Of a DNA stretch of 39,724 nt, positions 1 to 39,724 are shown one piece after another; within the stretch, counting starts at the first letter, position 1; the number at the start of each line of letters is the position of its first letter. The translations under genes and the position numbers were made by a program. The notes beneath the pieces were generated by a model, which was given only the letters and a program-made list of their open reading frames with translations, searched no databases and had not been told where the DNA came from. This DNA is from a virus, in the IMG/VR virus record IMGVR_UViG_3300020125_000201, positions 1 through 39,724 of that record, one strand, 5' to 3'.

Positions 1-42
1 ACGCTGATCACCCGACGCCGGGCGAGGTTCCTCACGAACTAG
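1..42 (+). CDS. possible 3' end of an upstream gene (partial)
   Basis: The first 42 bases can be read as 13 codons followed by TAG, ending just before the promoter of the next gene. The inferred tail is basic (TLITRRRARFLTN). It is too short to judge coding potential, and the assignment rests only on tight gene packing and the stop lying just upstream of the cassette promoter. It could equally be non-coding. Confidence 0.2.
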   Translation, partial: TLITRRRARFLTN

Positions 43-52
43 CCCGGCCGCC

Positions 53-81
53 TTGCACTGCCACCAGAGGGCGACTAGGGT
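53..81 (+). promoter_or_regulatory. cassette promoter P1, leaderless, for gene 89
   Basis: A -35 box TTGCAC (53-58) lies 17 bases before the -10 box TAGGGT (76-81), and ATG follows after exactly 7 bases. The spacer carries the conserved block in the form CCACCAGAGGGCGAC. The same arrangement recurs at 2408, 6194 and 22452. The 7-base gap puts the transcription start on or next to the A of the ATG, so the message should be leaderless. There is no Shine-Dalgarno sequence. Confidence 0.75.
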
Positions 82-88
82 GGTGGGC

Positions 89-412
89 ATGAGCCAATCA
101 GACACCAGCCTTTACGGCGAGACGGAATTCGACATGGACCCGGGCGTCGCCCGGTGCGATCTGTGCGGGCTGACCACCGACCACCAGCACAGCTGGGAAG
201 AGTGGGGGTTCACGCTGGAGGCCGGGCCGTTCGACGGCCCCGAGGCCCTGCCCGCGCCCGACGAGGCCGAGATGGACGACATGGAGCGGTGCTACTGCCG
301 CCGCTGCCTGCTCCACGACGACCCGGGCGGCTGCCTGCGCCGCCAGCCCGCCGACCAGGAGCTGCTGGACGCCCTGGCCGCCGCCCCCGACCACGACTGG
401 ACGGTGGCGTGA
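89..412 (+). CDS. small MSQSD-start protein with paired cysteines
   Basis: This 107-residue acidic protein of unknown function begins MSQSDTSLYGE. The ATG at 89 is chosen over an ATG 12 codons upstream because it lies 7 bases after a TAGGGT box in a spacing shared with other cassette genes. The upstream ATG would sit inside the promoter. Residues near 20-30 contain CDLCG followed by DHQH, and residues near 80 contain CYCRRC, so zinc binding is plausible. It heads an operon with the genes at 412 and 621 through a TGATG overlap. The first five residues match those of genes 2444 and 7068 and are nearly the same in 22487, but the remainder of the proteins is unrelated by eye. Confidence 0.85.
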   Translation: MSQSDTSLYGETEFDMDPGVARCDLCGLTTDHQHSWEEWGFTLEAGPFDGPEALPAPDEAEMDDMERCYCRRCLLHDDPGGCLRRQPADQELLDALAAAPDHDWTVA

Positions 413-624
413 TGGGCCAGCGGGCCTACTGCGACCAGCCCCACCCCGGCGGTGACGCCGAGGCGGACCGCTGGTGCGAGCTGTACCACCGCCCGGCCCG
501 CCCGGCCTGCCCGGCCGGGGGCGAGCACGTCTACGAGCTGCAGGAAGAGTGGGGCACCGGGCGGACCGGGTGGGCGTGCCAGGAGTGCCACGCCCCGGCC
601 CCCGAGCAGGACGACCGCTGGTGA
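412..624 (+). CDS. small cysteine-rich hypothetical protein
   Basis: A 70-residue protein starting at the ATG of the TGATG overlap with the previous gene and ending in a GTGA overlap with the next, so it should be translationally coupled to both. It has CDQPH near the N-terminus, a central EHVYEL motif and a C-terminal WACQECHAP pair, suggesting a small zinc-binding fold. The EHVYE motif is also found in the 48-residue protein at 2716, which holds the same second position in a parallel operon; 16 bases encoding it are identical (522-537 and 2724-2739). Function unknown. Confidence 0.75.
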   Translation: MGQRAYCDQPHPGGDAEADRWCELYHRPARPACPAGGEHVYELQEEWGTGRTGWACQECHAPAPEQDDRW

Positions 625-2174
625 CCCGCCAGGGTCGCCCGCCGCGCCCGGGTGAGCGGGGCACCGCCCGTCGCATGGGCGACGCCCTGCGCCGCACCGA
701 ATTCGTGCCCGAGCCGGACCCGGAACACCACCGCCCCGAGCGGCCCGGGACGCCGCCGCAGCCGGGCGGCATCCTGGCCCAGGGCACGGTGGACGCCCGC
801 CGCGACGGCACCGAGCGGGTGCGGGTGGAGGGCGGCCGGGGCATCCCGATCCGCCGCCCGATCGCGGCGCTGGACTTCCACCTGGACCTGCTGCGCCACG
901 TGTCCAGCCCGGGCTGCTGGCCCGAGCGCCGGGAGTGGTGGAAGAACTACTACGGCATCGGTGGGGAGCGCCCGCCGTCGGCCGAGGGCCACTACGACAA
1001 CGCCCTGACGGTGGAGGGGCCGGGCGGCACCGTGATCCACCGCGATCACCCGGCCTACGCCCAGCTGGTGGACCGCACGGCGGCCGCCATGGTGCAGTCC
1101 GAGGTGGCGCTGCTGTCGGCGGCCACGACCCTGTACGTGACGCCCGACATGATGGACCTGGCGCTGGCGCTGGCCGAGCGGGAGCTGGCCAACCCGCAGC
1201 CGCTGCGTTCCACCGACCCCTGGGCGCCGCGGGCGTTCGTGGTGCTGCCCCCGCCGGGCCTGCCGTACTGGGCGCCCGAGGGCGAGCTGCTGCACGGTGA
1301 CGGGCTGATCTACTGCCAGGCCCTGGCGTGGGACTGGGCGAGCGTGGGGCACCGCACGACCGACGACCCGTACGCCCCGGCGGTGGAGGGCATGGGCGTG
1401 CAGCTGTGGGCGTGGGCGACCCGCCAGGAGTGCGAGCGGGCCTGGGGATCGGACCCCGAGCGGCTGCGGGAGCTGTTCGGCCCGGCCATGCTGATCGACA
1501 ACACCGGGTGGGCGGTGGACGCCGAATGGGAGTCAGCCGCTGACGGCATCGAGGCTGGCCCGGCGATCCTGCCCACCGGCCGCATCCGGGCCAGCGTCCA
1601 CGTGGCCCGCTACCGGGCGTTCGTGAAGGCCCTGTGGCGGCTGCTGGACGAGGAAATCGCCATGATCGACCTGGAGCGCAACCACGCCGCGGCGCGCCGG
1701 GCGCAGCGCCTGGGCCGCATCCCGAACGACGGGGACGTGGTGCGCATCGTGCGGCTGCGCAAGGTCGGCTGGCACGACGGCGAGCAGCGCGAGATGACGA
1801 TGACCGAGATGGGGGAGCGGCTGTTCTCCCATCGGTGGTGGCGCCGGGCGCACTGGCGGCACCTGAACCGGGGCACGGCGATCCTGGAGGGCGACACGAT
1901 CCTGCTGCCCGACACGTACACGAGCGCCGACGGGCACCTGCGCCAGGCCCGGTGGGAGGACGGGGTGCAGCTGCGCCTGACCGACGCCTTCGGCCGCCGG
2001 GAGCGCATCACGGTGGCGACGGTGACGGGCGGCATCGGGACGCTGCAGTGGGCGCCGATGCTGGCCCAGGGCCTGGTGGAGGTGGAGCGCCTGACGAACG
2101 TGCGCGAGCACACCGCCGGGGCCGAGGACGGCTGGCTGGTGGAGCGGTACGACGTGCACGTGCTGGAGCGGTAG
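621..2174 (+). CDS. large hypothetical protein with C-terminal HWR domain
   Basis: Read from the GTG at 621 (GTGA overlap) it encodes 517 residues; later in-frame starts such as ATG 675 are possible because the first 50 residues are basic and low in complexity. The body is rich in tryptophan. Near residues 400-420 lies FSHRWWRRAHWRHLNRG, preceded by VRIVRLRK. A similar sequence (VHVLRLR, then VRWPVRQHWRNQ) is near the C-terminus of the protein at 2859, so the two probably share a C-terminal domain although their N-termini differ. Such HWRNQ-type tails occur in actinobacterial phage and mobile-element proteins of unknown function. It is the last gene of the first cassette operon. Confidence 0.8.
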   Translation: MTRQGRPPRPGERGTARRMGDALRRTEFVPEPDPEHHRPERPGTPPQPGGILAQGTVDARRDGTERVRVEGGRGIPIRRPIAALDFHLDLLRHVSSPGCWPERREWWKNYYGIGGERPPSAEGHYDNALTVEGPGGTVIHRDHPAYAQLVDRTAAAMVQSEVALLSAATTLYVTPDMMDLALALAERELANPQPLRSTDPWAPRAFVVLPPPGLPYWAPEGELLHGDGLIYCQALAWDWASVGHRTTDDPYAPAVEGMGVQLWAWATRQECERAWGSDPERLRELFGPAMLIDNTGWAVDAEWESAADGIEAGPAILPTGRIRASVHVARYRAFVKALWRLLDEEIAMIDLERNHAAARRAQRLGRIPNDGDVVRIVRLRKVGWHDGEQREMTMTEMGERLFSHRWWRRAHWRHLNRGTAILEGDTILLPDTYTSADGHLRQARWEDGVQLRLTDAFGRRERITVATVTGGIGTLQWAPMLAQGLVEVERLTNVREHTAGAEDGWLVERYDVHVLER

Positions 2175-2201
2175 AGCCGTCCGACCTATGGGGGGTAGCC
2201 G

Positions 2202-2207
2202 TACGAT
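2202..2207 (+). promoter_or_regulatory. -10 box TACGAT, leaderless start for gene 2215
   Basis: TACGAT is followed by 7 bases (GGTCGGC) and then ATG at 2215. The gap matches leaderless promoters elsewhere in the window. A clear -35 is not visible. The box belongs to the TACNNT group rather than the TAGNGT cassette group. Confidence 0.55.
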
Positions 2208-2214
2208 GGTCGGC

Positions 2215-2406
2215 ATGGCCGAGGTGGGACGGCTAGGCGACGACGAGGCGGTGGAGGCGCTGGCGGCAGCGTTCATCGCCGCGCTGCCGCTGGTGCCCCA
2301 GTCAGACGTGGCGGACAACGCCCTGCACGGTTCGATGCTGGCCATTGTCCGGCATCTGGCCGAGGCGGGGATATTCCTGTGCGGGGAGCTGAACATGCCC
2401 GCCTGA
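2215..2406 (+). CDS. small hypothetical protein
   Basis: A 63-residue protein (MAEVGRLGDDEAVEAL...) that is largely helical and alanine-rich by composition. The start at 2215 is preferred to an ATG nine codons upstream because the upstream one would overlap the -10 box and the chosen one sits at leaderless spacing. It stands alone between two operons, with the next cassette promoter beginning 2 bases after its stop. No recognisable domain. Confidence 0.65.
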   Translation: MAEVGRLGDDEAVEALAAAFIAALPLVPQSDVADNALHGSMLAIVRHLAEAGIFLCGELNMPA

Positions 2407-2407
2407 C

Positions 2408-2436
2408 TTGCTGTGCCACCCGAGGGGGAGTAGGGT
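2408..2436 (+). promoter_or_regulatory. cassette promoter P2, leaderless, for gene 2444
   Basis: TTGCTG (2408-2413), a 17-base spacer with CCACCCGAGGGGGAG, TAGGGT (2431-2436), 7 bases, then ATG. It also contains the dyad CCACCC (2416-2421) and GGGTGG (2433-2438), separated by 11 bases and overlapping the -10 box, which could be an operator. Confidence 0.78.
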
Positions 2437-2443
2437 GGTGGGC

Positions 2444-2719
2444 ATGAGCCAGTCAGACACCCCCGCCAACCTCACCCTGAACGCCGCCGAAGAGCTGGTG
2501 GCCGCCCTGGAGGCCGAGCTGCTGCAGCTCCAGGCCGACCTGCGGGCCGCCGAGGACGACGCCGCCAGCTACGACCGCCGGACCAAGGCCGAGGGCTACG
2601 ACGCCCTGCCCGCCATCCAGGACCGCATCGACCTGATCACCCCGATGATCGACCAGGCCGCCGCCATCTTCCACGCCCTGGACGAGGCCAGCGTGGAGCT
2701 GCCCTGGAGCGCCCGATGA
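2444..2719 (+). CDS. small MSQSD-start coiled-coil-like protein
   Basis: A 91-residue acidic protein starting MSQSDTPANL. The start is set by the cassette promoter (TAGGGT plus 7 bases), not by the ATG 12 codons earlier, which lies in the -35 region. Residues 15-50 have regular leucine and charged residues (LVAALEAELLQLQADLRAAE), which suggests a coiled coil. It heads the second cassette operon (2444, 2716, 2859), joined by ATGA overlaps. The function is unknown; the conserved first codons are shared with 89 and 7068. Confidence 0.85.
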   Translation: MSQSDTPANLTLNAAEELVAALEAELLQLQADLRAAEDDAASYDRRTKAEGYDALPAIQDRIDLITPMIDQAAAIFHALDEASVELPWSAR

Positions 2720-2862
2720 CCGCCGAGCACGTCTACGAGGTGGAGCGCCGGGCGGCAGACGCCTGGGTGCTGCTGGAGGACGGCCGGGCCGTCGGCTGCT
2801 GGCCGACGCGCCGCCAGGCCCGCATCGCCCTGGCGGCCCACGAGACGGGCCAGGGCCGATGA
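2716..2862 (+). CDS. 48-residue hypothetical protein
   Basis: A short gene starting in an ATGA overlap with the previous gene and ending in an ATGA overlap with the next, so coupling supports it despite its size. It begins MTAEHVYEVERR and continues WVLLEDGRAVGCWPTRRQAR. The EHVYE motif matches the second gene of the operon at 89. The pattern of a modified value or score plus a helix (TRRQARIALAAHE) resembles small phage proteins of unknown role. Confidence 0.7.
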   Translation: MTAEHVYEVERRAADAWVLLEDGRAVGCWPTRRQARIALAAHETGQGR

Positions 2863-3968
2863 GCGTGCCCCGCCCGATCGGGCCGCGTGACCTGCCCGCC
2901 CTGCGCGACCACCTGCTGGACCAGTGGCGCCCGGGCCGCCCGTTCAGCCAGGTGGCCGACGTGATGCGCCGGGGCCAGGCCCCGGGCTGGCCGTTCACCC
3001 ACCTGGACCCCCGCTTCGACAGCAAGCAGCTGCGGGCCGCCGCCCTGTGGTGGGTGGACGACGACGCCACCGAGCTGGTGGACGCCACCCGGGGCGACTA
3101 CCCGGGCGACGTGGTGCTGGGCGAGGGCGTCATGCCGGTGCACCCGTCGGGCCTGGCGGTGTTCGCCCGGCCGCTGGTCGGCACCGACGCCATGACCCAG
3201 GGCAACCCGGTGAACGTGGACGCCGTGCTGTGGGGGCCGGTCAACCTGCCCCGCCTGCCCAGCGAGGGGCCGGGGCCGCGGGAGCGGCTGGGCCTGTCCA
3301 TGTCCGCCTACAGCTGGTGGGACTACGACCGGGGCCTGTCGGCCGAGCAGATGAGCGACCCGAGGGCCAGCCAGATCATGGCGATGGAGGCCGAGACGCT
3401 GCGCCAGGTCTACGACCGCACCACGCCGATCCGCGACCCGAAGCTGCCGCGGGGCAGCCGCAGCGTGGTGATGCACGACGGCTTCTGGGTGCCGCTGGGC
3501 CGGTCCGATTGGGTGCTGGGCACGGCCCTGGACGCCCAGCTGGCCGAGCTGAAGGCCGACCCGGGCCGGTGGGACTCCATGCGGGAGGATCGCCAGCTGA
3601 TGGGCGCCCTGTGGTCCCTGGCGGCCCAGCCGCACATCACCCACCAGGCGACCGAGACCCTGACCGGCCCCGAGCGCCGCCGCCATGTCCGCCAGCACGG
3701 CAAGGACACCCCGGCCGAGGTGCACGTGCTGCGCCTACGCCCGCAGCGGACCGAGCGGGGCGACGGCGAGGGCCGGGCGGTGCGGTGGTCGGTGCGGTGG
3801 CCTGTCCGCCAGCACTGGCGCAACCAGGCCTGCGGGCCGGGCCGGAAGATGCGCCGCCCGGTGCTGGTGCCCGGCCACATCAAGGGGCCAGCTGGTGCCC
3901 CGCTGAAACGCCCGTCGGCCACCGTGTGGCGCCTGGACGGGGACGACCCGACAACCGAGGGGGAGTAG
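2859..3968 (+). CDS. hypothetical protein with C-terminal HWRNQ domain
   Basis: A 369-residue protein (MSVPRPIGPRDLPAL...). The C-terminal 80 residues contain VHVLRLRPQ, then VRWPVRQHWRNQACGPGRK and PGHIKGP, a motif set known from uncharacterised proteins of actinobacteria, their phages and mobile elements. It shares that C-terminal pattern with the protein at 621, and both are third genes of cassette operons. The N-terminal half has no feature I recognise. Its last codons (ACC GAG GGG GAG TAG) coincide with the conserved promoter block of the next unit, so the stop codon is the first half of a -10 box. Confidence 0.82.
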   Translation: MSVPRPIGPRDLPALRDHLLDQWRPGRPFSQVADVMRRGQAPGWPFTHLDPRFDSKQLRAAALWWVDDDATELVDATRGDYPGDVVLGEGVMPVHPSGLAVFARPLVGTDAMTQGNPVNVDAVLWGPVNLPRLPSEGPGPRERLGLSMSAYSWWDYDRGLSAEQMSDPRASQIMAMEAETLRQVYDRTTPIRDPKLPRGSRSVVMHDGFWVPLGRSDWVLGTALDAQLAELKADPGRWDSMREDRQLMGALWSLAAQPHITHQATETLTGPERRRHVRQHGKDTPAEVHVLRLRPQRTERGDGEGRAVRWSVRWPVRQHWRNQACGPGRKMRRPVLVPGHIKGPAGAPLKRPSATVWRLDGDDPTTEGE

Positions 3969-3971
3969 AGT
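3966..3971 (+). promoter_or_regulatory. partial cassette promoter, -10 TAGAGT, leaderless for gene 3979
   Basis: The sequence CAACCGAGGGGGAG leads into TAGAGT, 7 bases and ATG 3979. The TTGC -35 of the other cassettes is absent. The TAG of the box is also the stop codon of the upstream gene. Confidence 0.65.
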
Positions 3972-3978
3972 GCCCGAG

Positions 3979-4233
3979 ATGCGCCGACCTGTGACGATCA
4001 CCCTGACGGTGGCCTTGGACGAGGACGCCTGGCAGAAGTGGGTGCGCCGGGTGCTGGACGACTGCGCCCCGGATGAGACGGCCAGCCCTGCCCTGGACCT
4101 GGGGCGGGCGCTGGCGTGTCAGCTGGGACCGGCCCCGTTCACGTACCTGGAGGGCGCGCCCGGGGTGGAGGTGCTGACCCTGAACGATGCCCGGGCCGAG
4201 GCCCCCTACGACGAGGACGAGGTGGAATTCTGA
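3979..4233 (+). CDS. small hypothetical protein, first gene of a coupled operon
   Basis: An 84-residue protein starting MRRPVTITLTVALDEDAW. The ATG at 3979 is chosen over the GTG at 3970 because it is exactly 7 bases after TAGAGT, while the GTG would overlap the box. A beta-strand-like start is followed by a helix (WQKWVRRVLDDC) and an acidic tail. The next gene starts in a TGATG overlap. It opens an unbroken chain of coupled genes to 6220, which ends with the probable small terminase. Function unknown. Confidence 0.75.
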   Translation: MRRPVTITLTVALDEDAWQKWVRRVLDDCAPDETASPALDLGRALACQLGPAPFTYLEGAPGVEVLTLNDARAEAPYDEDEVEF

Positions 4234-4559
4234 TGAGCGTCAAGCTGCTGGGACGCCTGCCGAAGGACGAGAACAACGGGCTGGCCAGCCTGGCCCAGGT
4301 GATAGACGAGAACCCGCTTCAGACGTTCACGATCGTGGCGACGATCGTGGCGGCCCGCCGGACCGCCGACTACGACCACCCGGACGATCCCGTCATCTAC
4401 GGGCTGCGCATGGCGACGTGCGAGCCGCTGACCGGGGACGCTGCCCGCGACGCGATGCGCCTGGCCGAGGACGCCTTCCACGTGCGCACCGGCCTGTCCC
4501 GGCTGCCGTTCGACGGCCCCCAGGACGGCGAGGGCCAGGAGCCGCCCGCCGATGGGTGA
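4233..4559 (+). CDS. small hypothetical protein
   Basis: A 108-residue protein (MSVKLLGRLPKDENNG...) starting in a TGATG overlap. It contains a hydrophobic core strand (TFTIVATIVAARR) and a later HVRTGLSRLPFD segment. The pattern of strands and a helix with VIYGLRMATCEPL is reminiscent of small phage proteins of unknown role. No family was recognised. Confidence 0.75.
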   Translation: MSVKLLGRLPKDENNGLASLAQVIDENPLQTFTIVATIVAARRTADYDHPDDPVIYGLRMATCEPLTGDAARDAMRLAEDAFHVRTGLSRLPFDGPQDGEGQEPPADG

Positions 4560-4818
4560 GGTGGACGGCCCGATCCTGCCCGCGGCGCCGTTTGTGGAGG
4601 TGATCCTGGCGGTGCCCGCCGACGGCCCGGGCCTGGAGTCGCTGCGCCAGTCCATCCCGGTGGGCGACTGGGTGACCCTGGGCGTCCACGAGGGGACCGG
4701 CAAGCGGATCAGCTACGGGGCGCTGGCCCTGTCGGCCGAGGTGCGCAACCCGCCGTCGGGGCCGCCCGAGGCCGAGCGCGACGACGACTGCCCGGTATCC
4801 CACGACGATGGACCCTGA
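4552..4818 (+). CDS. small hypothetical protein
   Basis: An 88-residue protein (MGEVDGPILPAAPFV...) overlapping the previous gene by 8 bases and the next by 11. It has a mixed strand-like middle (DWVTLGVHEGTGKRISYG) and an acidic, histidine-containing tail. The overlaps and shared codon composition support it being real. Function unknown. Confidence 0.65.
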   Translation: MGEVDGPILPAAPFVEVILAVPADGPGLESLRQSIPVGDWVTLGVHEGTGKRISYGALALSAEVRNPPSGPPEAERDDDCPVSHDDGP

Positions 4819-4993
4819 CCTGCCGCCGCCCCCGCCGCCGGAACACGTGATCCCGGTGGACGTGGACCAGCTGATCGACACGTGCACGAAGCTGGCGGCC
4901 GCCTTCCGCCACGTGGCCGAGCTGTTCGCCCGGGCCGCCGAGCAGTGCGGCGCCATCGCGACGCTGCTGGCCGAATCGGCCGATGATGCCTGA
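4808..4993 (+). CDS. 61-residue hypothetical protein
   Basis: It starts MDPDLPPPPPPEHV and continues as one or two helices (LIDTCTKLAAAFRHVAELF). The proline run at the start followed by an amphipathic helix suggests a small adaptor or leader-like protein, but nothing specific can be assigned. It overlaps both neighbours. Confidence 0.6.
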   Translation: MDPDLPPPPPPEHVIPVDVDQLIDTCTKLAAAFRHVAELFARAAEQCGAIATLLAESADDA

Positions 4994-5228
4994 CGCCCGG
5001 GCCGACGTGGCCCGCCAGGCCCGAGCGGTGTGGGACCTGCTCCCGGCCGCGAGCCGTCTGCAGCTGGTGGAGGCGGCCCGCGCCGCGATCCGCGATGCCG
5101 GGCTGTCCACCGCATCCGAGACGGCCTGGGGCGTGGCCGTCGGGATCGTGTGGGGCGACCAGGCGACCGTCCCGGCGCACGTGATGGCGGTGGCCTACGT
5201 GGCCCTGGGCGAGGGGTGGGAATCGTGA
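4983..5228 (+). CDS. small helical hypothetical protein
   Basis: An 81-residue alanine-rich, mostly helical protein (MMPDARADVARQARAVW...). Two adjacent ATG codons (4983 and 4986) are possible; the first gives the larger overlap with the preceding gene. It ends in a GTGA overlap with the gene at 5225. No domain recognised. Confidence 0.65.
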   Translation: MMPDARADVARQARAVWDLLPAASRLQLVEAARAAIRDAGLSTASETAWGVAVGIVWGDQATVPAHVMAVAYVALGEGWES

Positions 5229-5476
5229 CGCCGTGCACCGCGTGCGACGAGCCGGGCCTGGTCGTGATCAACGGGACACCGTGGTGCCCGGAACACGCCG
5301 ACGACGGCTTCCACCTGACCGTCCAGGTGATGGCGATGGAGGTGGGCGCTGACCCCGACACCATCGAGCGGCTGGCCGACGACTGCCTGGCCCAGCTGCC
5401 CGCCGACCTGGCCCACCCGTCCACGTGGATCGGCCCCGAAGCGCAGCTGGACCTGGAGGACGACGGCGATGGCTGA
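5225..5476 (+). CDS. small zinc-ribbon-like protein
   Basis: Read from the GTG of a GTGA overlap, it encodes 83 residues beginning VTPCTACDEPGL and then WCPEH. The CxxC and CxxH pair, spaced about 14 residues apart, suggests a small zinc knuckle. The C-terminal half is helical and acidic. In this position it may bind nucleic acid or a protein partner, but that is inference. Confidence 0.68.
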   Translation: MTPCTACDEPGLVVINGTPWCPEHADDGFHLTVQVMAMEVGADPDTIERLADDCLAQLPADLAHPSTWIGPEAQLDLEDDGDG

Positions 5477-5765
5477 CTGCACCGTGCGCGCCTACGCCGC
5501 CGTGACCGGCAGCAGCCAGACCTACGCCGCCGAACACCTGCGCCGCGCCCGCAACCGCGACGGCACCCACAACCCGGCCCGCGTCGCCGCCGTCCTGTCC
5601 CTGGAGGGCTGGGTGTACGCCCGCACACCGTCCGAGGACGGCCGCTGGCTGGTGCTACAGCCCGGCCACGCCTGCGCCCGCCTGAACGGCACCTGGGTGG
5701 GCCTGGCGCCCGGCCCGGTGACCGGCGCCTTCCGCTACCCGATGATGGACTGCATCCGCCGATGA
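5469..5765 (+). CDS. small papain-like fold hypothetical protein
   Basis: A 98-residue protein with DCTVRAYAAVTG at residues 3-14, then YAAEHLRRA, and a later block WLVLQPGHACARLNGTWVG. This order (Cys near the N-terminus before a helix, then a GHA strand and a short final strand) resembles phage proteins with a small papain-like cysteine peptidase fold, whose candidate catalytic residues would be Cys4 and the His of PGHACARL. The resemblance is by pattern only. It lies directly upstream of, and overlaps, the probable small terminase gene. Confidence 0.68.
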   Translation: MADCTVRAYAAVTGSSQTYAAEHLRRARNRDGTHNPARVAAVLSLEGWVYARTPSEDGRWLVLQPGHACARLNGTWVGLAPGPVTGAFRYPMMDCIRR

Positions 5766-6220
5766 CCCAGGCCCAGGACCGCCTGCTGATCGACAGCCTG
5801 ATGCAGGGCGCCACCCAGGAACAGGCCGCCCAGGCCGCCGGGTACGGCACCGCCACCGTCAACCGGCGGCTGCGCAACGATGTGTTCCGCCGTCAGCTGC
5901 TGGAGGCCCAGCTGGCGACCCGGGACCGGGTGGTGCGCGCCCTGGTGTCGTCCAGCCCGCACGCCATCCGCACGCTGCTGCAGGCCGTGAGCGACGCCAC
6001 GGTGCCGTGGCCGGTGCGGGTGCGGGCGGCCAGCGCGCTGCTGGACCACAGCGTGGGCCGGTCGGTGGCGGTGACGATCAGCGGCCAGGTGGACGTGGAG
6101 GTGGTCAGCCCCCGCGACGAGCTGCTGGCCCGCCTGGACCGGCTGCAGGCCCGGGCGATCAACACCACGGCCGAACAAATCGTGCCCCCTGCGTTGCGGG
6201 AACCACCCGAGGGGGAGTAG
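5762..6220 (+). CDS. terS: probable terminase small subunit
   Basis: A 152-residue protein with an N-terminal helix-turn-helix (ATQEQAAQAAGYGTATVNRRL, residues about 17-37), a middle helical part and a conserved-looking acidic helix at the C-terminus. Small terminases recognise packaging sites on phage DNA and load them onto the large terminase. The assignment rests on this architecture and on the large terminase gene at 7469 downstream. Two other transcription units lie between them, which is unusual. A general HTH regulator is the alternative. The last codons (CCA CCC GAG GGG GAG TAG) are part of promoter P3. Confidence 0.65.
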   Translation: MTQAQDRLLIDSLMQGATQEQAAQAAGYGTATVNRRLRNDVFRRQLLEAQLATRDRVVRALVSSSPHAIRTLLQAVSDATVPWPVRVRAASALLDHSVGRSVAVTISGQVDVEVVSPRDELLARLDRLQARAINTTAEQIVPPALREPPEGE

Positions 6221-6223
6221 GGT
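6194..6223 (+). promoter_or_regulatory. cassette promoter P3, leadered, for gene 6254
   Basis: TTGCGG (6194-6199), an 18-base spacer with CCACCCGAGGGGGAG, and TAGGGT (6218-6223). Unlike the other full cassettes, the ATG is 30 bases downstream and is preceded by an AGGAG sequence (6242-6246), so this message should carry a leader of about 23 bases. The box and much of the spacer lie in the end of the preceding coding region. The dyad CCACCC (6203-6208) and GGGTGG (6220-6225) is present. Confidence 0.72.
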
Positions 6224-6253
6224 GGTGGTAGCCGATCAGACCAGGAGCTACCG

Positions 6254-6934
6254 ATGCCCACCACGACCCGCACCAACAACCACCCCGCCCGCTGCGCCGC
6301 CTGCCGCAACGAAGTCCCGGCCCAGGCCGGGAGCCTGACCCGGGAGAACAACCGCTGGGTGGTCCGCCACCTGGGCGAGTGCCCGCCCGCCATCACCAGC
6401 CCCGCCCCCGAGGCGCCCGCCGTGCCCGAGGGCCACTACGCCGTGGCCCGCACCGGCGGCCTGAACGACCTGGACTTCTTCCGGGTGGACCGCCCCACCG
6501 ACGGCCCCTGGGCCGGGCGGGTGTTCGTCAAGACCATCGTGGGTGGCCGCCCCGGTCACGCCGTGCGCGGCGCCGCCGCCCAGGCTGTCCTGGCCCGCAT
6601 CGAGGCCGCCGGGTGGATGGACGCCGCCCGCCGCTACGGCCAGGAAATCGGCCGGTGCGGGCGGTGCAACCGCAGCCTGACCGACGCCGTGAGCCGGGCC
6701 TGCGGGATCGGGCCGGACTGCCGCCAGATGGCCGGGTGGATCATCACCGCCGCCCAGGCCCAGGCCATCTACGCCGAGGCCCGGAAGCGGGCCATCGTGG
6801 CCCCGGCGCCCGCCGAGTGCAGGAGCTGCTACGGCACCCACGTGCCGGGCCTGTGCCCCGAGCGCGACGCCGAGGCGTTCCGCCAGCACGTGGCGGCCGG
6901 GCTGGGCCGGGGCCGGGAGGTGGCCTACGCCTGA
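6254..6934 (+). CDS. DUF6011-like zinc-binding protein
   Basis: A 226-residue protein preceded by AGGAG at a suitable distance. Residues about 14-43 have ARCAACRNE with a later HLGEC, a probable zinc ribbon. Near residue 135 is GRCGRCNRSLTDAVSRACG with IGPDCR, the cysteine pattern of DUF6011 proteins, which are common in actinophages and of unknown role. The C-terminal part has CRSCYGTHVPGLC, a third cysteine group. It has its own promoter (P3) and terminator, so it is a monocistronic unit inserted before the large terminase. Confidence 0.82.
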   Translation: MPTTTRTNNHPARCAACRNEVPAQAGSLTRENNRWVVRHLGECPPAITSPAPEAPAVPEGHYAVARTGGLNDLDFFRVDRPTDGPWAGRVFVKTIVGGRPGHAVRGAAAQAVLARIEAAGWMDAARRYGQEIGRCGRCNRSLTDAVSRACGIGPDCRQMAGWIITAAQAQAIYAEARKRAIVAPAPAECRSCYGTHVPGLCPERDAEAFRQHVAAGLGRGREVAYA

Positions 6935-6991
6935 CGGGCTACGCTCCCGGGGCTGCCACAGCTCCGGGGAATCCCGCCACCCTGCTGTGGT

Positions 6992-7025
6992 GCTGCCGCC
7001 CCCCGTCCGCCTGGGGGGCGGTGGC
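6992..7025 (+). terminator. GC-rich hairpin terminator T1
   Basis: The core stem CCGCCCCCC (6996-7004) pairs with GGGGGGCGG (7013-7021) across an 8-base loop and can be extended to 13 pairs with two G-T wobbles. It lies 57 bases after the stop of gene 6254. There is no T-tract, as is common in high-GC phages. The arm sequence and the trailing GGCGCG are almost the same in T2, and the core also in T3. Confidence 0.7.
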
Positions 7026-7055
7026 GCGTACTGGCCCCGGTCCCGGTTTACCGAG

Positions 7056-7061
7056 TACGGT
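7056..7061 (+). promoter_or_regulatory. -10 box TACGGT, leaderless start for gene 7068
   Basis: TACGGT is followed by 6 bases and ATG 7068. The 16 bases CCGAGTACGGTTACGG (7051-7066) are repeated exactly at 8841-8856, before gene 8858. No TTGC -35 is present. This is a different promoter class from the cassette, yet the gene it drives carries the cassette-type start codons. Confidence 0.62.
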
Positions 7062-7067
7062 TACGGC

Positions 7068-7376
7068 ATGAGCCAATCGGACGACACCGCCGAGACGACC
7101 GACTACGAGGTGCGCCTGGCCTACCTGCTGGCCGACGTGGGCCGCTGGGCCGAGCTGGACGACGCCCGCCGCAGCCGGGTGGCCGCCGCCTACCTGGAGA
7201 CGCACCCGGACCTGGTGGCCCTGCTGCTGTCGGTGGGCCACCCCGATCACCTGCACCACGCCGAGGCGCTGGGCGCCGCCCAGGCCGAGCTGCTGGGCCG
7301 CCCGCTGGAGTGGGACGACGCCGAGGCCGACGACGTGGCCGAGCTGCTGTCGAAGCTGGCCTGGTCCCACGCCTAG
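7068..7376 (+). CDS. small MSQSD-start hypothetical protein
   Basis: A 102-residue acidic, mainly helical protein starting MSQSDDTAETTDYEV. The start is 27 codons inside the longest open frame; it is chosen because of the TACGGT box 6 bases before it and because the start codons match those of the cassette genes. Residues 16-60 (LAYLLADVGRWAELDDARRSR) look like a helical bundle. It is flanked by terminators T1 and T2 and therefore forms a separate transcription unit. Function unknown. Confidence 0.8.
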   Translation: MSQSDDTAETTDYEVRLAYLLADVGRWAELDDARRSRVAAAYLETHPDLVALLLSVGHPDHLHHAEALGAAQAELLGRPLEWDDAEADDVAELLSKLAWSHA

Positions 7377-7400
7377 AGTCCCGGACCTGGGAATGGTGAC

Positions 7401-7433
7401 CCACCGCCCCCCGCTAGCGCCGGGGGGCGGTGG
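7401..7433 (+). terminator. GC-rich hairpin terminator T2
   Basis: A perfect 13-pair stem, CCACCGCCCCCCG (7401-7413) with its complement at 7421-7433, closes a 7-base loop (CTAGCGC). It follows gene 7068 by 24 bases and should insulate that unit from the terminase operon. It is closely related in sequence to T1 and T3. Confidence 0.8.
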
Positions 7434-7453
7434 CGCGTCCGGGGGACCGTAGG

Positions 7454-7459
7454 CAGACT
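7454..7459 (+). promoter_or_regulatory. weak possible -10 box before the large terminase
   Basis: CAGACT lies 9 bases before ATG 7469, in the string GTAGGCAGACTGGGGC. A similar string, GTAGGACACTGGGGC, precedes the ATG at 20662. Since T2 separates this gene from upstream transcription, some promoter is expected here, but the box fits the TANNNT pattern poorly. Confidence 0.3.
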
Positions 7460-7468
7460 GGGGCGCCG

Positions 7469-8839
7469 ATGAGCGACCTGGCCGAGCTGCCCCTGGAGCT
7501 GCCCCGCCGCGACCCGGGCACGTGGTCCGAGGCCGAGCGCCGCATGGTGGAACAGCCCGAGCTGCTGCGCGCCGAGATAGCCCGCATGACCGACGACGAG
7601 GCCCGCGCCCTGGCCTACGACTGGCGGTTCTGGCGGCGACCAGCGCAGACGTGGCCGCCAGGCGTGTGGCGGGTGTGGATGATGCGGGCGGGGCGCGGGT
7701 TCGGCAAGACCAAGGGCGGGGCCGAGGCGGTGCGCCGCCGGGTGATCACGAGGCGCGCCCGCCAGGTGGGCCTGGTGGCGCCGACCGCGGCGGACGCCCG
7801 GGACGTGATGGTGGAGGGGCCGAGCGGCATCCTGGCCGTGCACCCCGACAGCGAACGCCCGCTGTACGAACCGTCCAAGCGGAAGCTGACCTGGCCGAAC
7901 GGGGCCGTCGGCCACGTGTACAGCGCCGACGAGCCGGACCGGCTGCGCGGCCCCGAACACGACCTGACCTGGAACGACGAACCGGCGAGCTGGAAACGGC
8001 CCGAGGCCTGGGACAACATGCAGCTGGGCCTGCGCGCCGGGCGCGACCCGCGGGCCATCGTGACGATGACCCCGAAGCCGCTGCCGTGGCTGCGGGCGCT
8101 GGCCGATCACCGCAGCACCGTCACGACGGGCGGGGCGACCTACGAGAACGCTGCCAACCTGGCCGACCCGTTCCTGGCCGACGTGCTGGACCGCTACGAG
8201 GGCACCCGCCTGGGCCGCCAGGAGCTGCACGGCCTGTTCCTGGACGACGTGGAGGGCGCCCTGTGGGCGATGCCGACCATCGAGGCGCACCGGGTGCACG
8301 GCTGGCTGCCGGGACCGGCCTGGCAGCTGATCGTGGCGGTGGACCCGCCGGGCGAGACGGCTGAGTGCGGCATCGTGGTCGTGGCCGGGCAGCGGGGTGT
8401 TCCCCGAGGCCAGGCCTACGTGCTGGACGACTCCAGCCTGGCGGGGCCGCCCGAGGTGTGGGCCGCCCAGGTCGTGGCGACCGTCCGGCGGTGGGGCGCC
8501 GAGGCCGCCTACGTGGAGGCCAACCAGGGCGGCGACATGGTGCGGGCCGTGATCCACGCCGTGGACCCGACGCTGAACGTGCGGAAGATCACCGCCAGCC
8601 TGTCGAAGGAACAGCGCGCCCAGCCGGTGGCCACCGCCTACACCCGGGGCCGGGTGCACCACGTGGGCTACTTCGGGATGCTGGAGTCCCAGATGACGAC
8701 GTGGGTGCCCCGCGAGGGCAAATCCCCGGACCGGGTGGACGCCCTGGTGCACGCCATCGTGACCGTCTGCCCCGACCTGGGGATGCCCGTCAGCCAGGCC
8801 GCGGTGCGCAGCGTGGCCGACCGCACCCTGCCCCAGTGA
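7469..8839 (+). CDS. terL: terminase large subunit
   Basis: A 456-residue packaging motor and nuclease. The ATPase Walker A is RAGRGFGKTKGG (G75-T81) and the Walker B is DLTWNDE with D170 and E171. The nuclease domain has candidate metal ligands D292 (VAVDPPG), E350 (YVEANQGG) and D424 (PDRVDAL). The length fits the family. The start at 7469 (MSDLAELPLEL) is chosen because the longer frame from 7430 would begin inside the T2 stem. It translocates DNA into proheads through the portal encoded at 9570 and cuts the concatemer. Confidence 0.95.
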   Translation: MSDLAELPLELPRRDPGTWSEAERRMVEQPELLRAEIARMTDDEARALAYDWRFWRRPAQTWPPGVWRVWMMRAGRGFGKTKGGAEAVRRRVITRRARQVGLVAPTAADARDVMVEGPSGILAVHPDSERPLYEPSKRKLTWPNGAVGHVYSADEPDRLRGPEHDLTWNDEPASWKRPEAWDNMQLGLRAGRDPRAIVTMTPKPLPWLRALADHRSTVTTGGATYENAANLADPFLADVLDRYEGTRLGRQELHGLFLDDVEGALWAMPTIEAHRVHGWLPGPAWQLIVAVDPPGETAECGIVVVAGQRGVPRGQAYVLDDSSLAGPPEVWAAQVVATVRRWGAEAAYVEANQGGDMVRAVIHAVDPTLNVRKITASLSKEQRAQPVATAYTRGRVHHVGYFGMLESQMTTWVPREGKSPDRVDALVHAIVTVCPDLGMPVSQAAVRSVADRTLPQ

Positions 8840-8845
8840 TCCGAG

Positions 8846-8851
8846 TACGGT
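8846..8851 (+). promoter_or_regulatory. -10 box TACGGT, leaderless start for gene 8858
   Basis: Second copy of CCGAGTACGGTTACGG (8841-8856), placing TACGGT 6 bases before ATG 8858. It starts immediately after the large terminase stop at 8839. Confidence 0.6.
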
Positions 8852-8857
8852 TACGGG

Positions 8858-9172
8858 ATGCCACGGCCCCGGACCAAGGGCGACGCCTACAGCATCCGCC
8901 TGTCGGTGGAGGCTGACGCCGAGCTGAAACGGCGGGCCGCCGAGAAGGGCGTGCCGCCCCGCATCTGGCTGGAGTCGGCCCTGGAGACGGCCCTGGCGAC
9001 GAAACGGCCGCCGGTGGCCACAACCACCCAGGCGCGCCCGCCACCGGCCCCACGGCGCAACGTGGCGGCTGTGGCGACGCCCTGCGGGCACCCGAAGGCC
9101 GCCCGCCGTCCCGAGGGCAAGATTCCGGGGCTGACGGTGTGCACCGACTGCGGCGCGAAGCTGGCCGGGTGA
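8858..9172 (+). CDS. ribbon-helix-helix-like protein with C-terminal zinc ribbon
   Basis: A 104-residue protein. Residues about 10-45 (YSIRLSVEADAELKRRAAEKG, then PPRIWLESALE) resemble a ribbon-helix-helix DNA-binding domain: a strand with alternating residues followed by two helices. A proline-rich linker leads to CGHPKAARRPEG and VCTDCGAKL, a probable zinc ribbon. It has its own leaderless promoter, so it may be a regulator of the head operon; that is inference. It ends in a GTGA overlap with the next gene. Confidence 0.75.
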   Translation: MPRPRTKGDAYSIRLSVEADAELKRRAAEKGVPPRIWLESALETALATKRPPVATTTQARPPPAPRRNVAAVATPCGHPKAARRPEGKIPGLTVCTDCGAKLAG

Positions 9173-9483
9173 CGTTCCTGCTGCTGGTCCTGATGAGCGC
9201 GGCCACGTATCGCCTGACCCGGCTGCTGGCCGTGGACAGCTGGCCGCCGGTGGCCGGGCCGAGGGAGCGGTTCAGCGCCGCCCACGAGGGCAGCTGGCTG
9301 ACCTACCTGTGGAATTGCCCGTTCTGCGTGGGGGTGTGGGCGGCCGGGTTCGTGACGCTGCTGGTCTGGGTGTTCATCCGCAACGATGGCCCGGGCCTGC
9401 CGCTGCCGGTGCTGTGGTGGGGGGCCGTGGCCGGGATCGCCAGCCTGGTCTACGAGGTGCTGGCCCGACTCCCCGACGTGTGA
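9169..9483 (+). CDS. DUF1360-like membrane protein
   Basis: Read from the GTG of the GTGA overlap, it encodes 104 residues with an N-terminal hydrophobic stretch (TFLLLVLMSAATYRL), the block WLTYLWNCPFCVGVWAAG with a CPFC pair, and two more hydrophobic segments. This pattern matches DUF1360-type membrane proteins frequent in actinophages. An ATG ten codons upstream is possible, but would overlap the previous gene by about 34 bases. The role in this position, between terminase and portal, is unknown. Confidence 0.8.
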   Translation: MTFLLLVLMSAATYRLTRLLAVDSWPPVAGPRERFSAAHEGSWLTYLWNCPFCVGVWAAGFVTLLVWVFIRNDGPGLPLPVLWWGAVAGIASLVYEVLARLPDV

Positions 9484-9495
9484 CAATCGCCCGAA

Positions 9496-9558
9496 TACGA
9501 TTCCCCCGAATGTCACACCGAGCGCGGCGGGGCTGTCCGACCTGGTGATTCACGTGAA
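9496..9558 (+). promoter_or_regulatory. regulatory gap before portal: TACGAT box and palindrome TTCACGTGAA
   Basis: The 86-base gap before the portal gene holds TACGAT (9496-9501), 8 bases from an ATG at 9510 that opens a 12-codon frame, and a perfect 10-base palindrome TTCACGTGAA (9549-9558), 11 bases before the portal GTG. An AACAAT sequence (9558-9563) lies 6 bases before that GTG and could be a weak -10 box. The mini frame could be a leader peptide or chance. Confidence 0.4.
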
Positions 9559-9569
9559 ACAATGGCGCC

Positions 9570-11555
9570 GTGCCTGACACCCGGCTGAGGCCCGCCCCGG
9601 CCGAGCACCGCCCGAACGCCATGGTGGCCGCGGCCAGCGTGATCACCGACGCCCGGGTGCCGGTCCGCCGGATGGACACCTGGCAGGAAGAGGCCTGGAG
9701 CTTCTACGACACGGTGGGCGAGCTGCGCTACGCCGTGACGTACGTGGCCAACAGCCTGTCGCGCTGCCAGCTGATGGCGGCCAGCCCGGGGACACCCGAC
9801 GACCCGACGCCGATCCCGATGGACGTGGGGCCTGCGGTGGACGCCATCGCCCGCCTGGCCGGTGGAGTCGTGGGCCAAACCCAGATGCTGGCCGCGTTCG
9901 GGGTCACGCTGTCGGTGCCCGGCATCGGCTACCTGGTCGGGGAGCCGACCGACGCCGGGGAGACGTGGACCGTGTACGCCCCCGACGTGATCCGATCCCA
10001 GGGCCAGAAGGGCGCCGCCACCTACGCCGTGCAGGTCGGGGACACCGAGTGGCGCGACCTGCCCGCCGAGGCGCTGGTGGTGCAGTGCTGGACCCCGAAC
10101 CGGCGCAAGCTGTGGGAGCCGGACAGTGCCGTGCGCGCCGTCCTGGGGGTGCTGCGCGAGATTCAGCTGCTGGACGAGCGCATCCACGCCGACGCCACCA
10201 GCCGCCTGGCCGGGGCCGGGGTGTTCGTGCTGCCGACCGAGGCCGAGTTCCCGCGCCGCCGCCCCGACGACCCCGAAGAGGACCCGTTCACCGAGCAGCT
10301 GCTGGAGGCCATGACGGTCCCCATCAAGAACCGGGAGTCGGCCGCCGCCGTGGTGCCGCTGCTGGTCCGCCTGCCCGGCCAGTACGCCGCCGCGGTCCGC
10401 CACATCAGCCTGGCCACCGCGTTCGACGCGAAGATTCTGGACCTGCGGGAGTCCGCCATCCGGCGCCTGGCCGTCGGCCTGGACCTGCCCCCCGAGGTGG
10501 TCCTGGGCCTGGCCGACGTGAACCATTGGACGGCCTGGGCGGTGGAAGAGGGCGCGGTAAAGCTGCACGTAGAGCCGAAGATGGAGGTGATTTGCGACGC
10601 CCTGACGGTCGGCTACCTGCGGCCCGCCCTGGCGGCCGCGGGGGCTGATCCTGACAGCGCCGTGGTCTGGTACGACGCCAGCGACCTGCGGGTGCGCCCG
10701 GACCGATCCCAGACGAGCCTAGCCCTGTACGACCGGGGCGAGCTGAACGGGGACGCCGCCCGCCGGGAGAACGGGTTTGACGACGGCGACGCCCCCGACA
10801 TGGAAGAGCTGCGCACCATGGTCGTGATCCACACCGCGCTGCAGAATCCCGACCAGCTGGCCACCGTGATCCCGTTCCTGGACAACCTGGTGGAGCGGGC
10901 GCAGGGCGCCATCGGGGTGCTGCCGAACCCGACGCCGCCACCGGGCGGCCCGACCGGCGGCGACGGGGGCACCAGCCCGCCGCCGATCACGCCGGGCGGT
11001 GGGGATCGGGGCACGAAGCCGGTGGCGCCGAGCCTGCCCGCCGTCGGCCCGCCGAAGGGTGTGGTGGGCCGCCCGCCCCGCACCCGGCCACCCCGCACCG
11101 GCCCACCGGGAGGCCGGGGCCGCCCACCCCGCAGCGGCACCGGGCCGCCGCCCCGAGTCGTGACGGGGGCCGCCGACCCTGAGACGAACGGGCACCGTCG
11201 GCCCCGAGGCCTGCCCGACGCCCTGCTGGCCGCCTGTGATGGCTTGGTATCCCGGGCGCTGAAACACGCCGGGAACCGCCTGCGTACGAAGGCCGGGATG
11301 CGCGGCGACGACGGCTGCCCGGCGCCGAGCGCGCACACCTGTGTTCCGGCGGGGACGCTGGACCTGCTGGGCATCGACGCCTGCCTGGCCGGGGCCTGGG
11401 ACCGGGTGCCCGAGGTGGCCGACCGCTACGACGTGGACGGCGAGGCGCTGCGCCGCAGCCTGGACGGCTACGCCCGCAGCCTGCTGGCCAGCGGCACCCC
11501 GCACACCTACGACACGCTGGCCGAGGCGTTCGGGTACGAATCCCACCTGGGATGA
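9570..11555 (+). CDS. portal protein
   Basis: A 661-residue protein with GTG start. The N-terminal block (WQEEAWSFYDTVGELRYAVTY, then ANSLSRCQL) and the following body with ELRDL-type helices and GLDLPPEVVLG LAD match actinophage portal proteins, which form the dodecameric DNA channel at the capsid vertex. Residues about 450-540 are a long proline/glycine-rich linker. The last 130 residues (LLAACDGLVSRALKHAGNRLR...) form an extra helical C-terminal part. It overlaps the MuF-like gene by ATGA, the usual neighbour. Confidence 0.92.
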   Translation: MPDTRLRPAPAEHRPNAMVAAASVITDARVPVRRMDTWQEEAWSFYDTVGELRYAVTYVANSLSRCQLMAASPGTPDDPTPIPMDVGPAVDAIARLAGGVVGQTQMLAAFGVTLSVPGIGYLVGEPTDAGETWTVYAPDVIRSQGQKGAATYAVQVGDTEWRDLPAEALVVQCWTPNRRKLWEPDSAVRAVLGVLREIQLLDERIHADATSRLAGAGVFVLPTEAEFPRRRPDDPEEDPFTEQLLEAMTVPIKNRESAAAVVPLLVRLPGQYAAAVRHISLATAFDAKILDLRESAIRRLAVGLDLPPEVVLGLADVNHWTAWAVEEGAVKLHVEPKMEVICDALTVGYLRPALAAAGADPDSAVVWYDASDLRVRPDRSQTSLALYDRGELNGDAARRENGFDDGDAPDMEELRTMVVIHTALQNPDQLATVIPFLDNLVERAQGAIGVLPNPTPPPGGPTGGDGGTSPPPITPGGGDRGTKPVAPSLPAVGPPKGVVGRPPRTRPPRTGPPGGRGRPPRSGTGPPPRVVTGAADPETNGHRRPRGLPDALLAACDGLVSRALKHAGNRLRTKAGMRGDDGCPAPSAHTCVPAGTLDLLGIDACLAGAWDRVPEVADRYDVDGEALRRSLDGYARSLLASGTPHTYDTLAEAFGYESHLG

Positions 11556-13552
11556 CCGAGCAGGCCGACCTGGCCCACGAGCATCAGCGCCAGATCAGCG
11601 AGGCCGCCGACGCCCTGGTGAAGGTCATCATGGCCGACCTGGCCGCCGTGGTCACGGCCGCCTGGAGCCGGGCCACGAACCCGCACACCTACACGATCAC
11701 GGCCGCCGGGTGGGACCCCGCCGCGCTGGGGCCGATCGCCGCGTGGCAGCCGCCGCCGCAGGCCGACGCCATCCTGACCGAGACGTTCAAGGACGGGGGG
11801 ATCACCGCCGTGGTGTCGGCCGGGATGACCAGCCCCGCCGCGAAGCTGGCCGGTGACGCCGCCCTGACCGGGCCGGTGTTCGACCGGGCCGCCGAGGACT
11901 ACCTGAGCGTGGCCAGCAACCGGCTGGTCGGCATCGGGGACGCCGCCTGGAACGAGGCCCGCAGCACCCTGACCGACGCCTTCGGGACGGGGGTGCCCCG
12001 CGAGCAGATGAAGCCGCTGCTGCAGGACGTGCTGGACGTGACCGAGCACCGGGCCGACACGATCGCCCGCACCGAGGTGAACATGGCGGCCAACGCCGGG
12101 GTGCAGTCGTGGGGCAGCGTCCTGTCGGACGCCGGGTTCGTCACCACGAAGGTGTGGTTCGCGATGGACGACGCACGGACCCGCCCGACGCACCGGGAGG
12201 CCGACGGCCAGGAGGTGCCGCTGGACGAGCCGTTCAACGTGGGCGGCTACGACCTGGACTTTCCCGGCGACCCGAACGGCCCCGCCGAAGAGGTGGTGAA
12301 TTGCCGCTGCACCCACCTGATCCAGACGGCCGAGGGCGCGGTGGAGGGCGGCGACGACGGCGAGGACGGCGGCGACGAGCTGCCCGAGTGGATGGACCGC
12401 GAGGTGTGGCGGAACGCCCACGACAAGGTGGGCGCCCTGGACTGGACCGACCCGAGGGCGGTGGCCCGCCGGGCCGGGGGCGACCTGGCCCCCACCGAGC
12501 AGCTGATGGAGGTGCAGCGCGCCATCCAGCAGGTGGGCGACCAGATTTACCAGCGGGCGCTGTGGCTGGCCGATGCCGAGGCCGACCAGGTGCCCGAGAT
12601 GTACACCGAGGCTGAGCGGGAGAAAGCCCTGCAGGCCTGGTCGAAGGCCCGCACCAAATCGAACGACGTGTGGAACGCGGCATTCCGCGACTACCAGGCC
12701 GCCAACCCGGGGACGGGCGCCGCCGACGCCACGAGGGCCGCCGACGCCAACGCCAAGGTGAAGCGGGCGGTGACGGCCGAGAACAAAGCGCAGGCCCACC
12801 TGCAGACGATCCGCGACGCCCAGGCCTGGTGGGAGTCCGACCCGGCCGCCGCCCAGCTGGCCCAGGGCTACCGCGACGCCCTGGCCGAGCTACGCCCGTT
12901 CACGGCCGAGGGCCGGGACCCGACGTTCATCGCCAGCAGCGACGCCGACACGTTCCACCGCCGCAACCTGGCCAACAGCGGCTGGAACCGGGCCACGAGC
13001 GCCGCCGACGACCGCTGGGCGCAGGAGCTGATCACCGAGGCCGCCGACTACTACCCGGACGAGTGGCGGCAGCGCATGTTCGACTACGACATTGTGGCCG
13101 GGAAGGTGCAGCGGGGCTACCAGGTGGAGCGCGACCACGTGGTGACCATCGCGGTGTCCGAGGCGAAGAAGGGCGTCATGCCGGGCACCGGCGCCCGCAC
13201 CATCAGTGGGTTCGGCACCAGCGTCCACGAGCTGGGCCACCTGGCCGAGACGGCCGACCCGAGGCTACGGGCGCTAGAGTGGTCGTTCCTGCACGAGCGG
13301 ACCGCCACGGTGACCGAGGACGCCTGGGGCCTGACGGTGAAGCGGGAGCGGAAACGGGCCATGGCCTGGTCCCGGTCCGAGACGGGCTGGGACGACCACT
13401 TCGCCGCCACCTACTTCGGGCGGGACTACGGTGACGGTCCGCGGTCGTACTACGAAATCACGAGCATGAGCATGGAGAGTGCCTTCTTGAACACGAACCC
13501 GCTGGACCTGGCCCACCGCCAGTGGATTCTGGGCGTCCTGGCGGTGCTGTGA
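11552..13552 (+). CDS. MuF-like minor head protein fused to an HELGH metallopeptidase-like domain
   Basis: A 666-residue protein. Residues about 172-255 carry the MuF pattern: ARTEVNMAANAG, TRPTHREADGQ, FPGDPNGPAEEVVNCRCTHL. After an acidic linker comes a charged helical section (about 300-450), and then a C-terminal domain with VHELGHLAE, the HExxH zinc-protease motif at H559-H563. A candidate third ligand is E635 or E642 in YYEITSMSMES. MuF proteins sit inside the head and can be injected with DNA. C-terminal enzyme domains on MuF proteins are known, and this one is probably a zinc peptidase acting in the capsid or in the host. Confidence 0.85.
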   Translation: MTEQADLAHEHQRQISEAADALVKVIMADLAAVVTAAWSRATNPHTYTITAAGWDPAALGPIAAWQPPPQADAILTETFKDGGITAVVSAGMTSPAAKLAGDAALTGPVFDRAAEDYLSVASNRLVGIGDAAWNEARSTLTDAFGTGVPREQMKPLLQDVLDVTEHRADTIARTEVNMAANAGVQSWGSVLSDAGFVTTKVWFAMDDARTRPTHREADGQEVPLDEPFNVGGYDLDFPGDPNGPAEEVVNCRCTHLIQTAEGAVEGGDDGEDGGDELPEWMDREVWRNAHDKVGALDWTDPRAVARRAGGDLAPTEQLMEVQRAIQQVGDQIYQRALWLADAEADQVPEMYTEAEREKALQAWSKARTKSNDVWNAAFRDYQAANPGTGAADATRAADANAKVKRAVTAENKAQAHLQTIRDAQAWWESDPAAAQLAQGYRDALAELRPFTAEGRDPTFIASSDADTFHRRNLANSGWNRATSAADDRWAQELITEAADYYPDEWRQRMFDYDIVAGKVQRGYQVERDHVVTIAVSEAKKGVMPGTGARTISGFGTSVHELGHLAETADPRLRALEWSFLHERTATVTEDAWGLTVKRERKRAMAWSRSETGWDDHFAATYFGRDYGDGPRSYYEITSMSMESAFLNTNPLDLAHRQWILGVLAVL

Positions 13553-13839
13553 TGGTGCGCGCCGTGTACCTGGGCATCCGCCTGACCGTGGACTGGGACC
13601 AGCGGATGATCGTGGACACGCCCAGCGCGCAGGCGCTGGTGGAGGACGCCATGGAGTGGGGCCGCCGCAGCACCAGCCCGATGTGGACGCCGACCGGCCC
13701 CGGGGTGCCGTACGACCCGCCGCCGGGCACCCAGGAATGGGACGTGTGGGTGGCCTGGTGCCTGCAGCACGCCGACCGCGACGCCCAGGTGCCCCGCCCG
13801 GTGATCGTGTCCACCCCGATAGACGGGCTGGTGTACTAG
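13552..13839 (+). CDS. small hypothetical head-region protein
   Basis: A 95-residue protein starting at the ATG of the TGATG overlap with the MuF-like gene (MVRAVYLGIRLTVDWDQ). An ATG ten codons upstream would overlap the MuF-like gene by 31 bases. It has strands at the ends and a QALVEDAMEWGRR helix. No family recognised. Coupling suggests it is made with the MuF-like protein. Confidence 0.75.
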   Translation: MVRAVYLGIRLTVDWDQRMIVDTPSAQALVEDAMEWGRRSTSPMWTPTGPGVPYDPPPGTQEWDVWVAWCLQHADRDAQVPRPVIVSTPIDGLVY

Positions 13840-13848
13840 CGGGCGGTG

Positions 13849-13854
13849 TACCGT
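13849..13854 (+). promoter_or_regulatory. -10 box TACCGT within an inverted repeat, leaderless for gene 13862
   Basis: TACCGT is followed by 7 bases and ATG 13862. It lies in the 8-base centre of the inverted repeat GGGCGG (13841-13846) and CCGCCC (13855-13860). The dyad could be an operator, or a weak hairpin ending the upstream transcript. Confidence 0.55.
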
Positions 13855-13861
13855 CCGCCCC

Positions 13862-14173
13862 ATGAGCGACACCGAGCAGACGACCCCCGAGTGGTCCGGC
13901 CCCATCGCGGCCGCCGACCAGGAGGGCGAGGACATGCGCGGCGACGGCATCAGCGAGGCGGTGCCGTTCGTCCCTGCGCCGACCGACGAGGGCGCCGGGG
14001 GCGCCGCCGCCCAGGGCCTGGTGCACAGCGAGAAGGGCACGGCGAACCCGCCCGACCCCGACCCGTACGCCATCGGTGGCGGCTGGTACCAATTCCCCGA
14101 CGGGTCGAAGGTGCAGGGCCGGGCCGAGGCCGTCACGCACCTGACCGAGCACCCCGAGGCCACCACCAGCTGA
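13862..14173 (+). CDS. small hypothetical protein in the head operon
   Basis: A 103-residue acidic, apparently disordered N-terminus (MSDTEQTTPEWSG...) followed by a conserved-looking block IGGGWYQFPDGSKVQGRAEA, which could be a small beta unit. It is encoded between the MuF-like and protease genes and has its own leaderless promoter. It could be a head accessory protein, but the sequence shows no known family. Confidence 0.75.
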   Translation: MSDTEQTTPEWSGPIAAADQEGEDMRGDGISEAVPFVPAPTDEGAGGAAAQGLVHSEKGTANPPDPDPYAIGGGWYQFPDGSKVQGRAEAVTHLTEHPEATTS

Positions 14174-14199
14174 CACGCTGAACACGCGCAGCGTACGAT
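14170..14199 (+). promoter_or_regulatory. promoter of the capsid protease gene
   Basis: A -35-like CTGACA (14170-14175), an 18-base spacer and TACGAT (14194-14199), then 6 bases and ATG 14206. The 11 bases TGAACACGCGC (14179-14189) recur at 16656-16666 in the leader of the major capsid gene, suggesting common control. Confidence 0.58.
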
Positions 14200-14205
14200 C
14201 CGCCC

Positions 14206-16443
14206 ATGCGTACCTGGCGCGGGATCGGCATGGTGGAGGGGCAACCGACTGGGGACGGCCGGTTCGTGGAGGAAGGCGCGCTGACGTGGGCCGAGCCGCC
14301 GCTGCCGCTGACGTGGCAGAAGGCCAGCGCCGACGGCCACGACGGCGAGGTGATCGTGGGCAGCGTGGACACGCTGACCCGCAGCGGCAACAAGATCGTG
14401 GGCACCGGCAGCCTGCTGGACACGCCCGAGGCGACCGAGGTGGGCGCCCTGATCCAGCAGGGCCTGGTGGGCCTGTCGGCCAGCCTGGACGACTCCACCG
14501 AGGCGATCGTGCCGGTGGACGAGAACGGCGACCTGATCCCCGAGGGCGACGCCCGCCTGTCGGCTGACCTGGCCCCGAGCCTGGACCCGGCCGCACCGCC
14601 GCCGCCGCACGTGGAGCCGCAGATGCGTGTCAGCCAGGCCCGCATCCGCAACTTCTGCATCTGCACCACGCCCGCGTTCGTGGAGTGCACCATCGAGCTG
14701 GCCGACGGCACGATGCCCAGCGACGGCACGACCCCGCCCCCGCCGGGCGCCGACGCCCAGCAGTGCCCGCCCGGCCAGGAGTGGGACCCGGCCCTGGGCA
14801 AGTGCGTGGCCACCCAGCCCGCCCCGCCGCCGCCGCAGAATGCCAGCCTGGTGGCCAGCGCCGTCCCGAGCCACAGCACGGCGACGACGAACGGGCCGTG
14901 GGACGGGGCCGCCGCTGAGGCCGCCCTGGGCGACACGGTGGGCGACAAAGGCCCGCTGGAGTACGCCTGGCGCGACCCGGCCGGTGACCCCGACACGAAG
15001 GCCGCCTGGAAATTCCCGCACCACGAGGTGGGCGCCAACGGCCAGCCGGGCGCAGCGAACACCCAGGCCACCGCCGCGATCATGGCCAGCGTGCACGGCG
15101 GGCGCGGGGGCACGACGATCCCGAGCGCCGATAAGCCGGGGGTGTTCAACCACGCCGCCCGCCACGCCAAGGACGCCGGGCTGGAGCCGCCCGCCTACAC
15201 CGCCGGGCCGGACGCCTGGGCCGACTGGGCCGACGAGGCCGGGTTCCACACCCAGGCCGAAGAGGTGCGCCACGTGGCCGCCGTCACGGCCGGGGCCTGC
15301 TGCCTGGCCTGCCAGTCGTCCGGGGGGAGCTGCGCCGGGGCCGACCTGGAGCCGGTGAGCTACACGCCGTCGGCCACGATGCAGGCCGAGGCCCGCCGGG
15401 CGATGGCGTGGCGCAAGGCCGGGGCGGGGAACACGTCCACGGCGACGGGGCTGCTGGCCGCCGAGCTGGCCGCCGGGCACCCGATGGACCTGGCCGCCGT
15501 GAAGCGCCTGTTCGCCTATTTCGCCCGCCACGACACCCACCGCGACGACGACGGCTGGCGGCAGGGCGACCCGACCTACCCGACGCCGGGCCGCATGGCG
15601 TGGAGCGCGCACGGCGGCGACGCCGGGTACCAGTGGGCGCGCCGCATCCTGGAATCCACCGAGGGCGCCGCAGCCGTAACGGTATACGCCACCCAGGCCG
15701 CCCAGCTGGTGGCCGCAGCGGCCCCTGCAGCGCCGCCTGCTGCGTGGTTCAGCGACCCGGGCCTGGACGGCCCCACCCCGCTGACGGTGACGCCCGAGGG
15801 CCGCGTGTACGGGCACCTGGCCCCCTGGAACAGCTGCCATATGAGCGTGGCCGAGCGGTGCCTGACCCCGCCGCACTCCAGCACCGGGTACGCCCACTTC
15901 CACCAGGGCCGGGTGCGGACCGCCGAGGGCATCCTGCTGTCGTGCGGGAAGATCACCGCCGGGGGCCTGCACGCCGCCATCAGCGACACCGAGGCCCTAG
16001 CCGTGGAGCACTACGAGCACACCGCCTGGGTGGCCGCCGACGTGCGGGCCGGGGAGGACGCCTACGGCATCTGGGTGGCCGGGGCCGTCCGTCCGGGCCT
16101 GACCGCCGCCCAGATGACCAGCCTGGAGCGGGGCGCCCTGTCGGGCGACTGGCGCCGGGTGCGTGGCGTCGGCCTGGAGCTGTGCGCGGCGCTGGCCGTG
16201 AACGTGCCCGGGTTCCCTGTCGTGGAGGCCCAGGTGGCTGGTGGCGCCCCGGCGGCCCTGGTCGCCAGTGGCGTGGTGGAGGCGGACCGCCGGGACCGGG
16301 CGCTGATACCCGGCCGCGGGCGCCACGATCCCCGCCTGTCGGGCGCCGTGGAGGCCCTGGCCGCCAGCATCGGCCGCCACCCGGCGACCCTGGCCCTGGA
16401 GCAGCTGCGCCGCGACGTGCACCCCGAGCTGGTGAACGGCTGA
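14206..16443 (+). CDS. multidomain capsid maturation protease
   Basis: A 745-residue protein. The first 170 residues match phage prohead proteases: ADGHDGEVIVGSV with candidate His45, GLVGLSASLDD with candidate Ser91 or Ser93, and a later FCICTTPAFVECTIEL strand. A glycine/proline-rich linker leads to a domain with DLAAVKRLFAYFARHDTH and YPTPGRMAWSAHGGDAGYQW, then to a C-terminal domain with GRVYGHLAPWNSCHM and AVRPGLTAAQMTSLERG. Both downstream domains are familiar from actinophage protease fusions. The protease trims capsid and scaffold parts during head assembly; the fused domains probably remain in the head. Confidence 0.85.
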   Translation: MRTWRGIGMVEGQPTGDGRFVEEGALTWAEPPLPLTWQKASADGHDGEVIVGSVDTLTRSGNKIVGTGSLLDTPEATEVGALIQQGLVGLSASLDDSTEAIVPVDENGDLIPEGDARLSADLAPSLDPAAPPPPHVEPQMRVSQARIRNFCICTTPAFVECTIELADGTMPSDGTTPPPPGADAQQCPPGQEWDPALGKCVATQPAPPPPQNASLVASAVPSHSTATTNGPWDGAAAEAALGDTVGDKGPLEYAWRDPAGDPDTKAAWKFPHHEVGANGQPGAANTQATAAIMASVHGGRGGTTIPSADKPGVFNHAARHAKDAGLEPPAYTAGPDAWADWADEAGFHTQAEEVRHVAAVTAGACCLACQSSGGSCAGADLEPVSYTPSATMQAEARRAMAWRKAGAGNTSTATGLLAAELAAGHPMDLAAVKRLFAYFARHDTHRDDDGWRQGDPTYPTPGRMAWSAHGGDAGYQWARRILESTEGAAAVTVYATQAAQLVAAAAPAAPPAAWFSDPGLDGPTPLTVTPEGRVYGHLAPWNSCHMSVAERCLTPPHSSTGYAHFHQGRVRTAEGILLSCGKITAGGLHAAISDTEALAVEHYEHTAWVAADVRAGEDAYGIWVAGAVRPGLTAAQMTSLERGALSGDWRRVRGVGLELCAALAVNVPGFPVVEAQVAGGAPAALVASGVVEADRRDRALIPGRGRHDPRLSGAVEALAASIGRHPATLALEQLRRDVHPELVNG

Positions 16444-16652
16444 TGGGCTGCGGATGCGGCAAGACCGTGCAGCACGTGAACGCCGCCGACATGCCCGACG
16501 CCAGCGGCGCGGTGATCGCCGCGGCCCGGGCCGGGGGAGCGTGGCGGCTGACCACCGCCGGTGGCACGAACTACGACTTCCCGACGCTGGCCCTGGCCCG
16601 AGACGCCCAGCGTGTCTACGGTGGCCGGGTGGATCAGCTGCGCATCGCTTGA
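16443..16652 (+). CDS. small CGCGK-start protein
   Basis: A 69-residue protein starting at the ATG of the TGATG overlap with the protease gene. It begins MGCGCGKTVQHVN and ends with a compact block (WRLTTAGGTNYDFPTLALA, then GGRVDQLRIA). Small proteins with an N-terminal CxCGK and this YDFPT-type tail are frequent beside capsid genes in actinophages, but the role is unknown. Confidence 0.75.
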   Translation: MGCGCGKTVQHVNAADMPDASGAVIAAARAGGAWRLTTAGGTNYDFPTLALARDAQRVYGGRVDQLRIA

Positions 16653-16784
16653 CGGTGAACACGCGCTAGCGCCATCATCTGCACCTGTACGACCGCCGAG
16701 CGCGCCCATAGGGCGCAGCCCGGGCCTGGTGGCGCTGCCGCCCCCACGTGGTCCCTGACGAGCAACGGACCCATGGAGGCGACG
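16649..16784 (+). promoter_or_regulatory. major capsid promoter and leader
   Basis: TTGACG (16649-16654) is followed after 18 bases by CATCAT (16673-16678), a tolerable -35/-10 pair, leaving a leader of about 100 bases before ATG 16785. The leader includes the repeat TGAACACGCGC (16656-16666), the palindrome GCGCTAGCGC (16663-16672) and a hairpin GCGCCC/GGGCGC (16702-16707 and 16711-16716) with a 3-base loop. GGAGG (16775-16779), 5 bases before the ATG, decides the start. Confidence 0.48.
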
Positions 16785-18485
16785 ATGAGCACGACCCGCC
16801 GCGACGGCTGGCTGCGACTGCTGGAGTTCGAAGGCCTGGACGGCGCCGACGGCACCGTGCCGCTGGTGGAGCTGCCCGAGGACCTGACCGCGATCCCGCC
16901 CGGCGAGCTGGCCGAGCTGCTGGGCGAGCTGACCGCCCGGGTCGATGAGGTGGCCGAGGGCGACCACAACCCCGACACGGTGGCGCTGGCCACCGCCCTG
17001 CGCGACGCCGTGCTGGCCCTACGGGGCGAGACGGCCCGCCGGGAAGAGGCCGCCGCGGCGCAGGCCGCCGAGGTGCGGGCGCTGATGGACGAGGTGCACC
17101 CGCCCGAGACGACCGACGAGGACGAGACGCCCACCGAGCCGGTGGAGCCGGAAGAGCCGCCCGAGGACCCCGAGGCGCCCGAGGCCCCCGAGGCCGAGCA
17201 CGTGACGCCCGAGCTGGTCCCGGTGGCGGCCGCATCGACGCCCGCCCCGCAGGCCCGCCCGCCGATCAGCGCCGTGGCCCGCCGGGCGCCTGCACCGGCC
17301 CGCCCGCCGACCCGCCAGGGCCTGGGCATCAACATCACCGCCGCCGCCGACGTGCCCGGCCTGGCCACCGGCAGCAAGGTGGCCACGATGCTGCGGGTGG
17401 CCGAGGCGTTCCACGACCGTGCCCGGATGATGGGCGACGGGCAGCGGGCCAGCATCTGCCGCATCGAGTACCCGGTGACCGAGCGCATCGAGGCGGGCAG
17501 CGACCCGATGCCGGTGCTGGAGAAGTTCCAGCTCCGGGACACCGACCAGGTGGAGTCGCTGGTGGCGTCGGGTGGCTTCTGCGGCCCGCTGACCCCGCTG
17601 TACAACATCTGCCGGATCGACGCCGGGGACGGCCTGCTGGACCTGCCCACCGTGAACGTGAGCCGGGCGGGCATCCAGGTGCCCGATCCGATCACGATGC
17701 CCACCGACCTGACGACGATCAGCTGGAAGTGGACCAACGCGAACGACATTGCGGCGGCCCCACCGGCGACGACGCCCCGGAAGCCGTGCATCACGATCCC
17801 CTGCCCCAATTGGACGCCGTACATGCTGGACGCCTACGGCATCTGCGTCACGCACGGCAACCTGGCGGACCGCAGCTTCCCCGAGCTGACCCGCGAGTAC
17901 ATCAGCATGGTGATGAACGCCCATCTCCACGCGATGAACGCCGCCCGGATCGCCACCATCGAGGCGGGCAGCACGGCGGTGAACGCCCCCGAGGTGGGCA
18001 GCACGGTGAGCCGCATCCCGGACGCGGCGGGCCTGGCCGCCGAGTTCTACCGGGAGAAGTACCACATGGCCACCGGGGCCAACCTGACGTGCGTGCTCCC
18101 GGCCTGGGTGCCCGAGGCGATGCGGGCCGACGCCAGCGCCCGCGCCGGTGACGCCGCCTTCCTGCGGCTGCCCGACAGCGACATACGGGCCATGTTCACC
18201 GACCACAACGTCAGCCCCAGCTTCGTGCAGGACTGGCAGCCGCTGGCCAACGCCACGGCCTACCCGGCCACCTGCAAGATGCTGATTTACCCGAGCGGCA
18301 CCTGGGTGGTCGGCACCGGCGGGACGCTGGACCTGGGCGTGGTCCGGGACTCCACCCTGAACGCCAGCAACGACTACACCGCCGCGTGGAGTGAGGATTT
18401 CTGGCTGCTGGCCAAGGTGTGCACCGAGTCGCTGGTGGTCACGGTGGACCTGGCCGTCAATGGCGTCACGGCCTGCTGCCCGTAA
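16785..18485 (+). CDS. major capsid protein with N-terminal scaffold-like domain
   Basis: A 566-residue protein; ATG 16785 is preferred to ATG 16773 because GGAGG lies 5 bases upstream of it. Residues 1 to about 175 are acidic and helical, with a glutamate/proline-rich stretch, as expected of a scaffold (delta) domain removed by the protease at 14206. From about residue 178 (LGINITAAADVPG) the sequence fits actinophage major capsid proteins, with MLRVAEAFHDRARMM and FVQDWQPL. It forms the capsid shell. Confidence 0.88.
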   Translation: MSTTRRDGWLRLLEFEGLDGADGTVPLVELPEDLTAIPPGELAELLGELTARVDEVAEGDHNPDTVALATALRDAVLALRGETARREEAAAAQAAEVRALMDEVHPPETTDEDETPTEPVEPEEPPEDPEAPEAPEAEHVTPELVPVAAASTPAPQARPPISAVARRAPAPARPPTRQGLGINITAAADVPGLATGSKVATMLRVAEAFHDRARMMGDGQRASICRIEYPVTERIEAGSDPMPVLEKFQLRDTDQVESLVASGGFCGPLTPLYNICRIDAGDGLLDLPTVNVSRAGIQVPDPITMPTDLTTISWKWTNANDIAAAPPATTPRKPCITIPCPNWTPYMLDAYGICVTHGNLADRSFPELTREYISMVMNAHLHAMNAARIATIEAGSTAVNAPEVGSTVSRIPDAAGLAAEFYREKYHMATGANLTCVLPAWVPEAMRADASARAGDAAFLRLPDSDIRAMFTDHNVSPSFVQDWQPLANATAYPATCKMLIYPSGTWVVGTGGTLDLGVVRDSTLNASNDYTAAWSEDFWLLAKVCTESLVVTVDLAVNGVTACCP

Positions 18486-18497
18486 GGCCGCCCGACG

Positions 18498-19289
18498 ATG
18501 ACGCTGCTGCAGGACGGGATCACCGCTGCCGGGTTCGCGGCTGCCCCCACGACGGGGCCGCCGTACCGGCCGAGCGCGTACGGGCTGCTGGCCACCGTCC
18601 CGGTGACCGACAACGCCAGCCTGCGCCTGGCCCCCGCCACGTTCCTGTCCCAGGCCGCGCCCGCCCTGACCGGGGAGTCGGTGACCGACCCCTGCACCGT
18701 GTGGGCCAAGGCCCCGAACATTCCCGAGGACTGGCTGACCACGGCGCAATTCGCGCTGTACGGCTACTGGAGCTGCACCCCGGTCGGCTACACCCTGGCC
18801 GAGGCCACGAGCCGCGCCCACGACGGCTACATGGCCGGGGAGGCCGCCGGGCTGGAGAAGCTGCTGTGGGCGTGGATGCTGGCCAAGGCAGGGACGCCCA
18901 CGGCGGCCACCGGCAGCCAGGTGGCGCTGGCCGCCGCTGAGCTGGCCATCGCCCGCCAGTACGGGGGCGAGGGCACGCTGCATATGGACCGATCCAGCGC
19001 CATCATGCTGGGCACCCACCTGGAGCGGTACGGGTCCACGCTGCGCACCGTCGCCTGCTACACGCCGGTGGTGGTCGGGGACGGGTACGGCCCGATCCCC
19101 GGGGTGCCCGGGGAAACCCACATCATCGCCACCGGGCCGGTCACGGTGACCCGCGGCCCGCTGGTGGACGTGAGCAACCCGCCCATCGTGGACCGTTCCC
19201 TGAACGACCTGGCCGCCCTGGTGGAGCGCACCTACCAGGTGGCCATCGACCTGCCCGCTGTCGTGGCCGTCACGGCTACCACCCCGTAG
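18498..19289 (+). CDS. probable head structural protein next to the major capsid gene
   Basis: A 263-residue protein with a weak TAAGG upstream of the ATG. It contains a long alanine-rich helix (EKLLWAWMLAKAG), and GTLHMDRSSAIMLG and the strand THIIATGPVTVTRGPL. Proteins of this type follow the capsid gene in many actinophages; the strand and loop order suggests a capsid-like or head-associated fold. It could be a minor capsid or decoration protein. Confidence 0.68.
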   Translation: MTLLQDGITAAGFAAAPTTGPPYRPSAYGLLATVPVTDNASLRLAPATFLSQAAPALTGESVTDPCTVWAKAPNIPEDWLTTAQFALYGYWSCTPVGYTLAEATSRAHDGYMAGEAAGLEKLLWAWMLAKAGTPTAATGSQVALAAAELAIARQYGGEGTLHMDRSSAIMLGTHLERYGSTLRTVACYTPVVVGDGYGPIPGVPGETHIIATGPVTVTRGPLVDVSNPPIVDRSLNDLAALVERTYQVAIDLPAVVAVTATTP

Positions 19290-19298
19290 GAGGACACC

Positions 19299-20195
19299 GT
19301 GCCCACCGGCTGCACCACCACCAAGTTCGCCAGCATCAAGGCCCGCCGCATCCGAGTGACCGCCGTGGACAGCTGCGGCGCGCCGGTCGTGGGGGAGTGC
19401 TCCACGATCGTGTCGTCCGGGTTCGTCAGCGTCGGGGCGTCGGCCCAGGTGGAGGACGGCCAGGAGTTCACCGTGAAGAACGCCTGGGGCGAGTTCTGCA
19501 TCAACGAGAAGGACGACAGCCGGGTGAAGCGGTGGGACCTGACCATCACCCTGTGCGAGGTGGACCCCCAGCTGCTCGCGCTGCTGTCGGGCGGCCGGGT
19601 GTTCTCCGGGCCGGGCAGCCCCCCCACCGCCATCGGCGGCACGTTCGGGGAGACGGTCGGCACCGATTTCGCGCTGGAGCTGTGGACAAAGGTGGCCGGT
19701 GGATCGTGCGCCGAGGCCGCCGGGGGCGGCGCCGCCAGCTGGATTTACTGGGTGTTCCCGCACGTCAAGGGTGGTGTGATCGGGGACCTGACCTTCGAGA
19801 ACGGCCCGCTGTCCATGGTGATCACGGCGAACACCCAGGGCGCCGGGAGCGACTGGGGCCTGGGGCCGTACACCCCGGCGATCCTGCCCGAGGCCCTGAT
19901 GGCCGACGAGCACGTGGGCTACGTGGTCACGAGCGCCGAGCCGCCCGACGACACCTGTGGGTGCGAGGCCATGGCCGGACAGGCCGCGGTGGGTGCCAGC
20001 GCCGGGACGCCGGGCCAGTGGTCGCCGCCGGGCAGCACGCCGCCCGCCGACGCCGCCGCCGCCGAGACGGCCGGGATCACGGCCACGCCGAACACCGCCT
20101 GGACGACCGGGCAGTACGTGCAGGGCGCCACGAGCGGCACGGCGGGCGAGATGCACTGGGACGGCACCGGCTGGGTGACGGGGATGGCGCCGTAA
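19299..20195 (+). CDS. probable major tail protein with C-terminal decoration module
   Basis: A 298-residue protein with a GTG start 5 bases after AGGAGG (19288-19293). RIRVTAVDSCGAPVVGECS and AQVEDGQEFTVKNAWGEFC, plus LTFENGPLSMVITANTQG, match actinophage major tail proteins. The last 70 residues are a separate module (TAGTPGQW-like, then TAWTTGQYVQ and W-GTGW), nearly repeated in the small protein at 20195. A tail tube subunit with an exposed C-terminal domain is the best reading. Its place upstream of the connector genes is unusual. Confidence 0.72.
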   Translation: MPTGCTTTKFASIKARRIRVTAVDSCGAPVVGECSTIVSSGFVSVGASAQVEDGQEFTVKNAWGEFCINEKDDSRVKRWDLTITLCEVDPQLLALLSGGRVFSGPGSPPTAIGGTFGETVGTDFALELWTKVAGGSCAEAAGGGAASWIYWVFPHVKGGVIGDLTFENGPLSMVITANTQGAGSDWGLGPYTPAILPEALMADEHVGYVVTSAEPPDDTCGCEAMAGQAAVGASAGTPGQWSPPGSTPPADAAAAETAGITATPNTAWTTGQYVQGATSGTAGEMHWDGTGWVTGMAP

Positions 20196-20446
20196 TGGGC
20201 ATCGCACCGAACATGGCGGGCATCCTGCAGAAGCGGACCGGCGCGCCCCCGGCGACGGGAGCCACGGCGGGGACGCCGGGCACCTGGACCCCGGCGGGGT
20301 CGCATCCCCCGAGCAACCTGGCCGGGATGACCGGCATCACGCCGACCCCGGCGACAGCCTGGACGACGGGCCAGTACGTGAACCTGCACCCGACGGGGAG
20401 CGCCTACTGGAACGGGACCGCCTGGGCGCTGGGGGTGGCGCCGTGA
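20195..20446 (+). CDS. small protein carrying the tail decoration module
   Basis: An 83-residue protein starting in a TAATG overlap (stop TAA 20193-20195). After about 22 residues it repeats the C-terminal module of the preceding protein: AGTPGTWTPAGSHPP, TAWTTGQYVNL and YWNGTAWALG, ending VAP versus MAP. Such modules occur at the ends of tail proteins in actinophages. It may be a free copy of the decoration module or a second tail accessory. It ends in a GTGA overlap. Confidence 0.75.
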   Translation: MGIAPNMAGILQKRTGAPPATGATAGTPGTWTPAGSHPPSNLAGMTGITPTPATAWTTGQYVNLHPTGSAYWNGTAWALGVAP

Positions 20447-20649
20447 CCGCGCTGCTGGCCGACATTGCCAGCGGGAACACCGACACGGCGGACGTGCTCT
20501 TCCTGATCGGGGCCATCGTGTTCGGGCTGGCCACGCTGATCGCCCTGGACATGGCGCTGCGGGCCAACCCGCGCACCATCAACGTGTGGCAGCCGGTGCT
20601 GGTGGCCGCCGGGCTGTGCCTGGTGTCGATCGCCTGGTTGGTGCTGTAG
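20443..20649 (+). CDS. small two-segment membrane protein
   Basis: A 68-residue protein from the GTG of a GTGA overlap. Two hydrophobic segments, VLFLIGAIVFGLATLIALDM and VWQPVLVAAGLCLVSIAWLVL, flank a short basic loop (RANPRT). It resembles small phage membrane proteins in general. Position in the tail region does not suggest a holin; function unknown. Confidence 0.72.
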   Translation: MTALLADIASGNTDTADVLFLIGAIVFGLATLIALDMALRANPRTINVWQPVLVAAGLCLVSIAWLVL

Positions 20650-20661
20650 GACACTGGGGCC

Positions 20662-21441
20662 ATGAGCGACGCCGAGCCGCGGGACACCCCGCCGTGTGAG
20701 GCCTGGACCCCGCCGAGCGGCTGCGGCTGGCCCCCGACGGCACCGACCCCCGAGCCGCCCGACTGGCAGGCCCTGACCGACGAGGCCTGGCAGTCGGCCT
20801 GTGACAGCGTGTGGGCGCTGACGGGGCGCCGGATGGGCCGCTGCCAGGTCGTGGCCGCCTTCACGATGGGCTACCAGCAGACGTGCCTGCCGGTGCCGTT
20901 CAATTGGCGCGGCGAGTGGTTCAACGTCTACGGCCAGCCCACCTGGCCGCAGTGCGAGGTGAACCTGCGCAGCCCGCTGGGTGCCGTGGTGACGGTGGAC
21001 AGCGTGACCCTGGACGGCGAGCCGTTCGACCGATGGATGCTGGACGGCGACCGGCTGGTGAACCTGGACCTGGCCTGGCCCACCGACTGGTGGTGCAACC
21101 CCCGCCACCTGGTGGTCACGTGGACCGCCGGGGACCCGCCGCCGACGCTGTGCCTGCAGGCCGCCGCCGCCCTGGCCCGCGAGGTGATCGCACCCTGTCT
21201 GGGCCAGCCGTGTCAGCTCCCCGGGAACATCACGACCGTGACCCGCCAGGGCATCACCGTGACGCTGGGCGACCCGACGCTGCTGCTCCAGGCCGGGCTG
21301 ACCGGCATCCCGCTGCTGGACCTGGCCATCCGCACGTTCAACCCGTCCCGGCTGGAGACGCGCAGCCGGGTGTACAGCCCGGACGTGCCCCGGCCCGAGT
21401 GGCGCCGCCCGCCGGGCCAGCCGGTCTATGGGGCGCCGTGA
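20662..21441 (+). CDS. head-tail adaptor protein
   Basis: A 259-residue protein with DEAWQSACDSVWALTGRRMG near the N-terminus, FNWRGEWFNVYGQP, strands around VTVDSVTLDGEPFD, and a C-terminal helix (LLDLAIRTFNPSRLETRSRV) with YSPD. This matches gp6-type head-to-tail adaptors of actinophages, which sit below the portal. A poor GACACT box lies 6 bases before the ATG, so separate promotion is possible but weakly supported. The next gene overlaps by GTGA. Confidence 0.8.
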   Translation: MSDAEPRDTPPCEAWTPPSGCGWPPTAPTPEPPDWQALTDEAWQSACDSVWALTGRRMGRCQVVAAFTMGYQQTCLPVPFNWRGEWFNVYGQPTWPQCEVNLRSPLGAVVTVDSVTLDGEPFDRWMLDGDRLVNLDLAWPTDWWCNPRHLVVTWTAGDPPPTLCLQAAAALAREVIAPCLGQPCQLPGNITTVTRQGITVTLGDPTLLLQAGLTGIPLLDLAIRTFNPSRLETRSRVYSPDVPRPEWRRPPGQPVYGAP

Positions 21442-21941
21442 TCCGGGACGTGGCGACCTGCCTGGCGCAGGAGGCCGCCGCCGCCTGGACCGCGACCGGG
21501 CGGGCGCAGCCGCCAGCGCAGCTGGTCGTGGGCGACGTGAGCTACGACAGCTGCTGCCCCGACGGCCTGCTGATCGTGAGCGTGGACCAGCTGGTGTGGT
21601 TCAACCCGTTCCCCGTAGAGCAGCTGGGCCAGGTGACCGGCGCCCCGATGCTGACCGCCACGCCGCAGCCGTGCCGGGGGACGCTGGGCGCCTACGCCAC
21701 CGTGCACGTGGGCCTGTGCATCCCGGTCCTGGACGAGCGGGGCCGCGCCCCTGACGCCGAGGTGGCCGCCGCCGCCATGCTGGACGTGCTGGACCTGACC
21801 GAGACGGTGGCCAACGGGATCAGCTGCCCCCCGAACGAATGCTGGCTGGTGGGCATCGTGACCTGGGGCGGCACCGAGGGCGGCTGCCTGGTGGGCCAGA
21901 TCAGCGTCCGGCTGGACGGGCGGTGCGACCCATGCCCATAG
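21438..21941 (+). CDS. probable head-tail connector / tail terminator-like protein
   Basis: Starting at the GTG of the GTGA overlap it encodes 167 residues. It contains alternating strands (QLVVGDVSYDSCCPDGLLIV and LGAYATVHVGLCIPVLD), a helix (AAAAMLDVLDLTETV) and a C-terminal strand GCLVGQISVRLDG. The gene's size, fold pattern and position between the adaptor and the gp10-like gene suggest a connector or tail terminator. Confidence 0.65.
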   Translation: MIRDVATCLAQEAAAAWTATGRAQPPAQLVVGDVSYDSCCPDGLLIVSVDQLVWFNPFPVEQLGQVTGAPMLTATPQPCRGTLGAYATVHVGLCIPVLDERGRAPDAEVAAAAMLDVLDLTETVANGISCPPNECWLVGIVTWGGTEGGCLVGQISVRLDGRCDPCP

Positions 21942-22423
21942 GGGTGACCGTCACGCTGAACAAGGCCCAGGTGCAGGCCCTGCTGACCAGCCCGGGCGGG
22001 CCGGTGGTGGCCGACCTGTACCGGCGCGGCAACAACGTCCGCAACGCCGCCCTGGCGAACATGCGGGCCATGGGCATCGGCAACAAGGTGGGCCACGGCC
22101 AGCTGGCGGGGTCGATCGTGGTGGAGCCGGTGATGCGGGGGAGCCTGCCCGCGGTGCGCATCGGGAGCCGCCTGCCCTACGCCATCTTCGTGCACGAGGG
22201 CACCGGCATCTACGGCCCGCGGGGCCAGGTGATCCGGCCGGTGCGCGCCCGGGCGCTGCGGTGGCCGACGATCAACCAGGGGGCCGGGTACCGGGGTGGC
22301 CGCTACCAGGGCCGCCGCCGCTACAAGGGCGGCGCGCAGCACGGCTACACGTTCGCCCGGTTCGTGCGAGGGGTGCCCGGCAGGCCGTTCCTGGTGGAGG
22401 CCCTGCCCGCCGCCGCCAGCTAG
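21932..22423 (+). CDS. HK97 gp10-like tail completion protein
   Basis: A 163-residue protein starting at an ATG that overlaps the previous gene by 10 bases. It contains the characteristic IGSRLPYAIFVHEGTG block, YGPRGQVIRPVRARALRWP and the ending GVPGRPFLVEAL, all typical of gp10-like/tail completion proteins that join head and tail. Strong match by pattern. Confidence 0.85.
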   Translation: MPIGVTVTLNKAQVQALLTSPGGPVVADLYRRGNNVRNAALANMRAMGIGNKVGHGQLAGSIVVEPVMRGSLPAVRIGSRLPYAIFVHEGTGIYGPRGQVIRPVRARALRWPTINQGAGYRGGRYQGRRRYKGGAQHGYTFARFVRGVPGRPFLVEALPAAAS

Positions 22424-22451
22424 GAAATCTACGAGAAGTTGTAGCCCCTGC

Positions 22452-22479
22452 TTGCGTTCCACCCGAGGGGGACTAGAGT
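22452..22479 (+). promoter_or_regulatory. cassette promoter P4, leaderless, for gene 22487
   Basis: TTGCGT (22452-22457), a 16-base spacer with CCACCCGAGGGGGAC, TAGAGT (22474-22479), 7 bases, then ATG. It is inside the structural region, far from the other cassettes, and drives a single gene followed by a terminator. Confidence 0.78.
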
Positions 22480-22486
22480 GGTGGGC

Positions 22487-22912
22487 ATGAGCCAATTCGA
22501 CACCACCACCGACACCGACCTGGACCTGGACCCCTACGAGCTGGCCGAGCTGGCCGGTAAGGGCATGGACCACTACCGGGCGCTGGCCGCTGAGGCCGCC
22601 GCCGCTGGCGACACCGCCGCCGTCGCCTTCTACACCGAGGCCGCCGAGGGCATGGAGCTGACCTACCTGGCCGAGACGATCGGCTGGCTGTGGGAGTCCT
22701 ACGGCGAGACGCTGGCCCAGTACCGCAGCGAGTGCGCCCTGTACGGCGACGCTGGCCCCGGCCAGGCGCTGGACGTGCGCCGCTGCCGCGAGGCCGCCGA
22801 GGCCGCCGAGCGCCGGGCCACCTACCTGGAGGACACGCTGGGCCGTGGCCCGGAGCGCCGCCCCACCGCCATGGACGTGCCCGGCCCGGCATGGGACGAC
22901 GAACCCTTCTGA
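22487..22912 (+). CDS. MSQFD-start hypothetical protein in a moron-like unit
   Basis: A 141-residue acidic, helical protein starting MSQFDTTTDTDLDL. The ATG at 22487 is 7 bases after TAGAGT; a GTG three codons earlier lies in the initiation region. The body (ELAGKGMDHYRALAAEAAAAG, FYTEAAEGMELTYLAETIG) looks like stacked helices. With its own promoter and terminator between tail completion and chaperone genes it has the layout of a moron, an insert expressed apart from late genes. Function unknown. Confidence 0.85.
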   Translation: MSQFDTTTDTDLDLDPYELAELAGKGMDHYRALAAEAAAAGDTAAVAFYTEAAEGMELTYLAETIGWLWESYGETLAQYRSECALYGDAGPGQALDVRRCREAAEAAERRATYLEDTLGRGPERRPTAMDVPGPAWDDEPF

Positions 22913-22934
22913 GCCGCCACAGCGCCCGCTGAGC

Positions 22935-22962
22935 CACCGCCCCCCATCACCGGGGGGCGGTG
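22935..22962 (+). terminator. GC-rich hairpin terminator T3
   Basis: An 11-pair perfect stem, CACCGCCCCCC (22935-22945) and GGGGGGCGGTG (22952-22962), with the 6-base loop ATCACC. It lies 22 bases after gene 22487. It shares its stem sequence with T2 and the core with T1. A second short GC repeat (GCCCGTTTCGGGC) follows, and the overall site is an efficient-looking terminator. Confidence 0.8.
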
Positions 22963-23020
22963 CCCGTTTCGGGCCGCACAGCGCAACGTGGGGGGCTGTG
23001 CGGGCCAGCCTGAGTGGGGC

Positions 23021-23026
23021 TAGGGT
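23021..23026 (+). promoter_or_regulatory. -10 box TAGGGT before the tail chaperone gene
   Basis: TAGGGT is followed by 9 bases and ATG 23036, so the message would start 1-3 bases before the ATG. It comes directly after T3 and would restart transcription of the tail operon. No TTGC -35 or conserved spacer block is present. Confidence 0.5.
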
Positions 23027-23035
23027 GCGCAGCCG

Positions 23036-23377
23036 ATGCCCAGCCGCAGCTTCTCCAGCCCGACCGGGGGCGAGCCGGTCACGTTCGACCTGGACGGCCA
23101 GACCTACGAGTGCATCGCGCTGCTGCCCGCCGGGTTCGGCCTGGACATTCTGCGCTACGGATCGTCCAAGGCCGCCGAGTTCTTCGACGTGATCATGCTG
23201 CCCGACAGCGCCGAGCGGTTCGCCGCCGCCATCCGGGACCCTGAACACCCGGTGCCGCAGGAGACGCTGGACGAGGTGATCCGCTGGCTGGTGGAGGTGT
23301 ACACCGGCCGCCCTACTGGGCCGCCCAGCGGATCATCCAATGGGGGGCCGACCACCGCGGTGCCTGTGACGCCGTAG
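23036..23377 (+). CDS. tail assembly chaperone, short form
   Basis: A 113-residue protein (MPSRSFSSPTGGEPVTFDLDG...). It contains ECIALLPAGFGLDIL, then a helix DEVIRWLVEVYTGRP, typical of the first tail assembly chaperone of actinophages, followed by a Ser/Pro/Thr-rich end (GRPTGPPSGSSNGGPTT) just upstream of the tape measure. The proteins bind tape measure protein and help tail tube polymerisation. A longer -1 frameshift product is expected from the same start. Confidence 0.85.
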   Translation: MPSRSFSSPTGGEPVTFDLDGQTYECIALLPAGFGLDILRYGSSKAAEFFDVIMLPDSAERFAAAIRDPEHPVPQETLDEVIRWLVEVYTGRPTGPPSGSSNGGPTTAVPVTP

Positions 23378-23649
23378 CCCTGTGGCACGGCATCGACCTG
23401 GACGAGCTGCCCCCGCACCGCCAGCTCAACGTGCTGTGGATGGTGCTGTACCGGGCCACGCGCGAGCAGCAGCGCGAGCTGCTGGAGGCGCAGCTGGCCG
23501 AGGTGCCCCAGGTCCTGCAGCGGGCCACGACGGCCACGCCGAGGGGCCGACGGCCGCCTGACTGGGGCGAGGGCGACGACGACGCCATAGAGGCCGAGGC
23601 GGGACTGGCCGCGCTGGCTGTGCTGCGAGGGGTGACGCCCCGGCGCTGA
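23036..23649 (+). CDS. tail assembly chaperone, -1 frameshift long form
   Basis: The frame one base back continues past the short form with ADHRGACDAVALWHGIDLDEL, PPHRQLNVLWMVLYRATREQ and a helical, acidic end to a TGA at 23647-23649. It has no start of its own for its conserved part. If the ribosome slips at the GGGGGG run (23342-23347), a product of about 204 residues results. Overlapping chaperone frames fused by -1 frameshift are a rule in siphoviruses. Confidence 0.72.
23342..23347 (+). other. probable -1 ribosomal frameshift site (G6 run)
   Basis: Codons AAT GGG GGG CCG in the chaperone frame allow a -1 slip on two glycine codons. The conserved alternative-frame reading (WAAQRIIQWGADH) already resembles coding sequence before this site, so a slip slightly upstream, within 23310-23347, is possible. 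Confidence 0.6.
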
Positions 23650-23668
23650 CCTGGAAGAATCAACCACC

Positions 23669-26600
23669 GTGCCCGCCGGTGGAGTCCTAGCTGAGGCGTT
23701 CGTGGAGGTGGGCCTGCGGGCCACCGGCTTTGAGGCGGCGGTGGAGTCCCAGGTGGAGGGGCCGCTGAAAGAGGTGGCCGTCACCGCCGAGAAATCGGGC
23801 GTGCAGATGGAAGAGGCGTTCACCACGAGCGCCGAGCGCAGCGCCCAGCGGCTGCAGGAAATCCTCAACGGCGATGCGTTCGTCCAGCTGCGGGCGGCCG
23901 CCGCCGAGGCCGGGGCGACCGTGGAAGCGTCCATGGCCGAGGCCGCCGCCGGGAGCGACGCCGCCCTGTCCACCATCGGGGACACCGCCTTTGCGGACGC
24001 CGCCGCCGAGGCCGAGGCCACCGCCGCGCTGATCACCGACGCCATGGACGGCGCCGCCATCGAGTCCGACGCCGCCCTGGGCACGATCGGGGACACCGCC
24101 TTCGTGGACGCCGCCGCCGAGGCGGACGTGGCCGCCGGGAGCATCGCCGCGTCGTTCACGGCCGCCGCCGTGGAGTCCGAGGCCGCCCTGGCCGGGGTGG
24201 GGGCCGCGGCGGGCGCGTCGCTGGCCGAGACGGGCGCCGCCGCTAAGGGCGCGGCGGGGGGCCTGGGGCTGATCGGGAAGGCCACCGGCGCGGTGACGGT
24301 CCTGGCCGGGCTGGGTTTCGCCGCCAAGAAATTCCTGGACGCCGGGCGGGAGTCCACCCGGGTGGGGAACGTCACGGCCGCCGTGATCAAGTCCACCGGC
24401 GGGGTGGCCGGGGTGTCGGCCCAGCAGGTGAACGACCTGGCCACGAAGCTGTCGCTGCTGACCGGCATAGACGACGAGGCCATCCAGGGCAACGAGAACC
24501 TGCTGCTGACCTTCACGAACGTGCGCGACGCCGCCGGGGCCGGGAACGACGTGTTCACCCAGACGGTGGGCCTGGCGCAGGACATGGCCACGGTGCTGGG
24601 CACCGACGCCAGCGGCGCCGCCCTGCAGCTGGGTAAGGCCCTGAACGACCCGGTGAAGGGCATCACCGCCCTGGCCCGGGCCGGGGTGTCGTTCACCGCC
24701 GACCAGAAAGAGCAGATCAAGGACCTGGTGGCCCACAACGACCTGCTGGGCGCCCAGAAGGTCATCCTGGGCGAGGTGACCCGGGAGTTCGGCGGGGCCG
24801 CCACCGCGGCCGCCGACCCGATGGCAAAGCTGGCCGTGCAGCTGGGCAACGTGGCCGAGGCCATCGGCCAGCACCTGATGCCGGTCCTGACGCCCGCCCT
24901 GGACGCCGTGACGAGCTTCGCCAGCATCCACGCCGAGGGGATCGGGGCCGGGGTCGGGGCCGCCGTGACCGGCCTGGCGTCGGGGTTCGCCAGCCTGGCC
25001 CGAGTCGGGTGGGCCGTGATCGGCCCGGGCCTGGAGACGGTGTTCGGGTGGGTGGAGAAGCTGGGGCCGCTGGTCGCGCCCCTGGCCGACGACCTGGCCC
25101 GGCTGGTGAAGGACGCCCTGGAGCCGCTGGGCACGTGGGCCGCCAACAACCAGGGCGCCGTGGACGCCATCAGCACCGGGCTGGTCACGCTGGCCAGCAG
25201 CATCGGGGCGATCCTGCTGGTGTCGAAGGGGGCCAGCACCATCACGACCATGGCCAGCGCCCTGGGGGGCCTGTTCAGCGCGGCGGGCGAGGGCGGCGCG
25301 CTGGCCGCCCTGGCGAACCCGGTGGGCATCGTCATCGCCATCGTGCTGGCCCTGGGGGCCGCCGCCGTCGTGGCCTACCAGAAGTGGCAGCCGTTCCGGG
25401 ACGCCGTGGACGCCACCGCCGGGTTCTTCATGGACACCGTGTGGCCCGCCATCCAGAACGTGGCCAGCGCCCTGAACGACACCCTGGGGCCTGCCATCTC
25501 CACCGTGACCGGGATCATCTCCGGGGTGGACTGGGGCGGGGTGTTCGACACGCTGAGCAGCGCCGCCGCCGCCGCCGCCGGGGCCGTCGTCAAGTCGAAG
25601 GACGCCATCGTGGGGGCGTTCAACGCCGTGGCCGGGACCATCAGCCGGGCCATCGGGCCGACCGTGGATTTCCTGATCGGCCTGTGGGCGCAGTACGGCG
25701 ACGAGGTGACCGGCATCCTGGTCGGGTTCCGGGACATCGCGGTGGCCGTGTTCCAGCGGGTGGCCGACGTGGTGACCACGTTCGTGTCCACCGTGCAGGC
25801 GGTGCTGGTGCCCCTGTTCGATTTCCTGTCGGCCGCCGCTGACGTGGCCTTCACGGTCCTGGCCGCCCAGGCCCAGGTGGCGTTCGACCTGATCACGACC
25901 GCCGTGCAGACGTTCGTGGACTTTATGACGCCCATCTGGCAGGCCCTGTGGGGGTTCGTCAGCGACGTGGTGACCGGCGCCATCGGCCCGATCCGCGACG
26001 CCATCGAGGGCATCCTGCGGGTGATCCAGGGGGCCGTGGACATTATCGCGGGCATCTTCACCGGCGACTGGGGCCGCATCTGGGACGGGGTGAGCGAAAT
26101 CGTGTCGGGCGCCGTGGAGCTGGTGATGGCCCAGCTGGACCAGGTGCTCAACTTCCTGTCGGCCGTGTGGACCAACGCGGAAGAGCTGATCACCGCCCCG
26201 TTCCGAGGCGGGTGGGCCGCCCTGCAGGACCTAGTGAGCGGTGGCGTCGCCATCGTGGAGGACCTGTTCAACGGGGTGCTGAATTTCCTGGGGAGCGTGT
26301 GGAAGAACGCCACCACCCTGATCACCGCCCCGATCCAGGCCGCCATCGCCCTGGCCCAGGGGTTCATCGGCCAGGTGGTCAACGTGATCGGGGAGCTGCC
26401 CGCGAAGGCCGCCGGTGCCCTGGTGGGCCTGGCGGGCAGCATCGCGGGCGCCATCGGGGACGCCGCCGTGGCCGCCGTGAGTAAGGCCGGGGAGCTGGTC
26501 ACTGACGTGGTGACGAAGATCGGGGAGCTGGCCAGCAAGATTCCGGGCGCCCTGGCCAGCCTGGGCGGGTCCGTCGTGAGCGGCCTGGGCAGCATGTTCA

Positions 26601-26956
26601 AGGGCTGGTGGAACGAGATGGTGGACCACCTGCCCAGCGTGTCGTTCGGGGGTGTGGAGGTGCTGGGCCACACCATCGTGCCGTCGTTCGATTTCGACCC
26701 GGGCAGCTTCCTGCACATGGCCGCCGGTGGTGTGGTGCCCGGCAACCCGATGGCCGGGGACAGCGTGCCCGCCCTGCTGGCGCCCGGCGAGATGGTCCTG
26801 TCCACCGCCCAGCAGCTGCTGCTGGCCCAGGCCGCCGCCGGGAGCGGCAACAGCGGCCTGACGCTGAACGGGCCGCACTACTGGGGCGCGCCGATGGCCG
26901 AGGCTGTGGCCGAGCTGGACTGGGCGGCCCGCTACCGGATGCGCACGGTGAGCTGA
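23669..26956 (+). CDS. tape measure protein
   Basis: A 1095-residue protein with GTG start. The N-terminal 200 residues are alanine-rich helices with an internal repeat. The block LAQDMATVLGTDASGAALQL, then LGKALNDPVKGITALARAG, is the signature of phage tape measure proteins. The middle has several hydrophobic segments (for example VGIVIAIVLALGAAAVVAY). It sets tail length, roughly 160 nm if about 0.15 nm per residue holds. A weak GGAAG lies before the GTG. It ends in a TGATG overlap with the next tail gene. Confidence 0.95.
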   Translation: MPAGGVLAEAFVEVGLRATGFEAAVESQVEGPLKEVAVTAEKSGVQMEEAFTTSAERSAQRLQEILNGDAFVQLRAAAAEAGATVEASMAEAAAGSDAALSTIGDTAFADAAAEAEATAALITDAMDGAAIESDAALGTIGDTAFVDAAAEADVAAGSIAASFTAAAVESEAALAGVGAAAGASLAETGAAAKGAAGGLGLIGKATGAVTVLAGLGFAAKKFLDAGRESTRVGNVTAAVIKSTGGVAGVSAQQVNDLATKLSLLTGIDDEAIQGNENLLLTFTNVRDAAGAGNDVFTQTVGLAQDMATVLGTDASGAALQLGKALNDPVKGITALARAGVSFTADQKEQIKDLVAHNDLLGAQKVILGEVTREFGGAATAAADPMAKLAVQLGNVAEAIGQHLMPVLTPALDAVTSFASIHAEGIGAGVGAAVTGLASGFASLARVGWAVIGPGLETVFGWVEKLGPLVAPLADDLARLVKDALEPLGTWAANNQGAVDAISTGLVTLASSIGAILLVSKGASTITTMASALGGLFSAAGEGGALAALANPVGIVIAIVLALGAAAVVAYQKWQPFRDAVDATAGFFMDTVWPAIQNVASALNDTLGPAISTVTGIISGVDWGGVFDTLSSAAAAAAGAVVKSKDAIVGAFNAVAGTISRAIGPTVDFLIGLWAQYGDEVTGILVGFRDIAVAVFQRVADVVTTFVSTVQAVLVPLFDFLSAAADVAFTVLAAQAQVAFDLITTAVQTFVDFMTPIWQALWGFVSDVVTGAIGPIRDAIEGILRVIQGAVDIIAGIFTGDWGRIWDGVSEIVSGAVELVMAQLDQVLNFLSAVWTNAEELITAPFRGGWAALQDLVSGGVAIVEDLFNGVLNFLGSVWKNATTLITAPIQAAIALAQGFIGQVVNVIGELPAKAAGALVGLAGSIAGAIGDAAVAAVSKAGELVTDVVTKIGELASKIPGALASLGGSVVSGLGSMFKGWWNEMVDHLPSVSFGGVEVLGHTIVPSFDFDPGSFLHMAAGGVVPGNPMAGDSVPALLAPGEMVLSTAQQLLLAQAAAGSGNSGLTLNGPHYWGAPMAEAVAELDWAARYRMRTVS
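23954..24130 (+). repeat. direct repeat in the tape measure N-terminus
   Basis: Two 22-codon copies (23954-24019 and 24065-24130), 37 codons apart, encode SDAALSTIGDTAFADAAAEA and SDAALGTIGDTAFVDAAAEA. The repeat is in-frame and helical, consistent with tandem growth of the tape measure. Confidence 0.8.
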
Positions 26957-29034
26957 TGCCCGGCGGGCAGGACCCCCTGAAGAACACCGGGCCGGTCACC
27001 GAGGCCGGGCCGAAGCTGACCCCCCGCAGCGCCTGGCCGTTCACGTCCGCGCCGGTGCCGCCGGTGGCGATCGTGGGCGACGGCGGCACGACCCGAGCGA
27101 ACCCGCTGGCCGCCAGCGCCGGGGGCCTGCCCGTCAACGTGCCGCCCCTGTCGGATATGTGGCAGGTGATGCTGGACGGGCGGCTGCTGTTCGGCCGAGG
27201 GTCCGGCATCGGGATCAGCGCCTACACCGGGCTGGGCCTGCCCGACCAGCGCAACAGCGACGTGGCCCTGCCGTCCGAGCATGGCGTGGTGGCCCTGGGC
27301 GACTACCACACCGCCCGCCAGCTGGTGTTCAACCTGTGCATCAACGCCCGCACGCTGGCCGGATGCGACGCCGCCACCGTCGGGCAGTCCGACGACCCGG
27401 CTGCCGCCGAGGCGTGGGACGTGCTGCGCTACATCGCGGGCGTGTGGCAGGCCCGCACCACCGACGTGCTGCTGGAGATGCGGATGACCACCGGGCAGTC
27501 GTACATGCTGCTGGGCCGCCCCCGGAAGTTCGACGCCGACACGACCCTGCTGCGCAAGGGGCAGCTGGCCATCGCCGCCGAGTTCATCGCCACCGACCCC
27601 CGGCTGTACAGCGTGACCCTGGGCGCCCGCACCCTGCAGCTGGCCAGCCCCGACGACGCCAGCCTGGCCAGCTTCTGCCTGCAGGCGGGCACGCCGGTCA
27701 CGCCGGGAGGCCAGCCCGCCCAGATGGTCACGCCGAGCGGCACCGCCGTCCAGATCGGCAACGGGTTCTCCAGCAGCGCCGGGATGACCTTCTGGCCCCT
27801 GACCAGCCTGGTCAGCGGGGTGGCGTGGTCCGCGATCGGGCTGGCCGCGGCTGCCACGACCAGCGCCGCGGTGAGCCGCATCCGAGCCAACAGCGGCACC
27901 GAGGCCCTGCCCGCCGGGGCCACGACCCTGACGTTCGGGGTGCAGCAATTCGCGGACGCCGGGCCGTGGGGCTGGGCGGGCCAGTCGTTCACGCCGACGG
28001 CGGACCTGGACCAGATGGGCCGGATCAAGATGGGCCGCACCGACGGGTCGGTGAACATCGCCTGGGACCCGGGCACCTACCTGCGGCTGATGGACGGCGC
28101 CACCGAGCTGGCCCGGGTGACGGTCCCGGCCAGCGGCGCCGGGATGCCCCTGGAGCTGCCGTTCGACTACACGTTCCGAGCGGGCCACACCTACAGCGTC
28201 CAGATCAACCTGCCCGCCCCCGCCACCGTGTGGACGCTGAGCGGCATCGGCGGCCACAGCGACGGCATGTACGCCTTCTACAGCAAGGACCGCATCGCGC
28301 TGCCGCCGTTCGGGGTGGGCACCCTGCTGACGCCGCCCGCGACGGGGGACTGGACGATCAAGGGCAGCGTCCGCACCGGCACGAACCCGCTGGGGCAGTC
28401 CCTGACGCTGCTGCGCAACGGCCTGCCGATCGCCAACGGGTGGATGGCCCCGGCGAACAACGGCCTGGCCGAATTCACGACCGCGGCGCCGGTCCATTTC
28501 GTGCCCGGCGACTGGCTGGCCCTGGTCGGGCTGGGCACCGGGAACAGCAACGTGACCCAGCTGGCCGCCGCCGACGGCATCGCGCCGGGCGTGACGATGA
28601 CGGCGAGCGGCCCGGCGGGAACCGATCCGGGCGGGGGCTTCTGCACCAGCCAGGCGCCGTGGGGATCAGCCACGTGCGCCATCCAGCTGCCGCTGCTGAT
28701 CAACGGCGAGGGCATCCTGACCAACCGGGGGAACACCGACAGCCTGCCCATCGTCACCTTCTTCGGCCCCGCCGACCACCCGACGATCACGAACGCCACC
28801 ACCGACCGGCAGCTGGGCCTGGCCTACGTGCTGGCCGCCGGGGAGCAGGTGCAGGTCAACATGCGCACCCGCCAGGTGTTCAAGGGCGACGCCCCGACGA
28901 CGCCCCGGTACGACCTGCTGGCCACCGCCGCCGACTTCTGGCCGCTGGTGCCCGGCGAGAACGACGTTCGGCTGCGCCAGGCCGGACGACTCGCGACCGC
29001 AGCCACGCTCACGTGGCGGGACGCCTGGCTGTAG
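26956..29034 (+). CDS. distal tail / baseplate-type minor tail protein
   Basis: A 692-residue protein starting in the TGATG overlap with the tape measure gene. The order after the tape measure, plus GRLLFGRGSGIGISAYTGLG, PSEHGVVALGDYHTARQL and the arginine-rich strand region, matches siphovirus distal tail proteins that begin the tip complex. The C-terminal half has several strand-rich modules (GHTYSVQINLPAPATVW) that could bind carbohydrate. Confidence 0.8.
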   Translation: MPGGQDPLKNTGPVTEAGPKLTPRSAWPFTSAPVPPVAIVGDGGTTRANPLAASAGGLPVNVPPLSDMWQVMLDGRLLFGRGSGIGISAYTGLGLPDQRNSDVALPSEHGVVALGDYHTARQLVFNLCINARTLAGCDAATVGQSDDPAAAEAWDVLRYIAGVWQARTTDVLLEMRMTTGQSYMLLGRPRKFDADTTLLRKGQLAIAAEFIATDPRLYSVTLGARTLQLASPDDASLASFCLQAGTPVTPGGQPAQMVTPSGTAVQIGNGFSSSAGMTFWPLTSLVSGVAWSAIGLAAAATTSAAVSRIRANSGTEALPAGATTLTFGVQQFADAGPWGWAGQSFTPTADLDQMGRIKMGRTDGSVNIAWDPGTYLRLMDGATELARVTVPASGAGMPLELPFDYTFRAGHTYSVQINLPAPATVWTLSGIGGHSDGMYAFYSKDRIALPPFGVGTLLTPPATGDWTIKGSVRTGTNPLGQSLTLLRNGLPIANGWMAPANNGLAEFTTAAPVHFVPGDWLALVGLGTGNSNVTQLAAADGIAPGVTMTASGPAGTDPGGGFCTSQAPWGSATCAIQLPLLINGEGILTNRGNTDSLPIVTFFGPADHPTITNATTDRQLGLAYVLAAGEQVQVNMRTRQVFKGDAPTTPRYDLLATAADFWPLVPGENDVRLRQAGRLATAATLTWRDAWL

Positions 29035-29043
29035 GAGGCCCCG

Positions 29044-30192
29044 ATGACCGAGCGCCAACCGCCCCTGTGGATCGACGGGGGCTGCTACACCGGCGAGGAC
29101 CTGCGCGCCATGTTCGCCACGATGACGCCGTGCCCCAACGGCGGGGTGCTGGGGCCGACCGACATGGCCGTGACCGCCCCCGGCGGCCTGCAGCTCCAGG
29201 TCGGGGCGGGCGGCTGCTGGGTGCCGGGCACCGACCAGGTGGGCCAGGGGCCGTACCTGTGCACCAACCCGGACCCGACCATCCTGACCGTGGCCGGGGC
29301 CGACGCCGCCAACCCCCGCATCGACCTGGTGATTGCCCGGGTGTACGACCCGAGCTACGGCGGCACCGGGCAGCCCCGCTGGGCGCTGGAGATGGTGAAG
29401 GGCACCCCGGCCGCATCGCCGCAGGTGCCCGCGGCGCCCACATCGTCCTACGTGCTGGCCCAGGTGACCGTCCCGGCCGCCACGCCGTCCATCGCCGCCG
29501 GGAACCTCACCGACCGGCGGACGGCCTGCTCCACCGGGACCGGCGGCAGCCCGACCGGGACGCTGGCCCCGTTCGCGGGCCTGGCCGCACCGGCGGGGTG
29601 GCTGCTGGCCAACGGCGCCGCCGTGAGCCGCACCCTGTACGCCACCCTGTTCGCGGTGGTCGGCACCCGGTTCGGGGCGGGCGACGGCACCACGACCTTC
29701 AACCTGCCGAACATGCAGGGCCGTGTCCCGGTGGGGGTGGACGGCAGCGCCGAGTTCCCGAGCGTGGGCGCAGCGGCGGGCACGAAGGCCGCCAACATGC
29801 CCAGCCACAACCACACCGGGGCCGTGTCGGCCGCCGACCGCAGCCTGAACCACCAGCACAGCCTCAACTTCTGGTCGGGCTACCAGGCCACCGACTACAA
29901 CGATCCGCACCACATTCACCGGCCGGTCGGCGCGGGGTGGGAGTTCGTGGTGCAGGCCGGGCCGGGGACGGGCAACCTGTCGGCCGCCATGGCCAACATC
30001 GGCGGGGACCGGGCCGTCAGCTCCACGCCCATCACGCTGAACGAGGAACCGGGCCAGCATCACCACTTCGTGTCCGGCTGGTCCGACGCCAACCAGGGCG
30101 GGGTGGACCACCTGCACTACATCGCTGCCGACGGCGGTGGGGGCAACAACCTGCCGCCCTACCTGACCCTGACCTACATCGTCCGGTACTAG
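29044..30192 (+). CDS. minor tail protein with tail collar domain
   Basis: A 382-residue protein; AGGAGG (29033-29038) stands 5 bases before the ATG and its TAG is shared with the previous stop. Residues about 175-240 form a phage tail-collar domain (PAGWLLANGAAVSRTLYATL, RFGAGDGTTTFNLPNMQGRV). The C-terminal part has HNHTG, HQHS, HHIH and HHHF histidine clusters and ends LPPYLTLTYIVRY, typical of metal-binding fibre tips. Probable receptor-side tail protein. Confidence 0.85.
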   Translation: MTERQPPLWIDGGCYTGEDLRAMFATMTPCPNGGVLGPTDMAVTAPGGLQLQVGAGGCWVPGTDQVGQGPYLCTNPDPTILTVAGADAANPRIDLVIARVYDPSYGGTGQPRWALEMVKGTPAASPQVPAAPTSSYVLAQVTVPAATPSIAAGNLTDRRTACSTGTGGSPTGTLAPFAGLAAPAGWLLANGAAVSRTLYATLFAVVGTRFGAGDGTTTFNLPNMQGRVPVGVDGSAEFPSVGAAAGTKAANMPSHNHTGAVSAADRSLNHQHSLNFWSGYQATDYNDPHHIHRPVGAGWEFVVQAGPGTGNLSAAMANIGGDRAVSSTPITLNEEPGQHHHFVSGWSDANQGGVDHLHYIAADGGGGNNLPPYLTLTYIVRY

Positions 30193-30197
30193 CCGCC

Positions 30198-31259
30198 GTG
30201 CAGGTCCTGCTGGCCGACGCGCTCACGATGCGGGTGCTGGGCCTGTTCCCGCACCTGGGCGTCCACTACAGCCTGACCCTGAACGGGCCGGGGAGCGCCA
30301 CGTGGGTGGTGTCGGTGCCCGCCTGGAACGACCTGGTGGCCGCCGGGATGGGCGTGGCCCGCACCTGGGTGTACATCGTGGACGAGCAGGCCGACGACGA
30401 GCGGGTGGAGTGGTGGGGGCTGCTGTGGTCGGCCACGATCAGCCCGCAGGCCCACACCGTGCAGCTGGCCGCCGCCGGGGTGCAGACGGTCCTGGAGCGC
30501 CGCACCAACCGGGCCGACCTGACCTACACCCAGCAGGACCAGGCCGCCATCGCCCGGGACCTGGTGACCCAGGCCCAGACGGGCACCAGCCGGGACCTGC
30601 ACATCGACACGAGCGGGGTGGCGAACACCGGGGTGCTGCGCGACCGCACGTACGTGGGCATCGAGCGCAAGCGGTTCGGGCAGCTGCTGTCGGACCTGTC
30701 GGCGGTGATCAACGGGTTTGACTACCGCTTCGACGCCTACTGGTCGGGGGGCGGGGTGTCCCCGACCCATCAGCTGGCCCTGGTGTACCCGGCGCCGAGG
30801 ACCAGCCCGGTGCTGACCGTCGTGGCCCGGGGCAACGTGACCCTGGCCCAGGTGGCGATCGTGGGCACGAACATCGTGTCCGACGTGGACGGGATCGGGG
30901 CGCAGGACCTGCGGGTGACCGACCACCTGGACGTGCCCGGCTACCCGGCCCTGGACGGCGCCGTGAACCACAGCAGCGTGGTGGTGGCCGCCACCCTGGA
31001 CGAGGCCGCCCAGCGGATGCTGCAGGCCAACAACGCCCCCCGGGTGACGATGCGCCTGACGGTCCTGGTCGGCGGGGGCGAGCACCTGGACCTGCTGCCC
31101 GGCCAGGCGGTGCGGCTGCTGGAGGTGGACACCGCCTACGACCGGCTGATGGTGGTCACCGACGTGTCGGTGCAGAATGCGGGGGCCGGGCTGACCGCCG
31201 ACGTGTCCCTGGTGGAGCCGTCCACACTGGAACGCACCGACGAGGCGACCGGGCCATGA
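30198..31259 (+). CDS. minor tail protein (Gp37-like)
   Basis: Starting at the GTG 5 bases after the previous stop, it encodes 353 residues. It has a strand-rich N-terminus ([17 protein letters not shown]), a domain with [24 protein letters not shown], and an ending with [21 protein letters not shown]. This pattern matches the phage tail proteins known as Siphovirus Gp37-like. It probably belongs to the tail tip. It ends in an ATGA overlap with the fibre gene. Confidence 0.78.
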
Positions 31260-33352
31260 CCGACACCGTGCAGACGCCCACCCACCAGGCCGGGGTGCCG
31301 CAGCCGCAGCTGGGGCCGTCGGGCCAGGACGTGCTGGCGTCCACGTTCCGGGACCACGACCGGCGGATAGAAGAGCTGGAGCGCCGCCGCCAGGGTGGAG
31401 GCGGGGGCAGCGGCGCCGCGGCGGGCTACTTCGCGGCGAACATCAGCGGCTACATCGGGTCGGCCAACGCCTGGTACGTGGCCGTCATCGGCCAGGTGCA
31501 CTACGTCAACGGCTTCGCTGCCAGCTCCGGGACGGGCGTGTGGGTGGCGACGTGCTCCATCCCCGGCCGGTACAGCGTGCACGCGCAGGGCACCGTCACG
31601 CCGTCGGGCGGCACCTACGTGATCATGCGCGCCGAGGTGATGCGAGGCGGGAGCCTCTACGAGTACTTCGAGCACGTCAACGGCTTTCAGCCCGGATCGG
31701 GCTGGAACGACGCCACCGCCCTGGGCATGTTCGACCTGCAGGCGGGCGACAGCGTGCGGATCAGCTACAACGCCGACGGCGCGCACACCGGGAACGACAT
31801 GCGGGGCACGTTCCTGATCCTGCCGGTGGGCGGCCCCAAGGGCGACGCCGGGAACACCGGCGCCCAGGGGCCGACGGGGCCGACGGGGCCGACGGGGCCG
31901 ACCGGCCCGGCGAGCACGGTGCCCGGCCCGGCCGGACCGCAGGGCAACCCTGGCCCGGTGGGTCCGACGGGGCCGACAGGGCCGCAGGGGCCGGTGGGCG
32001 GCACCGAGCTGTCGGGCTACTACTTCGGGCGCATCCCGTCCACCACGGTGGGCGTGGCGGGCGCCTGGTACACGGTCGGGTTCGACAACCTGCTGCCCGA
32101 CGGCACCCCGGGCGCCGTGATGAGCGGGTTCACGCTGACCGGCGGCCACATCGCCTGCCAGCTGGCGGGCCGCTACCGGGCGTCCACCGTGACCCAATTC
32201 GCGGGCCTGGGCACCCCGGCGCACGGCGACTACGTGGTGACGAAGGTGGAGCAGTACCGAGGCGCCACGCTGGTGCGCCGCACCGGCGACACGGCGGGGG
32301 GCGGCTACACCGACTGGGCGCCGACGATGGCCGAGGGCATCTTCGACCTGCAGGTGGGCGACACGCTCCAGGTCAGCGTCATGTCCAGCGTGGCCAACCG
32401 CACGATCGACCCCCGATCATCGGTGATGGTGTTCGCGCTGGGCGGGGCCAAGGGCGACACCGGGGTAGCGGGGCCGCAGGGACCGACCGGCAGCACCGGC
32501 CCGGCCGGGCCGACCGGGCCGCAGGGGCCGGTGGGCGGCACCGACCTGTCGGGCTACCTGTTCGCCCGGCAGACGAACGGTGTGGTGGGCACCATCGCCA
32601 GCCTGCCGACCGAAACGAACGTCGGTTACAACCAGCTGGTCCGGGCCAGCGGCTGGTCGCTGCCGGGGCCGTCATCACCGACGTGCCTGCTGGCGGGCCG
32701 GTACTCCGTCGTGGCGATCACCCAGCTGTACAGCACGTCCAGCAGCGACAGCGACCACGTGACGCTGCGGGTGCGGCAGTACCGCGGCGCCGCCATCATC
32801 GAGGACCAGACCACCCACGACGCCGTGGACAACGGCAACGCCAGCGCGGGGTGGCAGGCCTACGGCGCCGTGGTCGTGCAGGTGATCATCGACTGCCAGG
32901 TGGGCGACACGCTGCTGGTGTCGGTGGCGAACGACAACAATTCCGGCCCGGCGCCGGTGCAGTCCATATCGACGCTGGCCGTGATGCCGGTGGGCGGGGC
33001 CAAGGGCGACAAGGGCGACACCGGCACGACCGGGCCGACGGGGCCGACCGGCCCGGCTGGGCCGACCGGAGCGACGGGGGCCGACTCCACCGTGCCAGGG
33101 CCGCAGGGACCCAAGGGCGACACCGGCGCCACCGGGCCGCAGGGGCCGGTCGGGGCGGCGAGCACGGTGCCCGGCCCGCAGGGACCGGCCGGACCGACCG
33201 GCAGCACCGGCCCGGCCGGACCGACGGGGCCGCAGGGGCCGCCAGGGCCTGACGAAGTGCGGATCGCCACCGCCCCGCCGACCGTCACCGCGTCCGAGCC
33301 TGAGCTGTGGGTGGACACGAGCACGCCCGCCACGCCGGTGATGCAGTACTAG
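31256..33352 (+). CDS. collagen-like tail fibre protein, part ending at an in-frame TAG
   Basis: A 698-residue protein. After a coiled-coil-like start ([14 protein letters not shown]) there are three strand-rich modules of about 140 residues (each ending in G-GAKGD or GGPKGD), alternating with Gly-X-Y collagen-like linkers. It ends [15 protein letters not shown] and then TAG. The next codons in the same frame read DGTQWVAV, a sequence that usually follows directly in such fibres, so the gene may continue as the frame at 33368. Confidence 0.85.
31832..32002 (+). repeat. collagen-like Gly-X-Y linker 1 of the fibre
   Basis: About 57 codons (fibre residues 193-249), mostly GPT, GPA, GPQ and GPV triplets, with a short break at ASTV. 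Collagen-like trimers make stiff spacers between fibre modules. Confidence 0.88.
32444..32539 (+). repeat. collagen-like Gly-X-Y linker 2 of the fibre
   Basis: 32 codons of Gly-X-Y with KGD, PQ, PT and PA triplets linking modules 2 and 3 of the fibre. Confidence 0.85.
32996..33250 (+). repeat. collagen-like Gly-X-Y linker 3 of the fibre
   Basis: About 85 codons of Gly-X-Y, with breaks at ADSTV and AASTV. The linker precedes the [11 protein letters not shown] neck and the TAG at 33350. Confidence 0.86.
33350..33352 (+). other. in-frame TAG separating two parts of one fibre frame
   Basis: The codons around it read CAG TAC TAG GAC GGC ACC CAG TGG. Both flanking parts are in the same frame, with no gap. 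TAG differs by one base from TAC (Tyr) or TGG (Trp). The downstream GTG at 33368 has no nearby Shine-Dalgarno sequence or -10 box, which makes separate starting less obvious. Confidence 0.85.
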
Positions 33353-33367
33353 GACGGCACCCAGTGG

Positions 33368-36070
33368 GTGGCCGTGTCGTCGGCCGGGGGAGGCGCCAGC
33401 ACCGCCGCCTACGCCTTCAGCGGCGGCACCGCCGGGTGGCTGAGCGGGGCGAACGTCCCGGCGAGCGGGATCGGCTACCCGAAGTGGCAGACGCCCGCCC
33501 CCATCTCCGGGTTCACCCAGCCGACCGACGCCGCCCACTTCACCTGCCAGGTAGCGGGCCGCTACGGCATCACGGCGATCGTGTCGCTGTCGGGCTTCAC
33601 GAGCATGGCCTACACGCTGGTGTCGGTGGCCATCACCCGCGCCGGGGCCACGTCCCTGCTGGGCGGCGCGTCCCAGGGCGAGACGACCGGCTGGTACGAC
33701 CAGGTGTCAGTCGAGGCCATGGCCGACCTGATGGTGGGCGACGTGGTGGCCATCCGGGTGGACGGGTCCGCCTACGTGCAGTCCGGGGGCCTGGGCCTGG
33801 ACAGCCGGGGCACGTTCACCATCACGCCGATCGGTGGCCCGAAGGGCGACCCGGGCGCGGTCGGGCCGCCCGGTGGAACGCAGAGTGGGACGAGGCGCCG
33901 CCACAGCGTCAACCAGGCGGTGCCGCAGAACGCCGCCACGCTGCTGCAGCTGGACACCCAGGTGGACCTGCTGGGCACCGAGACGTGGGCCTACGACACG
34001 ACGAACCGCTGGGTGACGATCCCGAGCGACGGCCTGTACCTGGTGCAGGGCCAGATTCAGGGCAACGGCGACGTGTGGGCCGCCACGACCACCTACGGGG
34101 CGCTGCGCATCAACGGGGTGGACGTGGCCCTGCAGTACCCGTCGGGCAGCCAGTACGACGTGATCCAGCCGGTGGCGTCCCTGCCGCTGAAGGCGGGCGA
34201 TCACGTGTCGCTGCTGCTCTACCAGAACGTGGTGGCGTCCAGCCTGGTGCGAGGCCAGGCGTCGGCGGCCGGGGCGCCGATCAGCCCCATGCTGGCCATC
34301 TGGCGGATGGGGAGCGGCGCCGCCGGGCCGCAGGGCGTGAAGGGCGACCCGGGGGACCCGGGCATCCTGGCCAACGCCAGCTACTACTACGCCACCAGCG
34401 CCCAGAACATGGTGATCGGCACGACGCCCAGCCCGATCCCCTGGCAGACGGTGCTGCAGGCGTCGGGGTTCAGCGCCACGCCGAGCGCCGCCATCGTGTG
34501 CCAGCAGCCCGGCAAGTACCGGGTGGCGGCCCAGCTGAGCGGGTCCGTGACCACGGCGAGCGCCTACCGCATCTGCCGCCTGGCGCTGTACACCAGCGGC
34601 GGGGTGGCGAAGGCCACCCGGGACGTGGTGAACCCGGCGACGCCGACCAACGGCTGGGGCACGTGGTTCGCGGAGGCCATCTTCGACATGGTGGCGGGCG
34701 ACTACGTGCGGGTGGAGCCGTCGGCGGACGTGAACATCAGCCTGGACCAGTCGGGCCGCAATTGGGTGGAAATCTCCCCGATCGGCGGCACGAAGGGCGA
34801 CACCGGGCCGCAGGGGCCGGACGTGACGCTGGTGCAGTCCAGCTCCGGGTACCTGGGCGTGTCGGCCGGGCCGGTCACGGTGAGCGTGTGGAACGTGCTG
34901 GGCTGGCTGGCCCCGGCGGCGCCGTCGTCGTTCCTCAACGGGTTCACCCTGGCCAGCAGCGGGGTCGCCAATTCCAACATCGTGTGCACCCAGGCGGGCC
35001 GCTACCGGGTGCAGGTGGAGCTGAGCGTGTACAACGGCGCCGCCACCGCCTGGACCCAGGTGCGCCTGGCCCAGTACAACGCCGCGGGCACCCTGATCGC
35101 GTCCCACGACCTGGTGGGCAACGGGATCAGCACCGCCGGGTGGTACACCGGCCCGTCCCACGAGGCCATGTTCCAGATGGCGGTGGGCGACTACATCCAG
35201 GCGTCCATGCAGCCGGGCACGACGGGCAGCAGCGTGGACGTGCGTTCATCGCTGCTGATCCAGCCGGTGGGCGGCACGAAGGGCGACAAGGGCGACAAGG
35301 GCGACCAGGGCCTGCCGGGCGGCACGATCGTGGCCGGGGGCACCACCGGGCAGCACCTGGCCAAACGGTCCAACGCCGACAATGACACCCTGTGGACGAA
35401 CCCCTTTGAGCTGGTGCTGACGGGCACCGACTTCAACGCGCTGACCACCACCGGGCTGTACTCCATCAACCGCAGCGCCACCAACGGGCCGCCGAACGTG
35501 TCGGGGAGCGTGCCCGGCATCTGCACCGTGGTCGTGTCCCCCACCGGCGACGTGATGCAGACGTTCACGGTGCTGTCGTCGGCCCTGAACGGCCAGACCT
35601 GGCAGCGGGTGAGGCTGGGGATTCCGGGCACGTGGGCCACGTGGGTGATGACCGGCGGCGACCTGATCTACACCCGGATGCAGAACCTCAATCTGGGGTC
35701 GATGAGCGGCGGCGGCGGCGACACGAATTTCTGGACCTTCACCGCGTCCCGGGACGGGTTCATCGAGGTGATCCCGGGCACCATCGAGTACGGCTATAGC
35801 GGCGGCGGCATCACCAGCGCCCTGTCCATGATCTACAGCAACAGCATCGGGTCCCCGATGGCGGGCGGCGCGATGCAGACAGCGAGCAAGGCCCTGCCCG
35901 CCCTGGGGGGCGGGGTGTGGGGCCGAGGCGACGGCTGCGCCCCGTTCATCGCGCCGATCACCGCCGGGAACACCTACGTCATCACGTGGCGGTTCAACTA
36001 CACCCCGTCCACCAGCAACTGCTATGTGCAGTCGTACATGACCCTGAAACAGTACGCCCTGCCCTTGTGA
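33368..36070 (+). CDS. collagen-like tail fibre, downstream part (same frame after TAG)
   Basis: From the GTG at 33368 it encodes 900 residues; it may instead be the C-terminal part of one 1604-residue fibre. It has four more modules like those upstream, joined by short GxY linkers (PKGDPGAVGPPGG, GPQGVKGDPGDPG, KGDKGDKGDQGLPGG). The end has IVAGGTTGQHLAKRSNADND, common near phage fibre tips, followed by a unique C-terminal head (residues about 660-900) likely to bind the receptor. It ends ahead of gene 36084. Confidence 0.85.
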   Translation: MAVSSAGGGASTAAYAFSGGTAGWLSGANVPASGIGYPKWQTPAPISGFTQPTDAAHFTCQVAGRYGITAIVSLSGFTSMAYTLVSVAITRAGATSLLGGASQGETTGWYDQVSVEAMADLMVGDVVAIRVDGSAYVQSGGLGLDSRGTFTITPIGGPKGDPGAVGPPGGTQSGTRRRHSVNQAVPQNAATLLQLDTQVDLLGTETWAYDTTNRWVTIPSDGLYLVQGQIQGNGDVWAATTTYGALRINGVDVALQYPSGSQYDVIQPVASLPLKAGDHVSLLLYQNVVASSLVRGQASAAGAPISPMLAIWRMGSGAAGPQGVKGDPGDPGILANASYYYATSAQNMVIGTTPSPIPWQTVLQASGFSATPSAAIVCQQPGKYRVAAQLSGSVTTASAYRICRLALYTSGGVAKATRDVVNPATPTNGWGTWFAEAIFDMVAGDYVRVEPSADVNISLDQSGRNWVEISPIGGTKGDTGPQGPDVTLVQSSSGYLGVSAGPVTVSVWNVLGWLAPAAPSSFLNGFTLASSGVANSNIVCTQAGRYRVQVELSVYNGAATAWTQVRLAQYNAAGTLIASHDLVGNGISTAGWYTGPSHEAMFQMAVGDYIQASMQPGTTGSSVDVRSSLLIQPVGGTKGDKGDKGDQGLPGGTIVAGGTTGQHLAKRSNADNDTLWTNPFELVLTGTDFNALTTTGLYSINRSATNGPPNVSGSVPGICTVVVSPTGDVMQTFTVLSSALNGQTWQRVRLGIPGTWATWVMTGGDLIYTRMQNLNLGSMSGGGGDTNFWTFTASRDGFIEVIPGTIEYGYSGGGITSALSMIYSNSIGSPMAGGAMQTASKALPALGGGVWGRGDGCAPFIAPITAGNTYVITWRFNYTPSTSNCYVQSYMTLKQYALPL

Positions 36071-36083
36071 CCAGGAGCAACGC

Positions 36084-36431
36084 ATGAGCTACAGCAGTCT
36101 GGCCCGCCAGGTGGCCGACACCGCCCTGATGGAGCGGGTCAACGCCGCCGCCCAGCAGGAGGCCATCGAGAACCCAGGCGTCCACGACTCCCCGTTCGCG
36201 CAGGCGATCCGGGGCAACTACGCATCGCCAGTGCAGGTGCTGGCGTGGCCGGTGTGCGCCGCCACCGAGGCGGCCTACGAGTTCGCCCTGAACAGCGGCA
36301 ACCCGAATCCGGGCGGCGACCCGGCGGTGATCACCGACGCCGACATTCTGAGCGCCGTCCAGGCCAATTGGCCGACCGAGTGGCCGCCCCCGGCCCCGAC
36401 ACCCCCGACGAACCCGCCCGTCGTCAGCTAG
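36084..36431 (+). CDS. small hypothetical protein after the fibre gene
   Basis: A 115-residue protein with AGGAG (36073-36077) 6 bases before the ATG. It reads MSYSSLARQVADTALMERVNAA, then VQVLAWPVCAATEAAYEFAL and DADILSAVQANWP, a pattern seen in uncharacterised actinophage proteins located beside tail genes. The tail is proline-rich. It shares one base with the next start. Confidence 0.82.
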   Translation: MSYSSLARQVADTALMERVNAAAQQEAIENPGVHDSPFAQAIRGNYASPVQVLAWPVCAATEAAYEFALNSGNPNPGGDPAVITDADILSAVQANWPTEWPPPAPTPPTNPPVVS

Positions 36432-36670
36432 TGGAGCTGACCGCCGTGGTGACGGGGGTGGCCGCCATCATCGTCACGATCTTTGGGGTGCGGTTCTCCA
36501 TCCGGGAGGCCCGCCGCCGGGAGCGACGCCAGGCGAACGACGAGCTGACCGAGCTGTCAGACAGCCTGGCCGACTGCCGCGACCACGACGTGATCGCCCG
36601 GGCCTACGCCCACGAGCTGGAGACGACGATGGCCGACGCCGGGATGGCCCGGCCGCGACGGCCGTGGTGA
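36431..36670 (+). CDS. small single-segment membrane protein
   Basis: From the GTG that overlaps the preceding TAG (TAGTG), it encodes 79 residues. The N-terminal segment [21 protein letters not shown] is hydrophobic, followed by a basic [11 protein letters not shown]-type run and a helical tail with [17 protein letters not shown]. The shape (one segment, charged helical end) fits small lysis-region membrane proteins, but there is no proof that it is a holin. Confidence 0.68.
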
Positions 36671-36671
36671 C

Positions 36672-37184
36672 GTGCGGTGGGACGTGGTGCTGCTGGCCGC
36701 CGGGGCGGTGCTGGGCGCGGCGTCGGTGGCGGCATCGACGGCGGCATACGTGGACAGCCAGACCCCGGCGCCTGCACCGCCCCCGGTCACGGTCGTAGGG
36801 CCGCAGGGTGAGCAGGGACCGCCTGGCCCGGTGGGCGCCACCGGGGCCACCGGGACACCGGGAGCAACCGGCCCGACGGGCGCAGCAGGCCCCCAGGGGC
36901 CGCCAGGAGCGACGGGCGCAGCTGGTGTGGGTAGTCAGGGCCGCGAGGGCGCAACGGGCGCTACGGGCGATCAGGGACCGCCTGGACCGCCGGGGGAGAC
37001 TGGACCCAGCGGCCCGGCCGGGCCGCAAGGGGGGGTAGGCCCGGCCGGACCGACCGGACAGGCTGGCCCGCCGGGGCCGCCGGGGCCAACCTGCCCGGCA
37101 GGCTTCACGCTCCAGACCATCGGTGTTCACGAGCGCGTGCCCGCCGACCGCACCGTGACCATCGCGGCGTGCGTTCATCCGTGA
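36672..37184 (+). CDS. collagen-like membrane-anchored or secreted protein
   Basis: A 170-residue protein from a GTG one base after the preceding stop. Residues 4-27 ([20 protein letters not shown]) form a hydrophobic signal or anchor. Residues 43-139 are Gly-X-Y triplets (GPQ, GPP, GAT). The C-terminal 31 residues hold CPAGFTL and ACVHP, with two cysteines that could bond. It lies between a small membrane protein and a sortase-fold gene, not in the tail-fibre cluster, so a cell-surface role or a second fibre is possible. Confidence 0.78.
36798..37088 (+). repeat. Gly-X-Y collagen-like repeat
   Basis: 97 codons of Gly-X-Y (residues 43-139 of the protein at 36672) with more charged triplets (GEQ, GRE, GDQ, GET) than the fibre linkers. 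Confidence 0.88.
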
Positions 37185-37579
37185 TCGCCCGGCTGGTCGC
37201 GGCGCTGCTGGCCCTGCTGACCGCCGCCGCCGTGCGGGCGCCGCACCACGACGACGAGCTGCACGTGATCACCAGGGTGGGCAGCTGGACGGCCGAGCGG
37301 GGCTGGGCGGTGATCGACCAGGGCGGGGTCGGCTTCATGGGCGAGCCGTGCCAGCACCTGCACCTGGCCGCCCACCGCACCACCCACGGCGGCCCGTTCG
37401 GGCGCATCCCCGAGCTGCAGCCCGGCGACACCGTGACCGTGTGGGCCAGCGTGGAGTGCACCTACCGCATCGACCGCGAGGGGCCGACGACCAGCAACCT
37501 GGAGCCGCCGTTCGGGGACCTGCTGATGCAAACGTCCTGGCCGGGCGGCTTCTTCCTGCTGTACGGCACCAAGGTCTAG
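37169..37579 (+). CDS. secreted sortase-fold protein lacking the expected catalytic cysteine
   Basis: A 136-residue protein with a signal peptide ([17 protein letters not shown]). Residues 66-80 ([15 protein letters not shown]) and [13 protein letters not shown] are characteristic of sortases, with the active-site His at H69. The segment that normally ends in TTC has MQTSWPGG, placing S123 where the nucleophile Cys is expected, and no later Arg-Leu-Val pattern. The other cysteines (C62, C97) are elsewhere. The gene overlaps the end of the collagen-like gene; GTG 37181 (GTGA) is an alternative start. It could be a non-catalytic binding protein or an atypical enzyme. Confidence 0.68.
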
Positions 37580-37582
37580 GGT
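37577..37582 (+). promoter_or_regulatory. -10 box TAGGGT, leaderless GTG start for gene 37589
   Basis: TAGGGT begins with the TAG stop codon of the preceding gene and is followed by 6 bases and GTG 37589. The box equals the cassette -10, but the conserved spacer block is missing. Confidence 0.52.
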
Positions 37583-37588
37583 GCGTCG

Positions 37589-37795
37589 GTGGCCGACGAC
37601 ACCACCGAGGACACCACCGCCGACGAGGCCGACGAGGCCGAGGGCGACGACGGGGCGCTGCACCACTTCTGGCGGTTCATCGAGCTGCGCCAGGCCCGGG
37701 GCCGCCCTGCGTTCGACCTGGACGACGTGCGGGAGATGATCCTGGCCATGGACGAGTTCGACGCCGAGGCCGCCACCCACGCGAGTGCGCCGTGA
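37589..37795 (+). CDS. small acidic protein before the endolysin
   Basis: A 68-residue protein, very acidic over the first 24 residues (ADDTTEDTTADEADEAE), followed by LHHFWRFIELRQARGRP and a helical DDVREMILAMDEFD. It starts at a GTG behind a TAGGGT box and overlaps the endolysin by GTGA, so it should be co-expressed with it. Function unknown. Confidence 0.72.
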   Translation: MADDTTEDTTADEADEAEGDDGALHHFWRFIELRQARGRPAFDLDDVREMILAMDEFDAEAATHASAP

Positions 37796-38745
37796 CCTAC
37801 CGCTGGCTGACTGACCTGGACCAGGTGCTGACCCGCGCCGGGGTGCCGTTCGTGGAGGTGCCCGCATCCAGCGCCGACCCGACCGGGGCGGCGAGCTGGC
37901 GGGAGCGGGGCCGCCCGGGCAGCACCGGCTGTTTCGATCCGCAGGGCATCCTGTGCCACCACACCGCCAGCCCGGCGGGGACCAGCGACCAGGCCGACAT
38001 AAACGGCATCCTGCGCGGCAACAGCGAGGCCCCCGGGCCAATCAGCACCTGCTACGTGGGCCGAACCGGGATCGTCTACCTGGTCGCCGCGGGCCGCTGT
38101 AACCACGGCGGCAAGGGCATCCGGCCCGGCATCGACAGCGGGTGCAGCGACATGAATTGCCTGCTACTGGGCATCGAGGCCGGGAATAACGGGGTCGGGG
38201 AACGCTGGGGCGACCCGATGACCACCGCCTACGCCCGGCTGGTGAAGGCCCTGTGCGACGGCTACGGCTGGGGCATGGAGGACGTGTTCCTGCACGCCAC
38301 GACGGGGCCGCCGAGCGGCGGGTGCAACAGCAAGATCGACCCGGCCGGGCCATGGCAGCGCCAGCCCGACCTGGGCGCGCACACCTGGGACCTGAACACC
38401 TGGCGCAGCTTCGTGGCCGAGCAGGGTGGGAGCCACCCGCCGATCCCACCCACGCCACCAACGGAGGACGACATGGCCAAGTGCATCATCCACGTGGACG
38501 AGTCCCAGCCCGCCGGATCGGCCGGGTACTGGCGGTTCAACGCGGTGTGGAATTGGGCGGGCGCCTGGCGCTACCACCTGCCGTCCGAGCTGGGCGTGAA
38601 GTCCGCCGTCTACGAGAACACCGGCGACGGCGCCGTGTTCCAGGCCGTGCTGGGTGACATCGTGAAGAACCCGGCCTGGGTGCAGCCCGTCGGCAGCCTG
38701 GACGGCTACGGCGCGGTGGCGGGGAACGACCCCGGCGACATTTAG
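37792..38745 (+). CDS. endolysin, N-acetylmuramoyl-L-alanine amidase
   Basis: Read from the GTG of the GTGA overlap, it encodes 317 residues. GILCHHTASP with H56/H57, LGIEAGNNG, VFLHATTG with H168 and CNSKIDPAG with C178 or D183 are the zinc-site motifs of Amidase_2 enzymes that split the peptide from the glycan of peptidoglycan. After residue 215 comes a proline-rich linker (PPIPPTPPTEDD), then a 90-residue C-terminal part (MAKCIIHVDESQPAG...) likely to bind the cell wall. It ends before a terminator, closing the late region. Confidence 0.9.
   Translation: MTYRWLTDLDQVLTRAGVPFVEVPASSADPTGAASWRERGRPGSTGCFDPQGILCHHTASPAGTSDQADINGILRGNSEAPGPISTCYVGRTGIVYLVAAGRCNHGGKGIRPGIDSGCSDMNCLLLGIEAGNNGVGERWGDPMTTAYARLVKALCDGYGWGMEDVFLHATTGPPSGGCNSKIDPAGPWQRQPDLGAHTWDLNTWRSFVAEQGGSHPPIPPTPPTEDDMAKCIIHVDESQPAGSAGYWRFNAVWNWAGAWRYHLPSELGVKSAVYENTGDGAVFQAVLGDIVKNPAWVQPVGSLDGYGAVAGNDPGDI
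38473..38745 (+). CDS. possible internal-start product: endolysin C-terminal domain
   Basis: GGAGG (38463-38467) is 5 bases before an in-frame ATG (38473), exactly where the proline linker ends and the C-terminal domain begins. A separate 90-residue wall-binding subunit could therefore be made, as is known for several endolysins. GGAGG before ATG also arises by chance in Glu-Asp codons of this GC-rich genome, so this is a proposal. Confidence 0.42.
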   Translation: MAKCIIHVDESQPAGSAGYWRFNAVWNWAGAWRYHLPSELGVKSAVYENTGDGAVFQAVLGDIVKNPAWVQPVGSLDGYGAVAGNDPGDI

Positions 38746-38764
38746 CGCGACGCTGGACGCGGCA

Positions 38765-38806
38765 CCGACGGGGCACCGGAGGCTGCCAATAGCCCTGCCC
38801 CGTCGG
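38765..38806 (+). terminator. hairpin terminator after the endolysin
   Basis: An 11-pair perfect stem, CCGACGGGGCA (38765-38775) and TGCCCCGTCGG (38796-38806), encloses 20 bases that can form a smaller GGCT/AGCC hairpin. It lies between the late genes and the promoter at 38836, so it probably separates two expression programmes. Confidence 0.75.
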
Positions 38807-38835
38807 GGCCACCCAACCCTGTGACACCCCCCAGG

Positions 38836-38841
38836 TACACT
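38836..38841 (+). promoter_or_regulatory. -10 box TACACT, leaderless start for gene 38849
   Basis: TACACT is followed by 7 bases and ATG 38849. No clear -35 is seen. It would drive the recombination-type genes at the right end, downstream of the terminator. Confidence 0.6.
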
Positions 38842-38848
38842 AGGGACC

Positions 38849-39310
38849 ATGCCGGAAACGCTAGATCAGCAGGTGGCGCACCTGGTCCTGCACGCCTACG
38901 ACGCCCTGCCGTCGGACCGTGACGCCCAGGCCCTGGTGACGCTGCGCTGCCAGGTGCAGGCCGCCATGGTGCAGCTGCGCATCCTGCTGGACACCCTGGA
39001 CGCCGAGGCCATCCCCATCTGGCCGTTCGGCGGGGCCGAGGCCATCGAGGTGCCCGGCCACGGCGCCTACCGGGTGGGCAAGACCGGCCAGAAGATCACG
39101 TGGGACCACCCGAGGGCGGCTAGCGCCGTGGTCCGGGCTGGGCTACAACGTGACGGGTTCCACCACCCGCAGGAGGTGGCCGACCTGATCATGCGGGTGC
39201 AGACGGCGGCGAGCGGCTGGAAGCTGACCGAGCTGCGCCGCCTGGAGCTGGACCCCGAGAAGTTCCGCACCGTGGAGGGCGGCCGCCTGATCGTGGCGCC
39301 CGCCTGGTGA
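38849..39310 (+). CDS. hypothetical protein upstream of an ERF-like gene
   Basis: A 153-residue protein (MPETLDQQVAHLVLHAYDAL...). The middle contains AIEVPGHGAYRVGKTGQKITWDH, then helical VVRAGLQRDGFHHPQEVADLI and RRLELDPEKFRTVEGGRLIV. The ExPGxGxYRxGK-TWDH pattern is familiar from uncharacterised actinophage early-region proteins. It is coupled to the next gene by a TGATG overlap, so it may take part in recombination or replication. Confidence 0.78.
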   Translation: MPETLDQQVAHLVLHAYDALPSDRDAQALVTLRCQVQAAMVQLRILLDTLDAEAIPIWPFGGAEAIEVPGHGAYRVGKTGQKITWDHPRAASAVVRAGLQRDGFHHPQEVADLIMRVQTAASGWKLTELRRLELDPEKFRTVEGGRLIVAPAW

Positions 39311-39724
39311 TGACCGACACCCCGAGCACCGAGCACCTGGAGGACACCGTGACCATTCCCGACGTGGTGGAGGGACCGCCCGAGCGGCCCGCCCCGGCGA
39401 CCTGGGACGACCTGGCCGACCGGCGCGCCCGCCGTGAGGCGCTGCCCGAGACGCCCCCGAACCTGCCCCTGCACCGGGTGATCCCGCTGGCCGCCCGGGA
39501 CATTGGGCCGATCCCGAAGGCCGACTACAACGAGGACCAGGGGTTCTATTTCCGCAGCATCGAGCGGATCGTGGGACGCGCCGCCCGGGTGCTGGAGGCC
39601 TACGGGGTGACGACGTGGCCGACGGTCCTGGAGCGCACCGTGGAGACGCTGGAGCGCGGCCAGAACCACAACATCTGGCGCCTGGTGACGCTCCGGGTGC
39701 GCTACGAGGTGGTGGGGCCGATGG
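39310..39724 (+). CDS. ERF-like single-strand annealing protein (partial)
   Basis: The ATG lies in the TGATG overlap; the frame runs off the end of the window after 138 codons. An acidic, proline-rich start is followed by IPKADYNEDQGFYFRSIERIV, RVLEAYGVTTWPTVLERTV and WRLVTLRVRYEVVGPM, which match ERF-family proteins (the NxxQGFxFRxID-like and VRYxxxGPxG motifs) that anneal single-stranded DNA in phage recombination. The last part is not visible. Confidence 0.72.
   Translation, partial: MTDTPSTEHLEDTVTIPDVVEGPPERPAPATWDDLADRRARREALPETPPNLPLHRVIPLAARDIGPIPKADYNEDQGFYFRSIERIVGRAARVLEAYGVTTWPTVLERTVETLERGQNHNIWRLVTLRVRYEVVGPM

Follow-up and report, generated by a model that had tools for sequence, protein, structure and literature searches.

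A long collagen-like tail fibre gene split by one in-frame TAG in an uncultivated high-GC phage: a probable recent nonsense change or consensus error

The in-frame TAG that interrupts a very long collagen-like fibre gene in the viral DNA analysed here most probably reflects a recent private nonsense change, or else a consensus error, in a gene that was ancestrally continuous. The window, meaning the whole stretch of DNA analysed, is a 39,724-base IMG/VR virus record with a GC content of 73%. The two parts belong to one fibre gene, from an uncultivated long-tailed phage with high GC, which was probably about 1604 codons long ancestrally, with a putative N-terminal anchoring part and a C-terminal region between which collagen stalks are interspersed with predicted TNF/C1q-like jelly rolls. 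A single-nucleotide difference would have turned one Trp codon into TAG in the window contig, the expected outcome being a truncated fibre of 698 residues devoid of the distal modules, or no fibre that folds at all. Comparison with related contigs suggests a derived, private TAG and a truncated fibre, and a real nonsense allele seems more likely than a consensus error. In terms of annotation, the locus is best described as one interrupted fibre gene, neither as two genes nor as a readthrough system.

The gene order of the window (terminase, portal, head morphogenesis, major head, major tail, tape measure, Dit-like, collar, minor tail, fibre) is that of a long-tailed phage. The genes for the tape measure, Dit-like, collar and minor tail proteins directly precede the fibre, which places it in the tail module, and are followed 3' of it by a small gene, a second collagen-like gene, a sortase-like gene and an amidase gene, in this order. 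The portal relatives found in GenBank are mostly from actinobacteriophages, the best ones being less than 40% identical. The coordinates of the features discussed below are collected in Table 1.

Table 1. Features of the fibre locus and its neighbours (positions in the window).
Feature	Position	Strand	Description
Minor tail protein gene	30192-31259	+	directly upstream of the fibre; PHROG match, frame map
Fibre gene, upstream part	31256-33352	+	698 aa, ATG start, TAG end; Pfam Collagen and PHROG tail fibre families
M1	31418-31846	+	predicted jelly-roll module, before the TAG
M2	32015-32458	+	predicted jelly-roll module, before the TAG
M3	32552-33010	+	predicted jelly-roll module, before the TAG; M1-M3 spaced by Gly-X-Y linkers
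Junction linker	33245-33403	+	..-stop-DG..W.AVSSAGGG, conserved with relatives
In-frame TAG	33350-33352	+	residue 699; Trp codon at the aligned position in relatives
Fibre frame, downstream part	33353-36070	+	905 codons, TGA at 36068-36070; M4-M7 and C-terminal region
GTG candidate restart	33368-33370	+	weak Shine-Dalgarno match, 13-nt spacing
M4	33404-33850	+	predicted jelly-roll module, first after the TAG
M5	33884-34318	+	different module, unlike the other six
M6	34376-34801	+	predicted jelly-roll module, carries the BclA_C match
M7	34841-35287	+	predicted jelly-roll module, after the TAG
Gene after the fibre	36084-36431	+	115 aa; homologue 3' of the fibre in L010 (51%) and L009

Beyond the fibre itself, several further observations can be made. 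The open reading frame called mechanically at 27159-31259 (1366 aa) is mostly a shadow frame, the real minor tail gene occupying only about 30192-31259. The second collagen-like protein, encoded at 36672-37184, is short, has a hydrophobic N-terminus and directly precedes the sortase-like gene (37169-37579), whose match to Pfam Sortase (4.7e-5) lies under the curated cut-off. Within the tape measure gene, a 108-nt repeat occurs twice in tandem at 23931-24149, its two copies being 79% alike. Finally, a 71-bp element occurs three times (36-106, 2391-2461 and 22434-22504), the copies being 66-85% alike and including a gene start of the form ATG AGC CA. T..; the first copy contains the promoter-like hexamers TTGCAC and TAGGGT, separated by 17 nt, with the ATG about 7 nt past the -10-like hexamer, and the sequence just 5' of 38849 resembles the element. 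This arrangement suggests that the elements may be repeated promoters for leaderless mRNAs.

Translation of 31256-36070 on the plus strand yields 1605 positions with exactly two stops, the TAG and the terminal TGA. This bears out the preliminary description of one frame split solely at 33350, together with the junction it reported, PATPVMQY-stop-DGTQWVAV, and the lengths it gave for a readthrough product (1604 residues) and for the short form (698). The downstream frame is truly coding, since its third-position GC content is 0.97 (0.95 upstream of the TAG) and it runs for 905 codons free of stops. Of the other five frames across this region, three have 23, 29 and 30 stops, against 2 and 3 in the last two. 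In the frame map of the window, no gene besides the fibre looked broken.

The modular composition of the fibre likewise extends over both sides of the TAG. Profile searches recover the Gly-X-Y repeats as Pfam Collagen (PF01391; 1e-17, four stretches), and the upstream part matches the PHROG tail-fibre families 5073, 819 and 6320. Six of the seven modules (M1-M3, M4, M6 and M7), of about 142-153 residues each, are homologous to one another, with pairwise shuffle z values of about 13-36, and also to modules in the fibres of relatives. The same modular pattern on either side of the stop, as reported initially, is thus recovered, M5 being the exception. An AlphaFold2 model of M4, the one module modelled, is an all-beta jelly roll of moderate confidence (mean pLDDT 77, from a shallow alignment), for which Foldseek retrieved TNF-family ligands, C1q and C1QL2 from the PDB (E of about 1e-5 to 8e-5, TM 0.5-0.7). 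In addition, Pfam BclA_C matches at 34385-34720, over M6, just above the cut-off, while M5 lies in a stretch that matches this family in part only. The C-terminal domain of Bacillus BclA is a C1q-like trimer. A TNF/C1q-like jelly roll is therefore the predicted fold of the repeated module, an assignment extended to M1-M3 through their homology to the modelled M4. Taken together, the Pfam and PHROG matches, the module homology, the M4 model and the BclA_C match indicate that a repeated architecture of collagen stalk and jelly roll runs unbroken across the TAG. With six predicted TNF/C1q-like jelly rolls and one unrelated module carried on collagen stalks in a single chain, the protein offers a clean example of a modular fibre.

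The interrupted codon was also compared with its counterparts in other phages. Three IMG/VR contigs (L009, L010 and L011), representing two distinct genotypes whose fibres are 97% identical, have a Trp codon at the position of the TAG, and no stop interrupts their fibres: in L009 and L010 the fibre is a single frame of 892 codons, and in L011 the frame reaches the contig end. The flanks of the junction show near-identical residues with one-to-one spacing between the window and these contigs, and, when the stop is written as X, a stretch of 231 window residues that bridges the junction aligns with L010 at E=3e-31 and 40% identity. On the evidence of the neighbouring genes, the L009 and L010 fibres are positional orthologues of the window fibre, given that a homologue of the next gene is present in L009 and is 51% identical in L010, and that the amidase further downstream is 64% identical between L010 and the window. 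A more distant contig of 47.5% GC (L070), found via the neighbour gene, has a short fibre that starts with a similar linker and carries a Ser codon at this place. Two other contigs sharing the gene after the fibre (L072 and L073) were discarded as informants on the codon, as unrelated or very short genes precede it. No close relative of the downstream half was found in GenBank phages or IMG/VR, and the junction peptide retrieved no relative among the genome contigs and insignificant matches only in the wider phage set.

Since none of the relatives found, namely two moderately related genotypes and the distant L070, has a stop at the aligned codon, parsimony suggests that the TAG arose in the window's lineage or is an error. 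The continuity of the fibre gene, as put forward in the preliminary description, is well supported by the sense codon and open frame of L009-L011, whereas the readthrough and the two fibre lengths proposed along with it received no positive support. A sense codon in relatives, which had been set down at the outset as an observation against readthrough, was found as Trp in L009-L011 and as Ser in L070, and it points to a private mutation or an error, the alternatives already named there. Nevertheless, two considerations weigh against a private change: the term "private" is based on two genotypes and one remote case, none of them close, and the downstream half shows no decay, which is what continued translation of it would predict as well. 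As regards the origin of the change, a diversity-generating retroelement was considered and set aside, no reverse transcriptase being present among the scanned proteins (a subset of the genes), and no repeats pairing with the junction were detected outside the collagen repeats.

Among the other explanations, programmed or leaky readthrough of the TAG, which would add a small share of 1604-residue fibres to those of 698 residues, appears very improbable. The intact downstream frame of 905 codons with its strong coding bias is what readthrough would require, but is equally predicted by a recent mutation. A precedent exists in Qbeta, where readthrough extends a virion protein (UGA, about 1 in 15; PMC8067240). 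The stop of the window is not conserved in the relatives found. Besides, in pseudoknot-free folding, the RNA flanking the TAG does not surpass its dinucleotide shuffles (z of +0.17 to +0.89); a stimulatory structure is not universal for readthrough. The contig, which may be incomplete, contains no tRNA gene, and TAG is an ordinary terminator in the window, ending at least five other genes (at 19287, 29032, 36429, 37577 and 38743). It is just as doubtful that a leaky TAG has become fixed in this high-GC phage lineage, with mostly short and fewer long fibres and with readthrough dosing the distal modules. Reassignment of TAG to a sense codon, in the manner of code 15, can be regarded as a negligible prospect, even though the TAG does lie in frame within a structural gene and alternatively coded phages exist in which the tail fibre is among the genes concerned (PMC9523058). 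A sense TAG would fuse 18498-19289 with the major tail protein and the Dit-like gene with the collar protein, although the downstream gene of each pair has its own Shine-Dalgarno sequence at the TAG; moreover, a single internal TAG was seen in recognised genes, and the contig, as far as it extends, has no tRNA gene. A change of genetic code was rejected, given that TAG ends other genes, two of them with TAGGAGG serving as the Shine-Dalgarno of the next gene. The same-frame TAGGAGG pairs at 19287-19299 and 29032-29044 mimic interrupted frames and are normal gene boundaries.

These two boundaries, where the Shine-Dalgarno of the following gene shares bases with the TAG (19287/19299 and 29032/29044), also lend some interest to the idea of a split fibre, which would consist of a proximal and a distal protein, the latter translated separately through coupled re-initiation from GTG 33368. 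The junction has TAGGAC before this GTG, the anti-Shine-Dalgarno duplex of -6.4 kcal/mol ranks among the best 5-10% of the background, and a start there would leave M4 intact. However, this duplex is much weaker than the -10.2 kcal/mol of the clear sites and lies 13 nt from the start, and in the GC-rich fibre gene the best 5% of the background reach -7.0 kcal/mol. The start would moreover sit within a conserved linker, which L009-L011 encode without interruption, and the distal protein would presumably lack an anchoring N-terminus. The remote L070, whose short fibre begins near a similar linker, might be taken as a parallel, but that fibre starts about 36 codons upstream of the position equivalent to the stop, not after it. 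Re-initiation at GTG 33368 is thus possible but weakly supported, and a split fibre is considered unlikely, albeit less so than readthrough. A nonsense change or consensus error in a continuous fibre gene accordingly stays the preferred explanation.

Compared with known systems, the window fibre shares with the C1q family and Bacillus BclA the combination of a collagen stalk and a module of predicted TNF/C1q fold, but differs in being viral and in bearing many modules per chain, with an identity of 10-20% at best. With the collagen-like tail fibres of phages, it has in common the Gly-X-Y repeats, the position behind the tail genes and the PHROG and Pfam matches, while it alternates several collagen segments with six jelly-roll modules; no close sequence relative of it was found in the phage collection. 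The A1 protein of Qbeta, a virion protein extended C-terminally past a stop, exemplifies the mechanism put forward in the preliminary description, yet it involves UGA, an RNA phage and a demonstrated product, whereas the window stop is a TAG that is not conserved and is known from sequence only. A further parallel is laboratory lambda, in which, according to Hendrix and Duda (1992) as related in PMC3509688, the side-tail-fibre gene stf bears a frameshift that is absent from Ur-lambda. In both cases, a long fibre gene continuous in relatives carries one small change in one genotype, and in lambda the loss of the fibre is tolerated. The change is a frameshift in lambda and a nonsense codon here, and fibre loss with altered adsorption has been shown experimentally in lambda, while the window fibre is a matter of sequence alone. 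Should the stop prove real and common in the population, the window phage would be a counterpart in nature to the fibre loss seen in laboratory lambda.
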